In this document: in pieces, positions 1 through 64,000 of the stretch
How the letters are laid out: every line of letters begins with the position of its first letter
Position numbering within the stretch: position 1 is the stretch's first letter
Assembly: GCA_030536515.1 (NCBI GenBank)
Contig: JAUNPV010000002.1
Location: 62,001-126,000 of the forward strand
Reading direction: 5' to 3'
From: Eubacteriales bacterium
GTDB taxonomy: Bacteria > Bacillota > Clostridia > Oscillospirales > Oscillospiraceae
Length of the DNA: 64,000 nucleotides
Position numbers and translations under genes: made by a program
Notes under the pieces: generated by a model
The model's database searches: none
Told to the model about the DNA's origin: nothing
The model's input: only the letters and a program-made list of their open reading frames with translations

Positions 1-12
1 GATAAGACCCAT
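1..12 (-). CDS. start of a gene running off the window, probably SPFH/YdjI-like
   Basis: Only four codons (ATG GGT CTT ATC) are inside the window. A ribosome site (AGGAGA) lies just upstream on the minus strand, and the ATG follows the TPM gene stop by 26 bases. Proteins beginning Met-Gly-Leu-Ile directly after a TPM gene and a zinc-ribbon gene are usually SPFH-domain, YdjI-like membrane-associated proteins. The identity rests on neighbourhood and four residues only. Confidence 0.4.
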
Positions 13-38
13 ATGTTTTTCTCCTTTTCAAATATTCC

Positions 39-872
39 TTAAAATTTACCGCCCCCGCCGCCGTGACTGCGGCCAGAGGAGCTGCGGTGAACGGAGCTGC
101 CGCCGGAGGAGCCGCTGGACTCCTGGCGGCGGGTTTTGCTGACATTGCTGTAGAGGAACAGGTCCTGGCACCGGCGAAGGTGGAAGGAGCCGTCCTTCAT
201 ATACGCAGCGGCGGCTGTCTGCCGGCGCTTGGTATTCATGGTATAGCGCATGGAGAGGACCGTCACCAGGGCGGCAATGAGCCCAATGGGCAGAGAGGTC
301 AGCAGCACACGCCCAGGGGAGGACCTGCGCACAGAGTGGACGGTTTCCTCCCGGGTGCCGGTGTAAAAATCCCCGGAGAGGTCGGCCTCGCCGTCGATGG
401 GCGTTCCGGCCCGGAAGGCATCCAGATAGGAAGCCAGGGTGTCCAGATACCGGTCGAAGGCCTCATAATACCGCCCGTCGGCCAGGTCGGGGAGGATTGT
501 CTCGCCAAGCTGCTGGATGCCATAGTCCGTCAGCGCGTAAATGCCGCTGCCGCAGGTGGAGATGTACCAGTCCCGCTCCTCCATGGACAGAAGGAACAAA
601 ATGCCGTCGTCCTGGTAGCCGTTTTCATCATAGTAATCGTCTGCATAGGCCTCCGGGGTTTTGCCGTTCAGGCTGGCTGCTGTGACGATAACCAGGTCCA
701 TGCCGTATGCCTCCCGGAGAGAGGCGGCCTTCTCCGCCAGGGCACTTTCCTCCCGGGCCGTCAACAGGGCCCCATTGTCCACCACCAGGGGAGCCTCCGC
801 CGCCCGGGCAGCGGGAGCCAGTGCCATCAGAACAAGCACGGCAAGAAAAATGGAAGAAAAAAGTCGTTTCAT
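39..872 (-). CDS. TPM-domain membrane protein (YgcG/YdjH-like)
   Basis: The 277-residue protein has a signal peptide (residues 1-24, ending APAARAA). It is followed by a TPM domain (about 28-150) containing VDNGALLTAREESAL and an acidic DDYYDENGYQDDGILFLL segment. A second membrane span lies near 195-215, and the tail is Ser/Gly-rich, ending GGGGGKF. TPM proteins face the outside of the membrane; their activity is poorly defined and includes phosphatase-like reports. It sits between a zinc-ribbon gene 13 bases upstream and a probable SPFH gene, the order of B. subtilis ydjG-ydjH-ydjI. A shared role in membrane stress is inferred from that order. Confidence 0.8.
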   Translation of the reverse strand: MKRLFSSIFLAVLVLMALAPAARAAEAPLVVDNGALLTAREESALAEKAASLREAYGMDLVIVTAASLNGKTPEAYADDYYDENGYQDDGILFLLSMEERDWYISTCGSGIYALTDYGIQQLGETILPDLADGRYYEAFDRYLDTLASYLDAFRAGTPIDGEADLSGDFYTGTREETVHSVRRSSPGRVLLTSLPIGLIAALVTVLSMRYTMNTKRRQTAAAAYMKDGSFHLRRCQDLFLYSNVSKTRRQESSGSSGGSSVHRSSSGRSHGGGGGKF

Positions 873-885
873 ATCGCCGCCTCCT

Positions 886-1962
886 TTAGAATAGCATCCG
901 CACCAGGGCGGTCAGCACCGTGACCCCGGCGGTGATTCCGGCAAACCAGGCCGCCGTCCGCCTGGGGCAGGCAGGGAAGGAGCCGGTCATTTTTCCCGTC
1001 TGGCCGTTCATCACAAAGGTGTAGAGCTTCCCCCGGTAGTTGGTATTCAGCACCCAGATGGGCAGCAACACATACCGTGCCCGGCTGTTGCGGACGTGAA
1101 GCTGCCGGGAGGTGGGCAGCACCGTGGTATAGCCGATGAGGGAGGCCTGGAGCTGGTCCCGGAGGGTGTTGTCCACCCGCTGGCGGATCCGCTCCTCGCC
1201 ATTTTCCGAGGGCACATCGTACTTGTCCGCCAGATAGCCGGAGAGATAGGCCATTTCAAAATCCTGAAGCTGGGTATAATCGTAGGGCTCGATGGACTCC
1301 ATGAACACATCGTCTGCCTTGGTGGAGCCGTCCATGGGAATGCCGGCAAAGCCGGCCTCGGCCCCCCGCCGCAGGAGAAAATGGTCGGTTTTGGTGTAGT
1401 TGTACCGGCTGTCGGCCCAGCGGTGGATGCGGGTGGCGTGATAGCTGCCCTCATAGTCCCCGTCGCAGTCGTACAGCCAGAAGGGGACATAGACCCCGGT
1501 AATACGGTCCAGCCGCTGCTCCCGGGTAAATTCCCTGGGCAGCAGGGGCTTTCCCCGGCACAGCTTCAAAAACGCTGCCTTGGCATCCTCCTTTCCGGTC
1601 TGGAAGGGAATCACCCCGTCGGGCCGGAGGCTGCCGCTGAGGCGGCTGGGGAGAATGGTAGGGTTGTCGCAGTAGGGACAGAAGGAGGCGGCAGTCACCT
1701 CGTCGGCCAGAATTTCACCGCCGCAGGCAGGGCACTGGAAGCTGCGCAGAGCCGCCTGTTCCTCCTGATTCCAGCTCTGACTCTGGGATTCCTCCCAGGA
1801 GACCTCCTCGGAGGGCGCTCTGCCTTCGCTGTCGGCATATTCCCGGAGGGTTTCCAGGTCAAAGGTGTTGTCGCAGTAGTCGCACTTCATCTGCTGGGTG
1901 CCTTCGGAAAAGGTCAGTCCTGCGTTGCAGCAGGGACATTTGAATTCCAGAACTGTATCCAT
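886..1962 (-). CDS. double zinc-ribbon membrane protein (YdjG-like)
   Basis: This 358-residue protein opens with two Cys4 zinc ribbons: CPCC...CDYC near residues 8-30 and CPACGG...CPYC near 75-100. A large cytosolic region follows, and one C-terminal membrane span (about 335-357). The frame is open further upstream to 2136, but the ATG at 1962 follows an AGGAGG site and starts directly before the first ribbon, so it is preferred. It is the first gene of a minus-strand operon with the TPM gene. B. subtilis YdjG has the same design and belongs to the pspA (ydjF) locus. No pspA is visible here. The molecular function is unknown. Confidence 0.75.
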   Translation of the reverse strand: MDTVLEFKCPCCNAGLTFSEGTQQMKCDYCDNTFDLETLREYADSEGRAPSEEVSWEESQSQSWNQEEQAALRSFQCPACGGEILADEVTAASFCPYCDNPTILPSRLSGSLRPDGVIPFQTGKEDAKAAFLKLCRGKPLLPREFTREQRLDRITGVYVPFWLYDCDGDYEGSYHATRIHRWADSRYNYTKTDHFLLRRGAEAGFAGIPMDGSTKADDVFMESIEPYDYTQLQDFEMAYLSGYLADKYDVPSENGEERIRQRVDNTLRDQLQASLIGYTTVLPTSRQLHVRNSRARYVLLPIWVLNTNYRGKLYTFVMNGQTGKMTGSFPACPRRTAAWFAGITAGVTVLTALVRMLF

Positions 1963-2128
1963 TGGGTCAAACCTCCTGTGGTTGGTGGGGCATTTCCACC
2001 ATTGTATCACACCTTTCGGAAAAGTGCGATGGAAATTTTTGGCGTTGTGATTGCGAAATGTAAAATTTTGTGGTACAATACATAAAAATTGCACGTTACC
2101 GGAGTATTTGCAGAAAGGACCGTTCCGA

Positions 2129-2479
2129 ATGACCAACGAAAAAGTTTACGCCATGCCCTTTTCCAAGGTATACCCTCTGCTGACAGTCAAGGCCCAGCGC
2201 AAGGGCCGCACCCGGGAGGAGGTGGACCAGATTATCTGCTGGCTCACCGGCTACTCCCAGGCGGACCTGGCGCAGAAGCTGGCGGAGGACACCCCCTACG
2301 GCCGCTTCTTCCTGGAGGCCCCCTGTCTGAACCCCAGCCGGAGGCGCATCACAGGCAGCGTCTGCGGCGTGAAGCTGGACTCCATTGAGGACCCGCTGAT
2401 GCTGGAAATCCGGTACCTGGACAAGCTCATCGACGAGCTGGCCAAGGGCAAGGCCATGGAGAAGATTTTGAGAAAATAA
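2129..2479 (+). CDS. DUF2200 family protein
   Basis: The 116-residue soluble protein matches the pattern of the DUF2200 family: an N-terminal VYAMPFSKVYPLL motif, then GRTREEVDQIICWLTGY, then a YGRFFLEAP segment. The start ATG at 2129 has a GAAAGGA site ten bases upstream; the frame extends to 2051 without a ribosome site. The family is short, conserved in Firmicutes, and has no established biochemical role. The gene stands alone and is followed by a dispersed repeat. Confidence 0.75.
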   Translation: MTNEKVYAMPFSKVYPLLTVKAQRKGRTREEVDQIICWLTGYSQADLAQKLAEDTPYGRFFLEAPCLNPSRRRITGSVCGVKLDSIEDPLMLEIRYLDKLIDELAKGKAMEKILRK

Positions 2480-2487
2480 TGTTATTG

Positions 2488-2553
2488 TCATTCTGAGCGC
2501 AGCGAAGAATCCCCTTCGAACGGACGGGAGCCTTCGCAAGCGCTCAGAATTTT
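2488..2553. repeat. dispersed repeat, GTCATTCTGAGCG type
   Basis: Starts GTCATTCTGAGCGCAGCGAA and ends GCGCTCAGAAT, so the two ends are inverted copies of TTCTGAGCGC. Short elements with this motif are common between genes in gut Firmicutes (recalled, not searched). It lies between DUF2200 and the abrB-like promoter. The T-run that follows might also give it terminator function. Confidence 0.6.
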
Positions 2554-2562
2554 TTTGCGCTC

Positions 2563-2591
2563 TTGACTTTCCGTTTTCCAAACAGTATAAT
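2563..2591 (+). promoter_or_regulatory. sigma-A promoter of the abrB-like/glycosyltransferase pair
   Basis: The -35 TTGACT (2563-2568) and -10 TATAAT (2586-2591) are separated by exactly 17 bases and lie 41 bases before the abrB-like start. Confidence 0.8.
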
Positions 2592-2594
2592 TAG

Positions 2595-2621
2595 TTATAC
2601 AAATCATACCAATTATACAGG
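2595..2621 (+). promoter_or_regulatory. three 9-bp direct repeats, probable operator
   Basis: TTATACAAA, TCATACCAA and TTATACAGG follow one another without gaps. The shared ATAC recurs every nine bases. The array sits between the -10 box and the ribosome site (AGGAGGT), where a bound repressor would block initiation. Autoregulation by the AbrB-like product just downstream is inferred. Confidence 0.55.
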
Positions 2622-2631
2622 AGGTACCAAT

Positions 2632-2829
2632 ATGGAAAACCGATACGCAGGCACCGTCACCGTAGGGGCCAAGGGGCAGATTGTCATTCCCAAGGAGGTC
2701 CGGGAGATGTTCGGCATCCAGCCCGGGGATGCGCTGATTCTGCTGGCGGACCGGGACCGGGGCATTGCCCTGCCGCCCAAGGAAATGTTCCGGGAAGTCA
2801 CGGACAAGGTGTTCAACAGAGGAAAATGA
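2632..2829 (+). CDS. AbrB/SpoVT-type transition-state regulator
   Basis: The 65-residue protein consists of one swapped-hairpin DNA-binding domain (YAGTVTVGAKGQIVIPKEVR then GDALILL), with a short C-terminal tail ending DKVFNRGK. Proteins of this size act as dimeric transcription regulators or as MazE-like antitoxins. ATG at 2632 follows AGGAGGT. The next gene starts one base after the stop, so the two are almost certainly co-transcribed. No toxin gene is adjacent; the partner is a glycosyltransferase, which favours a local regulator over an antitoxin. Confidence 0.85.
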   Translation: MENRYAGTVTVGAKGQIVIPKEVREMFGIQPGDALILLADRDRGIALPPKEMFREVTDKVFNRGK

Positions 2830-2830
2830 T

Positions 2831-3997
2831 ATGGGAAAAATTGTATTTTTCTGCATTCCGGCCCATGGCCACACCAACCCGACGCTGGGCGTGGTCCGGG
2901 AGCTGATTTCCCGGGGCCATCAGGTTTTTTACTACTCCTACCAGCCTATGCGGGAAAAAATCCAGGCCACCGGGGCCAAATTTCTCCCCTGCGATGCCTA
3001 TGACCCCCAGACCCACCTGACCCCTGAGGACGGGGAGCGGGTAGGGAAGGACCTGGCCTTTTCCACCCAGCTGCTGGTGGACATGACCCTGGCCCTGGAC
3101 GATGCCGTTCTGCGGGATATGCAGGCGCTGAAGCCCGACGTGATTGTGGCCGACTCCATGGCCGTCTGGGGCAAGCTCATCGCCCGGAAGCTGAACATCC
3201 CCTTCGTGTCCTCCACCACCACCTTTGCCTTTAACCGCTATTCTTCCAAGGTCATCGGCAGCAGCGGCGGGAGCCTGCTGTCCCTGCTGAGGGCCATGCC
3301 CGGCATCAACAGAAATCTGAAGCGACTCCGGGCCAGAGGCTACCGTGTGAAAAGCGTGCTGGACATCATCGCCAACGACAACACCACCGACACCATCGTC
3401 TACACCGCCCGGGAATTCCAGCCCTGCGCCGAGACCTTCTCGGAGCGGTACGCCTTTGTGGGAGCCAGCATCCGGCCGGTGGCCTCGCCTATGGAGCGGG
3501 CGGAGGTTCCCACGGTGTATATCTCCATGGGCACGGTGCTGGGCAGCCGGGAGGGCTTCTACCGGGCCTGCGTGGAGGCCTTCCGGGACCGCCCCTACCG
3601 GGTCATCCTGTCCACCGGGGAGACTGACCTGTCCGGTTCGGTCCCGCCCAATGTCCAGGTATTTTCCCGGGTGGACCAGATGGCGGTGCTGGCGGTATCC
3701 GACGTGTTTATCACCCACTGCGGCATGAACAGCGTCAACGAGGCGCTGTACTTTGGCGTGCCCATGGTGCTGCTGCCCCAGACCCCGGAGCAGGGAGGCG
3801 TGGCCAACCGAACCGCCCAGGTGGGAGCCGGTCTGCGGCTGGATAAGACGGACCCGGCATCCATTTACGCTGCGGTGGAACAGGTCCTGCAAGAGCCGTC
3901 CTACCGCCGGGCCGCTAGAGCCATGTCCAAAGCCTTCCGCACCCACCACGCCGCCGCCGAGGGAGCCGATAAGATTGCGTCTGTTATGAAAAGCTGA
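2831..3997 (+). CDS. MGT-family (GT1) glycosyltransferase
   Basis: The 388-residue protein has a GT-B fold. The N-terminal acceptor domain begins KIVFFCIPAHGHTNPTLGVV. The C-terminal donor domain carries the signature HCGMNSVNEALYFGVPMV with the PQTPEQG segment that binds the nucleotide sugar. Relatives transfer a sugar from UDP- or dTDP-sugars to macrolides, flavonoids or lipids. The acceptor cannot be told from sequence; detoxification by glycosylation is one possibility. The start at 2831 is one base after the AbrB-like stop, and the ribosome site lies within that gene's end. Confidence 0.85.
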   Translation: MGKIVFFCIPAHGHTNPTLGVVRELISRGHQVFYYSYQPMREKIQATGAKFLPCDAYDPQTHLTPEDGERVGKDLAFSTQLLVDMTLALDDAVLRDMQALKPDVIVADSMAVWGKLIARKLNIPFVSSTTTFAFNRYSSKVIGSSGGSLLSLLRAMPGINRNLKRLRARGYRVKSVLDIIANDNTTDTIVYTAREFQPCAETFSERYAFVGASIRPVASPMERAEVPTVYISMGTVLGSREGFYRACVEAFRDRPYRVILSTGETDLSGSVPPNVQVFSRVDQMAVLAVSDVFITHCGMNSVNEALYFGVPMVLLPQTPEQGGVANRTAQVGAGLRLDKTDPASIYAAVEQVLQEPSYRRAARAMSKAFRTHHAAAEGADKIASVMKS

Positions 3998-4026
3998 TTC
4001 CCAATCAGCGGAAAGAAGGAAATACA

Positions 4027-4452
4027 ATGAAAAAGCAATCCTGGTACGGTGTACTGTTTGCACTGCTGATTCTGTTCCTGTACATCATGGGGACCTATGA
4101 TATTTTTATGATGCTGTCCCACAACGAAGCCTATTATGCCGGGAAGAGCTACGGCCAGCCGGTTGTGGATTATTTCACGAATTATCCCGTGTTCGGCCTG
4201 GTTTTCTGGGTCGGCAACCTGGCCTGCGGCTTGCTCAGCCCCATGATGTACCTGTGCAGGCGAAAAAATGCGGACCGGGTGGCCATGGCCAGCTTTCTAT
4301 GCGATTTCGTCTTAATCCTGTGGGGCGCTGCGTTCAGAAACCGGCTCCCGGTGCTGGGAATCCGAATTTTCTGCTTTGACCTGTTCATCCTGCTGGTCAC
4401 CCTGCTTTTTGCAGTCTTTCTTCACTGCAAAGGGGAAAAGCAGCTGCCCTAG
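4027..4452 (+). CDS. small four-span membrane protein, unknown
   Basis: The 141-residue hydrophobic protein has about four membrane spans: residues 7-26, 50-75, 87-105 and 112-132. A short loop after the first span carries the acidic/aromatic residues HNEAYYAGKSYGQP. GAAAGGAA precedes the ATG. I do not recognise the family. It follows the glycosyltransferase by 29 bases in the same direction and may be the third gene of that operon. Confidence 0.65.
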   Translation: MKKQSWYGVLFALLILFLYIMGTYDIFMMLSHNEAYYAGKSYGQPVVDYFTNYPVFGLVFWVGNLACGLLSPMMYLCRRKNADRVAMASFLCDFVLILWGAAFRNRLPVLGIRIFCFDLFILLVTLLFAVFLHCKGEKQLP

Positions 4453-4479
4453 CAGTCTGTAACACCCAAACTTTTGTGA

Positions 4480-4519
4480 TGTCATTGCGAGCCAGTGTGC
4501 CCACTGGCTCGCAATGACA
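4480..4519. repeat. perfect 18-bp hairpin, TGTCATTGCGA family
   Basis: TGTCATTGCGAGCCAGTG (4480-4497) and its exact reverse complement (4502-4519) are separated by TGCC. The ends TGTCATTGCGA/TCGCAATGACA recur at 55608-55713, and a related form is at 24935-24972. Confidence 0.85.
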
Positions 4520-4592
4520 ATCTGTATTTTTGCTGATACAACCCACAAGCGGAGCTTCTCACAAAATTCTCAAAATATTTTTCCCAAACACC

Positions 4593-4620
4593 GCAACCTC
4601 AGCCGATTTTTTCTGTCTAT
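4593..4620 (+). promoter_or_regulatory. candidate ECF-sigma promoter (autoregulatory)
   Basis: GCAACC (4593-4598) and GTCTAT (4615-4620) with a 16-base spacer resemble the -35 AAC and -10 CGTC/GTCT elements used by ECF sigma factors. The site lies 36 bases before the ECF gene. No sigma-A pair was seen there, so positive autoregulation is likely. Confidence 0.5.
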
Positions 4621-4655
4621 TAGAGTGAACACAAAAACATAGGAGGTGAACCCGA

Positions 4656-5210
4656 GTGGAGGATACTGCAATCATCCATTTATTCTGGAGCCGAAACGAG
4701 GATGCCATCCAGGAGACCGAGCGGGCCTACGGGCGGAAGCTCTTTGCCCTGGCAAATCGAATCGTCCAGAGCCACGAGGACGCCCAGGAATGCGTCAACG
4801 ACACCTACTGGAAAGCCTGGGAGACCATCCCGCCCCAGAGGCCGGAGCATTTCTATGCGTATCTGGCAAAAATATGCAGAAATTTTGCACTTGGAAAACT
4901 GGACTGGAAAAATGCGGCAAGGCGGAAGGCGGAGATATGCAGCCTGACCCAGGAGATGGAAGCCTGCATCCCCGACCGCCGGCAGGCGGACCGAATGGAG
5001 ACCCAGGAGCTGCAGGCCCTGCTCAACCGATTCCTTGGGGAGATTTCCCAGGAAAACCGGCTGATTTTTCTGCGGCGCTACTGGTACATGGACACCATCG
5101 GTGACATTGCCGCCCGGTCCGGCATGACCGAGAGCATGGTCAAATCCCGGCTTCACCGGACCCGGTGCAAGCTGGAAAGCTATCTTACCAGGGAGGGAAT
5201 TGCATTATGA
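4656..5210 (+). CDS. ECF-family RNA polymerase sigma factor
   Basis: The 184-residue protein has sigma region 2 (about residues 18-85, with HEDAQECVNDTYWKAW) and region 4 (about 130-180, with DTIGDIAARSGMTESMVKSR as the helix-turn-helix). It directs RNA polymerase to stress promoters and is normally held by a membrane anti-sigma factor. The GTG start at 4656 follows AGGAGGTG by seven bases; no ATG fits. Its stop overlaps the next ATG (ATGA), so sigma factor and partner are translationally coupled. Confidence 0.92.
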   Translation: MEDTAIIHLFWSRNEDAIQETERAYGRKLFALANRIVQSHEDAQECVNDTYWKAWETIPPQRPEHFYAYLAKICRNFALGKLDWKNAARRKAEICSLTQEMEACIPDRRQADRMETQELQALLNRFLGEISQENRLIFLRRYWYMDTIGDIAARSGMTESMVKSRLHRTRCKLESYLTREGIAL

Positions 5211-6712
5211 CAGGCAAGGACATTTTAACCGCATTGGGCGGCATTGAGGACCGCTACATCCAGGAGGCCGAGTTCGGCCCCAAGGTCATCCAGGGGGAGT
5301 TCCGGGAGAAAAAAACCGCCCCCATCCGCCGGGTGGCAAAAATCGCCATGATTGCCGCCGTGCTGACAATGCTTCTGACAGGCTGCGCTTACGCAGTTTT
5401 GAAGGTGCAGGACAGGATGTATGAGGAGATAACTGTCACACAGCACATCGGCGAGAACGGGGAAACCATCGAACCAACCGAAATTATTCATTTACGGTAT
5501 ACCCCCTTCGGTCTGACCGACGGCCCTATCGCAAAGGCCTACAAGGAATGGAACGAATATCTGGACAGCCTGGGTGATGTTCCTCTGACAGCGGAAGGAA
5601 TCAAGGATGTGCCCGAGAATCTGTATTTCAACTATGAGTGCTTCAACACGGACATGGCTGATAAACTGCTGGAAATTACGGACAAGTACAACCTTACGCT
5701 GCTGGACACCTGGTGCTTTGCCCAGGAATACCAAAAGGATATTATGTACGACGCTATGGGCATTGACGGAATCCTTCGGCCGGGCTTAGAGGCAGACGTT
5801 GCCGAAGAACCCCAGGGTGTGTTTGAGTCCAACGGAAACTTTGAGGAAAGCAAGAGAATCACCCTCACCGGAGCCGATGCCATTTGGCGGGAGGAGCTTT
5901 ACTGCACCTTTACCTATGCCAAAAAGAATACCTTCTGGGAGCGCATGGGTTCTGTAACAAAGGATCGCTACGATCAGTGGAACTACACATCTGCCGACGG
6001 AACGGAGCTGCTGCTGATTCTGGACCAGTACGGCCATGCAACGATTCTTGCCGATGCAGAAGACGGTATTATTTACATTCAGGTCATGTTTGATTCCGTC
6101 AAAAACAAGCGTTCGCCCAGCAGGGAAGGCGTGGAGCAGGTTGCCGACATTTTCAACTATCAAATCAACACCAAGCCATTTGACCGGGCGGCGGTGCAGC
6201 AGAAACTGGATGAAAGGCAGCAGGAATACTTCGATTCCCTGCCAAAGCCGGAGGAACCCACCTGGGCAGACTACGCCGAGGTGATGGCTGAGATGAACAG
6301 GCAGAACCTGCCTGAAAAACAGTCCTACGCACTTTATGACATCAATGGGGACGGTGTGGAGGACCTGCTGCTGGGCAAGGGCGACGGGAGCTTTAGTGAA
6401 GCGTATACTATCAGAGATGGTAAGGCGCAGCTTTTACAGCATCCCTACAATGACTGCTACTGGGTCTGTGAAAACCACACCGTGGAGGCCAACACCGCTG
6501 ACCCGGATTTGCCTGGTCAAATGGTGTACCATTTTATGGCTGGCGCAGACCTTCAAGTGGTAGATGATGACCTGCTGATTTATCAGGACGGCCAATGGCA
6601 CCGCAGCCGCTATTGGGATAACATTGTCTCCGAAGAAGAAGCCCAGTCGGTCAAGGACAAATACCCCCACGTGAACATCGAATTTAAGCCCTCCAAGGAT
6701 TATCTCGGATAA
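5207..6712 (+). CDS. membrane-anchored ECF partner, probable anti-sigma factor with large ectodomain
   Basis: The 501-residue protein has a cytosolic N-terminus (1-45), one membrane span near residues 45-66 ending LLTGCAYAVL, and an external domain of about 430 residues. The ectodomain contains an EF-hand-like calcium loop, DINGDGVEDLLLG (near 375-390), as seen in FG-GAP or dockerin-like modules. Position after an ECF sigma gene with a 4-nt overlap indicates an anti-sigma role through the short N-terminus. It lacks a zinc HxxxCxxC motif, so it is not a ZAS-type anti-sigma. The external part may be the sensor; its signal is unknown. Confidence 0.7.
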   Translation: MTGKDILTALGGIEDRYIQEAEFGPKVIQGEFREKKTAPIRRVAKIAMIAAVLTMLLTGCAYAVLKVQDRMYEEITVTQHIGENGETIEPTEIIHLRYTPFGLTDGPIAKAYKEWNEYLDSLGDVPLTAEGIKDVPENLYFNYECFNTDMADKLLEITDKYNLTLLDTWCFAQEYQKDIMYDAMGIDGILRPGLEADVAEEPQGVFESNGNFEESKRITLTGADAIWREELYCTFTYAKKNTFWERMGSVTKDRYDQWNYTSADGTELLLILDQYGHATILADAEDGIIYIQVMFDSVKNKRSPSREGVEQVADIFNYQINTKPFDRAAVQQKLDERQQEYFDSLPKPEEPTWADYAEVMAEMNRQNLPEKQSYALYDINGDGVEDLLLGKGDGSFSEAYTIRDGKAQLLQHPYNDCYWVCENHTVEANTADPDLPGQMVYHFMAGADLQVVDDDLLIYQDGQWHRSRYWDNIVSEEEAQSVKDKYPHVNIEFKPSKDYLG

Positions 6713-6724
6713 TACGGAAAGAAT

Positions 6725-6754
6725 ACCGCCCTCTGTGTCAAAACAGAGGGCGGT
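6725..6754. terminator. bidirectional terminator
   Basis: ACCGCCCTCTG and its exact complement CAGAGGGCGGT enclose an 8-base loop. It lies between two convergent genes (anti-sigma partner and glycosylase). Confidence 0.8.
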
Positions 6755-6757
6755 CAT

Positions 6758-7351
6758 TTATTTCCGGGGCGGCACGGATACGAACCGGCTGCCCTTTTGC
6801 AGAAACCGCCAGGGGTAGTCCGCCGCTTCTCCCGCGTAATCCACGTTGATGCGCTTTGTTTCCAGAATTTCCGGCGCCGGGCCGTCATCTTCTTCGAGAT
6901 ACAGCTCCTCCCCGCACAGGTCGGCCCCGTATTGGGCCATGGTGATGCCCATGGCCTGGGCCAGCTTTCCCGGGCCGCTGCACAGGGCCGTGAGGGACTG
7001 GCTTTTCCGGCGCTGCTGCATCAGCGGAATACCGCCCACAGGCTCCAGGGCCCGGATGAGCACCGCCTCCGGGCAGCCGGGCCGGTTCGCCACAACGTTC
7101 ATGCAGGTGTGCAGACCGTAGATGGTGTACACATAGGCATAGCCCCCGGGGCCGTACTGAATGGCAGTCCGCCCGGTGCTGGGGGCCTTGTAGGAGTGGG
7201 CGGCGGCATCCAAATGGCCCATATAGGCCTCCGTTTCCACAATAATCCCCCGGGTCACCCCCTCAGGCCTGCGGCAGACCAGCACCTTCCCAATCAAATC
7301 CCGGGCTACCTCCACCCCAGACCGAAGATAAAACTCCCGACACAGCTTCAC
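6758..7351 (-). CDS. 3-methyladenine (alkyladenine) DNA glycosylase
   Basis: This 197-residue AAG/MPG-family protein excises alkylated purines to start base-excision repair. The family pattern is visible: FYLRSGVEVARDLIGKVLV near the start, the VETEAYMG segment containing the catalytic Glu, HSYKAPSTGRTA, then YVYTIYGLHTCMNVV and the substrate loop AVLIRALEPVGG. Length is normal. It is a single gene with its 3' end against a shared terminator. Confidence 0.95.
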   Translation of the reverse strand: MKLCREFYLRSGVEVARDLIGKVLVCRRPEGVTRGIIVETEAYMGHLDAAAHSYKAPSTGRTAIQYGPGGYAYVYTIYGLHTCMNVVANRPGCPEAVLIRALEPVGGIPLMQQRRKSQSLTALCSGPGKLAQAMGITMAQYGADLCGEELYLEEDDGPAPEILETKRINVDYAGEAADYPWRFLQKGSRFVSVPPRK

Positions 7352-7428
7352 AGCGCAGTTCCTCCTGTCGTTTTTCCCTTATTATACCCGAACCGGGAAA
7401 AAACGCAAGTGAGCGATAGCTTGGAACA

Positions 7429-7842
7429 TTACATATCAAACGCCGGGTTCATAAAGTAGACGTTCCTCTGGTTCAGCCGCTCCCGCAGAAGCTGGGCGGC
7501 CTCGCCGAACCGCTGGAAGTGGACCACCTCCCGCTCCCGCAGGAACTTGATAGCGTCGTTCACATCCGGGTCGTCAGACAGCCGCAGAATGTTGTCATAG
7601 GTCACCCGGGCCTTCTGCTCCGCCGCCAGGTCCTCCGTCAGGTCCGCCATGGGGTCGCCCTTGACCTGCATAGACGAGGCACTCCACGGAAACCCGGAAG
7701 CCGCCGTGGGGTACACCCCCGTGGTATGGTCCACAAAATAGGGCGCAAACGCCGAATCCTTCACCTGAGAATCCTTCAGATTCCGGGTAAGCTGATGCAC
7801 AATCGCCCCAATCATCTCCAAATGGCCAAGTTCCTCGGTACC
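7429..7842 (-). CDS. cotJC: cotJC, C-terminal part of a split spore coat gene (residues 62-198)
   Basis: Reading on the minus strand from the core at 7833-7844 gives GTEELGHLEMIGAIVHQLTR and continues to FMNPAFDM. This is the C-terminal two thirds of CotJC, a manganese-catalase-like spore coat protein. The ExxH metal-ligand motif (EELGH) starts right at the junction. No start codon with a ribosome site precedes it. Upstream the frame runs only into element DNA until a stop near 7966. The missing N-terminus is at 15657-15842 on the same strand. Joined, the product is about 198 residues, close to normal CotJC length. As it stands this half is not expected to be translated. Confidence 0.92.
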   Translation of the reverse strand, partial: GTEELGHLEMIGAIVHQLTRNLKDSQVKDSAFAPYFVDHTTGVYPTAASGFPWSASSMQVKGDPMADLTEDLAAEQKARVTYDNILRLSDDPDVNDAIKFLREREVVHFQRFGEAAQLLRERLNQRNVYFMNPAFDM

Positions 7843-7844
7843 TA
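7833..7844. other. left recombination core of the cotJC element
   Basis: CCTCGGTACCTA on the plus strand. It matches the right core at 15650-15661 (CCTCTGTACCTA) at 11 of 12 positions. The GTACCTA side is identical in both, so the two-base crossover most likely lies in it (for example at GT or AC). Confidence 0.8.
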
Positions 7845-7930
7845 CATGGGAGCCAAAATGGAACCCGGAGGTTTTGGCTTTCCATAAGCCACTTTGCTGC
7901 CGAGAAAAAAGCTCCTTCGAAATCGAAAAA

Positions 7931-7956
7931 CTGCCGCAGCTCTTTTGCTGCGGCAG
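7931..7956 (-). terminator. terminator facing the cotJC C-terminal half
   Basis: CTGCCGCAGC and GCTGCGGCAG form a perfect 10-bp stem with a 6-base loop, followed on the minus strand by TTTTT. It would stop minus-strand transcripts from the element before they reach the orphan cotJC half. Confidence 0.75.
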
Positions 7957-8044
7957 TACCCATTTCTATTCGTTTTATTCCATGACATCACGGGACAACA
8001 GACAAGCTGGACTTGAATAGAGTTTAGAGAAAGGAGGGCGCGGC

Positions 8045-8299
8045 ATGGCCAGGAAAAAGTTTGCTTCACTGACCGGCATTGACAACAATCGGCCGATTTC
8101 ATCGGAAACCGATGGGGAGTTTTTGTTTCAACTTCAAAAGGGCCTGCTGTTGGCCCTCCGGGATGACGGCCTGCTGACCCAGATGCAGTACCGTTACGCA
8201 GAAGATAAATTGAAGCAGCAGCGAGGAGGGCGAAATGATTCGGGTAGCAAGCTATTGCCGGGTGTCCACAGACAAGGAGGACCAGGCCAATTCCTTTGA
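8045..8299 (+). CDS. small protein overlapping the recombinase, possible directionality factor
   Basis: The 84-residue protein has a good ribosome site (AAGGAGG, 8031-8037) and ATG at 8045. Residues 25-57 (DGEFLFQLQKGLLLALRDDG then MQYRYAEDKL) form an amphipathic helical region resembling the short helical proteins often found directly upstream of clostridial serine recombinases. Its last 65 bases overlap the recombinase start in another frame. Known excision elements of this type need a small recombination directionality factor (SprB in SP-beta), and this is the only candidate here. The function is inferred from position. Confidence 0.6.
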   Translation: MARKKFASLTGIDNNRPISSETDGEFLFQLQKGLLLALRDDGLLTQMQYRYAEDKLKQQRGGRNDSGSKLLPGVHRQGGPGQFL

Positions 8300-9746
8300 A
8301 GCGCAGGTGCGCTATTTTGGAGAGTACATCCAGCGCAAACCGGATTGGGTTCTGGCGGACATCTACGCAGACGAGGGCATCACCGGCACCAGCACCAAAA
8401 AGCGCACTCAGTTCAACCGCATGATGAACGATGCCTACGACGGCAAGTTCGATTTGCTCATCACCAAGGAGGTCAGCCGGTTTTCCAGAAACATCCTGGA
8501 CACCATTTCCTACACCCGGGAGCTGAAAGCTCTGGGCATCCATGTGGTTTTTATGAACGACGGCTTTTCCACCGCCGACCCGGACTCCGAGCTGCGGCTG
8601 TCCATTATGGGCAGCATTGCCCAGGAGGAGAGCCGCAAAACCTCCACCCGGGTCAAATGGGGCCAGACCAGGCAGATGGAGCGGGGGGTGGTCTTTGGCC
8701 GCTCCATGCTGGGCTACGATGTGGCAGGGGGCAGGATGACCGTGAACCCGGAGGGGGCCCAGCTGGTGCGACTGATTTTCCAGAAGTATGCCGTTGAGAA
8801 AATGGGCACCACCAACCTGTGCCGGTATCTGGAGGAGCAGGGCTACGAGACCTTTTCAGGCAACCGCCATTGGAGCAGCAGCCATCTGGTGAAGATTCTG
8901 AAAAATGAAAAGTATGTAGGGGACTTGGTTCAGAAGAAAACCTACACCCCGGACTACCTGACCCACGAGAAAAAGGCCAACCAGGGACAGGTGGAAAAGG
9001 TGATTTTCGAAAATCACCACGAGCCCATCATCGACCGCCCGCTCTGGAACCTGGCTCAGGCAGAGCTGCGGAAAAACGACAAGCACGGCGACTTCCCGGC
9101 AATCCATTCCAACAAGCACCTGTTCTCCGGCCTGATCCGCTGCGGGGCGTGCGGCAGCGGCTTTGTCAGCCGGGTGAAAAAAGCGGGGGACGGCACCACC
9201 TACCGCCGCTGGAGCTGCGCCAAGGCCGCCAGCGGCATAGCGGGGTGTGACGTAGGCCGCCTGCTCCGGGATGACGATGCCCGCAATATGGTAAAGCTCG
9301 CCCTGCAAGCCCTCCAAATGGATGCCCAGTCCATCGCCGCCAACGTGGCCAAACTGGCCGCAGAAGCCATCCAAACAGGGGAGGGGACTGCTCCCGATTC
9401 CCCCCAGCGGCTGAACAATGAAATCGAGAAATGGACAAACAAGAAAATCACCGCCCTGGATAGTTTCCTTGACGGCAACCTTACCAAGGAGGAGCTGAAC
9501 CTGATGAAAGGAAAGTATGACGAAGAAATAGCAGCCCTCCAAACAAGGCTCGCCACGGCAGAAGCACGCCAGCGTGCGGTCTCGAACCCACCCCAGCTCC
9601 GGGAAAAAATCCGGGCACTCCTATCCGGCGAAGCAGAAAGTGAGCCCCTGTACAAATCCATTTTGGACCACATCAGCGTATTCCATGACCGGCATCTGGA
9701 ACTGCGGTTCCAGGGGTTGCCCCATGTATTTCAGTTTTCGGGATAG
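8235..9746 (+). CDS. large serine recombinase of the cotJC element
   Basis: The 503-residue protein has a resolvase catalytic domain (1-150) with nucleophile Ser11 in YCRVS and the Arg-rich FSRNILDT segment. A recombinase domain follows (about 160-265), then a zinc ribbon (about 295-345, CGACGSGF...WSCAK...GCDVG), and a coiled-coil region from about 385 to 445. This is the full set for phage- and skin-type large serine integrases. ATG at 8235 follows GAGGAGGG. It lies 400 bp inside the left core, the usual place for an integrase. It probably both inserted the element and can excise it to restore cotJC. Confidence 0.93.
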   Translation: MIRVASYCRVSTDKEDQANSFEAQVRYFGEYIQRKPDWVLADIYADEGITGTSTKKRTQFNRMMNDAYDGKFDLLITKEVSRFSRNILDTISYTRELKALGIHVVFMNDGFSTADPDSELRLSIMGSIAQEESRKTSTRVKWGQTRQMERGVVFGRSMLGYDVAGGRMTVNPEGAQLVRLIFQKYAVEKMGTTNLCRYLEEQGYETFSGNRHWSSSHLVKILKNEKYVGDLVQKKTYTPDYLTHEKKANQGQVEKVIFENHHEPIIDRPLWNLAQAELRKNDKHGDFPAIHSNKHLFSGLIRCGACGSGFVSRVKKAGDGTTYRRWSCAKAASGIAGCDVGRLLRDDDARNMVKLALQALQMDAQSIAANVAKLAAEAIQTGEGTAPDSPQRLNNEIEKWTNKKITALDSFLDGNLTKEELNLMKGKYDEEIAALQTRLATAEARQRAVSNPPQLREKIRALLSGEAESEPLYKSILDHISVFHDRHLELRFQGLPHVFQFSG

Positions 9747-9935
9747 TGAAGCTCCGACTTAGGGATCAGCCTTACTTGCTTCGATTTCCTTTTCTATCGG
9801 AGTGCGGAAGAAGCAGTTTTCAAGGCTCTTGGCGTGGAGTAAGAGTACAGTTCAATTGAGCCCAACCCCTTATTCCATAATTCAAACTTATCACTTTCAA
9901 AAGAAGAATATCACTTCTAAAAGAAATATGTCATA
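9747..9935. other. non-coding spacer after the recombinase
   Basis: About 190 bases without a supported gene. The right part is AT-rich with a near-direct repeat (TATCACTTTCAAAAGAAGAATATCACTTCTAA region, 9886-9922). No promoter is clear. Confidence 0.5.
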
Positions 9936-9977
9936 AAGCTACGCTGTCCCGGAAAATCTGGGGCAGCGTAGCTTTTT
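9935..9977. terminator. terminator between recombinase and dinB
   Basis: AAAGCTACGCTG with CCC and GGG...CAGCGTAGCTTT forms a long stem, with T-runs on both strands. It serves the convergent recombinase and dinB genes. Confidence 0.8.
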
Positions 9978-11229
9978 ACTGATTCTCTTTTTCATCCGCC
10001 TGTTTCAGCTCCATCTGGGCCTTATGCTTTCTTCCCACATCCGCTGCCTGCATAGAAGTGCCTCTGGAAATGGCGTCGATGCCGTATTTGCTGCGGATGA
10101 CGTCGATGGCCTTGTCCATTTTTCGGGCCTTCTCTCGGCTTTCCTCCGGGAACAGGGAGGCCTGCTCGAAGGTGTCGTCGGTGATGTTGGTTAAGGCGAC
10201 ACCCAGCAGGCGCAGGGGCGTGTGGCCGTCCCAGAGTTCCCGGAAGAGCTGCTTACAGAGGCTGTAGACCTCGGAAGTGATGTCCGTGGGGGTGTCCAGC
10301 TTTTTCTGGTGGGAGCGGGTTTTGAAGTCGTTGCTGCGGATGGTCACGGCCACGCAGGTGGATTTCTTGCCGTCGGAGCGCATCCGTGCGGTGACGCTGT
10401 CGCAGAGGGCCAGGAGGATTTTGTGGGCATCGTCGTAGGTGCGGACATCGTCCGCCAGGGTGGTGGAGTTGCCGTAGCCCTTGGCCTCCTCGGGCTCTTC
10501 CGAGACAGGGGAGTGGTCAATGCCGTTGGCGTAGTTCCAGATGTGCTGGGCCATTTTCACGCCCACCAGCCGCTCCAGGCGCTGCAAATCGGTGTGGGCC
10601 AGATCGCCGATGGTGCGAATCCGGGATTTTTCCAGTTTCTCGGCGGTGGAGCGGCCCACGGTGAACAGCTCCCGGACGGGTAGCGGCCACATCTTCTGGG
10701 AAATCTCGCTGGGGAACAGGGTATGGACCTTGTCGGGCTTTTCAAAGTCGCTGGCCATCTTCGCCAGCAGCTTGTTGGAGCCGATGCCCACATTGACGGT
10801 GAAGCCCAGGGTGTCCCGGATTTTGTCCTTGATTTCGTGGGCGGTTTTCACCGGGTCTGGGTACACCAGATGGGTGCCGCTCATGTCCAGAAAGCACTCG
10901 TCGATGGAGAACTGCTCCACCACTGGGGCGTACGCCCAGCAGATGGCGATGAAGGCCCTGGAATTGCGCTCGTAGAGCTTAAAGTCAGGCTTTGCCAGAA
11001 CCAAATCCGGACATTTCCGCAGAGCCATTCCAACGGGTTCGCCGGTGGTGACATGGAACTTCTTGGCCGGAATGGACTTGGCAAGAATCACCCCCGTGCG
11101 CTTCTCCGGGTCGCCGCCGATGGCAGAGGGAATCAGCCGAATGTCCGGTTCGCCGTTTGCCACCCGCCGTGCCGCCTCCCAAGACAGGAACGCACTGTTC
11201 ACATCCACATGAAATATCAGTCTTTCCAT
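9976..11229 (-). CDS. dinB: Y-family DNA polymerase (DinB/Pol IV-like)
   Basis: The 417-residue translesion polymerase carries the Y-family motifs: FHVDVNSAFLSWE (first catalytic Asp), the finger motif GVILAKSIPAKK, and EQFSIDECFLDMS (catalytic Asp-Glu). Thumb HhH follows (residues 180-225), then a little-finger domain with KGYGNSTTL. The C-terminus (about 385-417) is Lys/Glu/Gln-rich. It copies past lesions with low fidelity. It lies inside the cotJC element, 22 bases after a U32-like gene, with AAAGGAG before the ATG. A polymerase as cargo of a sporulation element is unusual; a chromosomal copy may exist elsewhere. Confidence 0.92.
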   Translation of the reverse strand: MERLIFHVDVNSAFLSWEAARRVANGEPDIRLIPSAIGGDPEKRTGVILAKSIPAKKFHVTTGEPVGMALRKCPDLVLAKPDFKLYERNSRAFIAICWAYAPVVEQFSIDECFLDMSGTHLVYPDPVKTAHEIKDKIRDTLGFTVNVGIGSNKLLAKMASDFEKPDKVHTLFPSEISQKMWPLPVRELFTVGRSTAEKLEKSRIRTIGDLAHTDLQRLERLVGVKMAQHIWNYANGIDHSPVSEEPEEAKGYGNSTTLADDVRTYDDAHKILLALCDSVTARMRSDGKKSTCVAVTIRSNDFKTRSHQKKLDTPTDITSEVYSLCKQLFRELWDGHTPLRLLGVALTNITDDTFEQASLFPEESREKARKMDKAIDVIRSKYGIDAISRGTSMQAADVGRKHKAQMELKQADEKENQ

Positions 11230-11251
11230 TCTGCGCTCCTTTCTGCGGTGA

Positions 11252-12160
11252 TTAGAATAAATCCAGAGAAGAATCCAGATAAATTGCCTCTCTGACCTGC
11301 AAGTGATATTCGGGCCTCGTCATGTAATACAAAATAAATTCCAGAATCAAGGCGCTGCCAAAGCTGCGGCCTTCGATTTTGAACTCTGAAAAGCCCATGG
11401 GCAGGTAGATGTTTTGAATGTCATTGACGCTGATGAAGCCCGGGTTTTGCATGGCTTTGGAAAAGACATAGCCCTCGCTGGCAGTGGGGGAGGCGCATAC
11501 ATGGTCCTGGCAGGGTTCCCCCAGCACCTTTCGGCTGACGTTTTCATAGCATTCCTTCCGGGCGGTGCAGCCAAACCAGCAGCATTCGTTGCAAAGGAAT
11601 TCTGCCTTGGTTTTTTGGGCATCGGACAGGGTATTCAGCTTGGAAAAGTTGCGGTTCAGCCGGAAATCGGGCACCACATAGGAAAATTCCTCCCGGTTCA
11701 GCTCCGCTCTCAGAGCGCCAAAATCGGTAATCACCTTGGTGGTGGAGGAGACAAAATAGAACTCCGGGTAGCGCTCCCTCAGAAATCTAAGCAGCAGGTC
11801 CGAATGGAGGATAATCCCATTGCCGCCTTTGCGGAACAAGTTGCACAGAGCGTTGCACTTCCGGTCGGTCAAATGCTCCGGCCGAAGCAGGGAATTGCTG
11901 AAGGTCAGCCGGGCGGAAACGTCGTACTCCTCCATCAGTGCCGTCACCTCCCCGGCAGAATTGTCCCCAAACCCCACCCGGCCCCCGCCCCAAATGCAGT
12001 CCGCCGGGGCCCCGTAGATGGAGCCGATGCCGCACCAGTCGTAAAAATACTCCCGGTGTTCAAAGAACAGTGGCAGAAACACTCGATAGAATTCGTAAAA
12101 TTCAAAGAGACCGGGGAGGTGGAAATGGGCGATATAGTTTTTGCTGTTTTCTGTGTTCAT
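11252..12160 (-). CDS. U32-like TIM-barrel protein, function unknown
   Basis: The 302-residue protein has a Cys-rich stretch in the third quarter (CNECCWFGC, RKECYENV, then CQDHVC) and a late GFSEFKIEGRSFGS motif. FKIEGR is typical of peptidase U32-type barrels, whose true members act in tRNA or quinone hydroxylation. Similarity is partial, so only the fold class is suggested. Start: the frame is open to a TTG at 12196, but ATG at 12160 with GAGGCG upstream fits better. It is probably co-transcribed with dinB. A short decayed copy of its N-terminal coding sequence lies at 12856-12905. Confidence 0.5.
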   Translation of the reverse strand: MNTENSKNYIAHFHLPGLFEFYEFYRVFLPLFFEHREYFYDWCGIGSIYGAPADCIWGGGRVGFGDNSAGEVTALMEEYDVSARLTFSNSLLRPEHLTDRKCNALCNLFRKGGNGIILHSDLLLRFLRERYPEFYFVSSTTKVITDFGALRAELNREEFSYVVPDFRLNRNFSKLNTLSDAQKTKAEFLCNECCWFGCTARKECYENVSRKVLGEPCQDHVCASPTASEGYVFSKAMQNPGFISVNDIQNIYLPMGFSEFKIEGRSFGSALILEFILYYMTRPEYHLQVREAIYLDSSLDLF

Positions 12161-12225
12161 TGATGAATACGCCTCGGTTTCTATCTCACACGCCAATACT
12201 CAACTTAAAAACTGAATTTTTGAAG

Positions 12226-12753
12226 CTATTTCCATATTTTCGGATATATACTGCCAAAACTGTAAAACAGAAAAAAGGACTGAAATTCCCTTTTTGAAAA
12301 CGCTCCGTTTGTGATGAGTATTTCTTGCACAACACCGTTCAGCTTCATCATATATCCGGTTTCTTTATATTCATTTTGCATATAAAATGATTTACGTCTT
12401 TTTCGTAACGCAATATCTGGGGCGTTATCATTACAAGGCTCAATGGAAATAATTATCTTCTTATCGGGATACATATTTTTAATTTGCTGCAATATGGAAC
12501 TACCATATCCATTTGATTGAAGAGATTTATCTACAGCCAAAAACATCACAAATACGAGATTTCTGTTAGATGCCAAGTATATCAACCCACAGGGAGTTTC
12601 GCTGTCGTAAAAACTAAAAAACCGAGTATTCCATAACTTAGACATTGCCACCATCATAGGAAACGGCATACGCTCTTTTTTTGGGAATGCCTCAAGGTAA
12701 ATGTTTTTTATTTCCGCACTACTTAACTTTACTTTCCGTGTTTCAAGTTTCAC
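12226..12753 (-). CDS. GNAT-like N-acetyltransferase
   Basis: The 175-residue protein is AT-rich compared with its neighbours. The acetyl-CoA site is recognisable as FLAVDKSLQSNGYGSSILQQI (about 70-90), preceded by strands with CGLIYL and LVFVM. The C-terminus (KLNGVVQEIL... FYSFGSIYPKIWK) is hydrophobic and may be altered. The substrate is unknown. Low GC suggests separate acquisition within the element. Confidence 0.7.
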   Translation of the reverse strand: MKLETRKVKLSSAEIKNIYLEAFPKKERMPFPMMVAMSKLWNTRFFSFYDSETPCGLIYLASNRNLVFVMFLAVDKSLQSNGYGSSILQQIKNMYPDKKIIISIEPCNDNAPDIALRKRRKSFYMQNEYKETGYMMKLNGVVQEILITNGAFSKREFQSFFLFYSFGSIYPKIWK

Positions 12754-12855
12754 TCTATTTCCCCTCCTACAACTTCAAAACAATTATCGTCGAGATAGAT
12801 GTATTATGCCTCAACCACTCACCCATTTTAGGTATTGATCTTCTCATTCACCTCT

Positions 12856-12905
12856 GGTGGGAACATCCGATAGAACAGACCGGGAAGATGGAAATGGGCA
12901 ATAGG
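12856..12905 (-). pseudogene. decayed duplicate of the U32-like gene start
   Basis: On the minus strand this stretch reads PIAHFHLPGLFYRMFPPE. The U32-like gene begins ...YIAHFHLPGLFEFYEFYRVFLPLFF, so the fragment is a copy with a 15-base deletion and substitutions. It is direct evidence of a past duplication and loss in the element. The rest of 12754-12933 shows nothing else. Confidence 0.6.
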
Positions 12906-12933
12906 ATTTGTATTCTTCACACTTTTCCCTCCC

Positions 12934-13449
12934 TCATATCTGCTTTGTATATCTTCGAGTTATTATTGCTTTGCCGTTTACAACATTCGGTACTTTATCC
13001 TGTAAAACAAAGCCGTTTTTCTCCATGACTTTTGCTGAACCGTAGTTGTCGTCATCACAGGTAATTAAAACCGTGGTTATTCCTAAATTTTTTGCCTTTT
13101 CCAACGCCAAGCGAAGCATCAAGGTTCCGTATCCTTTCTTCCATTCAGAATAGCGAACACCGTACCCAATATGACCGCCATAGCGTTTAAGATCGTCGGT
13201 TAGTCTATGACGAATGCTTATTTCTCCAATAAAGTAGTTACGATCCTCGTCAACCAACCAGTAGTAATCAGAACCAACTCTGTTTGGCTTCAAATTCCGT
13301 TCATGCCTATAGTTATCGTATTTTTCAAAGATGTTATTAGCTTTTGCATCATCAAAAGCATAGGTGTGTACATCGTTGTGCTTATACTCATCGTAAGCAG
13401 CAATGTATGATTGCAAATACTTTTCACAGGGTTCTACAAGAGCAATCAT
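12934..13449 (-). CDS. GNAT-family N-acetyltransferase
   Basis: The 171-residue protein shows the acetyl-CoA motif GYGVRYSEWKKGYGTLMLRLAL (about 96-118), preceded by FIGEISIRHRLTDDLKRYGGHIG. The IRHRL...GGHIG pattern is shared with the acetyltransferase part of the gene at 25666, so the two are related. The GC content is low. The start ATG has AAAGGAGG upstream. It may modify a small molecule or antibiotic; this is not determinable here. Confidence 0.85.
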   Translation of the reverse strand: MIALVEPCEKYLQSYIAAYDEYKHNDVHTYAFDDAKANNIFEKYDNYRHERNLKPNRVGSDYYWLVDEDRNYFIGEISIRHRLTDDLKRYGGHIGYGVRYSEWKKGYGTLMLRLALEKAKNLGITTVLITCDDDNYGSAKVMEKNGFVLQDKVPNVVNGKAIITRRYTKQI

Positions 13450-13550
13450 TGTCTGACCTCCTTTCCTTGTGTTAGTTCATTCACCTATCGTGTTACTTCA
13501 CTAATTTCAATTAGCACCCAATAGCTTCTACCCTAAAGTGCACACAGTTT

Positions 13551-13620
13551 CCAACATTTCGCCATCCCTCATCCGAACTCGCTTCGCTCGGCCACCTTCC
13601 CCCCGGGGGAAGGTATTGGG
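13551..13620. repeat. dispersed repeat, CCCTCATCCG...CACCTTCCCC type
   Basis: Contains CATCCCTCATCCGA, a palindromic CGCTTCGCTCG core and CACCTTCCCCCCGGGGGAAGG. Elements with this layout are frequent intergenic repeats in gut Firmicutes (from memory, unsearched). It lies just after the stop of the ABC-F gene. Confidence 0.55.
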
Positions 13621-13624
13621 GTGG

Positions 13625-15400
13625 TCACCCATTCTGAGCATCAATCTTCTCTTTCAGCTCCGTCAGATACATCCACCGCTCGGTTTTTTCTTCCAGGACC
13701 TGTTCCAGCCGTTCCTGTTCCTCCTGAAGTTCTTGGAGCTTCACATAGTCGCTGCCGCAGGCATTTTGGGCCGCCTGACACTGGGCGACTTTTTCTTCCA
13801 ACTCGGCAAGGTCGTCGTCGATGGTTTCAAACTCCCGCTGCTCCTTGTAGGAGAATTTCAGCTTCTTTTCCCGGGGCCGTTCCTGGACCGTCTTGGGCTT
13901 CTCGGCCTTGACGGGCGCTTCCTCGGCCCGGCGTTTTTTCTGCCAGTCTGACCAGTTGCCGGTGTAGCGGATGACCTCGCCCTCCCGGACCTCGAAGATG
14001 CTTTCCGCCAGCTTGTCCAGGAAGAAGCGGTCGTGGGAGACAATCAGAATGGGGCCGGGGAAGCCTTGCAAATAGTCCTCCAGAATGGACAGGGTCATCA
14101 CATCGAGGTCATTGGTAGGCTCGTCCAGAAGCAGCACATTGGGGGCCTCCATGAGGACGGACAGCAGATACAGCCGCCGCCGCTCGCCGCCGGACAGCCG
14201 CCCGATGGCCACGGATTGGAGGTCCTTGGGAAACAGGAACCGCTCCATCATCTGGCTGGCCGAGAAGGTGCCCTCGTCAGTTTTGACTTCCTCGGCAATG
14301 TCGTGGATGAAGTCGTAGACCCGCTGATTCAGGTCCAGCTCCCGGCCCTCCTGGGAGAAGTGGCCGATTTTCACGGTGGTGCCCATGTCCACGGTGCCGG
14401 AATCGGGAGCCAGCTCCCCGGCAATCAGATGGAGCAGGGTGGACTTGCCGGCACCGTTGCGGCCTACAATGCCGATGCGGTCGGTGCGCAGAAGGTTGTA
14501 GGAGAAATTTTGAATAATGGGACTGCCGTTAAAGGCCTTGGAAACGTGGTCAAGCTCGATGATTTTCCTGCCCAGCCGGCTGGATGAGGCGGACAGCTGT
14601 AGGGAATCGTCGGTCTCGGGGGCATCCTGATTCAGAAGGCTTTCGTACCGCTGGATGCGCTCCTTGGACTTGGTGGTCCGGGCCTGACAGCCACGCATAA
14701 TCCACTCCCGCTCCACCCGGAGGATGGACTGGCGCTTGCGCTCACTGGCTTCCGCCATCTCCGCCCGCTGCTCCTTCAGCTCCAGGTATTTGGAATAGTT
14801 GGCCTCATAGTGATACAGCTTGCCCCGGGACAGCTCAGTGATGTGGTTCACCACCCGCTCCAAAAAGTAGCGGTCGTGGGTGACCATCACCAGCCCGCCC
14901 TTGAACCGGCGGAGCCAGTCCTCCAGCCATGCCACCATTTCGCTGTCCAGGTGGTTGGTGGGCTCGTCCAGAATCAGCACATCCGCCGGGTGAATCAGTG
15001 CCGCCGCCAGCGCCACCCGCTTCCGTTGGCCGCCAGAGAGGGTACCGATTTTCTGGTCAAAATCAGACAAGCCGAGCCTCATCAGCATGGACTTGGCCTC
15101 ATATTCGTTCAGAGTTCGGAACTCAGCAGGGAAGTGGAGAAACACCTGCTGCAACACCGTGGCCTCGTCGTCCATGTCCGGATTCTGAGACAGCAGGCTC
15201 ACCTGCACGTTAGGATTCCGGGCAATCCGGCCCCTGTCTGCCTCAATGGTCCCCGCCAGCACTTTCAAGAAAGTGGACTTGCCGGTGCCGTTGATACCGA
15301 TGACGCCTGTCTTATCGCCCTCGTTCAAATAAAAATTCACATCATCCAGCAGCTGCCGGCTGCCAAAGTTGATGGAAAGATGTTCCGCAGATAGAAGCAT
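13625..15400 (-). CDS. ABC-F ATPase (Uup/EttA type)
   Basis: The 591-residue soluble protein has two ABC domains and no membrane part. Walker A motifs are GINGTGKST (about 35-43) and GRNGAGKST (about 317). Signatures are LSGGQ and LSGGE, and both Walker B motifs read LLDEPTNDL or LILDEPTNHL. The interdomain linker is long and charged, and a C-terminal coiled coil (about 515-591) is present, as in Uup. ABC-F proteins act on the ribosome, resolving stalls or protecting it from antibiotics. The coiled coil favours a Uup-like housekeeping type over a resistance type. It is the last gene inside the element. Confidence 0.9.
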   Translation of the reverse strand: MLLSAEHLSINFGSRQLLDDVNFYLNEGDKTGVIGINGTGKSTFLKVLAGTIEADRGRIARNPNVQVSLLSQNPDMDDEATVLQQVFLHFPAEFRTLNEYEAKSMLMRLGLSDFDQKIGTLSGGQRKRVALAAALIHPADVLILDEPTNHLDSEMVAWLEDWLRRFKGGLVMVTHDRYFLERVVNHITELSRGKLYHYEANYSKYLELKEQRAEMAEASERKRQSILRVEREWIMRGCQARTTKSKERIQRYESLLNQDAPETDDSLQLSASSSRLGRKIIELDHVSKAFNGSPIIQNFSYNLLRTDRIGIVGRNGAGKSTLLHLIAGELAPDSGTVDMGTTVKIGHFSQEGRELDLNQRVYDFIHDIAEEVKTDEGTFSASQMMERFLFPKDLQSVAIGRLSGGERRRLYLLSVLMEAPNVLLLDEPTNDLDVMTLSILEDYLQGFPGPILIVSHDRFFLDKLAESIFEVREGEVIRYTGNWSDWQKKRRAEEAPVKAEKPKTVQERPREKKLKFSYKEQREFETIDDDLAELEEKVAQCQAAQNACGSDYVKLQELQEEQERLEQVLEEKTERWMYLTELKEKIDAQNG

Positions 15401-15649
15401 GGGTTTCCTCCTGTGTGTGACGCAATTTTAGTTTATTATAGCACAGGGATGGCGATTTGGCTATATTTAGAGAACAAAAAACTGATTGCTATGCTTCTTT
15501 GGAAACATAGCAATCTCTCAAAGAACCTTCTGATGCCTGAGCACTGTATGCACATTTCTGCTCCGAAATCAATATCTCGTCACGGTTCGTCCTGGATTCC
15601 ATGGAACAGATCCGCTTCTGTGAGGGTAATTGGGGGTGTCAAATTGACC
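15401..15649. other. element right-end spacer
   Basis: No gene is supported. On the minus strand a TATAAT (15435-15440) upstream of the ABC-F gene may be its -10 box, but no clear -35 was found. Near the core an imperfect inverted repeat (GGGGTCAA...TTGACACCCC, about 15632-15651) could be part of the recombinase attachment site. Confidence 0.4.
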
Positions 15650-15842
15650 CCTCTGTACCTATATCGGTTAACAGACCCTTCAAATCATCAAAGGGCATGG
15701 CATAGCGTTGGGAGAGGTAGCGCAGGGAGGCGCCCAGTTCGCCGTCGGGGCCGCCGTATTGGGAGATGATGATGGCGGCCAGGCGGGGGTTTGGGGTGGC
15801 GATTTTCACCGGGTATTGGAGCTTTTTATCATAGACAAACAT
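15639..15842 (-). CDS. cotJC: cotJC, N-terminal part of a split spore coat gene
   Basis: The frame begins MFVYDKKLQYPVKIATPNPR and shows the CotJC signature IISQYGGPDGELGASLRYLSQRY. At the core the gene reads TDIGTE, then leaves into element sequence and stops after Gly-Ser-Ile (67 residues). ATG at 15842 is two bases after the cotJA-cotJB stop, with AAGGAGG inside that gene's end. The start and promoter are intact, so only a short truncated peptide can be made unless the element is excised. The continuation is at 7429-7842. Confidence 0.93.
   Translation of the reverse strand: MFVYDKKLQYPVKIATPNPRLAAIIISQYGGPDGELGASLRYLSQRYAMPFDDLKGLLTDIGTEGSI
15650..15661. other. right recombination core of the cotJC element
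   Basis: CCTCTGTACCTA on the plus strand, matching 7833-7844 with one mismatch (T for G at the fifth base). On the minus strand the core encodes the Ile-Gly-Thr-Glu of CotJC. Confidence 0.8.
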
Positions 15843-15844
15843 GG

Positions 15845-16291
15845 TTACGCCTCCTTGTTCCGTTCAAATTCCCAGGGCCAGGGGTCATCCAGCCATTGGT
15901 ACCGCTCGCCCTCGGTGGGGGACATATGATTCAGGGGGCCGCAGCTGTCGTTATATTCGTCCCGGAGCTTCCGGTACATCTGCTGATAGGTCCGGTACAG
16001 CTCCAGGGCCTCCCGGTCGTTTCTGTGGGTGTCCAGGTACAGCGCCAGCTCCTGGACCGCAAAGCCCAGAGCCTGCAGCTCCGTCATGGGGGTGACATTT
16101 CGCTCCTTCTTGTTGACCATGCCCATAAAGGGCAGGTCCAGTCCGGGAAACATGGTGCCCCGGACCAGGCCTTTCCTGGCCTCGTATCGGGGGGGATTTT
16201 CCAGCTGGAAGGGGACATATGGATTGGCCAGCGGCGCCATGGCCGGAAGCCTGCCCTCCCAGGCGCGTTGTTCGTTGTTGGGATTATCCAA
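15845..16291 (-). CDS. CotJA-CotJB fusion, spore coat assembly protein
   Basis: The 148-residue protein combines two usually separate coat proteins. Residues 18-60 match CotJA (LANPYVPFQ, then RGTMFPGLDLPFMGM). Residues 66-142 match CotJB (MTELQALGFAVQELALYLDTH, then YQWLDDPWPWEF). No stop or start interrupts the join. The TTG start at 16291 is eight bases after AAGGAGG. CotJA, CotJB and CotJC are packaged together in the inner coat of B. subtilis spores. Gene order cotJA-cotJB-cotJC is kept, with cotJC two bases downstream. Confidence 0.85.
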   Translation of the reverse strand: MDNPNNEQRAWEGRLPAMAPLANPYVPFQLENPPRYEARKGLVRGTMFPGLDLPFMGMVNKKERNVTPMTELQALGFAVQELALYLDTHRNDREALELYRTYQQMYRKLRDEYNDSCGPLNHMSPTEGERYQWLDDPWPWEFERNKEA

Positions 16292-16323
16292 GGTGCATTC
16301 CTCCTTTTTGGTCGTTCATGGTC

Positions 16324-16352
16324 AGTCTATGCCGGGTTTTTCCGAAACGTTC
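16324..16352 (-). promoter_or_regulatory. candidate sigma-E promoter of the cotJ operon
   Basis: On the minus strand GAACGTT (five of seven to KMATATT) and CATAGACT (seven of eight to CATACACT) are separated by 14 bases, the sigma-E spacing. The -10 lies 32 bases before the TTG start. The B. subtilis cotJ operon is sigma-E dependent. Confidence 0.5.
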
Positions 16353-16395
16353 TTGAAGCCGGGGCCGGGACATAGGGTATTGGGAGGTGTTGCAC

Positions 16396-17115
16396 ATGGG
16401 AAAAGGGAAGTCCTGGGTCTTGGTTTATCTTCTTACGGCGCTCTGTGTGCTGCTGGCGGCCTGTCTTGGCAGCCGGGCGGTGACGGTGATTGCCGAAAAT
16501 ACGCCGGTCCGGCGGGAGCACTGCATCGTCATCGACCCGGGTCACGGGGGAGAGGACGGCGGGGCCACCTCCTGCACCGGGCGGCTGGAAAGCGCTTACA
16601 ATCTGGAAATCGCCCTGCGGCTGAACGACCTGCTTCACCTGCTGGGCTACGACACCAGGATGCTCCGCACCACGGATACCTCCATCTACGTAACCGGGGA
16701 TACCATTGCCCAAAAGAAAATATCCGACCTCAAGGAGCGGGTGCGGATTGTAAATGAAACGGAAAACGCCCTGCTGCTCAGCATCCATCAAAACCAGTTT
16801 TCCGATTCCCGCTACTCAGGAGCCCAGGTCTTTTATCCCAATACCCCCGGCAGCCAGCAGCTGGCAAAGCAGATGCAGACTGCCCTGGTATCGGCGCTGA
16901 ACCCCGGCAGCAGCCGGAAAAGCAAGCCCTGCAAGGGGGTGTATGTGATGGAGCACATTCGCTGCCCCGGGGTGCTGGTGGAGTGCGGGTTTCTGTCCAA
17001 TTTGGAGGAGGAGGGGCGGCTCCGGGACCGGGGCTATCAGCAAAGGCTGTGCTGCGTGATTGCCGCTTCTGCGATACAGTTCTTGACCGGGGCGGATTCG
17101 GCTGATATAATGTAG
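16396..17115 (+). CDS. cwlD: N-acetylmuramoyl-L-alanine amidase, CwlD-like
   Basis: The 239-residue Amidase_3 protein has an N-terminal signal/anchor (residues 5-27). Zinc ligands are visible in IDPGHGGEDGG (His), ESAYNLEIA (Glu) and SIHQN (His), and the catalytic Glu is in VECGFLSN. CwlD removes peptide stems from cortex peptidoglycan so that muramic lactam can form, which spores need for germination. The frame also offers GTG at 16387, but that overlaps the GGAGG site; ATG at 16396 has proper spacing. It is divergent from the cotJ operon, another spore locus. Confidence 0.88.
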   Translation: MGKGKSWVLVYLLTALCVLLAACLGSRAVTVIAENTPVRREHCIVIDPGHGGEDGGATSCTGRLESAYNLEIALRLNDLLHLLGYDTRMLRTTDTSIYVTGDTIAQKKISDLKERVRIVNETENALLLSIHQNQFSDSRYSGAQVFYPNTPGSQQLAKQMQTALVSALNPGSSRKSKPCKGVYVMEHIRCPGVLVECGFLSNLEEEGRLRDRGYQQRLCCVIAASAIQFLTGADSADIM

Positions 17116-17138
17116 AAAAAAGAGAAAGAAGGCAGCGT

Positions 17139-17495
17139 ATGGATTTGACCGTCAGCCAGATGATGCAGATGCAGAAGGCTCTGTTCGAGCCCCACCGGGA
17201 CACCTGGCACCCTATGGAGCCGGAGTACGGAAAGGACTTTCTCCTGTACATGGTGGAGGAGCTGGGGGAGGCCATTGCGGTCCTCAAGAAGAAGGGCAGC
17301 GGGGCCATTATGGAGGACGGGGCGGTCCGGGCCGCCTTTCTGGAAGAAATGGCGGATGTGCTGATGTACTATCACGACGTGCTGCTTCGCTACCATGTAA
17401 CGCCGGAGGAATTTTCCGAAATCTACCTTCGCAAGCATCTGCGGAACATGGGCCGGAACTATACCAGAGAATATGAGGAACAATATCATGGCTAA
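17139..17495 (+). CDS. MazG-like nucleotide pyrophosphohydrolase
   Basis: The 118-residue all-alpha protein carries the MazG/dUTPase-type metal motifs: VEELGEAIAVL (about 38-48) and EEMADVLMYYHDVL (about 73-86). Such enzymes hydrolyse (d)NTPs to monophosphates and clean the nucleotide pool. The substrate is not predictable. The stop overlaps radA by eight bases, so the two are co-translated. AAAGAAGG precedes the ATG. Confidence 0.8.
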   Translation: MDLTVSQMMQMQKALFEPHRDTWHPMEPEYGKDFLLYMVEELGEAIAVLKKKGSGAIMEDGAVRAAFLEEMADVLMYYHDVLLRYHVTPEEFSEIYLRKHLRNMGRNYTREYEEQYHG

Positions 17496-18849
17496 GACGA
17501 AAACCGTGTTTTTCTGCACCAACTGCGGAAACGAAACCCTGAAATGGATGGGCCGCTGCCCCAGCTGCGGGGCCTACAACACCATGGAGGAGCATATTGA
17601 GAAGCCCGTGGCCGTGGGCAAGGCCAAGGCCGCCCCGGTGGGGCTCAGCCGCAGGCCCCAGCGCATCCGGGAGGTCGCCAGCGACGGCGAAATCCGCTTT
17701 TCCACCGGCATGGGGGAGCTGGACCGGGTCCTGGGCGGCGGCGCTGTGGCTGGCTCTCTGGTGCTGGTGGGCGGCGCCCCGGGCATTGGCAAGTCTACGC
17801 TGCTGCTGCAAATCTGCAACAGCCTGTGCGCCGGCCGGCGGGTGCTGTATGTATCCGGCGAGGAAAGCGAGCGGCAGCTGAAGCTCCGGGCGGAGCGGCT
17901 GGGGGTCAGCCCCGAGGACCTGTTCATCCTCTCCGAGACCCGGCTTTCTGACGTGGTGGAGGCCGCCGAGGAAATGCAGCCGGACATCCTCATTGTGGAC
18001 TCCATCCAGACCCTGTATAACGAGGAAAACGATTCCTCCCCCGGGTCCGTGTCCCAGGTGAAGGACTGCACCATGACCATGATGCAGCTGAGCAAATCCC
18101 AGGGCATCACCGTGTTTGTGGTGGGCCACATCAACAAGGACGGCAACATTGCAGGCCCCAAGGTGCTGGAGCACATGGTGGACTGCGTGCTGTATTTTGA
18201 GGGCGACGCCAATACCTCCTACCGGCTCCTGCGGGCGGCAAAGAACCGCTTTGGCTCCACCAACGAAATTGGCGTGTTTGAAATGCTGGACGTGGGCCTG
18301 GTGGAGGTGCCGAACCCCTCCCAGATGCTTCTGGAGGGCCGCCCCGAGGGGGCCAGCGGCACCTGCGTGGCCTGCGTCATGGAGGGCACCCGGCCGGTGC
18401 TGGCGGAGGTCCAGGCACTGGTGACCAAGACCACCTTCAACGTGCCCCGCCGGGCCTCCGACGGCTTCGACTTCAACCGGGCGGTGCTGCTGATGGCGGT
18501 GGCCGAAAAGCGGGCGGGGATGAAGCTGAACGTCTTTGATGCCTACATCAACGTCATTGGCGGCCTGCGGCTGGACGAGCCTGGGGCGGACCTGCCGGTG
18601 ACCCTGGCAGTAGCCTCCTCCTACCGGGATACCGCCATTGCCAGCGACCTGGTTGCCATCGGCGAGGTGGGCCTGACGGGAGAAATCCGGGCGGTGTCCC
18701 ACATGAACCAGCGGCTGGGGGAGGTATCCCGGCTGGGCTTTAGCAAGTGCATCATCCCCAAGGGCGGCTCGGAAAAGCTGGAAATCCCCAAGGGCCTGAC
18801 GGTCTACCGGGTGCGCAATCTCCGGGAGGCTATTGAGGTGGCACTGTAA
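17488..18849 (+). CDS. radA: DNA repair protein RadA
   Basis: The 453-residue RecA-like helicase promotes branch migration in recombination. It has the N-terminal zinc finger (CTNC...CPSC, residues 10-27), Walker A GGAPGIGKST (about 95), the RadA-specific KNRFG motif (about 253) and a C-terminal Lon-like domain (about 280-450). Length is normal. ATG at 17488 is inside the end of the MazG-like gene. Confidence 0.97.
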   Translation: MAKTKTVFFCTNCGNETLKWMGRCPSCGAYNTMEEHIEKPVAVGKAKAAPVGLSRRPQRIREVASDGEIRFSTGMGELDRVLGGGAVAGSLVLVGGAPGIGKSTLLLQICNSLCAGRRVLYVSGEESERQLKLRAERLGVSPEDLFILSETRLSDVVEAAEEMQPDILIVDSIQTLYNEENDSSPGSVSQVKDCTMTMMQLSKSQGITVFVVGHINKDGNIAGPKVLEHMVDCVLYFEGDANTSYRLLRAAKNRFGSTNEIGVFEMLDVGLVEVPNPSQMLLEGRPEGASGTCVACVMEGTRPVLAEVQALVTKTTFNVPRRASDGFDFNRAVLLMAVAEKRAGMKLNVFDAYINVIGGLRLDEPGADLPVTLAVASSYRDTAIASDLVAIGEVGLTGEIRAVSHMNQRLGEVSRLGFSKCIIPKGGSEKLEIPKGLTVYRVRNLREAIEVAL

Positions 18850-18908
18850 CATACGAACCGTAGGGCGGCCTGCCCCCAGGCCGCCGCTCGGATACAGGAA
18901 AGGAAAAT

Positions 18909-19361
18909 ATGGAAATTAAAGAATACACCCAGGACCGCATCCCCGACGTTCTGGAATATGAGCGGGACCTGCGCAGGGAGGAGGACTTCTGGGGCTGGGC
19001 CATTGACGATGCCTATGTGGCAGAGGTGAAGGCCAGCTTCCGGGACCAACGGTTTCAGAATGCCGTCAGCTATCTTGCCTACCTGGACGGCCGGGTGGTG
19101 GGGCGCATCGACGCCAGCCTCATCACCAGCCGGTTCTGCGGCCAGGTCCGGGCCTACTTAGATTGGCTTTGCGTGCTGAAAAGCTGCCGCCATCTGGGGG
19201 TGGCCCAGGCGCTGATGGCCCATCTGCGCACGAAGCTCAAAGAAACCTACCACGCCCAGGAGCTGGTGGGCCTCATCGCCGCCAACCCCGAGGCCCAGCG
19301 GTTCTACCGAAGCCTGGAAAATGCCCAGATTCGGGACGAGGGAATTTGGATTGAGCTGTAA
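18909..19361 (+). CDS. GNAT-family N-acetyltransferase
   Basis: The 150-residue protein has the acetyl-CoA motif LKSCRHLGVAQALMAHLRTKL (about 88-108) and a C-terminal ANPEAQRFYRSLENAQIRDEG typical of GNAT enzymes. AGGAAAGGAAA precedes the ATG. It has GC-rich codon use like radA upstream, so it looks resident. The substrate is unknown. Confidence 0.85.
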   Translation: MEIKEYTQDRIPDVLEYERDLRREEDFWGWAIDDAYVAEVKASFRDQRFQNAVSYLAYLDGRVVGRIDASLITSRFCGQVRAYLDWLCVLKSCRHLGVAQALMAHLRTKLKETYHAQELVGLIAANPEAQRFYRSLENAQIRDEGIWIEL

Positions 19362-19371
19362 TTGTGAGAAT

Positions 19372-19503
19372 ACCACCCAGCGGGATTGGGAGATATTGGG
19401 GCTGCGGATGGAGGGCTTCACCGAACAGAAAATTGCCGACAAGGTGCCATTGCCTGTGAGGACTATGTGACCTCGGAATATCAAAAATATCTGGACAAGT
19501 AAA
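19372..19503 (+). pseudogene. frameshifted remnant of a helix-turn-helix-type gene end
   Basis: One frame reads TTQRDWEILGLRMEGFTEQKIADK, typical of a sigma/LuxR-like HTH, then breaks. A second frame continues CEDYVTSEYQKYLDK to a stop at 19503. Together they resemble the last part of a DNA-binding protein with an internal deletion and frameshift. No start lies upstream. Confidence 0.5.
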
Positions 19504-19555
19504 ATTTCAGAAAACGGCAGTTTAGAAACAAACATGAATTTAATGGAGGGGCAAG

Positions 19556-20257
19556 ATGGATAGATATATTCTGGAAACACCACTTCTCGATTACTCAAAT
19601 ATTTCAATACAGCAGTTGATTGAATCGCATGGATGGAAGAACCTTGACAAATTTGAGTGTATCAAAGAGATTTATGCCTTTGTACGAGATGAGATTCTAT
19701 TTGGATATAATATTGATGATAAGATTCCTGCATCTAAAGTGCTGTCTGATGGTTACGGTCAATGTAATACAAAGGGTACATTATTTATGGCTTTATTAAG
19801 GGCGTGTAATATTCCTTGCAGAGTGCATGGCTTTACGATTGATAAAAAGCTACAAAAAGGAGCAATGACAGGCGTTGTTTATAAATTAGCCCCCCAAAAT
19901 GTATTCCATAGTTGGGTAGAAGTATTGCTTGAAGGAAAATGGTATGAATTAGAGGCTTTTATTTTAGATAAACCATACCTTGAAAGATTACAGAAATTAA
20001 ATAGTGATTGTACGGGTGCATTTTGTGGTTATGGTGTTGCTGTAAAGGATTTCAAAAATCCAGTTATTGATTTTGATAGACATAACACTTACATACAAAG
20101 CGAAGGTATCAATAATGACTTTGGTGTGTATGATAGCCCCGATGAATTATTAAAAGAGCATCATCAGGAGATGTCCCGCATTAAGGCATTTGTATATAGA
20201 AATGTGGGAAGACATCTGATGAATAGAAATGTTAAAAAGATAAGGAATGATAAATAG
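19556..20257 (+). CDS. transglutaminase-like cysteine-protease-fold protein
   Basis: The 233-residue protein has a transglutaminase core. The catalytic Cys lies in DGYGQCNTKG (about 70-76), the His in VFHSWVEVLLEGKWYELEAFILD (about 120) and the Asp at the end of that segment. No signal peptide is present. Its sequence is strongly AT-rich with AT-ending codons, unlike both neighbours, so it was probably acquired by transfer. It stands next to a gene remnant at 19372, which supports a disturbed insertion site. Activity could be protease- or peptide-modifying. Confidence 0.8.
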   Translation: MDRYILETPLLDYSNISIQQLIESHGWKNLDKFECIKEIYAFVRDEILFGYNIDDKIPASKVLSDGYGQCNTKGTLFMALLRACNIPCRVHGFTIDKKLQKGAMTGVVYKLAPQNVFHSWVEVLLEGKWYELEAFILDKPYLERLQKLNSDCTGAFCGYGVAVKDFKNPVIDFDRHNTYIQSEGINNDFGVYDSPDELLKEHHQEMSRIKAFVYRNVGRHLMNRNVKKIRNDK

Positions 20258-20313
20258 CACAAATCCAGTTTGTCATTTCGCTACACTCCCCCAAAAAACA
20301 CACATATCATTTT

Positions 20314-20347
20314 AGCAGTCTTGTACTTCGGTGCAAGGCTGCTTTTT
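20314..20347 (+). terminator. terminator after the transglutaminase-like gene
   Basis: AGCAGTCTTGTAC, TTCG loop, GTGCAAGGCTGCT, then TTTTT. Confidence 0.85.
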
Positions 20348-20404
20348 CGTGCAAGAAAGGAGCCACTCAAAAAATCGGTGGTCGGAAGCTGGTTATAAAG
20401 CAGG

Positions 20405-20432
20405 AAACGGCATGACCGAAGTCATGCCGTTT
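20405..20432. terminator. 12-bp hairpin with CGAA loop
   Basis: AAACGGCATGAC/GTCATGCCGTTT is perfect. There is no strong T-run on the plus strand. It lies between convergent genes, and with the weaker hairpin at 20462-20480 it may end antiporter transcripts. Confidence 0.5.
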
Positions 20433-20492
20433 CCCGCAGAACAATATTTAACTGTCTAATGACCCAGACTTTCAGGCTGGGGGAATTTTGCA

Positions 20493-21782
20493 TCAGTGAA
20501 TATTGACAGGCTCCTGGGGCTTGTTGACCTCTCTTGCGTTGGTCTTGCCCTCGGGGTTGATTTCGCCGGCGGCCAGCAGGGAGCGCTTGGTCAGGGCGGG
20601 ACCGACCAGCTCGTAGACCAGCACGCTGAACAGCACCACATTGCGCACCAGAGCGCCGTCGGACAGGGCGGTGGCCGTCAGTGCCATGCCCAGGGCCACA
20701 CCGGCCTGGGGCAGGAGGGTGATGCCTAAGTGCTTGGTGATGTTCTCCGAGCAGTGGACTGCACGGCAGCTGAGGTTTGCAAAGGTGTACTTACCGGCGG
20801 ACCGGGCGATGATGTAAATAATGCCCACCAGCAGGGTCATGGGGTTCACCACCACCTGCAAATCCAGCTCTGCGCCGGAAATCACGAAGAACAAAATGTT
20901 GACGGGGATGGTCCACCGTTCCACACGGTTCATCAGCTCCTCAGAGGAATCGCAGATGTTGCAGAACACCGTGCCGGTCATCATGCACACCAGCAGCAGA
21001 GAGAAGCCGCAGTGGATAGGGCCGATGTTGAACTCAATCATGGAAAGACCAACGGTCAGCAGCACGAAGGCAACGGACAGGGTCATACGCTTGCTGCGGG
21101 AGTGGAAGAACCACTCAAAGGCGTTCAGCAGCCAGCCCATCACGCTGCCCAGGACCAGAGACAGGATGATCTCCAGAATAGGCTCCAGCACGATACCGGC
21201 AATGCTGACAGCGCCGCTTTCCAGGGCGGTGGCAATGCCGAAGGACACGGAGAACAGCAGCAGGCCCACAGCGTCGTCAATGGCCACCACCAGCATCAGC
21301 AGCCGGGTCAAAGGGCCGTCGGCCTTGTACTGGCGAACAACCATCAGGGTGGCAGCCGGGGCAGTGGCAGCGGCGATGGCGCCCAGGGTGATGGCGGCAG
21401 GCAGGCTGATGACGGAGGGGAACATCAGATGCAGCGCAATCAGCACCACATCCACCATGACCGTCGTGCCGACGGCCTGGCCGATGCCTACCAGAATGGC
21501 CTTGTCGCCCATGGTCTTCAGCTGGGTGAGCCGGAACTCGTTGCCCATGGAGAAGGCGATAAAGCCCAGGGCCACCTGGGTGACGATTTTATAGCCCTCC
21601 ACATTTTCAAGGGAGGTAAAGCCCAGCCCCTCCAGGCCGAAAGCGCCCAGACAGTAGGGTCCCAGCAGCAGTCCCGCCACCAGGTAGGCGGTCACGGCAG
21701 GCAGATTTACCAGCTTTGTCACACGGGACATCATCAGGCCGCCAATCAGGGCAAAGGCCAGACAAATCAATGTAGTTTCCAT
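20493..21782 (-). CDS. cation:proton antiporter (CPA2/KefB-type core)
   Basis: The 429-residue protein has about 12-13 membrane spans and no C-terminal TrkA-N domain. The antiporter ion-binding helix appears as MLVVAIDDAVGLLLFSVS (paired Asp, about residues 170-178), and discontinuous helices are suggested by LPAVTAYLVAGLLLGPYCLG. It exchanges Na+ or K+ for protons across the membrane. The gene is single and the direction is convergent with the transglutaminase-like gene. Cation specificity is not predictable. Confidence 0.85.
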   Translation of the reverse strand: METTLICLAFALIGGLMMSRVTKLVNLPAVTAYLVAGLLLGPYCLGAFGLEGLGFTSLENVEGYKIVTQVALGFIAFSMGNEFRLTQLKTMGDKAILVGIGQAVGTTVMVDVVLIALHLMFPSVISLPAAITLGAIAAATAPAATLMVVRQYKADGPLTRLLMLVVAIDDAVGLLLFSVSFGIATALESGAVSIAGIVLEPILEIILSLVLGSVMGWLLNAFEWFFHSRSKRMTLSVAFVLLTVGLSMIEFNIGPIHCGFSLLLVCMMTGTVFCNICDSSEELMNRVERWTIPVNILFFVISGAELDLQVVVNPMTLLVGIIYIIARSAGKYTFANLSCRAVHCSENITKHLGITLLPQAGVALGMALTATALSDGALVRNVVLFSVLVYELVGPALTKRSLLAAGEINPEGKTNAREVNKPQEPVNIH

Positions 21783-21933
21783 GATAAGACCTTCTTCTCA
21801 GTTAGAATTTCATCTTTTATTTGCTGCCACATTTTATCACTGAATCCGCCGGAATTCAAGGGATAAACTCAACAAAAATCCAATATTTTGCAGAACCAGT
21901 TTTGTCACGCTCCAGGTTTTGGAAATCCCGGGG

Positions 21934-21961
21934 TTGACATTTTCAGCTTTCGTGCTATAAT
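21934..21961 (+). promoter_or_regulatory. sigma-A promoter of the leader/methyltransferase unit
   Basis: TTGACA (21934-21939) and TATAAT (21956-21961) with a 16-base spacer, located 26 bases before the leader ORF. Confidence 0.85.
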
Positions 21962-21987
21962 CGGTAAAAACTGCAGGAGGTATGACC

Positions 21988-22071
21988 ATGTTCGTATTTG
22001 TGTCCAATAATATGAATCAGTCCGTTAACAATGGGAACGGGCTTGCATTGGCATACCTTTTTTCAGAATAG
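21988..22071 (+). CDS. 27-residue leader peptide, asparagine-rich
   Basis: ATG at 21988 follows AGGAGG (21975-21980) by seven bases. The peptide begins MFVFVSNNMNQS and ends AYLFSE; six of 27 residues are Asn. It lies between a strong promoter and a strong terminator, the arrangement of a ribosome-controlled attenuator. Its own ribosome site (AGGAGGTATG, 21975-21984) can pair over ten bases, two of them G-U, with CATACCTTTT at 22052-22061. Stalling on the peptide could change that fold. Confidence 0.6.
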   Translation: MFVFVSNNMNQSVNNGNGLALAYLFSE

Positions 22072-22088
22072 ATTGTTTGAAAAAAGAT

Positions 22089-22130
22089 ACAGTGCAGGCT
22101 GACCGGAAAGGTTGCCTGCACTGTTTTTTT
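22089..22130 (+). terminator. attenuator terminator before the methyltransferase
   Basis: ACAGTGCAGGC (22089-22099) and GCCTGCACTGT (22114-22124) pair perfectly and are followed by seven further T. It stands 27 bases before the methyltransferase start and after the leader ORF, so expression needs readthrough. Confidence 0.85.
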
Positions 22131-22156
22131 ATATTTTGGTATAGGAGGAAGAAACA

Positions 22157-22954
22157 ATGCACTTTATGGATGGTTACGGCTTCACAGACGACGAATCGCT
22201 GGTCCAGGAGGTCTACCGGCGGTTTCAGGAGGACACCCGGTTAAACCGGTCCCAGGCGGCCCGGGTGGAGTTTCTCACCAACGTCCGCTACATTGAGCGG
22301 TATGTGCGCCCCGGGGACAGAATTCTGGATGTGGGGGCCGGGGCAGGGGAGTACAGCCTGTATTTCGGCCGGAGGGGCTATCAGGTCTCCGCCCTGGAGC
22401 TGGCGGACAGCAATATCGCTGCTTTCCGGAAGAAGCTGGGCCCTGAGGACACCATCGACCTGGTCCAGGGGAACGCAATGGATTTAAGCCGCTATGAGGA
22501 TGCCTCTTTTGATTCCGTGCTGGTCTTTGGGCCGCTGTACCACCTCCACGAGGACGGGGACAAGCTGCGCTGCATCGCCGAGGCCCGGCGGGTCTGCAAG
22601 CCCAGGGGCAAGCTGTTCTTCGCCTTTATTTCCAACGATGTGGTCTTTTTGACCATGTTCCGGGAGCAGCCGGACTATTTTGCAAAGGGAGATTACGACA
22701 AGGAGACCTTCCGCCTGGACGACTTCCCCTTCGTGTTCCACACGGTCCCCCGGTGCCGGGCGCTGCTGGAACAGGGCGGTGTGCCCATTCTCCACGAGGT
22801 GGCCTCTGACGGCCTCAGCGAGCTGATGGCAAAGGAAATCAACGAAATGGATGAGGACAGCTACGCCCAGTATCTGCGCTACCACTTCTACCTCTGCGAA
22901 AAGCCCGAGTGCCTGGGAATGTCCAACCACCTGCTGTTTGTGGGAGAAAACTAA
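22157..22954 (+). CDS. class I SAM-dependent methyltransferase under attenuation
   Basis: The 265-residue protein shows SAM motif I, ILDVGAGAGEYSLYFGRRGY (about 56-75), motif II at VSALELADSN, and VFGPLYHLHEDGDK after the DSVLVFG strand. This pattern belongs to small-molecule methyltransferases of the Methyltransf_11/25 group. The substrate is unknown. It is expressed from a promoter 200 bases upstream through a leader peptide and terminator, a layout often linked to antibiotic-induced genes, so a resistance or ribosome-related role is possible but unproven. GAGGAAG precedes the ATG. Confidence 0.85.
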   Translation: MHFMDGYGFTDDESLVQEVYRRFQEDTRLNRSQAARVEFLTNVRYIERYVRPGDRILDVGAGAGEYSLYFGRRGYQVSALELADSNIAAFRKKLGPEDTIDLVQGNAMDLSRYEDASFDSVLVFGPLYHLHEDGDKLRCIAEARRVCKPRGKLFFAFISNDVVFLTMFREQPDYFAKGDYDKETFRLDDFPFVFHTVPRCRALLEQGGVPILHEVASDGLSELMAKEINEMDEDSYAQYLRYHFYLCEKPECLGMSNHLLFVGEN

Positions 22955-23358
22955 GGATTTTTAGATAAATACTGGAATAGAACGGGAGTAATGGCGGGAT
23001 AGCTGAGATTTTCGGGCAGTTCATCAAAGCACCGCACCTCCGCCATTTCGCTCTCCGGCATGGGCCCCAGCGCCCGGATTACCGCATGGAATACCATTCC
23101 GTTGGCCCCGCCGGTTTCGTCCCCGGCCCAGTAGTCGCACAGGGGCTGGATGTCATAATCCACGGCTCCGGATTCTTCAAACAGCTCCCGTTTGGCGGCC
23201 TCCAGGGGCGTTTCCCCCGGCTCCACATGACCGCCCTGGGTCTCCCAGGTGGTGCGGGCTTTGTGACGGCTGAGAAGGATTTTTCCGTTGTATTCCGATA
23301 GGGTGACCACATATTTGTATTGCTTCAAGGTCCCCACCGGATAAATCTGACTGGTCAT
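22951..23358 (-). CDS. NUDIX hydrolase
   Basis: The 135-residue protein has a complete Nudix box: GGHVEPGETPLEAAKRELFEESGA (residues 42-65) with the REx2EE metal residues. It cleaves nucleoside diphosphate derivatives. It is the third gene of a minus-strand operon, overlapping the kinase-like gene by four bases. It also overlaps the end of the convergent methyltransferase by four bases. Confidence 0.9.
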   Translation of the reverse strand: MTSQIYPVGTLKQYKYVVTLSEYNGKILLSRHKARTTWETQGGHVEPGETPLEAAKRELFEESGAVDYDIQPLCDYWAGDETGGANGMVFHAVIRALGPMPESEMAEVRCFDELPENLSYPAITPVLFQYLSKNP

Positions 23359-23912
23359 GGCTGGCTGTGCTCCTTTTCATACTGTAAAAATGTTTCGGTC
23401 CGGGACCAATACTGAGCACCCCAGTTTTCAAAGTTCCACTGCTCCATATAGTCGTTGCACTCGTAGTCGATGTAGTACAGGGTCCCGTCCTGCAAAATGA
23501 AGTTGGTAGGGAAGTAGTCGATGTTGGTATTGGCCGGGTACAGGCGGCGGCACATGGCCTGGACCTGGGGAATGCAGGTGTCCGGAAGGCTTCCACGGCG
23601 CACCAGGTCATAAACGGTGTCCCCGCAGATGTATTCCTTCAAAATCCGCTCCCGGCCCACGTCCACATCCAGCATGGCGGGCATGGGAATGCCAAGCTGC
23701 ATCAGCCGGTCATAGTCCCGAAGCTCCGATTCCAGCTTGTTTCCAAACTGATAGTAGCTGCACGGCTCATGGTGAATCTGCTTGAGCACATACTGCCCTT
23801 CGCCGTCGGTGACCAGATAGGAATAGCCGCCCTTGCCCTTGCCCAGTAGTCTTTCTACGGTATAACATCTGTTGTTGACATACATGGCTTGCTCGGTTTC
23901 GTGGATACTCAT
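23355..23912 (-). CDS. small protein-kinase-fold phosphotransferase
   Basis: The 185-residue protein is a minimal kinase fold. A Gly-rich loop appears as LLGKGKGGYSYLV (about 22-34), the ATP Lys in YVLKQI, a catalytic-loop-like region NTNIDYFPTNFIL and a DFG-like YIDYECND. Similar short proteins in Firmicutes are annotated as serine/threonine kinase or phosphotransferase relatives; the HRD Asp is atypical (IDYFPTN). It starts within the stop of the upstream dehydrogenase (ATGA) and overlaps the NUDIX gene likewise. Confidence 0.7.
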   Translation of the reverse strand: MSIHETEQAMYVNNRCYTVERLLGKGKGGYSYLVTDGEGQYVLKQIHHEPCSYYQFGNKLESELRDYDRLMQLGIPMPAMLDVDVGRERILKEYICGDTVYDLVRRGSLPDTCIPQVQAMCRRLYPANTNIDYFPTNFILQDGTLYYIDYECNDYMEQWNFENWGAQYWSRTETFLQYEKEHSQP

Positions 23913-24868
23913 AGGTTCACCTGATTCTGCACCTTCCCACTGAGGAAGCCCCGGACGTTTTCCACCACGCAGTCCAGCAGCCGCTGGCGGCTTTCCACCG
24001 GGGCCCAGGCCATGTGGGGGGTGATGATGCAGTTGGGGGCGGTCAGCAGGGGATTGGTTTCGGAGGCCGGCTCCACGCTCATCACGTCCAGGCCAGCGCC
24101 CCGGAGCTTGCCGGAGGCCAGAGCATCGGCCAGGTCCTGCTCGCAGATGAGCTGGCCCCGGGAGGTGTTCAGCAGAATGGCCCCGTCCTTCATTTTTGCG
24201 ATTGTTTCCCTATTGATAAGCCCTCTGGTGGCCGGGAACACAGGGCAGTGGAGGGAAACAATGTCAGACTGCCGCAGCAGGGTATCCAGGTCAACATACT
24301 CCGCCAGGGCCCGGCCCTCGGGGTACTCCGTGCGGCTGTAGGCCAGCACCTTCATGTCAAAGGCCCGGGCGATTTTCGCCACCGCCTGGCCAATGCGTCC
24401 GAAGCCCACAATGCCCAATGTCTTGCCCGCCAGCTCCATCTGGGGGGTCAGCCAGTAGCAGTAGGAGGTTTTTTTACACCAGTCGCCCTGGTGGACGGAA
24501 GCATCGTGGAGGCCGATGCGGTGGCACAGCTCCAGAAGCAAAGCCATGGTGAACTGGGCCACAGCGGCGGTGCCGTAGCTGGGCACGTTGCACACGGGGA
24601 TGCCCCGGCCCCTGGCGGCGGCGCAGTCCACCACGTCGTAGCCCGTGGCCAGCACGGCGATAAACTTCACCTGAGGGCAGGCGGCCAGCACGGCCTCGGT
24701 GATGGGGCACTTGTTGGTCAGAACGATTTCGGCATCCCCAATCCGGGCAACGGTGTCGGCCTCTCCCCGGGTTTGCTCATAAATGGCCACCTCGCCAAAC
24801 TGATTCAGGCACGCCCAGCTGAGGTCCCCGGGATTCAGGCCCTGGCCGTCCAAAACGACGATTTTCAT
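23909..24868 (-). CDS. D-2-hydroxyacid dehydrogenase (glycerate dehydrogenase-like)
   Basis: The 319-residue NAD-dependent enzyme has the nucleotide-binding motif TLGIVGFGRIGQAVAKIA (about 147-164) and catalytic residues in NTSRGQLI (Arg), DVMSVEPA (Glu) and ITPHMAW (His). It reduces 2-keto acids such as hydroxypyruvate; the exact substrate is open. ATG at 24868 follows AAGGAGA. The frame is open far upstream to 25129, but that part is antisense to the pseudouridine synthase gene. Confidence 0.9.
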   Translation of the reverse strand: MKIVVLDGQGLNPGDLSWACLNQFGEVAIYEQTRGEADTVARIGDAEIVLTNKCPITEAVLAACPQVKFIAVLATGYDVVDCAAARGRGIPVCNVPSYGTAAVAQFTMALLLELCHRIGLHDASVHQGDWCKKTSYCYWLTPQMELAGKTLGIVGFGRIGQAVAKIARAFDMKVLAYSRTEYPEGRALAEYVDLDTLLRQSDIVSLHCPVFPATRGLINRETIAKMKDGAILLNTSRGQLICEQDLADALASGKLRGAGLDVMSVEPASETNPLLTAPNCIITPHMAWAPVESRQRLLDCVVENVRGFLSGKVQNQVNL

Positions 24869-24934
24869 AAGAATTTCTCCTTCCGCTTGCATTGCAGTAA
24901 AATTTTTGATAGGATAGACAAAGGATTTGCAGAC

Positions 24935-24972
24935 TGTCATTGCGAACCGGTGCGCACACCGGTGTGGCAATC
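24935..24972. repeat. short palindromic repeat, TGTCATTGCGA...GGCAATC form
   Basis: TGTCATTGCGAACCGGTG, loop CGCA, CACCGGTGTGGCAATC. It shares its left end with the elements at 4480 and 55608 and lies between divergent genes. Confidence 0.75.
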
Positions 24973-24994
24973 TTTCAATTTTTGTGAGGTAATT

Positions 24995-25621
24995 ATGGAG
25001 CTTTTGTTTGCTGACGAGGATATTGTGGTGTGCATCAAGCCGCCCCGGGTGCTGTCCACCGACGAGCCGGGGGGCCTGCCGGAGCTGGTGCGCCAGGCCC
25101 TGGGGACCGGGGACGTGCGCACCGTCCACCGCTTGGACCGGGTGGTCAGCGGCGTGATGGTGCTGGCGAGAAATGCCGCTGCTGCCTCGGACCTATCCAG
25201 GCAGATACGGGAGGGCAGCTTTTCCAAAGAATATCTGGCCGTGGTCCACGGCTGCCCGGAGGTCAGAGCGGGGACCATGAGAGACCTTCTGGTCCGGGAC
25301 AAGGCCCGGCGGATGACCATGGTGGCCGGGGAGCCGGGGAAGGGCGTCCAGGAGGCGGTGCTGGATTATAAGGTGCTCGGCACCACAGGGGCACTTTCCC
25401 GGGTGGAAATCCATCTGCACACCGGCCGGACCCACCAAATCCGGGTCCAGTTCGCCAGCCGGAATCTGCCGCTGGTAGGGGAGCGGAAGTACGCCGTTTT
25501 GGATGACCCCTGCGAAATCGCCCTTTGGTCCCACAAAATCGGCTTTACCCACCCCAGGACCGGGGAAGCCCTGGAATTTTCCCGGGAGCCCCCGGCCTGC
25601 TACCCCTGGACCGCTGTTTAG
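24995..25621 (+). CDS. RluD/RluA-family pseudouridine synthase
   Basis: The 208-residue protein lacks an S4 domain. It carries the catalytic motif VHRLDRVVSGVMVLAR (Asp nucleophile, about residue 50), the SFSKEYLAVV strand, and HLHTGRTHQIRVQFA. It isomerises uridine to pseudouridine in rRNA or tRNA. It is shorter than RluD (about 300), consistent with the small RluA-like subgroup. ATG at 24995 follows GAGGT; the long upstream frame is a shadow of the dehydrogenase. Confidence 0.88.
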   Translation: MELLFADEDIVVCIKPPRVLSTDEPGGLPELVRQALGTGDVRTVHRLDRVVSGVMVLARNAAAASDLSRQIREGSFSKEYLAVVHGCPEVRAGTMRDLLVRDKARRMTMVAGEPGKGVQEAVLDYKVLGTTGALSRVEIHLHTGRTHQIRVQFASRNLPLVGERKYAVLDDPCEIALWSHKIGFTHPRTGEALEFSREPPACYPWTAV

Positions 25622-25665
25622 GCGATTATACCATATTTTCCAATCTTTGAAAAGAGGAATACAGA

Positions 25666-26436
25666 ATGAAATTAAGACTTGTCAAGCTGGAACCCAAATA
25701 CCGGCCCCAGCTGGAGGAAATGCTGGCCGAGTGGACCAATGAGCAGGATGCGCCCTATTCCATCCGCAAGAACGATTACCGTGATTTTGACCATTACCTC
25801 GCCAATTTGGAGGTGAAGGAGGCCACGGAGCATCTGGTGCCGGATTCCACCTATTTCTGCCTGGACGAGGAGCAGAATGTGTTCGTGGGGGCTGTGAACA
25901 TCCGCCACCGGCTGAATGAAGGGCTTCTTCGCACCGGCGGCCACATCGGCGACGGCGTCCGCCCCTCCTGGCGGGGCCAGGGTGTTGCCACCCGGATGAT
26001 TGCCCTGGCGCTGGTGAAGTGCAAACAGCTGGGCATCGACCGGGTGCTGATGGTCTGCAACAAGGATAACCCCGCCTCGGCCAGGTCCATCCAGAAAAAC
26101 GGCGGAGTTCTGGAAAATGAGATTGAGGCCGACGGCGTGGTCCAGCAGCGGTATTGGATCAACTTACAAACCCACTACGATTTCTTCCAGAACCGGGACT
26201 GCGAATACTTTCCCTGCCACCCCGGGGCCGACCCGGAGACCTTCAGCTGCCTGTTCTGCTACTGCCCCCTGTACTGCCTGGGGGACCGCTGCGGCGGGAA
26301 TTTTACATACACCGACAGTGGCGTGAAGGACTGCACCCACTGCCTTCGCCCCCACCGCCGGGAAAATTACGGCAGCATCTGCAATTCCATGTCCGCCGTT
26401 TTGGAGCTGGCAAAAAAGAAACGGGAAAAGTCTTGA
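25666..26436 (+). CDS. GNAT acetyltransferase fused to a Cys-rich zf-like domain
   Basis: The 256-residue protein has two parts. Residues 1-168 are a GNAT enzyme (GGHIGDGVRPSWRGQGVATRMIALAL, then DNPASARSIQKNGG). Residues 172-245 form a Cys-rich small domain with CEYFPCH, CLFCYCPLYCLGDRCGG and DCTHC...H. That domain matches the zf-like (PF04071-type) module normally found alone or joined to cobalamin-salvage CbiZ. The combination is uncommon in my experience. The Cys cluster probably binds metal. The acetyl acceptor is unknown. Confidence 0.85.
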   Translation: MKLRLVKLEPKYRPQLEEMLAEWTNEQDAPYSIRKNDYRDFDHYLANLEVKEATEHLVPDSTYFCLDEEQNVFVGAVNIRHRLNEGLLRTGGHIGDGVRPSWRGQGVATRMIALALVKCKQLGIDRVLMVCNKDNPASARSIQKNGGVLENEIEADGVVQQRYWINLQTHYDFFQNRDCEYFPCHPGADPETFSCLFCYCPLYCLGDRCGGNFTYTDSGVKDCTHCLRPHRRENYGSICNSMSAVLELAKKKREKS

Positions 26437-26472
26437 TTTTTCCGCCTGGGGCTGGTATAATACTCGGGTCAC

Positions 26473-26561
26473 GGAGCGGTATCGAAGCGGTCATAACGGG
26501 GCTGACTCGAAATCAGTTTGGGAGCAATCCCACGTGGGTTCGAATCCCACCCGCTCCGCCA
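26473..26561 (+). tRNA. tRNA-Ser (anticodon CGA)
   Basis: The acceptor stem GGAGCGG pairs with CCGCTCC, with discriminator G and encoded CCA. The anticodon loop CTCGAAA gives CGA, reading UCG serine codons. A long class II variable arm (GGGAGCAATCCC) and T-arm GTGGGTTCGAATCCCAC are present. Length is 89 bases. Confidence 0.97.
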
Positions 26562-26562
26562 A

Positions 26563-26597
26563 AAAGCACGTCACCCCTACAGGGCGGCGTGCTTTTT
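26563..26597 (+). terminator. terminator of tRNA-Ser
   Basis: AAAGCACG...CGTGCTTTTT stem directly after the CCA. Confidence 0.8.
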
Positions 26598-26602
26598 AGC
26601 TT

Positions 26603-26621
26603 GCGGGTGGGATTCAAACCT
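26603..26621 (-). other. inverted copy of the tRNA-Ser T-arm
   Basis: GCGGGTGGGATTCAAACC is the reverse complement of the tRNA 3' portion with one mismatch. It begins 42 bases after the tRNA end and may mark an old recombination event at the tRNA. Confidence 0.5.
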
Positions 26622-26698
26622 ATCAAACTGCCCGTGGGAGAATCCCATGGGCCGCCAGGCCCATTTGGGATGTAGCAGTTGAAAAGGAGTATCGTGTA

Positions 26699-27343
26699 AT
26701 GAATCAAAACACTCAGGATTTTTGGGAGACCTGCTGGCAGCGGGATACGGATAGGGATTATGGCAAATATCTAAAGGCTTTTTATCAGAAACAGGACCCA
26801 ATGATTGACCTGTTCAAGCGGCACCATGTTCGCCATGTGTGTGACGCCGCCTGCGGCTATGGTGCCTACAGTCTGATGCTTGCCTCCAACGGCTTCCAGG
26901 TGGAGGGCTTTGATATTTCTCAGACATCTGTAGAGCTGACCAAGAAGCTCCTGGGGAAATATGGAATTGACACGTCAAACTATAAAGCAGCCAGTGTGCT
27001 GGATACGGGGTATGCGGCGATTTTTGATGCTGTGGTGGCCGTTTCCGTTTTGGACCACCTGTATGCAGCCGACGCCAGAGCCGCTTTGACCGAGCTGCTT
27101 CGCATCGTAAAACCCGGCGGCTTGGTGGTTGTCTCCTTTGACAATCTGGACGAGGACGACCTAAAGCGTCAGCATATCCTTGCCGCCGACGGAAGCATTC
27201 TCTATACGGACCCCAGCTGGGGCGGTATGATATTTCATCCCTATGCCGATGGGGAGCTTGCTGACTGGCTGAGTCAATACCGGATTATTCATCATTATCA
27301 AAACAGCCGAAACGAGCGGTTCTACGTCATTGAAAAAGTATAA
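26699..27343 (+). CDS. class I SAM-dependent methyltransferase
   Basis: The 214-residue protein has SAM motif I as VCDAACGYGAYSLMLASNGFQVEGFDIS (about 48-75), with VVAVSVLDHLYAADARAAL as the later conserved strand and IVKPGGLVVVSFDN as the post-motif. GAAAAGGAG precedes the ATG. The substrate is unknown. It stands alone between tRNA-Ser and punA. Confidence 0.85.
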   Translation: MNQNTQDFWETCWQRDTDRDYGKYLKAFYQKQDPMIDLFKRHHVRHVCDAACGYGAYSLMLASNGFQVEGFDISQTSVELTKKLLGKYGIDTSNYKAASVLDTGYAAIFDAVVAVSVLDHLYAADARAALTELLRIVKPGGLVVVSFDNLDEDDLKRQHILAADGSILYTDPSWGGMIFHPYADGELADWLSQYRIIHHYQNSRNERFYVIEKV

Positions 27344-27418
27344 ATTTTCAGCTGGCAATTCCCCACTGGAAAACAGCCGAAAGCTGTGATATAATAGGCC
27401 AAAAAAGGAGGAACTTCT

Positions 27419-28243
27419 ATGGACTTACAGACGAAAATCAACGCCGCCGCCCAGTATCTGCTGGACCGGGTGGCTCTGCGGCCCACTGTGGGGCTGGTTC
27501 TGGGCAGCGGCCTGGGAGACTATGCCGATACCCTGGAGGAGGCGGTGCGGGTGCCCTTCGGGGAGATTCCCAATTTTCCCCTGCCCACCGTTGCGGGGCA
27601 CAGCGGGATGCTGGTGTTCGGCCGGAAAATGGGCCGGACCGTTGTGGTGCTCCAGGGGCGCATCCACTACTATGAGGGCCTGCCCCAGCAGGAGACCACC
27701 CTGCCCATCCGGGTGCTGGCCGCCATCGGTGTCAAGACCCTGGTGCTGACCAACGCCTGCGGCGGCGTCAACACCGCCTTCCACCCCGGCGACCTGATGC
27801 TGATTTCCGACCACATCAATTTCTCCGGCTCCAATCCGCTGATTGGGCCCAACCTGGACCAGTTTGGCCCCCGGTTCCCCGATTGCAGCGACCTGTACAC
27901 CCGCAGCCTCCGCAAGGCGGTGAAGGAAAAGGCGGCCTCCGTCGGCATCGACCTGCAGGAGGGCGTCTACGCCATGTACTCCGGCCCCAACTACGAAACC
28001 CCCGCCGAAATTCGGATGTTCCGCACTCTGGGCGCTGATGCCGTGGGAATGTCCACGGTACCGGAGGCCCTGGTGGCCGGTCACTGCGCCATGCAGGTGC
28101 TGGGCATTTCCTGCATCACCAACATGGCCGCCGGTGTGCTGCCCCAGAAGCTGAGCCATGCCGAGGTCATGGAGACCGCCGCCCGGGTTCACGATACCTT
28201 CCACACTTTGGTGGATGCGGTTCTCACCGTGATTGAGGAGTAA
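27419..28243 (+). CDS. punA: purine nucleoside phosphorylase
   Basis: The 274-residue trimeric-type PNP cleaves guanosine or inosine with phosphate. Signatures are LVLGSGLGDYAD (phosphate loop), TVAGHSGMLVFG, LTNACGGVNTAFHPGDLM, AMYSGPNYETPAEIRM and the base-binding TNMAAGV. AAAAAGGAGG precedes the ATG. The next gene begins five bases after the stop, so it heads a three-gene operon. Confidence 0.95.
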   Translation: MDLQTKINAAAQYLLDRVALRPTVGLVLGSGLGDYADTLEEAVRVPFGEIPNFPLPTVAGHSGMLVFGRKMGRTVVVLQGRIHYYEGLPQQETTLPIRVLAAIGVKTLVLTNACGGVNTAFHPGDLMLISDHINFSGSNPLIGPNLDQFGPRFPDCSDLYTRSLRKAVKEKAASVGIDLQEGVYAMYSGPNYETPAEIRMFRTLGADAVGMSTVPEALVAGHCAMQVLGISCITNMAAGVLPQKLSHAEVMETAARVHDTFHTLVDAVLTVIEE

Positions 28244-28248
28244 GGGCA

Positions 28249-28659
28249 GTGGAGCGTAAAATTCTATGCAGCACCGAGGCCGACAGCAAGCGTGTCCATA
28301 AAATGCTGATGGAATACAATCTTCGGTATATGCACGACTTTGAGGACTACAACTTCCACATCGAGGAAAACGGGGAGATTATCGCCGGCATTGTGGCATG
28401 GTGTGTGTCTGATACCTTGGAGGTGGAGTACCTCCGTGTGGCCGACAGCCACAGAAGGGAGGGGCTGGGCACCCAGCTGCTGAATCATGTGGAGAAGCTG
28501 GCCCGGGAAAAGGGGTTCAAACGAATCCAGCTGAACACCCTCAGCTTCCAGGCCCCGGAGTTTTACTTAAAGCACGGCTATACCAAACAGTTTGAATCCC
28601 CGTTTTTTGACAACTATACCCAGATTTACTTCATCAAGGACCTGACGGAGGAGGAATAA
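28249..28659 (+). CDS. GNAT-family N-acetyltransferase
   Basis: The 136-residue protein has the acetyl-CoA site VEYLRVADSHRREGLGTQLLNHVEK (about 62-86) and LNTLSFQAPEFYLKHGYTK. The GTG start at 28249 lies just after the punA stop; GGAG inside the punA end (GAGGAGTAA) serves as ribosome site. Its stop TAA is immediately followed by the ATG of the NUDIX gene, so the three genes are coupled. Confidence 0.88.
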   Translation: MERKILCSTEADSKRVHKMLMEYNLRYMHDFEDYNFHIEENGEIIAGIVAWCVSDTLEVEYLRVADSHRREGLGTQLLNHVEKLAREKGFKRIQLNTLSFQAPEFYLKHGYTKQFESPFFDNYTQIYFIKDLTEEE

Positions 28660-29136
28660 ATGGATATCACTTTCAAAACAGAAAACGGCCGCTTTAACTA
28701 CCGGGTCTGCGCCATCATCCTGCACGGCGGGAAAATCCTTGCCATGCACGATGACCGGTCGCCCTACTTTTATCTGCCCGGAGGCCGGGTGGCGCTCCAC
28801 GAGCGGGCGGAGGACGCCGTCCTGCGGGAGCTTCGGGAGGAGCTGGGCATCGAGGCCAAAATTGACCGGCCCCTTTGGCTGAATCAGAGCTTCTTCACCG
28901 AGGACGTAAGCGGGGAAAAGTACCACGAGCTGTGCATCTATTTCCTCATGGATATTTCCGGAGCGGACCTGGTGGCAAGAGGGGAGACCTTCGCCCAGCA
29001 GGAGGGCCGCCGGACCCACCGCTTCCAGTGGCTGCCCTTGGAGCGGCTCCGGGAGGAATATTTCTACCCGGTATTTCTGAAGGAGGCGGTATTCCACCTG
29101 CCGGAAAAATTCACCCTTCGGACGGAAACCGAATAA
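28660..29136 (+). CDS. NUDIX hydrolase
   Basis: The 158-residue protein has the Nudix box GGRVALHERAEDAVLRELREELGI (about 40-63) with the REx2EE core. Relatives cleave dNTP, CoA or sugar-nucleotide derivatives. The ATG directly abuts the stop of the acetyltransferase, with GAGGAGGAA just before it. It is the last gene of the punA operon and is followed by a terminator. Confidence 0.9.
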   Translation: MDITFKTENGRFNYRVCAIILHGGKILAMHDDRSPYFYLPGGRVALHERAEDAVLRELREELGIEAKIDRPLWLNQSFFTEDVSGEKYHELCIYFLMDISGADLVARGETFAQQEGRRTHRFQWLPLERLREEYFYPVFLKEAVFHLPEKFTLRTETE

Positions 29137-29141
29137 GTTTA

Positions 29142-29175
29142 CCCCGCTTCCAGTTTGGAAGCGGGGCTGCTTTTT
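29142..29175. terminator. terminator shared by convergent genes
   Basis: CCCCGCTTCCA/TGGAAGCGGGG with GTT loop, then CTGCTTTTTA. Confidence 0.85.
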
Positions 29176-29650
29176 ATTCATAAAAGGAAAGAGGCGCATC
29201 GTAGACACTATGACCGGTTTCCAGAGGGCTTCCGTTGACCGTCAGCTTGAGGGTTTCGCCCTGGTAGGCGGTCAGGAAGGTGTTCACCACACTGCCCAGA
29301 ATCATGGTCTCCCCGGCGGTCCCCATAGAGCCGACCAGGGTCCCGAAGGCGGCGTTGAAGTCAATGGCCAGCTGGGGGGAGTCGGCGGAAAAGGTGTTGA
29401 TTTGGACATCCTGATTCAGAACGCCCTCCAGGGTCAGCTGCTCTAAAATGGCTTCATCGCTGAGCGCAGGAACCGTGACCTCCTTGGTTTCCAGCTTCTC
29501 GGCGTTGTCGTCCGGCAGATACAATGTCAGCGGCACAGCGGGCTGGGTGGCCACAGTGGTTTCCGGCGAAGCTGTGGGCTGCGTCGGGGCAGGGGAGGCG
29601 CATCCGCTGAGCAGCAGACAGGCCAGAAGCAGTGCAAATAATTTTTTCAT
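29174..29650 (-). CDS. lipoprotein with GerMN domain
   Basis: The 158-residue protein has a lipoprotein signal (LLLSGC, Cys17), a Thr/Pro/Ala-rich linker (18-38) and one GerMN domain. The domain begins LTLYLPDDNAEKL and includes ILEQLTLEGVL, INTFSADSPQLAIDFNAAF and ILGSVVNTFLTAYQGETLKLTVNG. GerMN domains occur in the germination lipoprotein GerM and in LpqB-like proteins. A role in the spore or cell envelope is likely. It is downstream of the SH3b gene but separated by a terminator. Confidence 0.85.
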   Translation of the reverse strand: MKKLFALLLACLLLSGCASPAPTQPTASPETTVATQPAVPLTLYLPDDNAEKLETKEVTVPALSDEAILEQLTLEGVLNQDVQINTFSADSPQLAIDFNAAFGTLVGSMGTAGETMILGSVVNTFLTAYQGETLKLTVNGSPLETGHSVYDAPLSFYE

Positions 29651-29671
29651 AGGGTTCTCCTTTTAAAAAGC

Positions 29672-29695
29672 GGGGGCTTTCCGCAGAAAGCCCCC
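29672..29695 (-). terminator. terminator after the SH3b gene
   Basis: GGGGGCTTTC/GAAAGCCCCC stem; on the minus strand CGCTTTTT follows. Confidence 0.85.
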
Positions 29696-29704
29696 TGTGG
29701 TTTG

Positions 29705-31291
29705 TCAATCGTCCAAATCGACGTAGGCGCCGGAAATCCAGCCGTCCTCAATATTGTACCAGGTGCTGCCGTTGATTTTCAGGGTAAAGAGGACCTCGAC
29801 CTCGTCGCCCTCATCCAGGCCGCCAACACGGTCATAGTCCTGGTCGGGGCCGCTGCGGATGTTCAAATCGTCGGTGGTGACGGTGCCGTAGGTGCCGCCG
29901 TCGCCGGTGCCGTCAGCGTAGACGTAGTCCAGGGAAATCCAGCCCTTCTTGGTGCGGCCCCAGTCGTCGTCCTCTTCCAGAATCTCGACCCGGGCACCGT
30001 AGGTGTAGGAGCCGATGGAATCGCTGTCGCTGTCTGCGGACCTGCGGATGTTCAGCTTGTCAGCGGTGACGATGCCGCGGAACTGCACCTTGGTGCTGCC
30101 GTTGCCCTCGTCAAAATCATCGTCGTCATCGTCGTTGTCAATCCAGCCGTCGCCGTCGGCATCATCATCGTCGTCCAGGTCCACATACTTCATGGAAATC
30201 CAGCCCTGCTTGATGTTGCCCCAGGTGGTGTCGCCCACCTTCAGCTGGAACAGAATGGTGACGTCGTCGCCGGAATCCAGGGAGCCCACGGAATCATACT
30301 TGGTGCCAGGTCCAATGCGGATGTTCAAATCGTCGCCGGTGACGGTGCCGGTCTTTTTATTGTCGGTGTCGCTGCCGTCCACAAAGACATAGCCCAGGGA
30401 AATCCAGCCCTCCTTCACACGACCCCAGCTGCCGCTCTTTTCGAGAATTTCGACGCGGGTACCGTAGGGCAGGGAATCCACCTTATCATAGTCGGTGCCG
30501 GCGCCCTCACGGACGTTCAGCTCCCGGGCAACAACGATGCCCCGGAACTGGACCTTGGTGCTGCCGTTGCCGTCCACATTGCTGCCGTTGGTATTGGTGC
30601 TGGTGTTAGTGTTGGTATTGGTGTTGGAGCCGTCCAGCTTCACGTGCTGCAGGGAAATCCAGCCCTGCTCGATGCGGCCCCAGTCGCCCTTCTTTTCCAG
30701 GATTTCAACCCGGGCGCCGCTTTTCAGCACACCGACCTTGTCGGAGTTCTGGCTTGCGGACTTGCGGATGTTCAGCTCGTTGACGGCCACGGTGCCCTTG
30801 GCAATGACGGTGTCGCTCTTGTTATCGTCGGTGTCGTCGGGCTCATCGTCACCGCCGTTCCAGCCTGCGGGATCGTCGGCATTGTCAGGCATATTGTCCC
30901 ACTGGACATAGTCCATCTGGACCCAGCCCCGCTTATCGTCGCCGTAGCTGACGTAGCCCCAGAGAGTACCAAGAGGGTCCTGGGTCTGGAGGACTTCCAC
31001 CTTCGTGCCTGCTTCCAGAACGTCGGTCTCAGGAGATTCCTCCGAGGGGGTGCTGCGGACCTTGAGGGTGCTGAGGACGGTCGCCATGTTCTCATTGACA
31101 GGCTCCGTCACAGTGGGAGCAGGCTCCGTGGAGGGCTCGGTCGCCGTGGGCAGACTGAGGGGGGGCTCGGTGGAGGGGGTCGTTTCCGTATCCTTTTTCT
31201 TGAAACAACCGGTGAACAAAGTGACCATCATACACATCACAATGGCCAGACTCAGAATTTTTCTGAGCATTTTCATAGTAGAGAAATTCAT
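29705..31291 (-). CDS. lipoprotein with six SH3b repeats
   Basis: The 528-residue protein has a lipoprotein signal (LFTGC, Cys29) and a Thr/Pro/Glu linker (32-68). Six bacterial SH3 repeats follow (about 70-130, 163-220, 250-305, 314-372, 404-460 and 469-527), each with a LNIR or LNVR start and a WISLxYV or WVQMDYV end. Linkers are simple-sequence: Asn-Thr repeats (223-236) and Asp runs (372-393). The segment GNGSTKVQFRGIV occurs twice (241 and 397), showing duplication of a two-repeat unit. SH3b domains bind peptidoglycan peptides, so an envelope-bound protein is expected. No enzyme domain is present. Confidence 0.88.
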   Translation of the reverse strand: MNFSTMKMLRKILSLAIVMCMMVTLFTGCFKKKDTETTPSTEPPLSLPTATEPSTEPAPTVTEPVNENMATVLSTLKVRSTPSEESPETDVLEAGTKVEVLQTQDPLGTLWGYVSYGDDKRGWVQMDYVQWDNMPDNADDPAGWNGGDDEPDDTDDNKSDTVIAKGTVAVNELNIRKSASQNSDKVGVLKSGARVEILEKKGDWGRIEQGWISLQHVKLDGSNTNTNTNTSTNTNGSNVDGNGSTKVQFRGIVVARELNVREGAGTDYDKVDSLPYGTRVEILEKSGSWGRVKEGWISLGYVFVDGSDTDNKKTGTVTGDDLNIRIGPGTKYDSVGSLDSGDDVTILFQLKVGDTTWGNIKQGWISMKYVDLDDDDDADGDGWIDNDDDDDDFDEGNGSTKVQFRGIVTADKLNIRRSADSDSDSIGSYTYGARVEILEEDDDWGRTKKGWISLDYVYADGTGDGGTYGTVTTDDLNIRSGPDQDYDRVGGLDEGDEVEVLFTLKINGSTWYNIEDGWISGAYVDLDD

Positions 31292-31326
31292 GGCGTTACC
31301 TCACTTTCGTGTCATCTCTCAAGGGT

Positions 31327-31356
31327 ATTATAGCGGTAAAGGGGGGCTTTTGTCAA
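31327..31356 (-). promoter_or_regulatory. sigma-A promoter of the SH3b gene
   Basis: TTGACA and TATAAT, both perfect, with an 18-base spacer on the minus strand, 35 bases before the ATG. Confidence 0.85.
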
Positions 31357-31425
31357 TAGTTTGTATATACTGTAAGAATTTCTTAATAATTAACCGGAAG
31401 TTTTTGGAATTAACTGGAAGAATAC

Positions 31426-31455
31426 TTGACAAAGCACGTGGCAAAATGGTATTAT
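31426..31455 (+). promoter_or_regulatory. sigma-A promoter of the cysS operon
   Basis: TTGACA (31426-31431) and TATTAT (31450-31455), 18-base spacer, immediately before the T-box leader. Confidence 0.8.
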
Positions 31456-31461
31456 AGCTGG

Positions 31462-31658
31462 GAAAAAGAAATATCGCAGTGACCGGGAGGAGTACCGGGA
31501 CTGAAGCGACAGAGAGCCGGGGCCGTTGGCTGGAAGCCCGGGCGGCGGGAGGTCCGGGGAAGGTGCGCCCGAGAGCGAGCAGACCCCGAAAGTGATAAAT
31601 GAGAGTGGAACCGCGGCTGCGCCGCCTCTTGTACGGACTGTGCAAGGGGCTTTTTTTA
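31462..31658 (+). ncRNA. T-box riboswitch of cysS
   Basis: The leader ends with the T-box sequence AGTGGAACCGCGG (31604-31616), which binds the free CCA end of uncharged tRNA. It is followed by a terminator (CCTCTTGTAC...GTGCAAGGGG, then TTTTTTT to 31657). The 5' part folds as Stem I with a GACAGAGAGCC distal loop region. TGC at 31564-31566 on its 3' side is a candidate cysteine specifier, matching the downstream gene. It turns on the operon when tRNA-Cys is uncharged. Confidence 0.92.
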
Positions 31659-31696
31659 TTTGTCATTCGTATCAATAACCATATGGAGGAATCAAT

Positions 31697-33112
31697 ATGT
31701 ATCTTTATAACTCTGCAACCCATAAAAAGGAGCTGTTCGTGCCCAACGACCCGGCTCTGGTGAAGATGTACACCTGTGGCCCCACGGTCTACCACTTTGC
31801 CCATATCGGCAACCTGCGCACCTATATCATGGAGGATGTGCTGGAAAAGGCTCTGCGGTACGCCGGCTACAACGTCAAGCGGGTCATGAACATCACCGAC
31901 GTGGGCCACCTGGCCTCCGATGCCGACACCGGCGAGGACAAGATGCTCAAGGGCGCCCGGCGGGAGCACAAGACCGTCATGGAGATTGCAAAATACTACA
32001 CCGACGCCTTCTTCGCCGACTGCGAAAAGCTGAACATCAAGCGCCCCGACGTGGTGGAGCCTGCCACCAACTGCATCGACAACTATATTGACATGGTCCA
32101 GCGGCTGCTGGAAAAGGGCAGCGCCTATGTGGCCGGGGGCAACGTCTACTTTGACACCTCCACCCTGGAAAACTACTATGTCTTCGGCAGCCACGACGAG
32201 GAGGACCTGGCCGTGGGCGTCCGGGAGGGCGTGGAGGAGGACACCAACAAGCGCAACAAAAACGATTTTGTCCTCTGGTTTACCAAGAGCAAATTCGAGG
32301 ACCAGGCTCTGAAATGGGATTCTCCCTGGGGCGTGGGCTATCCCGGATGGCATATCGAGTGCTCCTGCATTTCCATGAAGCACCTGGGGGAGAATCTGGA
32401 CATCCACGCCGGCGGCATCGACAACGCTTTCCCTCACCACACCAACGAAATCGCCCAGTCCGAGAGCTACCTGGGCCACAAGTGGTGCAACTACTGGTTC
32501 CACGTCCACCATCTGAACACCGACACCGGCAAGATGAGCAAGTCCAAGGGGGAATTCCTCACCGTGTCCCTGCTGGAGCAGAAGGGCTACGACCCCATGG
32601 CCTACCGGCTGTTCTGCCTGCAAAGCCACTACCGCCGGAATCTGGTATTCTCCTGGGAAAATCTGGACAACGCCGTGGCCGCTTATGACAAGCTGATTGC
32701 CAAGATTGCCACTCTGAAAAACGAGGGTGAAGTAGAGGAGGAGGCCTTCGGCCAGCTGAAAGCGCGCTTCCAGAAGGCCCTGGACGGCGATTTGAACACC
32801 TCCGTGGCCGTCACCAGCGTCTATGACGTGCTGAAGGCCAAGTGCTCCGATGCCACCAAGCTGGCGCTGCTTGCGGATTTTGACCGGGTCCTGTCCCTGA
32901 ATCTGCTGTCCGCCGCCGAAAATCTGCAAAAGAAACAGGCCCAGGAGGCCGCTGCCAGCGCCGACCCCGAGATTGACGCTCTTGTGGCCGCCCGCACCGA
33001 GGCCAAAAAGGCGAAGAATTTTGCCGAGGCCGACCGCATCCGGGATGAACTGAAGGCCCGGGGCATTGAAATCATCGACACCCCCCAGGGGGCCAAGTGG
33101 AGAAAAGTATGA
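31697..33112 (+). CDS. cysS: cysteinyl-tRNA synthetase
   Basis: The 471-residue class I enzyme has the HIGH-like GPTVYHFAHIGN motif (about 26-37), the zinc/Cys-binding residues in MYTCGPTVY and WHIECSCIS, and KMSKSKG (about 268). Length is normal. GGAGG precedes the ATG. It is the first of four overlapping genes (cysS-polA-rimI-tsaD) under T-box control, so cysteine starvation should also raise the other three. Confidence 0.97.
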   Translation: MYLYNSATHKKELFVPNDPALVKMYTCGPTVYHFAHIGNLRTYIMEDVLEKALRYAGYNVKRVMNITDVGHLASDADTGEDKMLKGARREHKTVMEIAKYYTDAFFADCEKLNIKRPDVVEPATNCIDNYIDMVQRLLEKGSAYVAGGNVYFDTSTLENYYVFGSHDEEDLAVGVREGVEEDTNKRNKNDFVLWFTKSKFEDQALKWDSPWGVGYPGWHIECSCISMKHLGENLDIHAGGIDNAFPHHTNEIAQSESYLGHKWCNYWFHVHHLNTDTGKMSKSKGEFLTVSLLEQKGYDPMAYRLFCLQSHYRRNLVFSWENLDNAVAAYDKLIAKIATLKNEGEVEEEAFGQLKARFQKALDGDLNTSVAVTSVYDVLKAKCSDATKLALLADFDRVLSLNLLSAAENLQKKQAQEAAASADPEIDALVAARTEAKKAKNFAEADRIRDELKARGIEIIDTPQGAKWRKV

Positions 33113-35643
33113 AGCTGCTGATTTTAGACGGCAACAGTGTCATCAACCGTGCGTTTTTCGGTGTGAAGCCCCTGACCACCCGGGAGGGGCTCTACACCCA
33201 CGCCATTTACGGTTTCCTGAATATTCTGGAGCGGATGGAGAAGGAGGAGCAGCCCGAGGCGGTGTGCGTGGCCTTTGACCTCCACGGCCCCACCTTCCGC
33301 CATCTGAAATACGACGGCTACAAGGCCAATCGCCACGGAATGCCCGAGGAGCTGGCCCAGCAGATGCCCGTTATGAAGGATGTGCTCCGGGCCATGAACA
33401 TCCCCATTTACGAGTGCCAGGGCTGGGAGGCCGACGATGTCATCGGAACCGTGGGCAAAATCTGCTCAGCCAGGGGCTGGGAGTGTGTCATTGTCACCGG
33501 CGACCGGGATTCTTTGCAGCTCATCGACGAAAATGTCCACGTGAAGCTGGTCATCTCCAAGCCCGGCCAGACCACGGCAACCCTCTACACCCAGGAGGTG
33601 TTCCGGCAGGAGTACGGGTTTGAACCCAAGCGGCTCATCGATTTGAAGGCTCTGATGGGGGATTCCTCGGACAATATCCCCGGCGTGGCTGGTGTGGGCC
33701 CCAAGACCGCCAAGGAGCTGCTGGCAAAATTCGGGACCCTGGACGGCGTTTATGCCAACATCGAGGACGCTTCCATCCGCCCCAAGCTCCGGGAGAAGCT
33801 GGCAGCCGACCGGGACAACGCATACCTGTCCTATGACCTGGCTACCATCCACCCGGAGGCTCCTATCGATTTTGAGCCAAAAGACGCAATTATCCAGCCA
33901 TGCAACCGTACGTTGCTATACAATCTGTTCCAAAAGTTGGAATTCGTCCGCCTGATTGACAAATACGGTCTCCGGGGCGCAGAGCAGGAAATGGCAAAGC
34001 AGGAGGCAAAAATCAGCTATGAAGCCCTGCCTCGGGTGGATGCCGTCCCCGCTGACCTGACTTCCTGTGCGGTTTACCTGTCCGGCGACGGCAGCCTGGG
34101 GGTTGCATGGGAGAAGGGTGTCTGCATTTTGACGCCCCTGGAAGCCCAGATGAGCAAAATCGACCTGTCCGGCGCACAACTCATTTTCCACGACAGCAAA
34201 ACCGCCATGCACCGGCTGGACGATATGGGCATTTCCTACGGCAGCTGCATCTTCGACACAGCCCTGGCCGCCTATGACCTGAACCCGTCCCAGTCTGACT
34301 ATGCCGTTTCCAAGCTGGCCACCACCTTCCTGGGCCTTACCGTGGAGGATGAGGATGCCGCCGCCTGCGCCGAGGCGGTCTGGAATCTCCGGCCCCTTTT
34401 GGAGGCGGAGCTTATTGACAAGGAGATGGAGTCGCTTTACCGGGAAATCGAGCTGCCCCTGTGCCAGGTGCTCTACCGCATGGAAAACCGGGGCGTGATG
34501 ATTGACCGGGCCCAACTGGAGCAGTTCGGGACCATGCTTTCCCAGCGGATTGCTGACTGTGAAAGTCTGATTTATTCCTATTCCGAGGCTCCCTTCAATA
34601 TCAACTCCACCAGGCAGCTGGGTGAGCTGCTGTTCGATAAACTTGGACTTCCGCCGGTGAAAAAAACAAAAACCGGCTATTCTACCAATGCAGATGTTCT
34701 GGAAAAGCTGAAAGGCAAGCACCCCATCATCCCCGCCATCATGGATTACCGGATGCTGACCAAGCTGAAATCCACCTACGCCGACGGCCTGATGAAGGAA
34801 ATTCACGACGACAGCCGCATTTACACCACCTTCCAAAATCTGGTGACGGCCACCGGGCGGCTGTCCTCCACGGAACCGAACCTGCAAAATATTCCCGTCC
34901 GCACGGACCTGGGCTCTGAAATCCGGAAGATGTTCGTCCCCAAGCCCGGCTGCGTGCTGGTGGATGCGGACTACAGCCAGATTGAGCTTCGGGTCCTGGC
35001 CCATATTGCCGAGGACTCCGCCATGCAGGATGCGTTCTGCTCCGGTCGGGATATCCACACGGCCACCGCTGCCCAGGTATTCGGCGTTCCGGCGGAGGAG
35101 GTCACCCCGCTTCAGCGCCGCCATGCCAAGGCGGTGAACTTCGGCATCGTCTACGGCATTTCCGAATTCTCCCTGGCCGAGGACATCGGGGTCAGCCGCT
35201 ACGAAGCCCGGGCCTATATCGACAGCTACCTGGCCAACTACCACGGGGTCCGTGCCTATATGAAAAAGGTAGTGGAGGATGCTCGGGAGACCGGCTACAC
35301 CAAGACCCTCTACGGCCGTCGGCGGTATATTCCGGAGCTGAAAAGCAGCAATTTCAACGTCCGAAGCGGCGCTGAGCGCATTGCGCTGAACACGCCCATC
35401 CAGGGCACCGCCGCAGACCTCATCAAGCTGGCCATGATTCGGGTGGAAAACGCTCTGAATGCCCAGTTCCCCCAGGCGCAGCTCCTGCTGCAGGTCCACG
35501 ACGAGCTGATTGTGGAGTGCCCTGAGGCCATTGCCCCCCAGGTGGGCGCGCTGATCAGCCGGGAAATGGAGAATGTGGCTTCCCTCAAGGTCCCTCTGAC
35601 CGCCGAGGCAAAATTCGGAAAGTCCTGGTATGATGCAAAATGA
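33109..35643 (+). CDS. polA: DNA polymerase I
   Basis: The 844-residue protein has a 5' nuclease domain (1-290, LLILDGNSVINRAFFG; VTGDRDSLQL; LMGDSSDNIPGV). A middle 3'-5' exonuclease-like domain lacks the DxE motif (its first motif region reads CAVYLSGDGSLG). The polymerase domain (about 460-844) has motif A DADYSQIELRVLAH, motif B RRHAKAVNFGIVYG and motif C QVHDELIVE. So it can process Okazaki fragments and repair gaps but probably cannot proofread, as in Bacillus and Thermus enzymes. ATG overlaps the cysS stop (ATGA). Confidence 0.97.
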   Translation: MKLLILDGNSVINRAFFGVKPLTTREGLYTHAIYGFLNILERMEKEEQPEAVCVAFDLHGPTFRHLKYDGYKANRHGMPEELAQQMPVMKDVLRAMNIPIYECQGWEADDVIGTVGKICSARGWECVIVTGDRDSLQLIDENVHVKLVISKPGQTTATLYTQEVFRQEYGFEPKRLIDLKALMGDSSDNIPGVAGVGPKTAKELLAKFGTLDGVYANIEDASIRPKLREKLAADRDNAYLSYDLATIHPEAPIDFEPKDAIIQPCNRTLLYNLFQKLEFVRLIDKYGLRGAEQEMAKQEAKISYEALPRVDAVPADLTSCAVYLSGDGSLGVAWEKGVCILTPLEAQMSKIDLSGAQLIFHDSKTAMHRLDDMGISYGSCIFDTALAAYDLNPSQSDYAVSKLATTFLGLTVEDEDAAACAEAVWNLRPLLEAELIDKEMESLYREIELPLCQVLYRMENRGVMIDRAQLEQFGTMLSQRIADCESLIYSYSEAPFNINSTRQLGELLFDKLGLPPVKKTKTGYSTNADVLEKLKGKHPIIPAIMDYRMLTKLKSTYADGLMKEIHDDSRIYTTFQNLVTATGRLSSTEPNLQNIPVRTDLGSEIRKMFVPKPGCVLVDADYSQIELRVLAHIAEDSAMQDAFCSGRDIHTATAAQVFGVPAEEVTPLQRRHAKAVNFGIVYGISEFSLAEDIGVSRYEARAYIDSYLANYHGVRAYMKKVVEDARETGYTKTLYGRRRYIPELKSSNFNVRSGAERIALNTPIQGTAADLIKLAMIRVENALNAQFPQAQLLLQVHDELIVECPEAIAPQVGALISREMENVASLKVPLTAEAKFGKSWYDAK

Positions 35644-36080
35644 CGATTACGAAAATGGATTCGACCCACGTTCCCCAGGTGGCAGAATTGGAAAAGCTCT
35701 GCTTTTCCACCCCCTGGAGCCAGCAGAGCGTGGCGTCTGAGCTGGATAACCCCCTTTCCCTGTGGCTGGTGGCTCTGGAAAACGGCCAGGTGGCCGGATA
35801 TATCGGCAGCCAGACCGTGATGGGGGAGACCGACATGATGAACGTTGCCGTCCACCCGGACCACCGCCGCCGTGGCATTGCCGAAGGACTGATTTGCGCT
35901 CTGGAGGAGCGGCTGAAGGAGCAGGGGAGCCGCTGCCTGACGCTGGAGGTTCGTGCATCCAACCTGCCCGCCCGGCGGCTCTACGAAAAGCTGGATTTTC
36001 AAGTCATTGGAAATCGGAGAAATTACTATAGAAACCCCAAGGAAGATGGGCTCATTCTGAGAAAGGAGTGGGAAATTTGA
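35640..36080 (+). CDS. rimI: ribosomal protein S18-alanine N-acetyltransferase
   Basis: The 146-residue GNAT protein has the RimI pattern: LEKLCFSTPWSQQSVASEL, NVAVHPDHRRRGIAEGLICAL and LEVRASNLPARRLYEKLDFQVIGNRRNYY. It acetylates the N-terminus of a ribosomal protein. It overlaps the polA stop (ATGA) and is followed by tsaD in the order common in Firmicutes; the usual tsaE and tsaB are missing. Confidence 0.93.
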   Translation: MTITKMDSTHVPQVAELEKLCFSTPWSQQSVASELDNPLSLWLVALENGQVAGYIGSQTVMGETDMMNVAVHPDHRRRGIAEGLICALEERLKEQGSRCLTLEVRASNLPARRLYEKLDFQVIGNRRNYYRNPKEDGLILRKEWEI

Positions 36081-37093
36081 ATATTTTAGCAGTGGAATCC
36101 TCCTGCGACGAGACCGCCGTTGCCATTGTCCGGGACGGCCGGGAGGTGCTCACCGACTGCATCGCCTCTCAGGTGGACCTGCACCGAATTTACGGCGGCG
36201 TGGTGCCGGAGATTGCCTCCCGAAAGCACATTGAGGCCATCTACGGCCTGGCGGACCAGGCCCTTGCCCAGACTGGGCTGACCAGAGCGGACCTTGACGC
36301 CGTGGCCGTCACCTATGCCCCGGGCCTCATCGGGGCGGTTTTGGTGGGCGTCAACTTTGCAAAGGCGGCCGCCCTGGCCATGAACAAGCCTCTGATTCCC
36401 GTCCACCACATCCGGGGCCACATTGCGGCCAATTATCTGGCGTACCCGGACCTGGAGCCGCCCTTTTTGTGCCTGGTTGTATCCGGCGGGCACACCATGA
36501 TTGTTGAGGTGGAGGACTATACCAAAATGGAAATCCTGGGCACCACCCTGGACGATGCGGCAGGGGAGTGCTTTGACAAGGTTGGCCGGGTGCTGGGGAT
36601 GCCCTATCCCGGCGGCGCAGCCCTGGACCGGGCAGCCCAGCAGGGGGATGAGACAAAATACACCCTTCCCAGAAGCAAACCCGGTGAAAATCCCTATAAT
36701 ATGAGCTTTTCCGGCCTGAAAACCGCAGCTTTGAACCTGATTCACCACGCCGAGCAGGTAGGGGAGGAGCTGGACATTCCCAGCCTCTGCGCCGCCTTTA
36801 CCGCCGCTGTTTCGGACACACTGGTCCCCCGGGTGGTGATGGCTCTGGAGCAGACCGGCCATAAAAAAATCGCTGTCGCCGGCGGCGTGGCCGCCAACTC
36901 CCGCATTCGGGCCGATATTCTGGCGGCTGCCCAAAAGCTGGGCGCTCAGGTCTATATGCCGCCTCTAAGTCTGTGCGGCGACAACGGCGCCATGATTGGC
37001 GCCCAGGCCTACTACGAATACCTGGCGGGCAACCTTGCAGACATGAGCCTCAATGCCTATGCAACAAAGTCCATTCTGGGCGAAACATTATAA
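36077..37093 (+). CDS. tsaD: tRNA threonylcarbamoyladenosine transferase TsaD
   Basis: The 338-residue protein transfers threonylcarbamoyl to A37 of tRNAs that read ANN codons. Metal ligands are visible in IPVHHIRGHIAANY, and nucleotide motifs in LAVESSCDETA, LVVSGGHTMI and AVAGGVAANSRIR. A GTG at 36068 is in frame but sits on the AAAGGAG site. TTG at 36077 has correct spacing and matches the usual N-terminus, overlapping the rimI stop (TTGA). Confidence 0.95.
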   Translation: MNILAVESSCDETAVAIVRDGREVLTDCIASQVDLHRIYGGVVPEIASRKHIEAIYGLADQALAQTGLTRADLDAVAVTYAPGLIGAVLVGVNFAKAAALAMNKPLIPVHHIRGHIAANYLAYPDLEPPFLCLVVSGGHTMIVEVEDYTKMEILGTTLDDAAGECFDKVGRVLGMPYPGGAALDRAAQQGDETKYTLPRSKPGENPYNMSFSGLKTAALNLIHHAEQVGEELDIPSLCAAFTAAVSDTLVPRVVMALEQTGHKKIAVAGGVAANSRIRADILAAAQKLGAQVYMPPLSLCGDNGAMIGAQAYYEYLAGNLADMSLNAYATKSILGETL

Positions 37094-37098
37094 TAATA

Positions 37099-37360
37099 GA
37101 ATACCGACGCAAACTGCGCCGGTATTCAGGGCATCGAAAAAGCCTCGCAGAGTTTGCCGCCGCAGCGGCAAATAAATTCTAAATCATTTTCGGCCGGGGC
37201 GTGTACCTGGACGAAAATACATCTCAGACTGCAAGTGTGGAATTTGTACGCCATAGGCGTACAAATTATGCACGCAGCAGGCTGCATCCCTTCTGCCGGA
37301 AAGCCCCGAAGTGGGTTTTCGACAGACTGAATACCGGCGCAAACTGCGCCGGTATTTTTT
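37099..37360. repeat. MITE-like block with terminal hairpins
   Basis: It is bounded by two nearly identical hairpins, GAATACCGACGCAAACTGCGCC... (37099-37127) and GAATACCGGCGC AAACT GCGCCGGTATTTTTT (37329-37360). Between them lies a perfect 12-bp palindrome, AATTTGTACGCC ATA GGCGTACAAATT (37241-37267). No gene is supported in it. The right hairpin with its T-run can terminate the cysS-tsaD transcript. Confidence 0.6.
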
Positions 37361-37380
37361 GCAGTAAAAGGGGAGAGGTG

Positions 37381-37770
37381 TCAAATCAGAATGCCCAGAA
37401 TCAGGCCGAGAAGGAAGGCACCCAGGCCGATTGCGGCATATTCCATGGGATTTCTCCGGTATTTTACCCGGACCACCCGTTTGATTACCGGTTTTTCTAC
37501 CTCGACTACCTTTTCAACAACCTTGTCCACCTTTTTCACCATGTTCAAAACAATGGGCTGTTCATAAACCGGTTTGCGGCCGGTGGCCAGGTACTCCACC
37601 TCGGTGTCCAGAACCTGGGACAGCTGGATCAGTTTTAAGGTGTCGGGGCTGGATTGGTCGTTTTCCCATTTGCTGACGGCCTGGCGGGTGACGTCCAGGG
37701 CTTGGGCCAGGTCGCCCTGAGACAGGCTTTTCTCCTTGCGTAGCTGTGTGATGCGCTCTCCGATTGACAT
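37381..37770 (-). CDS. XRE-family DNA-binding protein with membrane tail
   Basis: The 129-residue protein has an HTH_3 domain (about 4-58, RITQLRKEKSLSQGDLAQAL, VTRQAVSKWENDQSSPD), a Val/Lys-rich linker (80-105) and a C-terminal membrane span (108-129). Membrane-tethered XRE regulators are common in Clostridia. ATG at 37770 is preferred to a longer frame to 37806 because the HTH begins there. The target is unknown. Confidence 0.85.
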   Translation of the reverse strand: MSIGERITQLRKEKSLSQGDLAQALDVTRQAVSKWENDQSSPDTLKLIQLSQVLDTEVEYLATGRKPVYEQPIVLNMVKKVDKVVEKVVEVEKPVIKRVVRVKYRRNPMEYAAIGLGAFLLGLILGILI

Positions 37771-37814
37771 ATTAACACCTGATTCTTTAGCAACTATTGG
37801 TTGCATTCTGTAGT

Positions 37815-38822
37815 TTACTCCATTTTATCAGAAAAATCCAGTTTTGACAAGGGGTTTGCCTCGGCGGCGATTTTCAGTTCAGTATTTTCGATATGGGTGT
37901 AGATTTGGGTGGTGTTCAGATTTTCGTGGCCCAGGACCTCCTGGACGGTCTTGACATCCACGCCGCCGGAGAGCATCATGGTGGCCGCCGTGTGGCGCAG
38001 CTTGTGGGCGGAGAACTGGGTGGAGTCCAGCCCGGCCTGCAAAAGGGCCTTTTTTACCAGCCGGTGGACGGCGGTGACGCTGATGCGGTTGTTGTCCCGG
38101 GAGCCAAAAAGTGCCCGATTATCGGTCAATTCCCGTTTATTACGCTCAATCAGGTAGGCATCGATGGCTTTCCGGCAGGCGTAGCCGAAATAGACGAAGC
38201 GCTCCTTGTTGCCCTTGCCCACCACCCGGATGCGGTCCTCGTAAACATCCGTCAGATTCAGCCCCACCAGCTCGCTGCGGCGGATGCCGCAGTTCAGAAA
38301 CAGCATCAAAATGGCATAATCCCGCTTCTCATTTGGCCCGGACACCGCCTGCAGCAGGGCAGAGGACTGCTCCATGGTGAGATATTTTGGCAGGCTCTTG
38401 CGGAGCTTGGGGTATTCCAGCTCGGCCACCGGATTTTCCTCCAGCTGCTTGGTGCGCACGGTCAGATATTTGTAAAAGGACTTGATGGAGGACAGCTTTC
38501 TTGCCCGGGAAGCCGGGGAAATTCCATAGTCCGGGGCCACAGATTCCGGGTTAATGGCCCGGTCATTGGCTAAATATGCAAGAAAATCAAAGATATCCGC
38601 CGACTCGATCTCCCGGATAAAGTTGATATCGACATCCTTAATGTCAATATCCTCCAGGGGCGTTTTCATGGGCATATCACACCGCATGAGCCGCACAAAC
38701 CGCAGGAACATCCGCAGGTCCAGGTAGTATTCCTGAATCGTCAACGGCGACTGGCCCTTGATATTTTCGTGATAGATTAAAAATTCCCGCAGAATCTGGG
38801 GACAATCATGGTAACGCTGCAT
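37815..38822 (-). CDS. tyrosine recombinase (XerC/XerD-like)
   Basis: The 335-residue protein has an N-terminal SAM-like DNA-binding domain (about 10-140) and a C-terminal catalytic domain. It shows the Arg of NCGIRRSELVGL, Lys of GKGNKERF, HKLRH and the Tyr of GHENLNTTQIYTH. It is longer than the XerD at 44358 because of an insertion near residues 55-75. It could be the XerC partner for dimer resolution or belong to a mobile island; an HTH gene and a repeat block adjoin it. Confidence 0.85.
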   Translation of the reverse strand: MQRYHDCPQILREFLIYHENIKGQSPLTIQEYYLDLRMFLRFVRLMRCDMPMKTPLEDIDIKDVDINFIREIESADIFDFLAYLANDRAINPESVAPDYGISPASRARKLSSIKSFYKYLTVRTKQLEENPVAELEYPKLRKSLPKYLTMEQSSALLQAVSGPNEKRDYAILMLFLNCGIRRSELVGLNLTDVYEDRIRVVGKGNKERFVYFGYACRKAIDAYLIERNKRELTDNRALFGSRDNNRISVTAVHRLVKKALLQAGLDSTQFSAHKLRHTAATMMLSGGVDVKTVQEVLGHENLNTTQIYTHIENTELKIAAEANPLSKLDFSDKME

Positions 38823-38868
38823 TGAAATATCTCCTTTGATGATTTATAATGGTTGTGAGGTGATAACG

Positions 38869-39366
38869 ATGGAAAATTCGAACATTCATTTATGTAAGAT
38901 GACAACAGTGCTTGCAAAGGAATACTTTCAAAATTTTACCCATGATCCTGATGTCTTTATGGATGGACAGAAGTTTAGAGTGAAGTTTAGAGTGTTTGTA
39001 TACTCAGATTCCCACGCTGAACAAATGGTTCAAAGGCAGGAGCAGCTAAATCGTGTCTACCTTGCAATCATGCTCTATGAACGTCCCATCGGAGAAATCG
39101 TCCTAAAAAAGATTCATCAGCCAGAAAACAGCTGTACATTGGGTATCCATTTGCAGAATGATTCCGTGAAGAACAAAGGCTACGGAACTCAGGCAGAGCG
39201 ACTTGCTCTACGTTATGTTTTTGAAGAGCTTGGTTTGAAAACGGTTTATGCCGATGCGCTTCGAAAGAATACCAGGAGTCAGCACGTACTGCAAAAAGTT
39301 GGATTTCAAAAAATCCAGGAAGATGAATCATTTGTGTTTTATCGTTACGACAGGTCTGACGCCTAA
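38869..39366 (+). CDS. GNAT-family N-acetyltransferase (RimJ/RimL-like)
   Basis: The 166-residue protein has LGIHLQNDSVKNKGYGTQAERLALRYVFEELG (about 95-128) and DALRKNTRSQHVLQKVGFQK, typical of RimJ/RimL-like GNATs. It is AT-rich relative to its neighbours, which suggests acquisition. ATG at 38869 follows GTGAGGTG. It diverges from the recombinase. Confidence 0.85.
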   Translation: MENSNIHLCKMTTVLAKEYFQNFTHDPDVFMDGQKFRVKFRVFVYSDSHAEQMVQRQEQLNRVYLAIMLYERPIGEIVLKKIHQPENSCTLGIHLQNDSVKNKGYGTQAERLALRYVFEELGLKTVYADALRKNTRSQHVLQKVGFQKIQEDESFVFYRYDRSDA

Positions 39367-39399
39367 TGTATGTCTCTATTATAGCATAAACCTGTCGCT

Positions 39400-39429
39400 A
39401 ACGCAACAAAATTTTTATTTTGTTGCGTT
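39400..39429. terminator. 13-bp hairpin in AT-rich spacer
   Basis: AACGCAACAAAAT, loop TTTT, ATTTTGTTGCGTT, perfect. It lies after the acetyltransferase gene and over the end of a decayed minus-strand frame. Confidence 0.65.
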
Positions 39430-39597
39430 CGTTCTTTTCATCAATTCCTTCGCCCGCCAAGTGCCAGCTCTCCCTTCTGGGTTACTTTCGATGGTATTTT
39501 TACCGTTTTCATCTTCTTTGTGAATCTTATACAAATTAGGCTTTTGTATTTTGGCAGATTCGGCTGTGGATTTTTGGGCTTCTCTGAAAATAGAACT
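39408..39597 (-). pseudogene. C-terminal remnant of an unknown AT-rich gene
   Basis: The minus strand is open from near 39597 to a TAA at about 39408, reading ...NLYKIHKEDENGKNTIESNP and then GRAGTWRAKELMKRTNATK. The composition is protein-like, but no start codon with ribosome site is present, so it looks like the truncated tail of a lost gene. The family is not recognised. Confidence 0.35.
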
Positions 39598-39625
39598 TTA
39601 CTTTTTTTGTTTTTTTCGATAAAAT
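39597..39625 (+). promoter_or_regulatory. probable promoter of pfkA
   Basis: TTTACT (39597-39602), 17 bases, TAAAAT (39620-39625), in a T-rich tract 41 bases before the ATG. Confidence 0.55.
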
Positions 39626-39665
39626 ATAGGTGAACTTACAAACTAAATTCAATCGGAGGTTCCTT

Positions 39666-40637
39666 ATGACTGTCAAGAGAATCGGTGTACTTACCAGCGG
39701 CGGCGACGCCCCCGGTATGAATCCCTGTGTCCGTGCTGTTGTTCGTACCGCCATGTATCACGGCCTGGAGGTCTACGGCATCCGCCGGGGCTGGAACGGC
39801 CTGATTACCGGCGATATCGTCAAGCTGGATGAAAAAAGCGTTTCCCACACCATCAACCGAGGCGGCACCATCCTCTATACTGCCCGCAGCAAGGAGTTTA
39901 TGACGGAGGAAGGCCAGCGCAAGGCCGTGTCCACCTGCAAGTTCCTGGGCCTGGACAGCATCATTGCCATCGGCGGCGACGGCACCTTCCGGGGCGCCCG
40001 TGCTCTGAGCAAGTACGGCATCAACGTCATCGGCATCCCCGGCACCATTGATAACGACATCAGCTGCACCCACTACTGCATCGGCTTTGATACCGCTGCC
40101 AACACCGCCATTGAGTGCATCGATAAGCTGCGGGACACCATGCAGTCCCACGAACGGTGCTCTGTGGTGGAGGTCATGGGCCGCAACGCCGGCTATTTGG
40201 CCATGTATGTGGGCCTGGCCGTGGGCGCTACCGCTGTGCTGGTGCCTGAGGAGCCCATTGATTTTGAGCGTGACGTCATCGAAAAAATCCGCCAGGCCCG
40301 TTTCAACGGCTTCACCCACTATATGATTGTGGTGGCAGAGGGCGCTGGCTCCGCTGCCGAGATTGCCCGCCAAATCAAGGAGGCCATCGACCTGGACCCC
40401 CGTGTGACCGTGCTGGGCCACATTCAAAGAGGCGGCTCCCCTACCGGCCGTGACCGTGTCAACGCCACCAAGATGGGCTACCTAGCCGTGGAGCTGCTGC
40501 TCCAGGGCAAGACCAACCGCATTGTCTGCACCCACGAGGGCAGCTTCACCGATGTGGACATGGACGAGGGCCTGGAAATGAAGAAGGGCATCCAGCAGAT
40601 GGAAGTGGATGTCCTGGCCGCTATGACCGGTATCTAA
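39666..40637 (+). CDS. pfkA: ATP-dependent 6-phosphofructokinase
   Basis: The 323-residue glycolytic enzyme phosphorylates fructose 6-phosphate. Signatures are IGVLTSGGDAPGMNPCVRAVV, IGGDGTFRGA, the catalytic GIPGTIDNDI, and IQRGGSPTGRDR. Length matches the bacterial ATP-type tetramer. ATG at 39666 follows GGAGG; the upstream extension to 39630 lacks a ribosome site. Codon use is the most biased of the window, fitting high expression. It is followed by a strong terminator. Confidence 0.97.
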   Translation: MTVKRIGVLTSGGDAPGMNPCVRAVVRTAMYHGLEVYGIRRGWNGLITGDIVKLDEKSVSHTINRGGTILYTARSKEFMTEEGQRKAVSTCKFLGLDSIIAIGGDGTFRGARALSKYGINVIGIPGTIDNDISCTHYCIGFDTAANTAIECIDKLRDTMQSHERCSVVEVMGRNAGYLAMYVGLAVGATAVLVPEEPIDFERDVIEKIRQARFNGFTHYMIVVAEGAGSAAEIARQIKEAIDLDPRVTVLGHIQRGGSPTGRDRVNATKMGYLAVELLLQGKTNRIVCTHEGSFTDVDMDEGLEMKKGIQQMEVDVLAAMTGI

Positions 40638-40645
40638 AAAAGTAT

Positions 40646-40684
40646 AAAAAGGCACCGAAAGTCTGGGCTTTCGGTGCCTTTTTG
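40646..40684. terminator. terminator between pfkA and the HTH gene
   Basis: GGCACCGAAAG, TCTGGG, CTTTCGGTGCC with A-run and T-run on either side, so it is bidirectional. Confidence 0.9.
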
Positions 40685-40687
40685 TAT

Positions 40688-41125
40688 TTATTTGATTTCA
40701 TAAACCTGGCTTTCCTCAGAAAACGTAATCTGCTCCACCGTGGTTCGGGTCGTATAAAGATGGCTGCTGAGGGCGGCCAGAAGGACCATCAAAGTGTTGA
40801 ATATCAGGAAAATAGCGGCAATCCAGGCCACCACCTTCCAAATCAGACGGGAGCGGTGGTTTTTGGCGGCGAGCTGTTCGTTGATGCGGGCAAGCTGACT
40901 TGCGACCTCGTTTTCGTTTTCCGCACTGGTGACAGGACCGCCCAGCAAATCGGCCACCGGGACATTCAAGATTTCCGCCAGCTTCATCAGCAGCTGGGCA
41001 TCCGGCACAGACAGGCCCTTCTCCCATTTGGAAACGGTCTGCCGCACCACATTCAGCCGGTCCGCCAGCTCCTGCTGAGACAGCCCCCTCTGCCTGCGTA
41101 GGGCTTTCAGATTTTCACTTAACAT
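40688..41125 (-). CDS. XRE-family regulator with membrane span
   Basis: The 145-residue protein has HTH_3 at 1-60 (LRRQRGLSQQELADRL, VVRQTVSKWEKGLSVPD), a coiled stretch (75-95), one membrane span (about 98-120) and a short outer tail. ATG at 41125 follows AAGGAGG. Same architecture as the gene at 37381 but different sequence. The target is unknown. Confidence 0.85.
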   Translation of the reverse strand: MLSENLKALRRQRGLSQQELADRLNVVRQTVSKWEKGLSVPDAQLLMKLAEILNVPVADLLGGPVTSAENENEVASQLARINEQLAAKNHRSRLIWKVVAWIAAIFLIFNTLMVLLAALSSHLYTTRTTVEQITFSEESQVYEIK

Positions 41126-41210
41126 GGGCAATACCTCCTTTGCACGGAAATCATAGCACAAAACCGCCGTTGCGGCAAGCAATGCAAAGTGACATTCCCT
41201 GTTTTTTCTG

Positions 41211-41924
41211 TCAAAGCCGGACAGTGCCGTCTTCCCGGGAGATTTGGGTCAGCTTTCCGTTTTCAATCAAATAGGCTTCGCCGTACAGAGTCTCCCTGCC
41301 GCCCTCTGACAGAATGAAGCTGCCGTCCACCAGGGCGTAGAATTTCCGGCCAATGCTGTCCGGGTAGGCGATGTCCTCGAAGACCTGCAGGCCGTCCAGC
41401 ACGTCGTCCTTGATTTGCTGATAGTGGGGCAGAACCATTTGCCTGGTCAGGCCCAGGCCGGGGAGGAATTTTCGGAAGGAGGGGTCCACCGCCTCCCCTT
41501 CCCGCTCAGGATGGGCATAGACCACCTCGGCGGCGTTCATGGTGCCTGCGCTGATGCCAAGGAGAACGCCATGGAAGCCTTCCAGCAGGGAACGCAAGCG
41601 GATTTCGTGGAAGAAGCGATTCTGGGTGGGCACATGGCCGCCAGCCAGAATGATGAAATCGGCCTGGCGGACCAGCTGGGATGCTTCCAGGTGGTTCCGG
41701 TGGTCCAGGCTGATAAATTGCGAAAAGCGGAAGCCGGAATTTTCAAAGCAGGCCTTCATCCCGGCGGCGAAAAAGTCAGTCTTTCCATACCCGTCCGGGT
41801 CAGAGCAGATGAACAGCACACGGCTGCCGGCCGGAACCGACGCTCTCAGCCTGCCCAGCAGGCCGTTGGCCGGATTGATGCCCTGTTCCAGCACCGGGTC
41901 GCTGGTAAAAAAACATTTCATCAT
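41211..41924 (-). CDS. peptidase S51-like (dipeptidase E family) protein
   Basis: The 237-residue protein has the S51 nucleophile elbow LLGISAGTMNAAE (Ser about 124) and the preceding FIILAGGHVPTQN glycine-rich turn. It also has a LPHYQQIKDDV segment where the family His lies. Relatives cleave Asp-dipeptides or cyanophycin. Two ATG codons in tandem (41924, 41921) follow GAGGT. It precedes an alpha/beta hydrolase-free spacer and appears monocistronic or linked to the upstream gene at 41938 (13 bases). Confidence 0.8.
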   Translation of the reverse strand: MMKCFFTSDPVLEQGINPANGLLGRLRASVPAGSRVLFICSDPDGYGKTDFFAAGMKACFENSGFRFSQFISLDHRNHLEASQLVRQADFIILAGGHVPTQNRFFHEIRLRSLLEGFHGVLLGISAGTMNAAEVVYAHPEREGEAVDPSFRKFLPGLGLTRQMVLPHYQQIKDDVLDGLQVFEDIAYPDSIGRKFYALVDGSFILSEGGRETLYGEAYLIENGKLTQISREDGTVRL

Positions 41925-41937
41925 AATCAAACCTCTT

Positions 41938-42543
41938 TCAAATTTTATCCACTTGCCGAATCCAGCGGTCAAGGAACGCCATTTGCTCCCCGGTGTGAAA
42001 CCAGTGCTCTCCCCCGTCCATGACGGTGATTTCCGCTCCGGTTTTCTTTGCGAAGGCTAACATGGTTTCATAGGCGGTCAGATGGTCCTTTTCTCCATAG
42101 AGGATGCGTGTCGGAACCTGCCATGTTATCGGATGCTCCCGTACGTAGCACAGATAGTTCCAGGAAAGCGTCTCTCCGAGTGCGGTTTTGATTTCCCGGC
42201 GAACGCGGAGTTCTTCCTCGGTGACATTGGCCCATTCCATCATGTCGGCAATCAGCTGCTCCATATTGACCACCGGGGAGATAAAATGCGCCGATTTTAC
42301 AGGCTTATCCAGGAACCCATTCAAGGCAAAGAATGCACCGATGCTGCTTGCGATAATGGAAACCGTTTCGTGGTTTTCTTGAACCGCATCAAAAAACTGC
42401 GAAAATTCGGCTTTCGCCTCCCAGGGGGTCTGGGCCTTGTAGTCAAAGCCGATGACATCGGAATGCGCAAAGAGCGGCTGGTAATGGGCCGCTTCCGCTG
42501 CCGTGCCCCCTTTTCCGTGAATGTATATCATGGCGTTTTTCAT
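41938..42543 (-). CDS. alpha/beta hydrolase
   Basis: The 201-residue protein shows the fold's landmarks: IYIHGKGGTAAEAAHY (oxyanion loop), the nucleophile elbow IIASSIGAFFAL (A-x-S-x-G instead of G-x-S-x-G), ILYGEKDHLTAYE (acidic residue) and GGEHWFHT (His). The substrate is unknown. It starts one base after the nucleotidyltransferase-like gene's stop, so they are co-transcribed. Confidence 0.85.
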   Translation of the reverse strand: MKNAMIYIHGKGGTAAEAAHYQPLFAHSDVIGFDYKAQTPWEAKAEFSQFFDAVQENHETVSIIASSIGAFFALNGFLDKPVKSAHFISPVVNMEQLIADMMEWANVTEEELRVRREIKTALGETLSWNYLCYVREHPITWQVPTRILYGEKDHLTAYETMLAFAKKTGAEITVMDGGEHWFHTGEQMAFLDRWIRQVDKI

Positions 42544-42544
42544 G

Positions 42545-42940
42545 TTATATTCCTTCTGAATTGCAAATACCTAAGTATTGTTCTAGTTTCTTTATATCCT
42601 CCGCATCTTTTTTCCTTCCTAAAAAGCGCTTCATTTCCAGAAGCCCAGGCAAGGAAATGATGGGGACACCGTCCAGCATTTTTACTTCATCAAACAGGAA
42701 GTTCTCAAAAATCTCTACATCTGCATGATACGCAAACTTTCGGCTGCCGTCACTCAGGTAAACCGGGCAACATCCACTTCGCTCTAATTCGTCAGCCAGG
42801 TGCGTGGTACACCCCAAATCTACATCGTTGGTTTCCTGCCGCAGTCCGTAAACACACATTGCAGAGCCTGCAACAATCCAAAAATCACGACGGTCAAATT
42901 TCAGTGCGTTTACGATTCTGAGTACATCTGCTTTTTGCAT
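42545..42940 (-). CDS. nucleotidyltransferase-fold protein
   Basis: The 131-residue protein resembles AbiEii/DUF6036-type nucleotidyltransferases: WIVAGSAMCVYGLRQETNDVDL (Gly-Ser motif then paired Asp) and a third acidic position in ADVEIFENFLF, then LPGLLEMKRFLGRKKDAEDI. No AbiEi antitoxin partner is adjacent. Function may be tRNA or protein nucleotidylation, or an orphan toxin; this is not resolved. Confidence 0.75.
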   Translation of the reverse strand: MQKADVLRIVNALKFDRRDFWIVAGSAMCVYGLRQETNDVDLGCTTHLADELERSGCCPVYLSDGSRKFAYHADVEIFENFLFDEVKMLDGVPIISLPGLLEMKRFLGRKKDAEDIKKLEQYLGICNSEGI

Positions 42941-43047
42941 CGTATACCCTCCATCCGGTAATCAGATTTCCTGCCATTCATTCATTCTACCATGTGCTTA
43001 TCATTCCGTCAAGACAGGGCAGGACTTGCATCGTGCCAGGTTATCAA

Positions 43048-44289
43048 TTATCCCTCCTGCGGCAGAAGCAGGGTCCACGCGCCGTTCAGGAAGGTCAGCA
43101 GGTCATCCAGGGACCAGGCGTTTAGGTTTTTGTATTCCGGGGTGCGGAACTGGGTCCCCTTTGTGACGGTGAGGGTGCAGGTGTAGTCCTGGACGGGATT
43201 TTCCCGGAGCCTGCGCCACAGGTAGTCGCTCTGGAGGCAGAAGCCCTCCGGGGCGGCGGTCAGGGTCATGGGAAGGGGTTCCTTGCCGGGCAGCAGCAGG
43301 GTCAGGTCCCCGGCGGTCCGGTTCCAGTCCCAGGAATAGGCCGTGCCGTCCAGGAGCAGGGTGTCCCTCCCCTGCCGGGTTTGCAGGCCCAGGCTTCGGG
43401 TGAGGCCGTCTGTGCGGACGGTCAAATTCAAATCGTCCTCCCGGGCGTCGGGACCCAGGTCCAGGGCGCAGGCCAGCGTTTCCCCGGCCTCCAGCTCCAG
43501 GCGGACCAGGGCGTTTTCCCAGAGGTAGAATGCAAACCGAATCTGCCCGTCCTGAGGCATGGGAGTATTCAGCGCCTTTTCCCAGAGGAGCCTGGCCGGT
43601 TCCCCATCCAAGGCGTAGGCCACCTTCCAGCAGGGGCGCTGCTGCCCATCCACCCTCAGATTCTGGACGCTGGTGCGGCCCCGAAGGGCCCACAGGGCCA
43701 GGGTGGCTGTTTTCAGGTCGTCCATGGATATCTCCGGCAGCTGAGGAAGCTCCACGCTCCAATCCATTTTCTGCTGAATATCCTTCAGAGAGTCCTCCCA
43801 CTGGGAAATCAGCGCCTCCGGGGCCAGCAGCGACACCAGGGGAATCTCCCCCAGGTCCTGCCGGAAGGTGTCATAGGTGATGCCGTAATAGCCGCCCTGC
43901 AGCAGGGTGTCCGAGGTCAGCGCCACTCGCTCCCGGTCCAGGTACATGGATACGCTGCCCAGCCGCTGGGCCTCCGGCAGCGTTCCCCGGAAGGACAGGC
44001 GGTTCCCTTCCAAATCCACCTGAGCCTCCAGACGGCCCTTGACGGCCCCGTCCTGGGAAAGCTCCACCTGGACGCTGTTCAGCCCGTCCGCCTGGTAGCC
44101 CCGGAAAAGGACCGGGACGGGGCTGTCCTGATAGCGCTGCTCCAGAGCATCAAAGACGGTGCCCAGGGCTGCCTTCAGCGGCACCTGGGGGGCGGCATAC
44201 ATCACCAGAGCATCCCAGTAGAAATAGACCGAGGCCCCCAGAATCACAAGAACAGCCCCCAGCACCATGGCAAAACGCTTGAATTTCAT
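43048..44289 (-). CDS. membrane-anchored extracytoplasmic protein, unknown
   Basis: The 413-residue protein has one N-terminal membrane anchor (residues 5-25), then a large outer domain rich in beta strands with no cysteine cluster or catalytic motif that I recognise. Repeated patterns such as NSVQVELSQDGAVKGRL and DLNLTVRTDGLTRSLGL suggest a beta-sandwich. ATG at 44289 follows GGGGAG. It lies after xerD's terminator region in divergent-free orientation and seems to be a single gene. Confidence 0.65.
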   Translation of the reverse strand: MKFKRFAMVLGAVLVILGASVYFYWDALVMYAAPQVPLKAALGTVFDALEQRYQDSPVPVLFRGYQADGLNSVQVELSQDGAVKGRLEAQVDLEGNRLSFRGTLPEAQRLGSVSMYLDRERVALTSDTLLQGGYYGITYDTFRQDLGEIPLVSLLAPEALISQWEDSLKDIQQKMDWSVELPQLPEISMDDLKTATLALWALRGRTSVQNLRVDGQQRPCWKVAYALDGEPARLLWEKALNTPMPQDGQIRFAFYLWENALVRLELEAGETLACALDLGPDAREDDLNLTVRTDGLTRSLGLQTRQGRDTLLLDGTAYSWDWNRTAGDLTLLLPGKEPLPMTLTAAPEGFCLQSDYLWRRLRENPVQDYTCTLTVTKGTQFRTPEYKNLNAWSLDDLLTFLNGAWTLLLPQEG

Positions 44290-44320
44290 AAGTACCACTC
44301 CCCTTTTGGCTCCAATGTGC

Positions 44321-44358
44321 AAAAAAGGTCTGCCGAATCAGTTCAGGCAGACCTTTTT
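44321..44358. terminator. terminator after xerD
   Basis: GGTCTGCC...GGCAGACC with A6 on the left and T5 on the right; on the minus strand it ends xerD transcription. Confidence 0.85.
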
Positions 44359-45245
44359 CATGCTTTTGGATGACACTTGTCGTAAACGCTGCGGATTTTT
44401 TGATTGATCATGTGGGTGTACATCTGGGTGGAGGAGATATCGCTGTGGCCCATCAGCTCCTGCAGGGAACCCAGGTCTGCACCGTTTTCCAGCAGGTGCA
44501 CCGCAAAGCTGTGGCGCAGGGTATGGGGGGTAATCTCCTTGGTGATGCCGGCCTTGGCCTGGTACTGCTTCAGAATTTTCCAGAAGCCCTGACGGCTCAT
44601 CCGGGCACCGCCCACATTGACAAACAGGGCCGCCTCCGCCGGGTCGGCCACCATCAGCACCCGGACCTCCCGGAGATAGACCCCCAGAGCCCGCAGGGCG
44701 GCGGGATACAGGGGAATCACCCGGGACTTCTTGGACCCGGCACATTTCAGGGTCCCCAGCTCCAGATTCACATCGTCTACGTTCAAATCGATGAGCTCCG
44801 TGACCCGAATGCCGGTGGCGTACATCACCTCCAGCATGGCCTTGTCCCGCAGGCCCTTGGCATCCAGCCCCGAGGGCTGGGCCAGCAGCAGCTCCACCTC
44901 TTTGCCGGTGAGAATCTGGGGCAGCTTCTTCTCGCCCCGGTCCACGTGGATGTCAGCGGTGACAGGCGACTCCTCCAAAAAGCCGGAGGAAACCACATAG
45001 CTGTAAAAGCTCTTGAGGCTGGCAAGGGTCCGGGAGGCCGTTGCGCCGGACTTGCCCAGGCTCTGTAAATGGGTGAGATACTGGGTGATATTCAGTTGGG
45101 AGGCCTCCAGAATCTCCCCGCCGACGCCGTCGCTGAGCCACTGAGAGAACTGGCGGATGTCACGCATATAGGAAGAAACCGTGTTGACGGAGGCCTGCTT
45201 TACCTTGGTCAGGTAATTTTCGTAGGCTTGAATCAAATCCAACAT
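44358..45245 (-). CDS. xerD: site-specific tyrosine recombinase XerD
   Basis: The 295-residue protein has the normal XerD length. Catalytic residues are in YATGIRVTELI (Arg), GSKKSRVIPL (Lys), PHTLRHSFAVHLL (His, Arg) and GHSDISSTQMYTH (Tyr). It resolves chromosome dimers at dif with a partner. The upstream spoIIM-like gene recalls the spoIIM...xerD neighbourhood of Bacillus and Clostridium. Confidence 0.93.
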   Translation of the reverse strand: MLDLIQAYENYLTKVKQASVNTVSSYMRDIRQFSQWLSDGVGGEILEASQLNITQYLTHLQSLGKSGATASRTLASLKSFYSYVVSSGFLEESPVTADIHVDRGEKKLPQILTGKEVELLLAQPSGLDAKGLRDKAMLEVMYATGIRVTELIDLNVDDVNLELGTLKCAGSKKSRVIPLYPAALRALGVYLREVRVLMVADPAEAALFVNVGGARMSRQGFWKILKQYQAKAGITKEITPHTLRHSFAVHLLENGADLGSLQELMGHSDISSTQMYTHMINQKIRSVYDKCHPKA

Positions 45246-45324
45246 GAATGAATGTACCCATTTATCCTTTCTGAATTTCTATCGGAAGCGCAAATTCAAT
45301 CGGCCACAGAGACAGACGATTGCT

Positions 45325-45867
45325 TCACAGCTTCCCTATCAAAGACGCCCACAGGGGCGAGATGATACGGTAGTGCGCACTGACGATCAGCATGGCCAAG
45401 GCGAATACGGCGGCTGTGCCCAGCCTTCTGGCGCGGCCTGACAGCAGACGGAGCCAGAAGAAATACAGCAGCGGCAGCAGGGCGAAATCGCTGAACATGA
45501 CCAAACGGCACGCCAGCCACCCGGCGCCGCCAAACGCCCGGAGGATTCCTGCGGCTGTGAAGGAAAAGAGGAAGGCTTTTCCAAAGCAGACCAGCAGCAG
45601 GGCCGATCGTGAAAGTAAAACCGCAAAGGCGGAAATCAGAAAAGGAAAAAGGGCTGAGCCAACCAGGCTGACGATCGACACAGAGCCAACGGCGGCCCTG
45701 CGCATCATAGAAGAAAGGGAACTGCCTGCGCCCAGAGAAACAAGGAACCCGCAAATCAGCCCCGCCAGCCAGCTCAGTGCAAGTACGTACGCATCAATCC
45801 TGCGCTGCACGGGGGAATTCCCGGGATGAAATGCCGCTGCCACCAAACGCCTCCTCTTAGATACCAC
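45325..45867 (-). CDS. multi-span membrane protein, possibly SpoIIM-like
   Basis: The 180-residue protein has about five membrane spans and a basic N-terminus. The segment LVCFGKAFLFSFTAAGILRAFGGAGW followed by a polar turn recalls SpoIIM, part of the engulfment complex of sporulation. Position before xerD is the main support for that name, as in other Firmicutes. SpoIIM is usually a little longer (about 210). Confidence 0.5.
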   Translation of the reverse strand: MVSKRRRLVAAAFHPGNSPVQRRIDAYVLALSWLAGLICGFLVSLGAGSSLSSMMRRAAVGSVSIVSLVGSALFPFLISAFAVLLSRSALLLVCFGKAFLFSFTAAGILRAFGGAGWLACRLVMFSDFALLPLLYFFWLRLLSGRARRLGTAAVFALAMLIVSAHYRIISPLWASLIGKL

Positions 45868-45949
45868 GGAAATGAACAGAAACTTCCGGCGATCACCGAT
45901 GGGCGCAGTGGAATTCAGGCATAGAAAACCTTAATTTTGTTACACCCAT

Positions 45950-45978
45950 ACTATACTCTTAAATTCATAAAAATTCAA
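45950..45978 (-). promoter_or_regulatory. candidate promoter of the spoIIM-like/xerD operon
   Basis: TTGAAT and TATAGT on the minus strand with a 17-base spacer, 83 bases before the ATG. Confidence 0.5.
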
Positions 45979-46126
45979 GCATTTTAGCCAAAAAATCGTA
46001 TTTTTGTAAATAATGACGATATTTATGTTAACATTTTTATGTAAACCGAAGTAGACACAGCGGGGGCAATATTTACCATTTTCGACTATTTGTCAATATC
46101 TTGCGTCTTAGGCGGCAATTCTTAAC

Positions 46127-46166
46127 TAAATATAGTTCTGCAAGAAAAATTGCAGAACTATATTTA
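46127..46166. repeat. perfect 17-bp hairpin in the AT-rich spacer
   Basis: TAAATATAGTTCTGCAA and its exact complement enclose GAAAAA. A second hairpin (AGGTAAAT TTT ATTTACCT) follows at 46168-46186. The surrounding 45979-46225 is AT-rich with no gene. It could be an element footprint or a small RNA structure. Confidence 0.6.
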
Positions 46167-46225
46167 GAGGTAAATTTTATTTACCTACAGAATATTTTGT
46201 ACAAGTTAGACGAAGACTTCCCTCT

Positions 46226-46651
46226 TTAGGTCCGTCGCCGGAGACGTTTTTTCGCCCCTCCCCTGCCTTGCCGCAGGCCCAGAAGCCCAGCAGCGCCGCT
46301 TCCGGCCAGGGTCAGCAGGAAGCTCACCCCCATGCCGTCAAACTGTCCGCCGAAGAAAAGTGCGGTAAACGACAGCAAACAGCCGTAAAATACCACCCCA
46401 GCCAGCAGACACACCATCAGCCGCTGCCGCTTCACCCTGGCGTAGGCCGCCAGGGCTCCAAAAAACGACGCCGCCAGCAGCATCACCATAATGCCGTATC
46501 CCATGTTCTCCCAGGGCAGGGTTTCGGCGTCCACCAGCTTGGCCAGCACCCCGATGGCGGCGGCAGTGATGCTCAGGCTGACCCCCAGCCCCACAGCCAG
46601 TCCCGCCGGAACGGACAGGGTCCTGCCTGTATACGCTTGCTTTGCTTGCAT
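46226..46651 (-). CDS. TIGR04086-like membrane protein
   Basis: The 141-residue protein has four membrane spans and a basic C-terminus ending KKRLRRRT. Its size and pattern (GLAVGLGVSLSITAAAIGVLAKL at the start) fit the TIGR04086 family of Firmicutes, whose function is unknown. It is separated from the next upstream gene by a strong terminator. Confidence 0.6.
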   Translation of the reverse strand: MQAKQAYTGRTLSVPAGLAVGLGVSLSITAAAIGVLAKLVDAETLPWENMGYGIMVMLLAASFFGALAAYARVKRQRLMVCLLAGVVFYGCLLSFTALFFGGQFDGMGVSFLLTLAGSGAAGLLGLRQGRGGAKKRLRRRT

Positions 46652-46742
46652 TGTCCTCTCCCCTTTCGGTGCATCCTATTCACCGGGCGGTATCAAAAGA
46701 ACCGATACGGAGGAAAGGCAGTCTCAATTTCCGGGCAGCAAA

Positions 46743-46791
46743 AAAGCCTCCCCTTCGTCAGAGGCATATGCTCTGGCGAAGGGGAGGCTTT
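46743..46791. terminator. strong terminator
   Basis: AAAGCCTCCCCTTCG...CGAAGGGGAGGCTTT with further pairing of CAGAG/CTCTG; it ends the coaD operon on the minus strand. Confidence 0.9.
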
Positions 46792-46806
46792 ATTATAAAA
46801 TCGTGT

Positions 46807-47310
46807 TTATACTTCCACATCCACGTTGGGGGCCTTGCGCTGGGCCTGGGCCTCGGTGACGGAGCGGAACTTCATCCGGGTGTCACGGACCTCGGACAGA
46901 GCCTTGGCGATGACCTCCTCGGTCTGGCGGAGGCTCTCGTCCATATAGTCGTTGCCGGCCTTGCGCAGCTGGTTGATGCGGGCCTGGGTCTGGCCCACCA
47001 GCTCTTCACTGCGGCGCTTGGCCTCCTCGTAGATGGCCTCTCTGGTGACCATCTGCTTGGCCTTGTCCTGGGCGGTGCGGACAATGTTCTCAGCCTCCCG
47101 GCGGGCCTGGGCAATCAGCTCGTTGCGGGATTCCACAATGGTCCGGGACTGCTTCAGCTCCCCGGGGAGCTGTGCAATAATCTCATCCAGCATATCCAGG
47201 ACCCGGTCACGCTCCAGGATGCACTTGTCGGCGGCCAGGGGCATGGACCTGGCGTCCTGCACCATGTCATACAATGCGCCAATGATGTCTTCGGTATTAC
47301 GGTCGTCCAT
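46807..47310 (-). CDS. coiled-coil protein downstream of coaD
   Basis: The 167-residue protein is almost all helical, with heptad patterns from about 55 to 145 (ELIAQARREAENIVRTAQDKAKQ...). An N-terminal section, DIIGALYDMVQDARSMPLAADKCILERDRVLDMLDEI, is shared with a family found next to coaD in Clostridia. It resembles DivIVA or ATP-synthase b-subunit-like coiled coils but lacks their signatures. Probably structural. The name is not established. Confidence 0.65.
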   Translation of the reverse strand: MDDRNTEDIIGALYDMVQDARSMPLAADKCILERDRVLDMLDEIIAQLPGELKQSRTIVESRNELIAQARREAENIVRTAQDKAKQMVTREAIYEEAKRRSEELVGQTQARINQLRKAGNDYMDESLRQTEEVIAKALSEVRDTRMKFRSVTEAQAQRKAPNVDVEV

Positions 47311-47322
47311 TTTATTTCCTCC

Positions 47323-47817
47323 TTAAACTGAATTCCTCTGTTTTTCTATTCTTTCCTGAAAGTCCGGGATAATTTCACCGGGCAGAAAATCCGACAAATC
47401 CACGCCGTAGTGGCCCAGCTCCTTGACCATGCTGGAGCTCAGATACATATACCGGCTCTCAGCGGTGAGGAACATGGTGTCCAGCTCCGGGTTAATCTTC
47501 CGGTTTACCAGGGACATTTTAAATTCGTTTTCAAAGTCCGAGCCGGCCCGGAGGCCCTTGACGATGACGCAGCTGCCCCGGCGCTTGGCGTAGTTGGCCA
47601 GCAGCTCGTTGGAGCAGTCGATTTCCACATTGCCGATGTCTGCGGTCACCCGCTTGATAAGCTCCACCCGCTCTTCCAGGGTAAACATGGGGTTTTTCCC
47701 GGCGTTGACCATGACGCATACAATGAGCTTGTCAAAAATATTGGCCGCCCGGCGGATGATGTTCAGATGGCCGCTGGTGACCGGGTCAAAGCTGCCGGGG
47801 TAAATTGCAATTTTCAT
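47323..47817 (-). CDS. coaD: phosphopantetheine adenylyltransferase
   Basis: The 164-residue enzyme makes dephospho-CoA from 4'-phosphopantetheine and ATP. It has YPGSFDPVTSGHLNII with the HxGH-type motif, and SRYMYLSSSMVKEL, the ISSTxxR region. Length is normal. It is 15 bases after rsmD, as in many Firmicutes. Confidence 0.96.
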   Translation of the reverse strand: MKIAIYPGSFDPVTSGHLNIIRRAANIFDKLIVCVMVNAGKNPMFTLEERVELIKRVTADIGNVEIDCSNELLANYAKRRGSCVIVKGLRAGSDFENEFKMSLVNRKINPELDTMFLTAESRYMYLSSSMVKELGHYGVDLSDFLPGEIIPDFQERIEKQRNSV

Positions 47818-47832
47818 ATCATCTCCGGCTGC

Positions 47833-48375
47833 CTACCCCTTTCGGTAAATGGTAAGCAGCGTCTTTCCGTATTTATAGTCCTTGGAGCGGGTGAAGCCGG
47901 GGACGTCCCAGGGGAGGTCCTTGCCCAGGGGCCGCTCTGTTACTATTATACCATCGGAATGTAATATGTCAACTTCCGTAATGCGTTTTAACGCATTTTC
48001 TAAAAACACCTCCGCATAGGGCGGGTCCAGAAAAATCATGTGAAATTTGCTTCTGCAACGATTAAGGTAGTCTAAATAATCGCCCCGAATAACGCTCCCC
48101 TGCCCTTCCAGCTTGGTGCGGCGGAGGTTTTCCCGGATGATTTGACAGGCGCTGTCCTGGGCGTCCACGAACACGGCGCTTTTGGCCCCCCGGCTGAGAG
48201 CCTCAATGCCCAGCTGGCCGGTGCCGCCGAACAGGTCCAGCACCTCCGCCCCGGGCAGCTCAAACTGAATGATGCTGAAAAGCGCCTCCTTCACCCGGTC
48301 CGCCGTGGGCCGGGTGGTCATACCCTCGGGAGTTTTCAGCTGACCCCCCCGGGCTTTTCCTGATATCACTCGCAT
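47833..48375 (-). CDS. rsmD: 16S rRNA (guanine966-N2)-methyltransferase
   Basis: The 180-residue protein has the RsmD start MRVISGKARGGQLKTPEG and RPTADRVKEALFSII, SAM motif LDLFGGTGQLGIEALSRGA and the amino-methyltransferase motif DPPY. ATG at 48375 is chosen over 48384, which overlaps the AAAGGA site. Confidence 0.95.
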   Translation of the reverse strand: MRVISGKARGGQLKTPEGMTTRPTADRVKEALFSIIQFELPGAEVLDLFGGTGQLGIEALSRGAKSAVFVDAQDSACQIIRENLRRTKLEGQGSVIRGDYLDYLNRCRSKFHMIFLDPPYAEVFLENALKRITEVDILHSDGIIVTERPLGKDLPWDVPGFTRSKDYKYGKTLLTIYRKG

Positions 48376-48393
48376 GGAAACCATTCCTTTCGA

Positions 48394-49230
48394 TTATTTT
48401 TGTACAAACAGCACATACTTGCCGACCCGCTGAAAGCCCATTTCCCGGGCTGCGGACCAGCTATCTTCATCCTGGAAGAATACAAGGTACGCAAGCCCCC
48501 GCTCTTTGTGGTCGTTAGCGGCTTTGGTCAGCAGGGCCTCGTAAATTCCATCGTCAAAGATTCCGCCGTCAAAGGTCAGGCCGAAAATTTCTTCATCAAA
48601 ATAGAAAATTGCGCCGATGGGCTTTTCTTCTTTATAGTACAGATAGATGTGCCATTTGTCAAAGGAATCATAGATTCGCTGGCTGTTCCAGTATATTTCA
48701 GCATCATATTGGCTGTGGATGGTTCTGAAGTCGTCAAAGGTTTCCCGTGTGACCTTTCTGACGTTGGGAGATTCCGGCCGGAGCTGGTAGTCCTTCAGAT
48801 GGAGAATCTGGTTCCAGCTCTGCTCCGTGCAGGGCCAGCCCTGCTTTTGCAGATAGGAAACGGCGTTTTGATTGTCAGCCGGGAACCCGAAGTTCAGCTC
48901 GTACCCGGCATAGTTGGCCTTGCAGTATTGAATCAGCTCCTCCAAGGCTTCTTCCGTGTGGCTTCGGATGTTGAAGCCCTCGGTTTGCAGGTAGTTGTCC
49001 TCCGGGAAAACATAGAACTGTATCCACCCTTCCACTGTCCCCTCACGGATGAACAGGAGGATTTCCCGGTTTTCCCCCCGCAGACTTCTCCATGCGACGG
49101 AAATAAAATCATCCTTTGTTTTCATGCCGTCAAAATAGGCGGGATAGCCCGAGGACGCCGGGTCCATGGCAAGGCTGTAGGCGAAGTCCATGTATTGTGT
49201 GATTTCTGCTTCTGTTGCCGGTTTCAGCAT
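48394..49230 (-). CDS. acetyltransferase with a C-terminal GNAT domain
   Basis: The 278-residue protein has two GNAT-sized halves. The C-terminal half (about 160-275) carries YYKEEKPIGAIFYFDEEIFGLTFDG and LLTKAANDHKERGLAYLVFF. The N-terminal half looks like a degenerate GNAT (SWRSLRGENREILLFIREGTVEGWIQF). Substrate unknown. ATG at 49230 follows GGAGG. It starts two bases after the stop of the metalloprotease gene, so they form an operon. Confidence 0.7.
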   Translation of the reverse strand: MLKPATEAEITQYMDFAYSLAMDPASSGYPAYFDGMKTKDDFISVAWRSLRGENREILLFIREGTVEGWIQFYVFPEDNYLQTEGFNIRSHTEEALEELIQYCKANYAGYELNFGFPADNQNAVSYLQKQGWPCTEQSWNQILHLKDYQLRPESPNVRKVTRETFDDFRTIHSQYDAEIYWNSQRIYDSFDKWHIYLYYKEEKPIGAIFYFDEEIFGLTFDGGIFDDGIYEALLTKAANDHKERGLAYLVFFQDEDSWSAAREMGFQRVGKYVLFVQK

Positions 49231-49232
49231 GG

Positions 49233-49994
49233 TTATCCTCCAATGGTTGCGCCGCTGAACCAATCCAGCAGCGTCATGTTGTGTTCTGTTTCATGCCAGC
49301 GGTGATAGGATGCAAAGACTTTCCTGACATCACCGCCGTGCTTCTGAACAATCTGATGGATTGCCAGAAAGCTCCTCCAATATTCGAAGAAAATGCTGGC
49401 GTAGTCCCCCGCATAGGTGGCCGCCCCGAATTCCTCCAGGGAGTGGCCGCCGTATTTGTGGTTCAGAAGCCCGACCAGCTCCTTGTTGCACCGGTATTCC
49501 GCCTCGTACTCCGAGGGGGTGAGGAAATACCGTCTGCTGATGTATTCTGCCATGCCCTCCTCAAACCAGATGCCGTTGCTGCGGGAGGAATCGAAGTCAT
49601 CCAGAAACAGGGGACTGTGGTGGGCCAGCTCGTGGCCCAGAATTTGCAGAATGTGGTTTTCCGTCAGGCCGGTTTCGTAGTAAGCCCGCAGGGCATGGCC
49701 AGTCTCCCCGGCTTCCAGCCCATCCAGCTGGTGCAGATAGACGGACCGCCAGGCGGAGACATCCGGGGTCATCACCACCCGGTAGTCGTTGGTGTACGCC
49801 GGGACGGGGATATCGCTGAAAAGCTCCGTCGCCCCGTGGCAGCTTGTCCAGACAATGGTGCGGGGCAGCTGGCAGACCTGGTAGGCATCCTTCAAAAAAG
49901 TGAGATAGGCGGTGAGCCGGGGCTGGATTTTGGAGACAAAGCGCTCATATTCCAATAATTCCTTCTGACTTTTTACAGCATAAAGGTGTTCCAT
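49233..49994 (-). CDS. zinc metalloprotease-like (gluzincin) protein
   Basis: The 253-residue protein shows the HExxH motif in ILGHELAHHSPLF (about 119-123) and a downstream WFEEGMAEYISRRYF glutamate, the gluzincin signature. No signal peptide is seen, so a cytosolic role is likely. The family name is uncertain. It starts two bases after uvrC's stop and precedes the acetyltransferase closely. Confidence 0.8.
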   Translation of the reverse strand: MEHLYAVKSQKELLEYERFVSKIQPRLTAYLTFLKDAYQVCQLPRTIVWTSCHGATELFSDIPVPAYTNDYRVVMTPDVSAWRSVYLHQLDGLEAGETGHALRAYYETGLTENHILQILGHELAHHSPLFLDDFDSSRSNGIWFEEGMAEYISRRYFLTPSEYEAEYRCNKELVGLLNHKYGGHSLEEFGAATYAGDYASIFFEYWRSFLAIHQIVQKHGGDVRKVFASYHRWHETEHNMTLLDWFSGATIGG

Positions 49995-49996
49995 TG

Positions 49997-51814
49997 TTAA
50001 TCCTCCTGGCAGTGAAAATGATGGTACACCGCCGCCGCTGCATCCCGGGGCAGAATCCGTTCCAGCTCGGGGATGGTGGCTTGGCCCATGGTGGACAGGG
50101 ATTTGAACTGGCGCAGGAGCTCCTGCTTGCGCTTGGGGCCGATGCCGGGAATGGCATCCAGCTCTGAATAGCGCAGGCGCTTGCTGCGAAGCTGCCGGTG
50201 GTAGGTGATGGCGAAGCGGTGGGTCTCCTCCTGGATATTGCCGATGAGGGCGAAAATGGCCTGGTTGTTGTCAATGCGAATCTCCTGGCCCTCCGGGGTC
50301 ACCAGCGCCCGGGTGCGGTGCCGGTCGTCCTTGACCATGCCGAACACCGGAAAACGCAGTTCCAGCTCCCGGAGGACGTCCACGGCCACCCTGGCGTGGT
50401 TGACGCCGCCGTCGATGAGCAGCAGGTCCGGGGCCGCTTCAAAGCCCTTGTCCTGCTGCTGATAGTGGGTAAACCGCCGGGTCAGCACCTGGCGCATGGC
50501 GCCGTAGTCGTCCTGGCCCTCCATGCCCTCCAGCTTGAAGCGCCTATAGTCGCTTTTCTTAGGCTTCCCATCCTGGAACACCACCATACTCGCCACAATG
50601 TCCGTGCCGGAAATATTGGAGATATCAAAGGACTCCATCCGGGAGGGCGCCTTGATGGCCAGCATTTTGCCCAGAAGAGTCAGGGTGGCGCTGACCCGCT
50701 CCTCCTTGCCGGTGACCCGCTGGGCCTCCTCAAAGGCGTTCTTGCAGGCAAGCTCCACCAGCCGCACGTTGTCCCCCCGCTGGGGCACGTGGAGCTTGGG
50801 CAGGCGGCCGTATTCCTGTTCCAGCAGCTGGGCGAACAGCTCGCCGTCATCGATGTCAAAGGGCAGCAGCACCCGTTTGGGGGCCAGGCCCCGGCTGAGG
50901 TAAAACTGCTTTAACAGGCTGGAAACCGCCTCCGTTTTGTCGTCGGGCCTTGGGAACACCTCGTATTCCTTGTCCAGCAGATTGCCGCCGGAAAAATGGA
51001 GCACGGCGAAGCAGGCCTTGGCCTCGGTCTCCCCGTAGCCCACCACGTCGGTATCCGCCAGGGTCCCCGCCGTCACCAGCTGCTTCTGGCTCAGCGCCTC
51101 CACGGCACTGAGCCGGTCCCGAAGGCTGGCGGCCAGCTCGAATTCCAGATTCTCCGCATGGGCCAGCATCTGCTCTTTGATTTGCTCGGCCACAGCCTTG
51201 TAATTGCCCTGGAGCAGCTGCTTGGCCTGCATCATGGTCTGCCTGTATTCGGCGCAGGTCCTGCTTTCCTGGCACCATCCGGCGCACTGGTTCATGTGGT
51301 AGTTCAGGCACGGCCGCTCCTTGCCCACGTCCCGGGGGAACTGCTTGTGGCAGCCCGGGAGCTTCAGCGTCAGGCGGATGGCCTCCAGCACGTCATGGGT
51401 GACGGCCCGGCCGCCGTAGGGGCCGTAGTAGTCCGCCCCGTCGGCGGCAGGCTTGCTGACCAGGGTGATAACGGGGTAGATTTCCCGCATATCCAGCCGC
51501 AGATAGGGGTAGCCCTTGTCATCCTTCAAAAGGATGTTGTATTTCGGCATATACCGCTTGATGAGGGAGCATTCCAGCACCAGAGCCTCAAACTCCGAGG
51601 CGGCCACAATCACGTCAAAATGGTGGATTTTGCTGACCATGAGCCTGGTTTTCGGGGTATGGGAGGCCGTGTCCTGGAAATACTGGCTCACCCGGTTTTT
51701 CAGCTTTTTTGCCTTGCCCACATAGATGACCTTGTCCTCCTTGTTGCGCATGATGTACACGCCGGGGGCGAAGGGCAGGGTCAGGGCTTTTTCCTTTAAT
51801 TCGTCAAAAGTCAT
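49997..51814 (-). CDS. uvrC: excinuclease ABC subunit C
   Basis: The 605-residue protein makes both incisions in nucleotide excision repair. It has a GIY-YIG domain (GVYIMRNKEDKVIYVGKAKKLKNRV, about 18-45), a UVR motif region (about 200-235), a UvrC RNase H-like domain (ESFDISNISG, about 400) and tandem HhH at the C-terminus (IPGIGPKRKQELLRQF). ATG at 51814 follows GAGGT; the frame extends to 51892 without support. Confidence 0.96.
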   Translation of the reverse strand: MTFDELKEKALTLPFAPGVYIMRNKEDKVIYVGKAKKLKNRVSQYFQDTASHTPKTRLMVSKIHHFDVIVAASEFEALVLECSLIKRYMPKYNILLKDDKGYPYLRLDMREIYPVITLVSKPAADGADYYGPYGGRAVTHDVLEAIRLTLKLPGCHKQFPRDVGKERPCLNYHMNQCAGWCQESRTCAEYRQTMMQAKQLLQGNYKAVAEQIKEQMLAHAENLEFELAASLRDRLSAVEALSQKQLVTAGTLADTDVVGYGETEAKACFAVLHFSGGNLLDKEYEVFPRPDDKTEAVSSLLKQFYLSRGLAPKRVLLPFDIDDGELFAQLLEQEYGRLPKLHVPQRGDNVRLVELACKNAFEEAQRVTGKEERVSATLTLLGKMLAIKAPSRMESFDISNISGTDIVASMVVFQDGKPKKSDYRRFKLEGMEGQDDYGAMRQVLTRRFTHYQQQDKGFEAAPDLLLIDGGVNHARVAVDVLRELELRFPVFGMVKDDRHRTRALVTPEGQEIRIDNNQAIFALIGNIQEETHRFAITYHRQLRSKRLRYSELDAIPGIGPKRKQELLRQFKSLSTMGQATIPELERILPRDAAAAVYHHFHCQED

Positions 51815-51883
51815 AGATTCACCTCGGGGAAGCGATGGACGGATCGGCAAGCGCAGCTGTCCGGCGTTTCCCAAGTAAAAAAG

Positions 51884-51914
51884 CTGCCTCAATGCGTATT
51901 TTGCATTGAGGCAG
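51884..51914 (-). terminator. terminator after the HPr gene
   Basis: CTGCCTCAATGC/GCATTGAGGCAG stem followed on the minus strand by CTTTTTT. Confidence 0.85.
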
Positions 51915-51946
51915 TTAAGTAAGAGCTATTTTAATTTCTTGTTCTC

Positions 51947-52207
51947 TTAATAGACGTCCCGCTGGAGCAGTGCATCCAGAGCGTTCACGGCCGCCTCAGC
52001 GTCAGAACCGGAAGCGCTCAGCGTAACGGTGGTGCCGGTGACAATGCCCAGGGACATGATGCCCAGCAGACTCTTGGCGTTCATCTTTCGGCTGCCGGAT
52101 TCCAGCCAGATGCTGCTCTCAAACTCGTTGGCCTTCTGTACGAAATAGGTGGCCTGCTTGTTATGAAGGCCGGATTCACAACGAACGACAACTTCTTTAT
52201 TGAACAT
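51947..52207 (-). CDS. HPr-family phosphocarrier with altered active-site loop
   Basis: The 86-residue protein has the HPr fold. His15 (the PEP-dependent phosphorylation site) and Ser46 (the HPr kinase site) are kept at their exact positions: GLH at 13-15 and NAKSLLGI around 46. But the loop after His15 reads Asn-Lys-Gln instead of Ala-Arg-Pro, so Arg17, which assists phosphotransfer, is Lys. It may be a normal PTS carrier or a regulatory variant such as Crh. ATG at 52207 follows AAGGAG. No other PTS gene is near. Confidence 0.88.
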   Translation of the reverse strand: MFNKEVVVRCESGLHNKQATYFVQKANEFESSIWLESGSRKMNAKSLLGIMSLGIVTGTTVTLSASGSDAEAAVNALDALLQRDVY

Positions 52208-52362
52208 AAAATACACTCCTTTTCATTCCCCCCGGAGGTGGAACGGGTCTGATAATTATTATAGCGTTTTCAACGAAAAAGTCAACTCGTTTTCGTCTTG
52301 TTTTCACAAATTGCCAATTTCCCGGAATCGTTTTCGCCCTTTTCGGAGGTTCATTCGGCAAT

Positions 52363-54741
52363 TTAACGGAATTCGGCAATGGTGACGCCGTCCTCGCCCT
52401 CGCCGTACTGGCCCAGGCGGAATTTTTTGACGAACTTGTTGCGTTTCAGGGACTGCTGGACGGCGGCCCGGAGAACGCCGGTGCCCTTGCCGTGGATGAT
52501 GCGGACCTGGGAAAGGTTCGACCGCATGGCCTCGTCCATGAACCGGTCCAGCACGCATTCGGCCTCCACCGCATCCATGCCCCGCAGGTCTACCTCCATG
52601 GGCATGGCGGTCATTTTCATCTCCCGGCCGGAGTGCTTGGGCCGGGCGCCCTTGACCTCGTAGGGGTTGTCCTGCTCCAGCAGGTAAATTTCATCGGCCT
52701 TGGCGGTCATTTTCAGAATGCCGGCCTGGAGCTGGTAGGTGCCGTCTTTGTTGATGGCGATGACATTGGCCTTGGTGCCCAGCTTCAGCAGCTCCACCGT
52801 GTCCCCCACCAGAATGCCCCGGGTGGGCTTGGGACGGGCCTTCTCCGGCTGCTTGGCACGGAGTTTGTCCTCCACCTCGTTCAGATTCCGGCGCAGCTCC
52901 GCCTGGCGCTGGTTGATGCCGGTGGTGTCGGCGCTGTCCTGAAGCTGCTTACGCAGGGCCTTCAGCTCCTCGGAGGCCAGATTGGCAGCGGTCCGGGCCT
53001 CCTCGATGATGTGCTGGGCCTCCCGGCGGGCGGACTCCATGGCCTTCTCCCGCTCCTTCCGAAGCTGCTCATTGTATTCCTCGCTCTGCTGCTTGATTTT
53101 GGCGGTCTCCTGCTTGAGGCGCTCGGCCTCCCGGCGGGCGGACTCCATCTGCTGGCGCTGCTGCTCCAGCTGGGACAGCACGTCCTCAAAATTCTTGTCG
53201 GACTTGTCCACCAGGTCGTCGGCTTCCTTCAAAATGTCCTCGGACAGGCCCAGCTTCCGGGAAATGGCGAAGGCGTTAGACTTGCCGGGAATGCCGATGA
53301 GTAGCTTGTAAGTAGGCCGCAGGGTTTCAATGTCAAATTCGCAGGAGGCGTTGATGACTCCCTGGGTCCGCATGGCGTAGAGCTTTAATTCCGCATAGTG
53401 GGTGGTTGCCACCACCCGGCTGCCCATTTTCCGGCAGAATTCGATGATGGCGGTGGCCAGGGCCGCACCCTCGGCGGGGTCCGTACCGGCGCCCAGCTCG
53501 TCAAAGAGGACCAGGGTCCGGTCGTCGCACTGGGCCACCACGTCCACGATGGTTTTCATATGGCTGGAAAAGGTGGAAAGGCTCTGGGCAATGGACTGCT
53601 CGTCGCCGATGTCGGCGAGAATGGCATCAAAGGTGGAAAGGACGCTGCCGTCCCCGGCGGGTACATGAAGGCCGCACTCGGCCATGAGGGTCAGCAGGCC
53701 GATGGTTTTCAGAGTGACGGTCTTGCCGCCGGTGTTGGGGCCGGTGATGACCATGGTGTCAAAATCCGTGCCCAGCCGCAGGGAAATGGGCACCACCGCC
53801 TTGGGGTCGATGAGGGGGTGCCGGGCGTTGCGCAGCTCCACCCTGCCCTTGTCGTTCATAATGGGAGCCCAGGCCCGCATCCGATAGGCCAGCTTGGCCT
53901 TGGCGAAAATCACGTCCAGCTGCACCAGCATGGCGTAGTCCAGGTCAATGGCCTCCCGGTAGGCGGCGGCCTCGGCGGACAGCTCTGCCAGAATCCGCTC
54001 GATTTCCTTCTTTTCCTTTATTTCCAGCTCCCGCAGGGCGTTGTTGGCGTTGACGGCGGACATGGGCTCCACAAAATAGGTGGAGCCGGTGGCGGACACA
54101 TCATGGACCAGGCCCGGCACGTCGTTTTTGCACTCGCTTTTCACCGGGACCACATATCGTCCCTGACGGATGGTGATGATGGGCTCCCGGAGGTACTTGG
54201 AATAGGCGGGCGAGGAAATGATTTTTTGGAGGCTGTCCCGGATTTTGCCGGCCTGAATCCGCATATGCCGGCGGATGTCCGCCAGGGCCGGCGAGGCGGC
54301 GTCGGCAATCTCCTCCTCGGAAAGAATGGCGACGAAAATCCGGTCCTCCAGGTATTTATTAGGGGTCAAGGCCTTGAACAGAGGGTCCAGCACCGTGGCT
54401 GCCTCGTCCTCGGACACGTAGCCCTTGATGTTCCGGGCACAGCGGAGGATTCCGGCAATCCGCAGCAGCTCGATAGGCTGCAGGCTGCCCCCCCGGTCGG
54501 CCCGCTCCAAAGAGGCGGACACATCGGTGACGTCGCCGAAGACGGGATTGCCCTTCTTGGTGCACAGGTCCGAGGCGGCGGTGGTCTGGGAAAGCATCAG
54601 CTCCACATCCTCCAAATCCGAGGTGGGATGGAGCACCAGGCAGGCCGCCTTGCCGCCCTCGCTTCCGGCGCACTGCGAAAGAAGCCCCAGAACCTGGTCA
54701 AGCTCCAGCTTCAGCAGTGATTTTTCGTATAATTCTGACAT
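52363..54741 (-). CDS. mutS2: endonuclease MutS2
   Basis: The 792-residue protein has MutS-like ATPase parts and a C-terminal Smr nuclease domain. Walker A is TGPNTGGKTVTLKT (about 330), Walker B LVLFDELGAGTDP, and a long coiled coil spans 515-640. The Smr domain (about 715-792) contains VDLRGMDAVEAECVLDRF and the HGKGTGVLR motif. In Firmicutes MutS2 splits collided ribosomes and limits recombination. It is the third gene after yqzL and recO (9 bases downstream). Confidence 0.95.
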   Translation of the reverse strand: MSELYEKSLLKLELDQVLGLLSQCAGSEGGKAACLVLHPTSDLEDVELMLSQTTAASDLCTKKGNPVFGDVTDVSASLERADRGGSLQPIELLRIAGILRCARNIKGYVSEDEAATVLDPLFKALTPNKYLEDRIFVAILSEEEIADAASPALADIRRHMRIQAGKIRDSLQKIISSPAYSKYLREPIITIRQGRYVVPVKSECKNDVPGLVHDVSATGSTYFVEPMSAVNANNALRELEIKEKKEIERILAELSAEAAAYREAIDLDYAMLVQLDVIFAKAKLAYRMRAWAPIMNDKGRVELRNARHPLIDPKAVVPISLRLGTDFDTMVITGPNTGGKTVTLKTIGLLTLMAECGLHVPAGDGSVLSTFDAILADIGDEQSIAQSLSTFSSHMKTIVDVVAQCDDRTLVLFDELGAGTDPAEGAALATAIIEFCRKMGSRVVATTHYAELKLYAMRTQGVINASCEFDIETLRPTYKLLIGIPGKSNAFAISRKLGLSEDILKEADDLVDKSDKNFEDVLSQLEQQRQQMESARREAERLKQETAKIKQQSEEYNEQLRKEREKAMESARREAQHIIEEARTAANLASEELKALRKQLQDSADTTGINQRQAELRRNLNEVEDKLRAKQPEKARPKPTRGILVGDTVELLKLGTKANVIAINKDGTYQLQAGILKMTAKADEIYLLEQDNPYEVKGARPKHSGREMKMTAMPMEVDLRGMDAVEAECVLDRFMDEAMRSNLSQVRIIHGKGTGVLRAAVQQSLKRNKFVKKFRLGQYGEGEDGVTIAEFR

Positions 54742-54750
54742 AGTAAACTC

Positions 54751-55494
54751 CTAAATAAGTAAGGATTTGTAAAAATCAAGGGTTGGAAACCCTCGTTCCA
54801 GCTGGGTGGTTAAGTAGGCCTCCGTCAGGCTTGCCAGCTTTCCCAGGGCCTCCCCGCCAATCTGGAAGGAAAACAACCGCTTGGGGTCGCACAGGCAGAT
54901 GTAGCGCATGGCTTCCAGCACCGACGCCGTCACCGGCATCCGAATGCCCGCCGACTCCCGGCTGCGGCAGGCGCTGCATTCCAGCTGTCCGGCGGACAGG
55001 TCGAACCGTTCCGGGCTCTGGCTGCCGCAGATATGGCAGCCGAACAGGTCCGGGGTAAAGCCTGCCAGGCAGGCACTGCGCAGCTCAAACACGGCCTTGA
55101 TCTGCGCCTCCGGCAAATTCAGCCGGGCCAGGGCGTACAGGCAGTTCAGCAGCAGGGCCTGGAGCTCCGGGTTGGGCAGGTCCTCCTGGCTCAGCACCTC
55201 GGCCACCTGGGCAAAATAGGTGCCCAGGGACAGCTTGGTCAAATCCCGCCGCAGGGGCATGAACAGCTCTAAAGTGCTGGCCTCGTTGATGGTGTACTGG
55301 CCCCGGTATTCAAACAAGGTAAACTCCCCGTAGGCCAGCAGCTGGCAGGGGGCGATGAGGGGACTGTTTTTCCGGCGCAGCCCCCGGGCTTTGACGGTCA
55401 GCTTGCCGTGACGGCGGCTGAGCACCGTCAGCAAAGCGTCCTTATCATTGTAATCCGTGACTCTCAGGACGATGCCCTGGATGGTCGTGTACAT
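54751..55494 (-). CDS. recO: DNA repair protein RecO
   Basis: The 247-residue protein has an N-terminal OB-fold (GIVLRVTDYNDKDALLTVLSRRHGKLTVKARGLRR) and a C-terminal zinc site (CHICG...CSAC, about 160-185). RecO loads RecA and anneals ssDNA with RecR. AGGGAAG precedes the ATG. The preceding yqzL overlaps its start by 50 bases in another frame. Confidence 0.92.
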   Translation of the reverse strand: MYTTIQGIVLRVTDYNDKDALLTVLSRRHGKLTVKARGLRRKNSPLIAPCQLLAYGEFTLFEYRGQYTINEASTLELFMPLRRDLTKLSLGTYFAQVAEVLSQEDLPNPELQALLLNCLYALARLNLPEAQIKAVFELRSACLAGFTPDLFGCHICGSQSPERFDLSAGQLECSACRSRESAGIRMPVTASVLEAMRYICLCDPKRLFSFQIGGEALGKLASLTEAYLTTQLERGFPTLDFYKSLLI

Positions 55495-55588
55495 GGCTTC
55501 CCTCCGTTTTTTGCATTTTCGTATACATGAGGTAGGCCTCCGGGGCCCCGGTCTCCAAAAAAAGCTGCCAATAATCCACTGCGTTCAT
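55445..55588 (-). CDS. yqzL: YqzL-like small protein
   Basis: A 47-residue gene beginning MNAVDYWQLFLETGAPEAYL, the pattern W-x2-F-x2-TG-x3-AYL of the YqzL family, which in Bacillus lies between era and recO, as here. ATG at 55588 follows AAGGAGG by nine bases. Its 3' part overlaps recO by 50 bases, so the recO ribosome site lies inside it. Function unknown. Confidence 0.85.
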   Translation of the reverse strand: MNAVDYWQLFLETGAPEAYLMYTKMQKTEGSHVHDHPGHRPESHGLQ

Positions 55589-55607
55589 CCTGCTGCCTCC
55601 TTCTGAT

Positions 55608-55713
55608 TGTCATTGCGAGGAGCGAAGCGACGTGGCAATCCGTTTTTCTTGGCTTCTTGCACAGGGATACGGATTGCCACAACCAGTGCTGAGGCACTGG
55701 TTTCGCAATGACA
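55608..55713. repeat. full-length nested palindromic repeat
   Basis: Outer ends TGTCATTGCGA and TCGCAATGACA are exact inverses. Inner arms GTGGCAATCCG and CGGATTGCCAC are also exact inverses, and CCAGTG/CACTGG pairs near the right. It contains the GAGCGAAGCGACGTGGCAATC string typical of a widespread intergenic repeat. It splits the era-yqzL-recO run. The shorter forms at 4480 and 24935 appear to be its parts. Confidence 0.8.
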
Positions 55714-55764
55714 GATATCGTTGGCTTTAGGATTTGCGCCCATCTGGATTTTTACAACTGGAAA

Positions 55765-56652
55765 TTATTCGCTGTAGCCAAAGTTGCGGACCAGAAAGTC
55801 GCTGTCCCGCCAGTTTTCCTTCACCTTCACCCAGGTGGTCAGGTAGACCTTGGTGCCCATGAATTTCTCGCAGTCCGCCCGGGCCAGGGAGGATATCTTT
55901 TTCAGCATGGCCCCCTGCTTGCCGATGATGATGCCCTTGTGGCTGGCTTTTTCGCAGAAAATGGTGGCATCGATGTCAATGATGCCGTTGTCCCGCTCGG
56001 AGAAGGTGGTGATTTCCACCGCCGTGCCGTGGGGGACCTCCCGGTCCAGGCACCACAGCAGCTTCTCCCGGATAATCTCCGCCATGACCTGCCGCTCGGG
56101 CTGGTCGGTGGTCACGTCGTCGGGGAACAGGAAGGGGCCTTCCACGGCGTATTTTTCGCAGGCGGAGAGCAGCACGTCCACCCCGTCGCCGGTTTTGGCG
56201 GAAATGGGAATGATGGCATCAAAGGCCCCGGTCTGGGCGTAGACATCGATAACCTCCAGCAGCTTGTCCTTTTCCACGGTGTCGATTTTATTGATGGCGA
56301 GAATGGCAGGGCAGCGGGTGCCCTTGATTTTTTCAATCAGGGCCTCCTCCTGAATGCCCACGGAGGCAATGGGCTCCACCACCAGAACGGTGGCGTCCAC
56401 ATCGGAAATGGACTCCCGGACGGTGTTGACCATGTAGTCGCCCAGCTTGGTCCGGGCCTTGTGGTAGCCGGGGGTGTCCACAAAGACAAATTGCAGATTG
56501 TCCCGGGTCAGAATGCCGCAGATGCGGTTGCGGGTGGTCTGGGGCTTGTTGGACACAATGGCAATCTTCTCCCCCACCAGGAAGTTGGTCAGGGTGGACT
56601 TGCCCACATTGGGCCGGCCGGCAATGGTGATGATAGCGGTTTTGGTAATCAT
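55765..56652 (-). CDS. era: GTPase Era
   Basis: The 295-residue GTPase binds the 3' end of 16S rRNA during 30S assembly. It has G1 GRPNVGKST, G3 DTPG, G4 NKID, and the C-terminal KH domain with GKQGAMLKKI. Length is normal. The order ybeY-era matches Firmicutes, but the usual dgkA and cdd between them are absent. Confidence 0.97.
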   Translation of the reverse strand: MITKTAIITIAGRPNVGKSTLTNFLVGEKIAIVSNKPQTTRNRICGILTRDNLQFVFVDTPGYHKARTKLGDYMVNTVRESISDVDATVLVVEPIASVGIQEEALIEKIKGTRCPAILAINKIDTVEKDKLLEVIDVYAQTGAFDAIIPISAKTGDGVDVLLSACEKYAVEGPFLFPDDVTTDQPERQVMAEIIREKLLWCLDREVPHGTAVEITTFSERDNGIIDIDATIFCEKASHKGIIIGKQGAMLKKISSLARADCEKFMGTKVYLTTWVKVKENWRDSDFLVRNFGYSE

Positions 56653-56672
56653 AAGTATCTCCTATATGTGAA

Positions 56673-57173
56673 TTAATCTCTGCTCATGCCCCGGATGGAG
56701 GCGGCGATGGCTTCTTCCCTGCTCCGCATCTGTTTTTTCATCTCGCCCTCGTCCAGGTGGTCGTAGCCCAGCAGATGGAGCATGGAGTGGATGGTGAGAT
56801 AGCCTACCTCCCGGCGGAGGCTGTGGCCGAATTCCTGGGCCTGGGCCTGGGCCCGCTCCAGGCTGATGCACATATCCCCCAGGGGCACCAGCCCGGTCTC
56901 CGGGTCGAAATATTCCTCCCAGCTGTCCGGCAGCACCCCGGCCTGGAGCTGGAACATGGGGAAGCTCAGCACGTCGGTGGCCTTGTCCAAATTCCGGCTT
57001 TCCCGGTTGATGACCCGGATACCGGCATCGTCGGTGATGAGCACGTTAATCTCACACCGGACGGGAACGCCCTCGGCCTTCAGTGTCTCATGGATGCAGG
57101 TTTTGATATTGGCGGAAATGGCAAATTTTTGCAGACTCAGCTGCTCAAAAACCAGGTTGATTTTATGTCTCAT
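56673..57173 (-). CDS. ybeY: rRNA maturation endonuclease YbeY
   Basis: The 166-residue protein has the zinc site HSMLHLLGYDH (HxxxHxxxxxH) preceded by REVGYLTI, and TDVLSFPMF earlier. It overlaps phoH by four bases and precedes era by 20. It processes 16S rRNA and affects ribosome quality control. Confidence 0.95.
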   Translation of the reverse strand: MRHKINLVFEQLSLQKFAISANIKTCIHETLKAEGVPVRCEINVLITDDAGIRVINRESRNLDKATDVLSFPMFQLQAGVLPDSWEEYFDPETGLVPLGDMCISLERAQAQAQEFGHSLRREVGYLTIHSMLHLLGYDHLDEGEMKKQMRSREEAIAASIRGMSRD

Positions 57174-58186
57174 TTTTCATACTTCCTCTTGTATTTGAAC
57201 TTCTGGGGCGGCTTTTTAAGCTCCGGCCTGGGGGCCGATTTTTCGTAGGCGCTGATAATGGCCTGGACCAGAGCGTGGCGCACCACGTCGGCGGCGGTCA
57301 GGCGGCAGATGGCGATGTCTTTCACCCCGTCCAGCACCCGGACCGCATCCTTTAGGCCCGATACCTTGTCGTCGGGCAGGTCAATCTGGGTCACGTCGCC
57401 GGTGATGACGATTTTGGAGCCGAAGCCCAGCCGGGTCAGAAACATTTTCATCTGCTCCCGGGTGGTGTTTTGGGCCTCGTCCAGGATGATGAAGCTGTCG
57501 TCCAGGGTCCGGCCCCGCATATAGGCCAGAGGGGCAACCTCAATAGAGCCCCGCTCCTGGTATTTCTGGAAGGTCTCCGCCCCCAGCATATCGTACAGAG
57601 CGTCGTAAAGAGGCCGCAGGTAGGGGTCCACCTTGTTTTGCAGGTCGCCGGGCAGAAAGCCCAGCCGCTCCCCTGCCTCCACCGCAGGCCGGGTGAGGAT
57701 AATCCGGTTGACGGCCTTTTCCCGGAAGGCGGCAACGGCGGCAGCCACCGCCAGATAGGTCTTGCCGGTACCGGCGGGGCCTACGCCGATGGTGACGGTG
57801 TTTTTCTGAATGGCCTTCATGTAGTTCTGCTGGCCCACGGTTTTGGCCTTGATGGGCTTGCCCTTGGCGGTGATGCACACCACGTCCTTGGCCATCTGAG
57901 CCACCTGGTGGTCGTTGCCCTCGTTGACCAGGGTGATGAGGTAGCGGACCCGCTGCTCGTCAATGGTCTCGCCTCTGGCGGCCAGGGACAGCAGCCCCTC
58001 CAGGGTGCGGACGGCCTTGTCGGCCATTTCCTCGTCGCCGGTGACCCGCAGCTCCTCGCCCCGGTTGACCACCTTCACCTCCAGGGCCTCCTCGATGCGC
58101 TTGATATTTTCGTCAAAGGAGCCGAAGACGGCAATCAGGTCCTCCACCCGCTCTGCGTTGACAATGCGTTCAATCTCTTTTCCCAT
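57170..58186 (-). CDS. phoH: PhoH-family ATPase
   Basis: The 338-residue protein has Walker A GPAGTGKTYLAVA (about 140), a DEAQNTTREQMKMF motif (Walker B plus Sensor region) and an N-terminal KH-like domain. ATG at 58186 follows GGAG; a TTG at 58198 is in frame but on that site. PhoH pairs with YbeY in RNA metabolism. It overlaps yqfD by 17 bases. Confidence 0.93.
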   Translation of the reverse strand: MGKEIERIVNAERVEDLIAVFGSFDENIKRIEEALEVKVVNRGEELRVTGDEEMADKAVRTLEGLLSLAARGETIDEQRVRYLITLVNEGNDHQVAQMAKDVVCITAKGKPIKAKTVGQQNYMKAIQKNTVTIGVGPAGTGKTYLAVAAAVAAFREKAVNRIILTRPAVEAGERLGFLPGDLQNKVDPYLRPLYDALYDMLGAETFQKYQERGSIEVAPLAYMRGRTLDDSFIILDEAQNTTREQMKMFLTRLGFGSKIVITGDVTQIDLPDDKVSGLKDAVRVLDGVKDIAICRLTAADVVRHALVQAIISAYEKSAPRPELKKPPQKFKYKRKYEK

Positions 58187-59357
58187 TGGTTTCTCCAATC
58201 TTTTGTGCCCTGCCGATCATTTCGGTGCAGTCGTAGGTCCCCTCCAGGCGGTAGAGGCCCTCCGCTTCCGAGAAGCGCTGCTGCTTTTGGAGGATCTGCC
58301 CGGAAATCATCTGACTGCGCAGATACGACGCGCCGAAAGAATCCAGGGCCGCCTCCGCCCGGGTCCGGTCCGCCCGGGCCTCCTCCACAGACCAGCAGGT
58401 GTATTCCTCCACGCACAGGGCGATGGGCAGCCGGAAGCCTCCCGGCAGGGTGATATAGAATTCTCTATACATTCTACCACAAGTGGTATCACAAATTCCA
58501 CTGTCTTTCCATAAATTTATTCGTTTTTTTCTGTAGCGGAGGCTGATTTTTCGCCGGAGGTCCCCCTTCTGCCCCCGAACGAGGCAGGTAACCGGGGTCA
58601 CGGTCTCCAATTCCCGCCGGGTCTGGGCGAAAATCTCCCCCTCCGCCCCCGTAGCCCGGATGCAGATGCCGCAGTCGGTGAAGCCGGAAATCAGGGTCTG
58701 GCCCCGGCGGACGGTCTGGCCGGTCTGAAACAGGGCGGTCCCCTGGGTCACGTCGGCGGACAGGATAAAGCCGTCCCGGCTGGCCACAATGGCCGCCGGG
58801 AGAGCCTGGGCCGTCTGCTTTGCCTCGGTGCGCTCCCGGACGGAAATCACCGCCGTGCAGCCGGAGGTGTTCACCCCCGCCCAGCCCAGCTCCGGAATGG
58901 CCCCCAGAAGGGCGTTTTTCACCTTCTCACTGCGGACATACCGGCGGGAGGCCCCAAAGCCCACGCCGCAGTCCTCTGCCGCCGCCAGAATCTGCCTGGC
59001 AGGGACGGCCTCGTTCCCCTCCACCCGGATGAACAGCACCCGGGTGGGAAGATACAGCCCCAGGGCCATCAGCATTGCCAGCCCCACCAGCAGCACAGGC
59101 CGCCGCAGCAGGCCCAGTCCCGTCCAGTAAAGGCCCTCCCGGCCCAGGACCCGCAGCCGTGCCCCCCGTCTTTGGCAGAGACTGCTCAGCTTTTTCATAT
59201 CCCGGCGGCGGATATGGAAGCAGACCGTCAAATCGTCCATCCCCTCCAGCCGGGAAACGGCAATGCCTGCCCGGTTGACGGCGGCCAGCAGCGCTGTGCA
59301 GTCGGCGCTTGTCACCTCCACCCGGCAGATGCCGGTAATCGATTCCCATATATTCAT
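58170..59357 (-). CDS. yqfD: sporulation protein YqfD
   Basis: The 395-residue protein has a short cytosolic N-terminus, a membrane span at about 87-106, and an external part with the YqfD pattern IRVEGNEAVPARQILAAAEDCGV and a POTRA-like fold. A Cys-containing C-terminal tail ends in KIGETNGKRD. YqfD is needed in B. subtilis sporulation under sigma-E. ATG at 59357 follows GGAGGG. Confidence 0.9.
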   Translation of the reverse strand: MNIWESITGICRVEVTSADCTALLAAVNRAGIAVSRLEGMDDLTVCFHIRRRDMKKLSSLCQRRGARLRVLGREGLYWTGLGLLRRPVLLVGLAMLMALGLYLPTRVLFIRVEGNEAVPARQILAAAEDCGVGFGASRRYVRSEKVKNALLGAIPELGWAGVNTSGCTAVISVRERTEAKQTAQALPAAIVASRDGFILSADVTQGTALFQTGQTVRRGQTLISGFTDCGICIRATGAEGEIFAQTRRELETVTPVTCLVRGQKGDLRRKISLRYRKKRINLWKDSGICDTTCGRMYREFYITLPGGFRLPIALCVEEYTCWSVEEARADRTRAEAALDSFGASYLRSQMISGQILQKQQRFSEAEGLYRLEGTYDCTEMIGRAQKIGETNGKRD

Positions 59358-59635
59358 GGCACTGCCCTCCGCTGGAGGCTGACACCGCTGATTTTGCCGC
59401 AGATGACCAGCTGCTCTGCGGTCATCCGGAGAATTTGCAGCCCCTCCCCCAGAATGCTCACCTGGCCGTAGCACATTCCAACGGTGATGCGGGTGCAGCC
59501 GTACTCCTTCACGCCCCGGTGGTTCTCAATCAGCACCCGCCGGTCCCCTGCCAGCTCCACGATGGGGTGGCCCGGCAGTACGCTGAGGTCGGCCTCGTCC
59601 GTCAGCCGCCTGAGAAAATACCCTCCCTTGCCCAT
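59354..59635 (-). CDS. yqfC: sporulation protein YqfC
   Basis: The 93-residue protein equals B. subtilis YqfC in length and overlaps yqfD by four bases. Features are the PIVELAGDRRVLIENHRGVKEYG and ILGEGLQILRMTAEQLVICGKI segments typical of the family. ATG at 59635 follows AAGGAGG. A candidate sigma-E -10 lies 22 bases upstream. Confidence 0.9.
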   Translation of the reverse strand: MGKGGYFLRRLTDEADLSVLPGHPIVELAGDRRVLIENHRGVKEYGCTRITVGMCYGQVSILGEGLQILRMTAEQLVICGKISGVSLQRRAVP

Positions 59636-59656
59636 TCCGGCACCTCCTTTTTTGGT

Positions 59657-59685
59657 AGTGTATGAATGGAGGGGCCCCGGTTTGC
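59657..59685 (-). promoter_or_regulatory. candidate sigma-E promoter of yqfC-yqfD
   Basis: The -10 CATACACT on the minus strand (59657-59664) is a perfect match to the sigma-E consensus. At 14 bases upstream GCAAACC matches KMATATT at three of seven positions, so the -35 is weak. Confidence 0.45.
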
Positions 59686-59709
59686 ATAGATTCTTCCGAG
59701 GTGAGATGC

Positions 59710-60678
59710 TTGAAGCGAACGGCTTTTCTTCCCGGGATGGGGGCATTTGTGGGAACGCTCCTGCTGATTCTGGACAGCAAAACGGCCCTGGCCGGGGCCA
59801 AAACCGGGGTGACCCTGTGCATCAGCACGGTGATTCCCGCTTTGTTTCCCTTTCTGGTGCTGTCGGCCATGGTCATGGGCACGTCCTTTGGGGTGCTGGG
59901 ACCACTGGGCAGGCTGTGCTGTCTGCCCAAGGGGGCTGAAAATCTTCTGATTCCTGCCTTTCTGGGCGGCTATCCCGTGGGGGCCAGGACCGTGGCCCGG
60001 GCCTGGCGTGAGGGCAGGCTGAATCGCCGGGAGGCGGAGGGGCTGCTGGGCTTTTGCAGCCATGCAGGGCCCTCTTTTATCTTTGGAATGGGGGCGGTGG
60101 TGTTCCCCGCAGGCTGGATGAGCTGGGCCCTGTGGGGCATTCACCTGGCCTCGGGGGTGCTGACGGCGAGACTCCTGGGCCCCGTGGGGGACCGGGCGGT
60201 CTCGCTGGATGCCGGGAAGGGCCCTACCCTCTCTGGGGCATTGTCTCAGGCGCTGTCGGTGATGGGGCTGATTTGCGGGTGGGTGGTGCTGTTTCGGGTG
60301 GTCATCGCCTTTTTGTCCAGGTGGGTGCTGTTTCTGCTGCCTGCCCAGGTTCAAATTCTGATTGTGGGGCTGCTGGAGCTGACCAACGGGTGCTGCGTGC
60401 TGCCTCTGGTGGAGGACACTGCCCTGCGGTTTACCCTTTGCTCCGGGATGCTGGCCGCCGGAGGGCTGTGCGTGCTCATGCAGACCGCCTCCGTCACCGC
60501 CGGGCTGTCTCTGCGGCGGTACTGCCTGGGCAAGGCAATTCAGACGGCTCTGAGCCTGCTGCTGTGCGGCTGCCTGTTCCGGGGGAAATATGTTATCGTC
60601 CCCACAGCCCTCTTGGTGCTTGCCCTGCTGATGAAAAAGCAAAAAAGGGCTGGAATTCCGGCCCGGTCTGGTATATAA
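59710..60678 (+). CDS. YlbJ-like sporulation integral membrane protein
   Basis: The 322-residue protein has about eight membrane spans. The segments VTLCISTVIPALFPFLVLSAMVMG, FLGGYPVGARTVARAWREGRL and FCSHAGPSFIFGMGA match the YlbJ/nucleoside-recognition family, which is sigma-E controlled in Bacillus. Start is uncertain: ATG 59662, GTG 59701 and TTG 59710 are in frame. TTG 59710 is preferred because GAGGTGA lies five bases before it. It is divergent from yqfC, so two spore genes may share this control region. Confidence 0.8.
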   Translation: MKRTAFLPGMGAFVGTLLLILDSKTALAGAKTGVTLCISTVIPALFPFLVLSAMVMGTSFGVLGPLGRLCCLPKGAENLLIPAFLGGYPVGARTVARAWREGRLNRREAEGLLGFCSHAGPSFIFGMGAVVFPAGWMSWALWGIHLASGVLTARLLGPVGDRAVSLDAGKGPTLSGALSQALSVMGLICGWVVLFRVVIAFLSRWVLFLLPAQVQILIVGLLELTNGCCVLPLVEDTALRFTLCSGMLAAGGLCVLMQTASVTAGLSLRRYCLGKAIQTALSLLLCGCLFRGKYVIVPTALLVLALLMKKQKRAGIPARSGI

Positions 60679-60709
60679 TATGCATATCACCGTTTGGGAG
60701 GAACCAGTC

Positions 60710-60919
60710 ATGCTGTTTCGGAAAAAGATAGAACACGCCTGCGCCTACTGCATCCACGGCGCCAAGCTGGAGGACGGCCAGGTCCTGTGCGCCAAAAAAG
60801 GACTGAAAGCCGCCGGAGACAAGTGCTTCCGCTTCCGCTACGACCCCCTGAAGCGGGTGCCGCTGAAGGCCCGGGCCCTGGATTTGAGCCGGTACGAAAA
60901 CGAAGACTACACCCTGTAA
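60710..60919 (+). CDS. small Cys-rich protein
   Basis: The 69-residue protein has four cysteines in C-x2-C-x12-C-x11-C spacing (HACAYCIHG...LCAKKG...KCFRFRYDPLKR), probably a metal site. Similar short proteins are widespread in Clostridia, without known function. ATG at 60710 follows GGGAGG. TATAAT lies at 60674-60679 but has no convincing -35. Confidence 0.75.
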   Translation: MLFRKKIEHACAYCIHGAKLEDGQVLCAKKGLKAAGDKCFRFRYDPLKRVPLKARALDLSRYENEDYTL

Positions 60920-60933
60920 CAGGAAGGATAGCT

Positions 60934-61299
60934 ATGACGAAACAGAGAATCCTCTGCCTGATTCTGGCCTGCGTCCTGCTTCTCGGGGCCATTCTCGTGC
61001 CGGTCCTGTCCGGCCTTCGCCCAGAATCGGACAGGTCGGTGTCCGACTATTTCTACATCCAGATTTACGGCAGCGACGATCAGGTAGTATCCAAATACAA
61101 GGTCAATCTGGACGGCCGCATATCCGGGAAAACCAGGGAAATCACCGCATTAACGCTCAGCCTGGATGCCGGGGACCAATGTGAAACGGAGTACCGCATT
61201 GACGGAAGCGATGCGTTTGTGAAGCTCACCCACCCGGTGGAGGGCTACCTGCTGCGCCAGTTCACCCTGGGCGCAGACGGTGTTTTTTCAGCGCAATAG
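60934..61299 (+). CDS. small exported or anchored protein, unknown
   Basis: The 121-residue protein has an N-terminal hydrophobic segment (residues 6-26, ending LSGLRPES) and an outer domain of about 90 residues with two Cys and beta-rich sequence (YFYIQIYGSDDQVVSKYKV). AGGAAGGA precedes the ATG. It lies 14 bases after the Cys-rich gene and is probably in its operon. The family is not recognised. Confidence 0.7.
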   Translation: MTKQRILCLILACVLLLGAILVPVLSGLRPESDRSVSDYFYIQIYGSDDQVVSKYKVNLDGRISGKTREITALTLSLDAGDQCETEYRIDGSDAFVKLTHPVEGYLLRQFTLGADGVFSAQ

Positions 61300-61304
61300 C
61301 ATAC

Positions 61305-61339
61305 AGCAGGCCCGACAAAACCGTCGGGCCTGCTGCTTT

Positions 61340-61340
<1 letters not shown>
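61305..61340. terminator. terminator between convergent genes
   Basis: AGCAGGCCCGAC/GTCGGGCCTGCT with loop AAAACC and GCTTTTTA after it. Confidence 0.9.
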
Positions 61341-63938
<2,598 letters not shown>

Positions 63939-63955
63939 ACGCATCCCCCCGAAGG

Positions 63956-63984
63956 AGGATATGCGCCGGGGCACGGGAATATGA
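63956..63984 (-). promoter_or_regulatory. sigma-E promoter of yunB
   Basis: TCATATT (perfect KMATATT) and CATATCCT (six of eight to CATACACT) separated by 14 bases, on the minus strand, 18 bases before the ATG. Confidence 0.6.
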
Positions 63985-64000
63985 AACGGAATGTAAAACG

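Follow-up and report, generated by a model that had tools for sequence, protein, structure and literature searches.

The window, the whole stretch of 64,000 nucleotides of DNA that was analysed, carries the spore coat gene cotJC in two pieces on the reverse strand, with an intervening element between them. The features of the locus are as follows.

15845..16291, (-), cotJA and cotJB fused into one gene (148 aa), which precedes cotJC; Pfam CotJA 51.1 bits (aa 20-55), CotJB 94.1 bits (aa 69-141)
15651..15842, (-), cotJC N-terminal piece, codons 1-64; PF05067 (Mn_catalase) positions 1-65, 75.5 bits
15650..15661, core at the N-side junction, offset exactly 7817 from the C-side core
7837..15653, intervening element, 7,817 bp, its ends uncertain within the core
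15632..15649, N-side arm of the element; together with 7848..7866 it makes up the imperfect dyad of the deduced attP
13625..15400, (-), cargo ABC-F ATPase, 591 aa; Pfam ABC_tran; NCBIfam NF000355 (ribosomal protection-like ABC-F) 431 bits, cut-off 380
12934..13449, (-), cargo GNAT acetyltransferase; PF13302 64.7 bits
12226..12753, (-), cargo GNAT acetyltransferase; PF00583 25.0 bits, cut-off 20.7
11252..12196, (-), cargo protein of 314 aa without a Pfam or NCBIfam match
9976..11229, (-), cargo Y-family DNA polymerase, DinB/UmuC-like, with IMS domains
8235..9746, (+), large serine recombinase, 503 aa; Resolvase 109 bits, Recombinase 88 bits, Zn_ribbon_recom 36 bits
8045..8299, (+), ORF for an 84-aa protein that runs into the start of the recombinase gene; by position a candidate recombination directionality factor, without a Pfam or NCBIfam match
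7848..7866, C-side arm of the element, which completes the attP dyad
7833..7844, core at the C-side junction, 11/12 identical to 15650-15661
7429..about 7845, (-), cotJC C-terminal piece, codons about 61-198; PF05067 positions 61-198, 87.3-103.6 bits

Both cotJC pieces exceed the Pfam cut-off for PF05067 (27 bits); they flank the element and the cotJA-cotJB gene adjoins, so that the insertion lies in a sporulation gene. The original prediction, of two cotJC halves on one strand 7.8 kb apart, agrees with these PF05067 pieces and with the 11/12-bp core at offset 7817, and the observation that cotJC is split by an element was confirmed. Among 25 offsets tried (7805-7829), 7817 alone gave a match of at least 10 bases with no more than one mismatch. 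The predicted in-frame joining to 198 residues was reproduced as well: whichever of 13 consecutive cut points (7832-7844) was used, deletion of 7,817 bp yielded the identical 198-aa protein with DIGTEELGHLEM. An intact CotJC orthologue of the genus carries E35, E65, H68, E136 and H169 and matches 1jku and 1o9i by sequence; these positions appear to fit the metal ligands of the manganese catalase of Lactobacillus, which we take to be Glu35, Glu66, His69, Glu148 and His181.

A second, intact cotJC was sought elsewhere in the genome (2.63 Mb, 48 contigs, 98% complete), and no further PF05067 match was found beyond the two pieces. A search of related genomes for unbroken cotJC showed that intact loci exist in the genus, while many relatives are interrupted. 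At the intact loci checked, a cotJA/JB match was present in 23/23 and the downstream gene of the window in 0/23, so that the empty site has its counterpart on the upstream flank alone. Ahead of the cotJA/JB start, at a distance of about 40 bp, lies a CATAGACTG box, recognised with a motif built from similar boxes in 36 other distinct genus sequences; the sigma-E-like promoter proposed earlier for cotJC stands as this motif match and as nothing beyond it.

The GC content of the element is 52.7%, whereas the remainder of the window has 57.5%. Besides the recombinase it has six ORFs, which comprise the polymerase, the two GNATs, the ABC-F protein and two without a family match. Scans of the window element with Pfam and NCBIfam detected no phage structural domains, and when eight ORFs of large elements from a second insertion site (site B, below) were compared with PHROGs, kinase-like or unfamiliar families or nothing at all were returned, and no structural genes. 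Across 19 like elements the two arms of the deduced attP dyad agreed at a mean of 15.9 positions (17 in the window), compared with 12.0 for shuffled arms, where the highest of 500 means was 13.05.

The Resolvase, Recombinase and Zn_ribbon_recom domains at 8235-9746 establish that the element is of the serine-recombinase type, as had been proposed. This recombinase also matches NCBIfam NF041201, the element-excision recombinase XisF of the fdxN element of heterocyst cyanobacteria, which acts in a terminal cell; membership of the XisF family was rejected, since the score of 120.8 bits falls short of the cut-off, 375. A small ORF is similarly placed, by eye, before 15 of 18 recombinases of the site-A1 group and absent in the other 3, and tblastn found the 84-aa protein at 53-60% in six relatives. 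It is perhaps a recombination directionality factor, as judged solely by its position. Among 14 relatives that were scanned, 10 have a CATA box resembling the one of the cotJ operon at 20-24 bp ahead of the small ORF (p <0.05 in six of the 14; Fisher p 2e-6, the relatives not being independent); in the window's own region upstream of the recombination genes no -10 box is convincing (score -3.1, p 0.67).

The splitting of cotJC in the window is no isolated accident. The family sample, drawn from the window's family, comprised 399 genomes, 357 of them with any cotJC match; by hand count, cotJC is present as separated pieces that form a complete set in at least 102/399, with only part of the pieces in 19 further genomes. 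The breaks fall at four fixed sites (A to D, the window's being A), three of which lie at or beside codons of Mn-ligand glutamates; cotJC is in three pieces in ten genomes and in four pieces in two. In G197 and L183, three pieces share a single contig. As a control, spoIVA was matched in 179/200 genomes and broken in 6, 3 of these apparently truly split; sigK (TIGR02846), tried as a second control, was unusable since related sigma factors also match.

Contiguous frame breaks without an element (G463; G532, G686, G671, G723) were excluded from the complete sets. Very weak or borderline cotJC matches were left aside, in the family sample G102, G181, G344, G470 and G477, and in the class sample ten very weak matches together with genomes whose best E was about 1e-48 to 1e-44. 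Pieces on opposite strands (G460, G385, G193, G863) are unexplained by simple excision. Junction joins were attempted in 68 cases, of which G174 (site B) gave none, five were clearly wrong (G216, G348, the second of G117, the first of G401, G012) and site-B joins were off by one or a few residues in G282, G284, G332, G364 and G384; failed, wrong and off-register joins were kept out of the core evidence, although G012 had joined well in a separate run. The joins were chosen by likeness to a reference CotJC and are biased towards it, and exact cores go down to 3 bases in some (e.g. G018, G053).

The recombinases are tied to the insertion site. In a tree of 75 they sort by site, with B, D and C forming one clade each and site A two clades plus one long-branched row; the tree has 3 site changes, against 30.9 in shuffles. 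The window recombinase falls inside a 33-member clade of site-A recombinases (support 100/100). Named records were searched for its relatives with an alignment of 18 relatives as the query. For 74 of the 80 relatives kept, the locus has a cotJC fragment broken at site A, within 500 bp of the recombinase for 55/80; five of the six without a fragment are on contigs shorter than 8 kb or begin close to the end of their contig. No cotJC fragment was found beside 13 relatives from IMG/VR (>=42% identity), mostly with the end of the contig or locus close by. Cultured isolates are present among the named recombinase/cotJC loci, for instance Flavonifractor sp. An10, Pseudoflavonifractor capillosus An386a and Ructibacterium gallinarum DSM 107454. 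There are signs of exchange between genera.

One reading of these data is that the element is parked in a conserved but dispensable gene, cotJC having been lost and excision being occasional and unregulated. In line with this, B. subtilis mutants without this coat protein are reportedly free of any apparent defect (PMC12122855), and the 19 genomes that hold only some of the pieces point the same way. Against it, frame and protein sequence are kept at about the level of the intact gene. Stop codons were absent from the pieces (one or both each) of 20 split genus members, and pN/pS of split pieces against the nearest intact copy was 0.004-0.152, the median among 20 intact copies being 0.132; against all intact copies the medians were 0.084-0.225, some exceeding the intact level. 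The low values against the nearest copy could reflect purifying selection that predates insertion, and selection in the split state is readable only from jointly inherited pairs. It is clearest in one, G135/G227, alignable over 7,912 of 8,001 bp with the element included, where nonsynonymous change is nearly absent (44 synonymous, 1 nonsynonymous). The ratios in G208/G267 (57.5 : 6.5) and G194/G144 (83.5 : 7.5) are also skewed to synonymous change; the elements there are less alike. For such pairs, G135/G227 included, there is a small probability that related elements inserted independently into sister species instead of being inherited jointly. To judge from their sequences, the pieces evolve like a working protein. 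The frequency of splitting, at least 102/399 for cotJC against about 3/200 for spoIVA, likewise speaks against a dispensable target, and we regard parking as unlikely.

Open and conserved pieces would also be expected if they were translated separately and assembled into a working CotJC without DNA excision. This is very unlikely, as 0/30 site-A C-terminal pieces combine a start codon ahead of E65 with a Shine-Dalgarno pattern, and 12/30, including that of the window, have no start codon at all before E65 (in the window, none in frame from the upstream stop onwards); moreover, some copies of the gene are divided into three or four pieces, with breaks at or beside metal ligands. An artefact of assembly or binning that joined unrelated sequence, suggested by the many fragmented drafts and by pieces on separate contigs or opposite strands, is extremely unlikely given the recurring cores, the sorting of recombinases by site, the cultured isolates and the splits in single-contig genomes, namely G167 and G332 of the window's family, G630, and G587 and G808 of another family with three pieces each.

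The best explanation, which we consider very probable, is that the element docked in cotJC is excised by its own recombinase during sporulation, restoring CotJC. On this reading a mobile element that encodes a large serine recombinase has integrated at a fixed attB in cotJC, formed by the DIGTEE codons, which surround the metal-binding residues Glu65/His68. In growing cells cotJC would be split and silent; when the cell sporulates, and then most likely in the mother cell, the recombinase would recombine the two cores, remove a circle of 7,817 bp and restore the 198-residue CotJC, probably assisted by a directionality factor. The forespore chromosome would retain the element, leaving inheritance unharmed. 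The earlier claim that cotJC can function only after excision gains support from the restored frame, the lack of a second copy, selection on the pieces, the startless C-terminal piece of the window and the many interrupted relatives.

Gene-intervening elements are known from other sporulation genes. In Bacillus subtilis and Clostridioides difficile, sigK is interrupted by skin, a serine-recombinase element whose excision restores the gene (PMC5025042, PMC10747680). The window is alike in that a spore gene is interrupted by such an element and excision would restore it; it differs from the prophage-like skin in the gene affected and in that no phage structural domain was found, and from sigK in that cotJC offers four sites and can carry as many as three elements simultaneously. 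Excision of SP-beta restores the spore-envelope gene spsM of B. subtilis (PMC4191935), but SP-beta is an active temperate phage with one site in one gene. Closest in kind is gin in gerE of Bacillus cereus ATCC10987, a non-phage element with a 9-bp core that uses a serine recombinase and an additional factor; it differs in size (28.6 kb), in having three recombinases and in its gene, and occurs in some B. cereus and B. toyonensis strains (PMC5595907). Elements also lie in yabG (yin, Clostridium botulinum V73) and spoVFB (vfbin, Bacillus weihenstephanensis) (PMC10747680); yin is reported to be confined to a single strain, whereas the cotJC interruption recurs across many genera. The window element shares with this class insertion in a sporulation gene, a core repeat with in-frame restoration and a serine recombinase of predicted activity. 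In searches of an open-access library no cotJC-intervening element was found; the nearest case is prophage phi027 of C. difficile R20291, whose attachment site adjoins a cotJC-like paralogue (PMC11222575, PMC12122855), described there as downstream of attR and not as split.

The published elements in sigK, spsM, spoVFB, gerE and yabG look scattered in these accounts, whereas cotJC is a recurrent target, hit repeatedly across a large family of spore formers by site-tied recombinases that leave genes in up to four pieces. We think it likely that in Clostridia cotJC is a gene in pieces with four docking sites (three of which coincide with or adjoin the codon of a glutamate that binds the metal), each with its own intergeneric serine-recombinase lineages; up to three excisions would all be required in the dying mother cell, and this DNA splicing would be stabilised by the disposability of that cell. 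It thereby becomes testable whether bacterial cells that differentiate terminally harbour mobile DNA in genes required in those cells alone, and dozens of recombinases with defined attB sites are supplied. The findings also suggest that cotJC, and perhaps other spore genes, will be misread as pseudogenes in many gut genomes. The breadth of cotJC splitting and the cotJA-cotJB fusion are both additions to the original prediction.

The original prediction held that cotJC in the window is divided into two pieces spaced 7,817 bp apart and sharing an 11/12-bp core, and each of these points was confirmed. Among 25 offsets tested, a near-exact match of the core (at least 10 bases) was obtained at offset 7817 only. 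Removal of 7,817 bp from the sequence within the core, checked at 13 cut points, gave the single open 198-codon frame that had been proposed, with DIGTEELGHLEM, and a Mn_catalase search of the whole genome returned these two pieces only, with no second intact cotJC. The cotJA and cotJB genes were found as a single fused ORF of 148 aa (window 15845-16291) matching both Pfam families. The locus is organised as follows.

15842-15651, minus strand: N-terminal piece of cotJC
About 7845-7429, minus strand: C-terminal piece of cotJC
First inward from the C-piece: 84-aa ORF, overlapping the start of the recombinase
After the 84-aa ORF, its start overlapped by that ORF: large serine recombinase, 503 aa
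Next inward, strand opposite to the recombinase: Y-family polymerase
Inward of the polymerase, same opposite strand: unknown protein
Inward of the unknown protein, same opposite strand: two GNAT acetyltransferases
13625-15400, same opposite strand, last gene inward from the C-piece: ABC-F ATPase

The GC content of the element is 52.7% versus 57.5% for the remaining window, and Pfam and NCBIfam searches found no phage structural domain in it. The ABC-F protein scored higher than the cut-off of the NCBIfam ribosomal protection-like ABC-F model, and no specific resistance model reached its cut-off among the matches listed (25 of 206). The deduced attP (C-side arm, core and N-side arm) forms an imperfect dyad, with a mean of 15.9 matches over the 19 readable elements out of 20 of the window type, compared with 12.0 when one arm was shuffled, a procedure whose 500 means reached at most 13.05. 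Scores of 12 or less were obtained for three of these elements (in genomes G294, G358 and G148).

Fetched loci and computed joins placed the breaks in cotJC at four sites, the window element occupying site A.

Insertion sites in cotJC (CotJC residue numbering)
Site D: approximately residues 29-32; core TATGGTGGxCC; YGGP, adjoining E35
Site C: residues 51-53; core TTCGAxGA
Site A: residues 61-65; core GGTACAGA; GTEE, including E65
Site B: residues 133-136; core GCAGCAGA; AAEQ, including E136

Exactly 198 residues were obtained from 13 of the 15 joins in the first join set, the other two (G051, 204 residues; G076, 207; pieces on different contigs in both) being longer because their core could not be placed exactly. 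The ligands of the Lactobacillus Mn-catalase are Glu35, Glu66, His69, Glu148 and His181. An intact CotJC orthologue matched 1jku and 1o9i and carries E35, E65, H68, E136 and H169, consistent with this set; if these ligands hold, the codon of a ligand glutamate would lie inside sites A and B and beside site D.

Mn_catalase matches were present in 78 of the 101 genus genomes, many as complementary pieces, and in 357 of the 399 genomes of the family sample, nearly all of which were at least 90% complete. Pieces were listed for 111 family genomes with a weak best match (55 + 56). Counted by hand from the tables, as were the class figures, complete non-contiguous sets of pieces occurred in at least 102 of 399 family genomes (47 + 47 + 8, the last being the genus members G000, G005, G012, G014, G018, G054, G059 and G084), a lower bound because the search for pieces covered only a minority of the genomes that have an intact paralogue. 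A further 19 had only part of the pieces. The count also excludes G463, a contiguous frame break, together with five weak cases. The pieces often lay on different contigs. Three pieces were found in ten family genomes (G117, G119, G174, G193, G197, G235, G316, G360, G384 and G401) and four in two (G347 and G382). All three pieces of G197 share one contig, separated by elements of 3,713 and 5,761 bp. In G382, three pieces follow one another in gene order along a single contig, interrupted by elements of 3,964 and 4,341 bp, and the fourth is on a different contig. In the class sample, 238 of 392 genomes had a match; 52 weak cases from outside the window's family comprised 30 complete non-contiguous sets (including G730, whose middle piece was located in a separate search), four contiguous frame breaks and 18 incomplete or unclear cases. 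The single-contig genomes G587 and G808 each carry three pieces on the same strand in gene order. Three ordered pieces, broken at A and B, were also seen in an uncultured Oscillibacter metagenome contig (L183; 11740-11507, 8061-7834 and 3302-3111).

Opposite-strand pieces occurred on one contig in G460 (C1:2068731 and 2079104), G385 (C1), G193 (C1) and G863 (C1), an arrangement that might stem from recombination between att sites belonging to different elements, with inversion of a stretch of DNA, or from misassembly. Besides its two pieces, G014 has an N-terminal-like stretch with a stop before the C-piece (locus L075, 2465-1965) and an extra match to positions 1-32 on another contig (C102:3401-3496), which may be left over from an additional copy or a previous event.

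As a control, spoIVA (PF09547) was matched in 179 of 200 family genomes and was broken in six, three of which look truly split (G208, G234 and G293); the break in G132 is a contiguous frame break, and those of G116 and G125 stop at contig ends. The pieces in G293 (C20:236830-237279 and 489491-489769; positions 1-150 and 145-237) are 252 kb apart on the same strand, and those of G208 (C7/C129) and G234 (C56/C105) are each on two contigs. As a second control, sigK was uninformative.

The window recombinase was matched by 83 ORFs in the fetched loci, and the nearest cotJC junction was computed wherever one existed. The tree comprised 75 of these, eight being dropped as fragments, as lying outside an element or as lacking a close link to a cotJC piece; 14 site labels were assigned by hand, three of them on dropped rows. 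Three of the sites corresponded to a single fully supported clade apiece (B, 21 members; D, 12; C, 2), and site A formed two, of 33 (window included) and 6; a long-branched site-A row is the second recombinase of a G382 element. The tree required three changes of site label versus 30.9 in shuffles. The second site-A clade, whose break falls in nearly the same position (about residues 63-65), includes L093 (G382), L145 (G401), L106 (G197), L127 (G122) and L128 (G293), and related recombinases occur in other families of the class (L327, L328, L331 and L336); two recombinase lineages have converged on this site. Class elements outside the family mostly had their best match in the clade of their own site, and a few near site D had no good match to any labelled clade. 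In other families, three-piece genes have a recombinase only about 30% like the labelled ones close to their two leading pieces (L324, L326 and L340), which may represent a further lineage for site D.

Restoration of a spore gene by excision is of a known kind (PMC5595907, PMC10747680, PMC4191935, PMC5025042). Searches of open-access literature (including PMC11222575, PMC12122855 and PMC3416734) found no cotJC-intervening element. Within the reach of these searches, the new features are cotJC as the target, four fixed sites served by separate recombinase lineages, the presence of more than one element in a single gene, and how frequently the gene is interrupted.

The cotJC pieces compared from 20 split members of the genus (either or both per member, junction codons omitted) contained no stop codons. 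Their pN/pS to the nearest intact copy was 0.004-0.152, with medians of 0.084-0.225 against all 20 intact copies; the intact-intact median was 0.132 (190 pairs), synonymous sites being near saturation. The comparison of split loci with one another covered eleven pairs, indel-bearing pieces being dropped in four. G135 and G227, alignable over 7,912 of 8,001 bp, differ by 44 synonymous changes and 1 nonsynonymous change over 171 cotJC codons and were most simply inherited split; the protein was therefore selected while split. Inheritance in this state is less sure for G208/G267 (57.5 synonymous, 6.5 nonsynonymous) and G194/G144 (83.5 and 7.5), whose elements are less alike. The highest ratios were 0.214 (G392/G133) and 0.211 (G056/G301). 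The recombinases of G332/G282 and G056/G301 are closer to each other than the host genes are, consistent with transfer between genera.

Separate translation of the pieces is unlikely because none of 30 site-A C-pieces had, ahead of E65, a start codon accompanied by a Shine-Dalgarno pattern; in 12 of the 30, a start codon of any kind was absent. If the element behaves like skin, SP-beta and gin, excision would occur in the mother cell, a reading strengthened by the selection on the split gene. A like-placed small ORF, a candidate directionality factor, was seen by eye ahead of 15 of 18 recombinases of the main site-A group, in one case ending 72 bp short. Fourteen of these 15 relatives, two without a link to a cotJC piece, were scanned, and in 10 a CATA box of the cotJ-operon type lay 20-24 bp upstream of the small ORF (p < 0.05 in 6/14; Fisher p 2e-6, the relatives not being independent); the window's own box was unconvincing (p 0.67).

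Among assembled-genome contigs, at least 577 relatives of the window recombinase were found; of the 80 best, 74 had a site-A-broken cotJC fragment at their locus, under a rule that let alignments run slightly past the break, and in 55 of these 80 a cotJC fragment lay within 500 bp of the recombinase. Some of these loci are evidently contigs already fetched, so the sets overlap. Six of the 80 (L153, L164, L177, L192, L202 and L208) had no site-A fragment, L208 alone having long flanks on both sides. Named carriers include isolates of Pseudoflavonifractor, Flavonifractor, Oscillibacter and Ructibacterium, and the named records suggest that the sampled family is Oscillospiraceae-like. Among IMG/VR records, the fragment was found at 10 of 80 relative loci and was absent from 13 others with at least 42% recombinase identity; a cotJC fragment was present at 6 of the 11 viral loci obtained for the site-B recombinase. 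Two small human-faecal 'phage' records from viromes, MT839280.1 (47.6%) and MT837874.1 (40.1%), carry a related recombinase beside a cotJC piece and may be fragments of cotJC elements.
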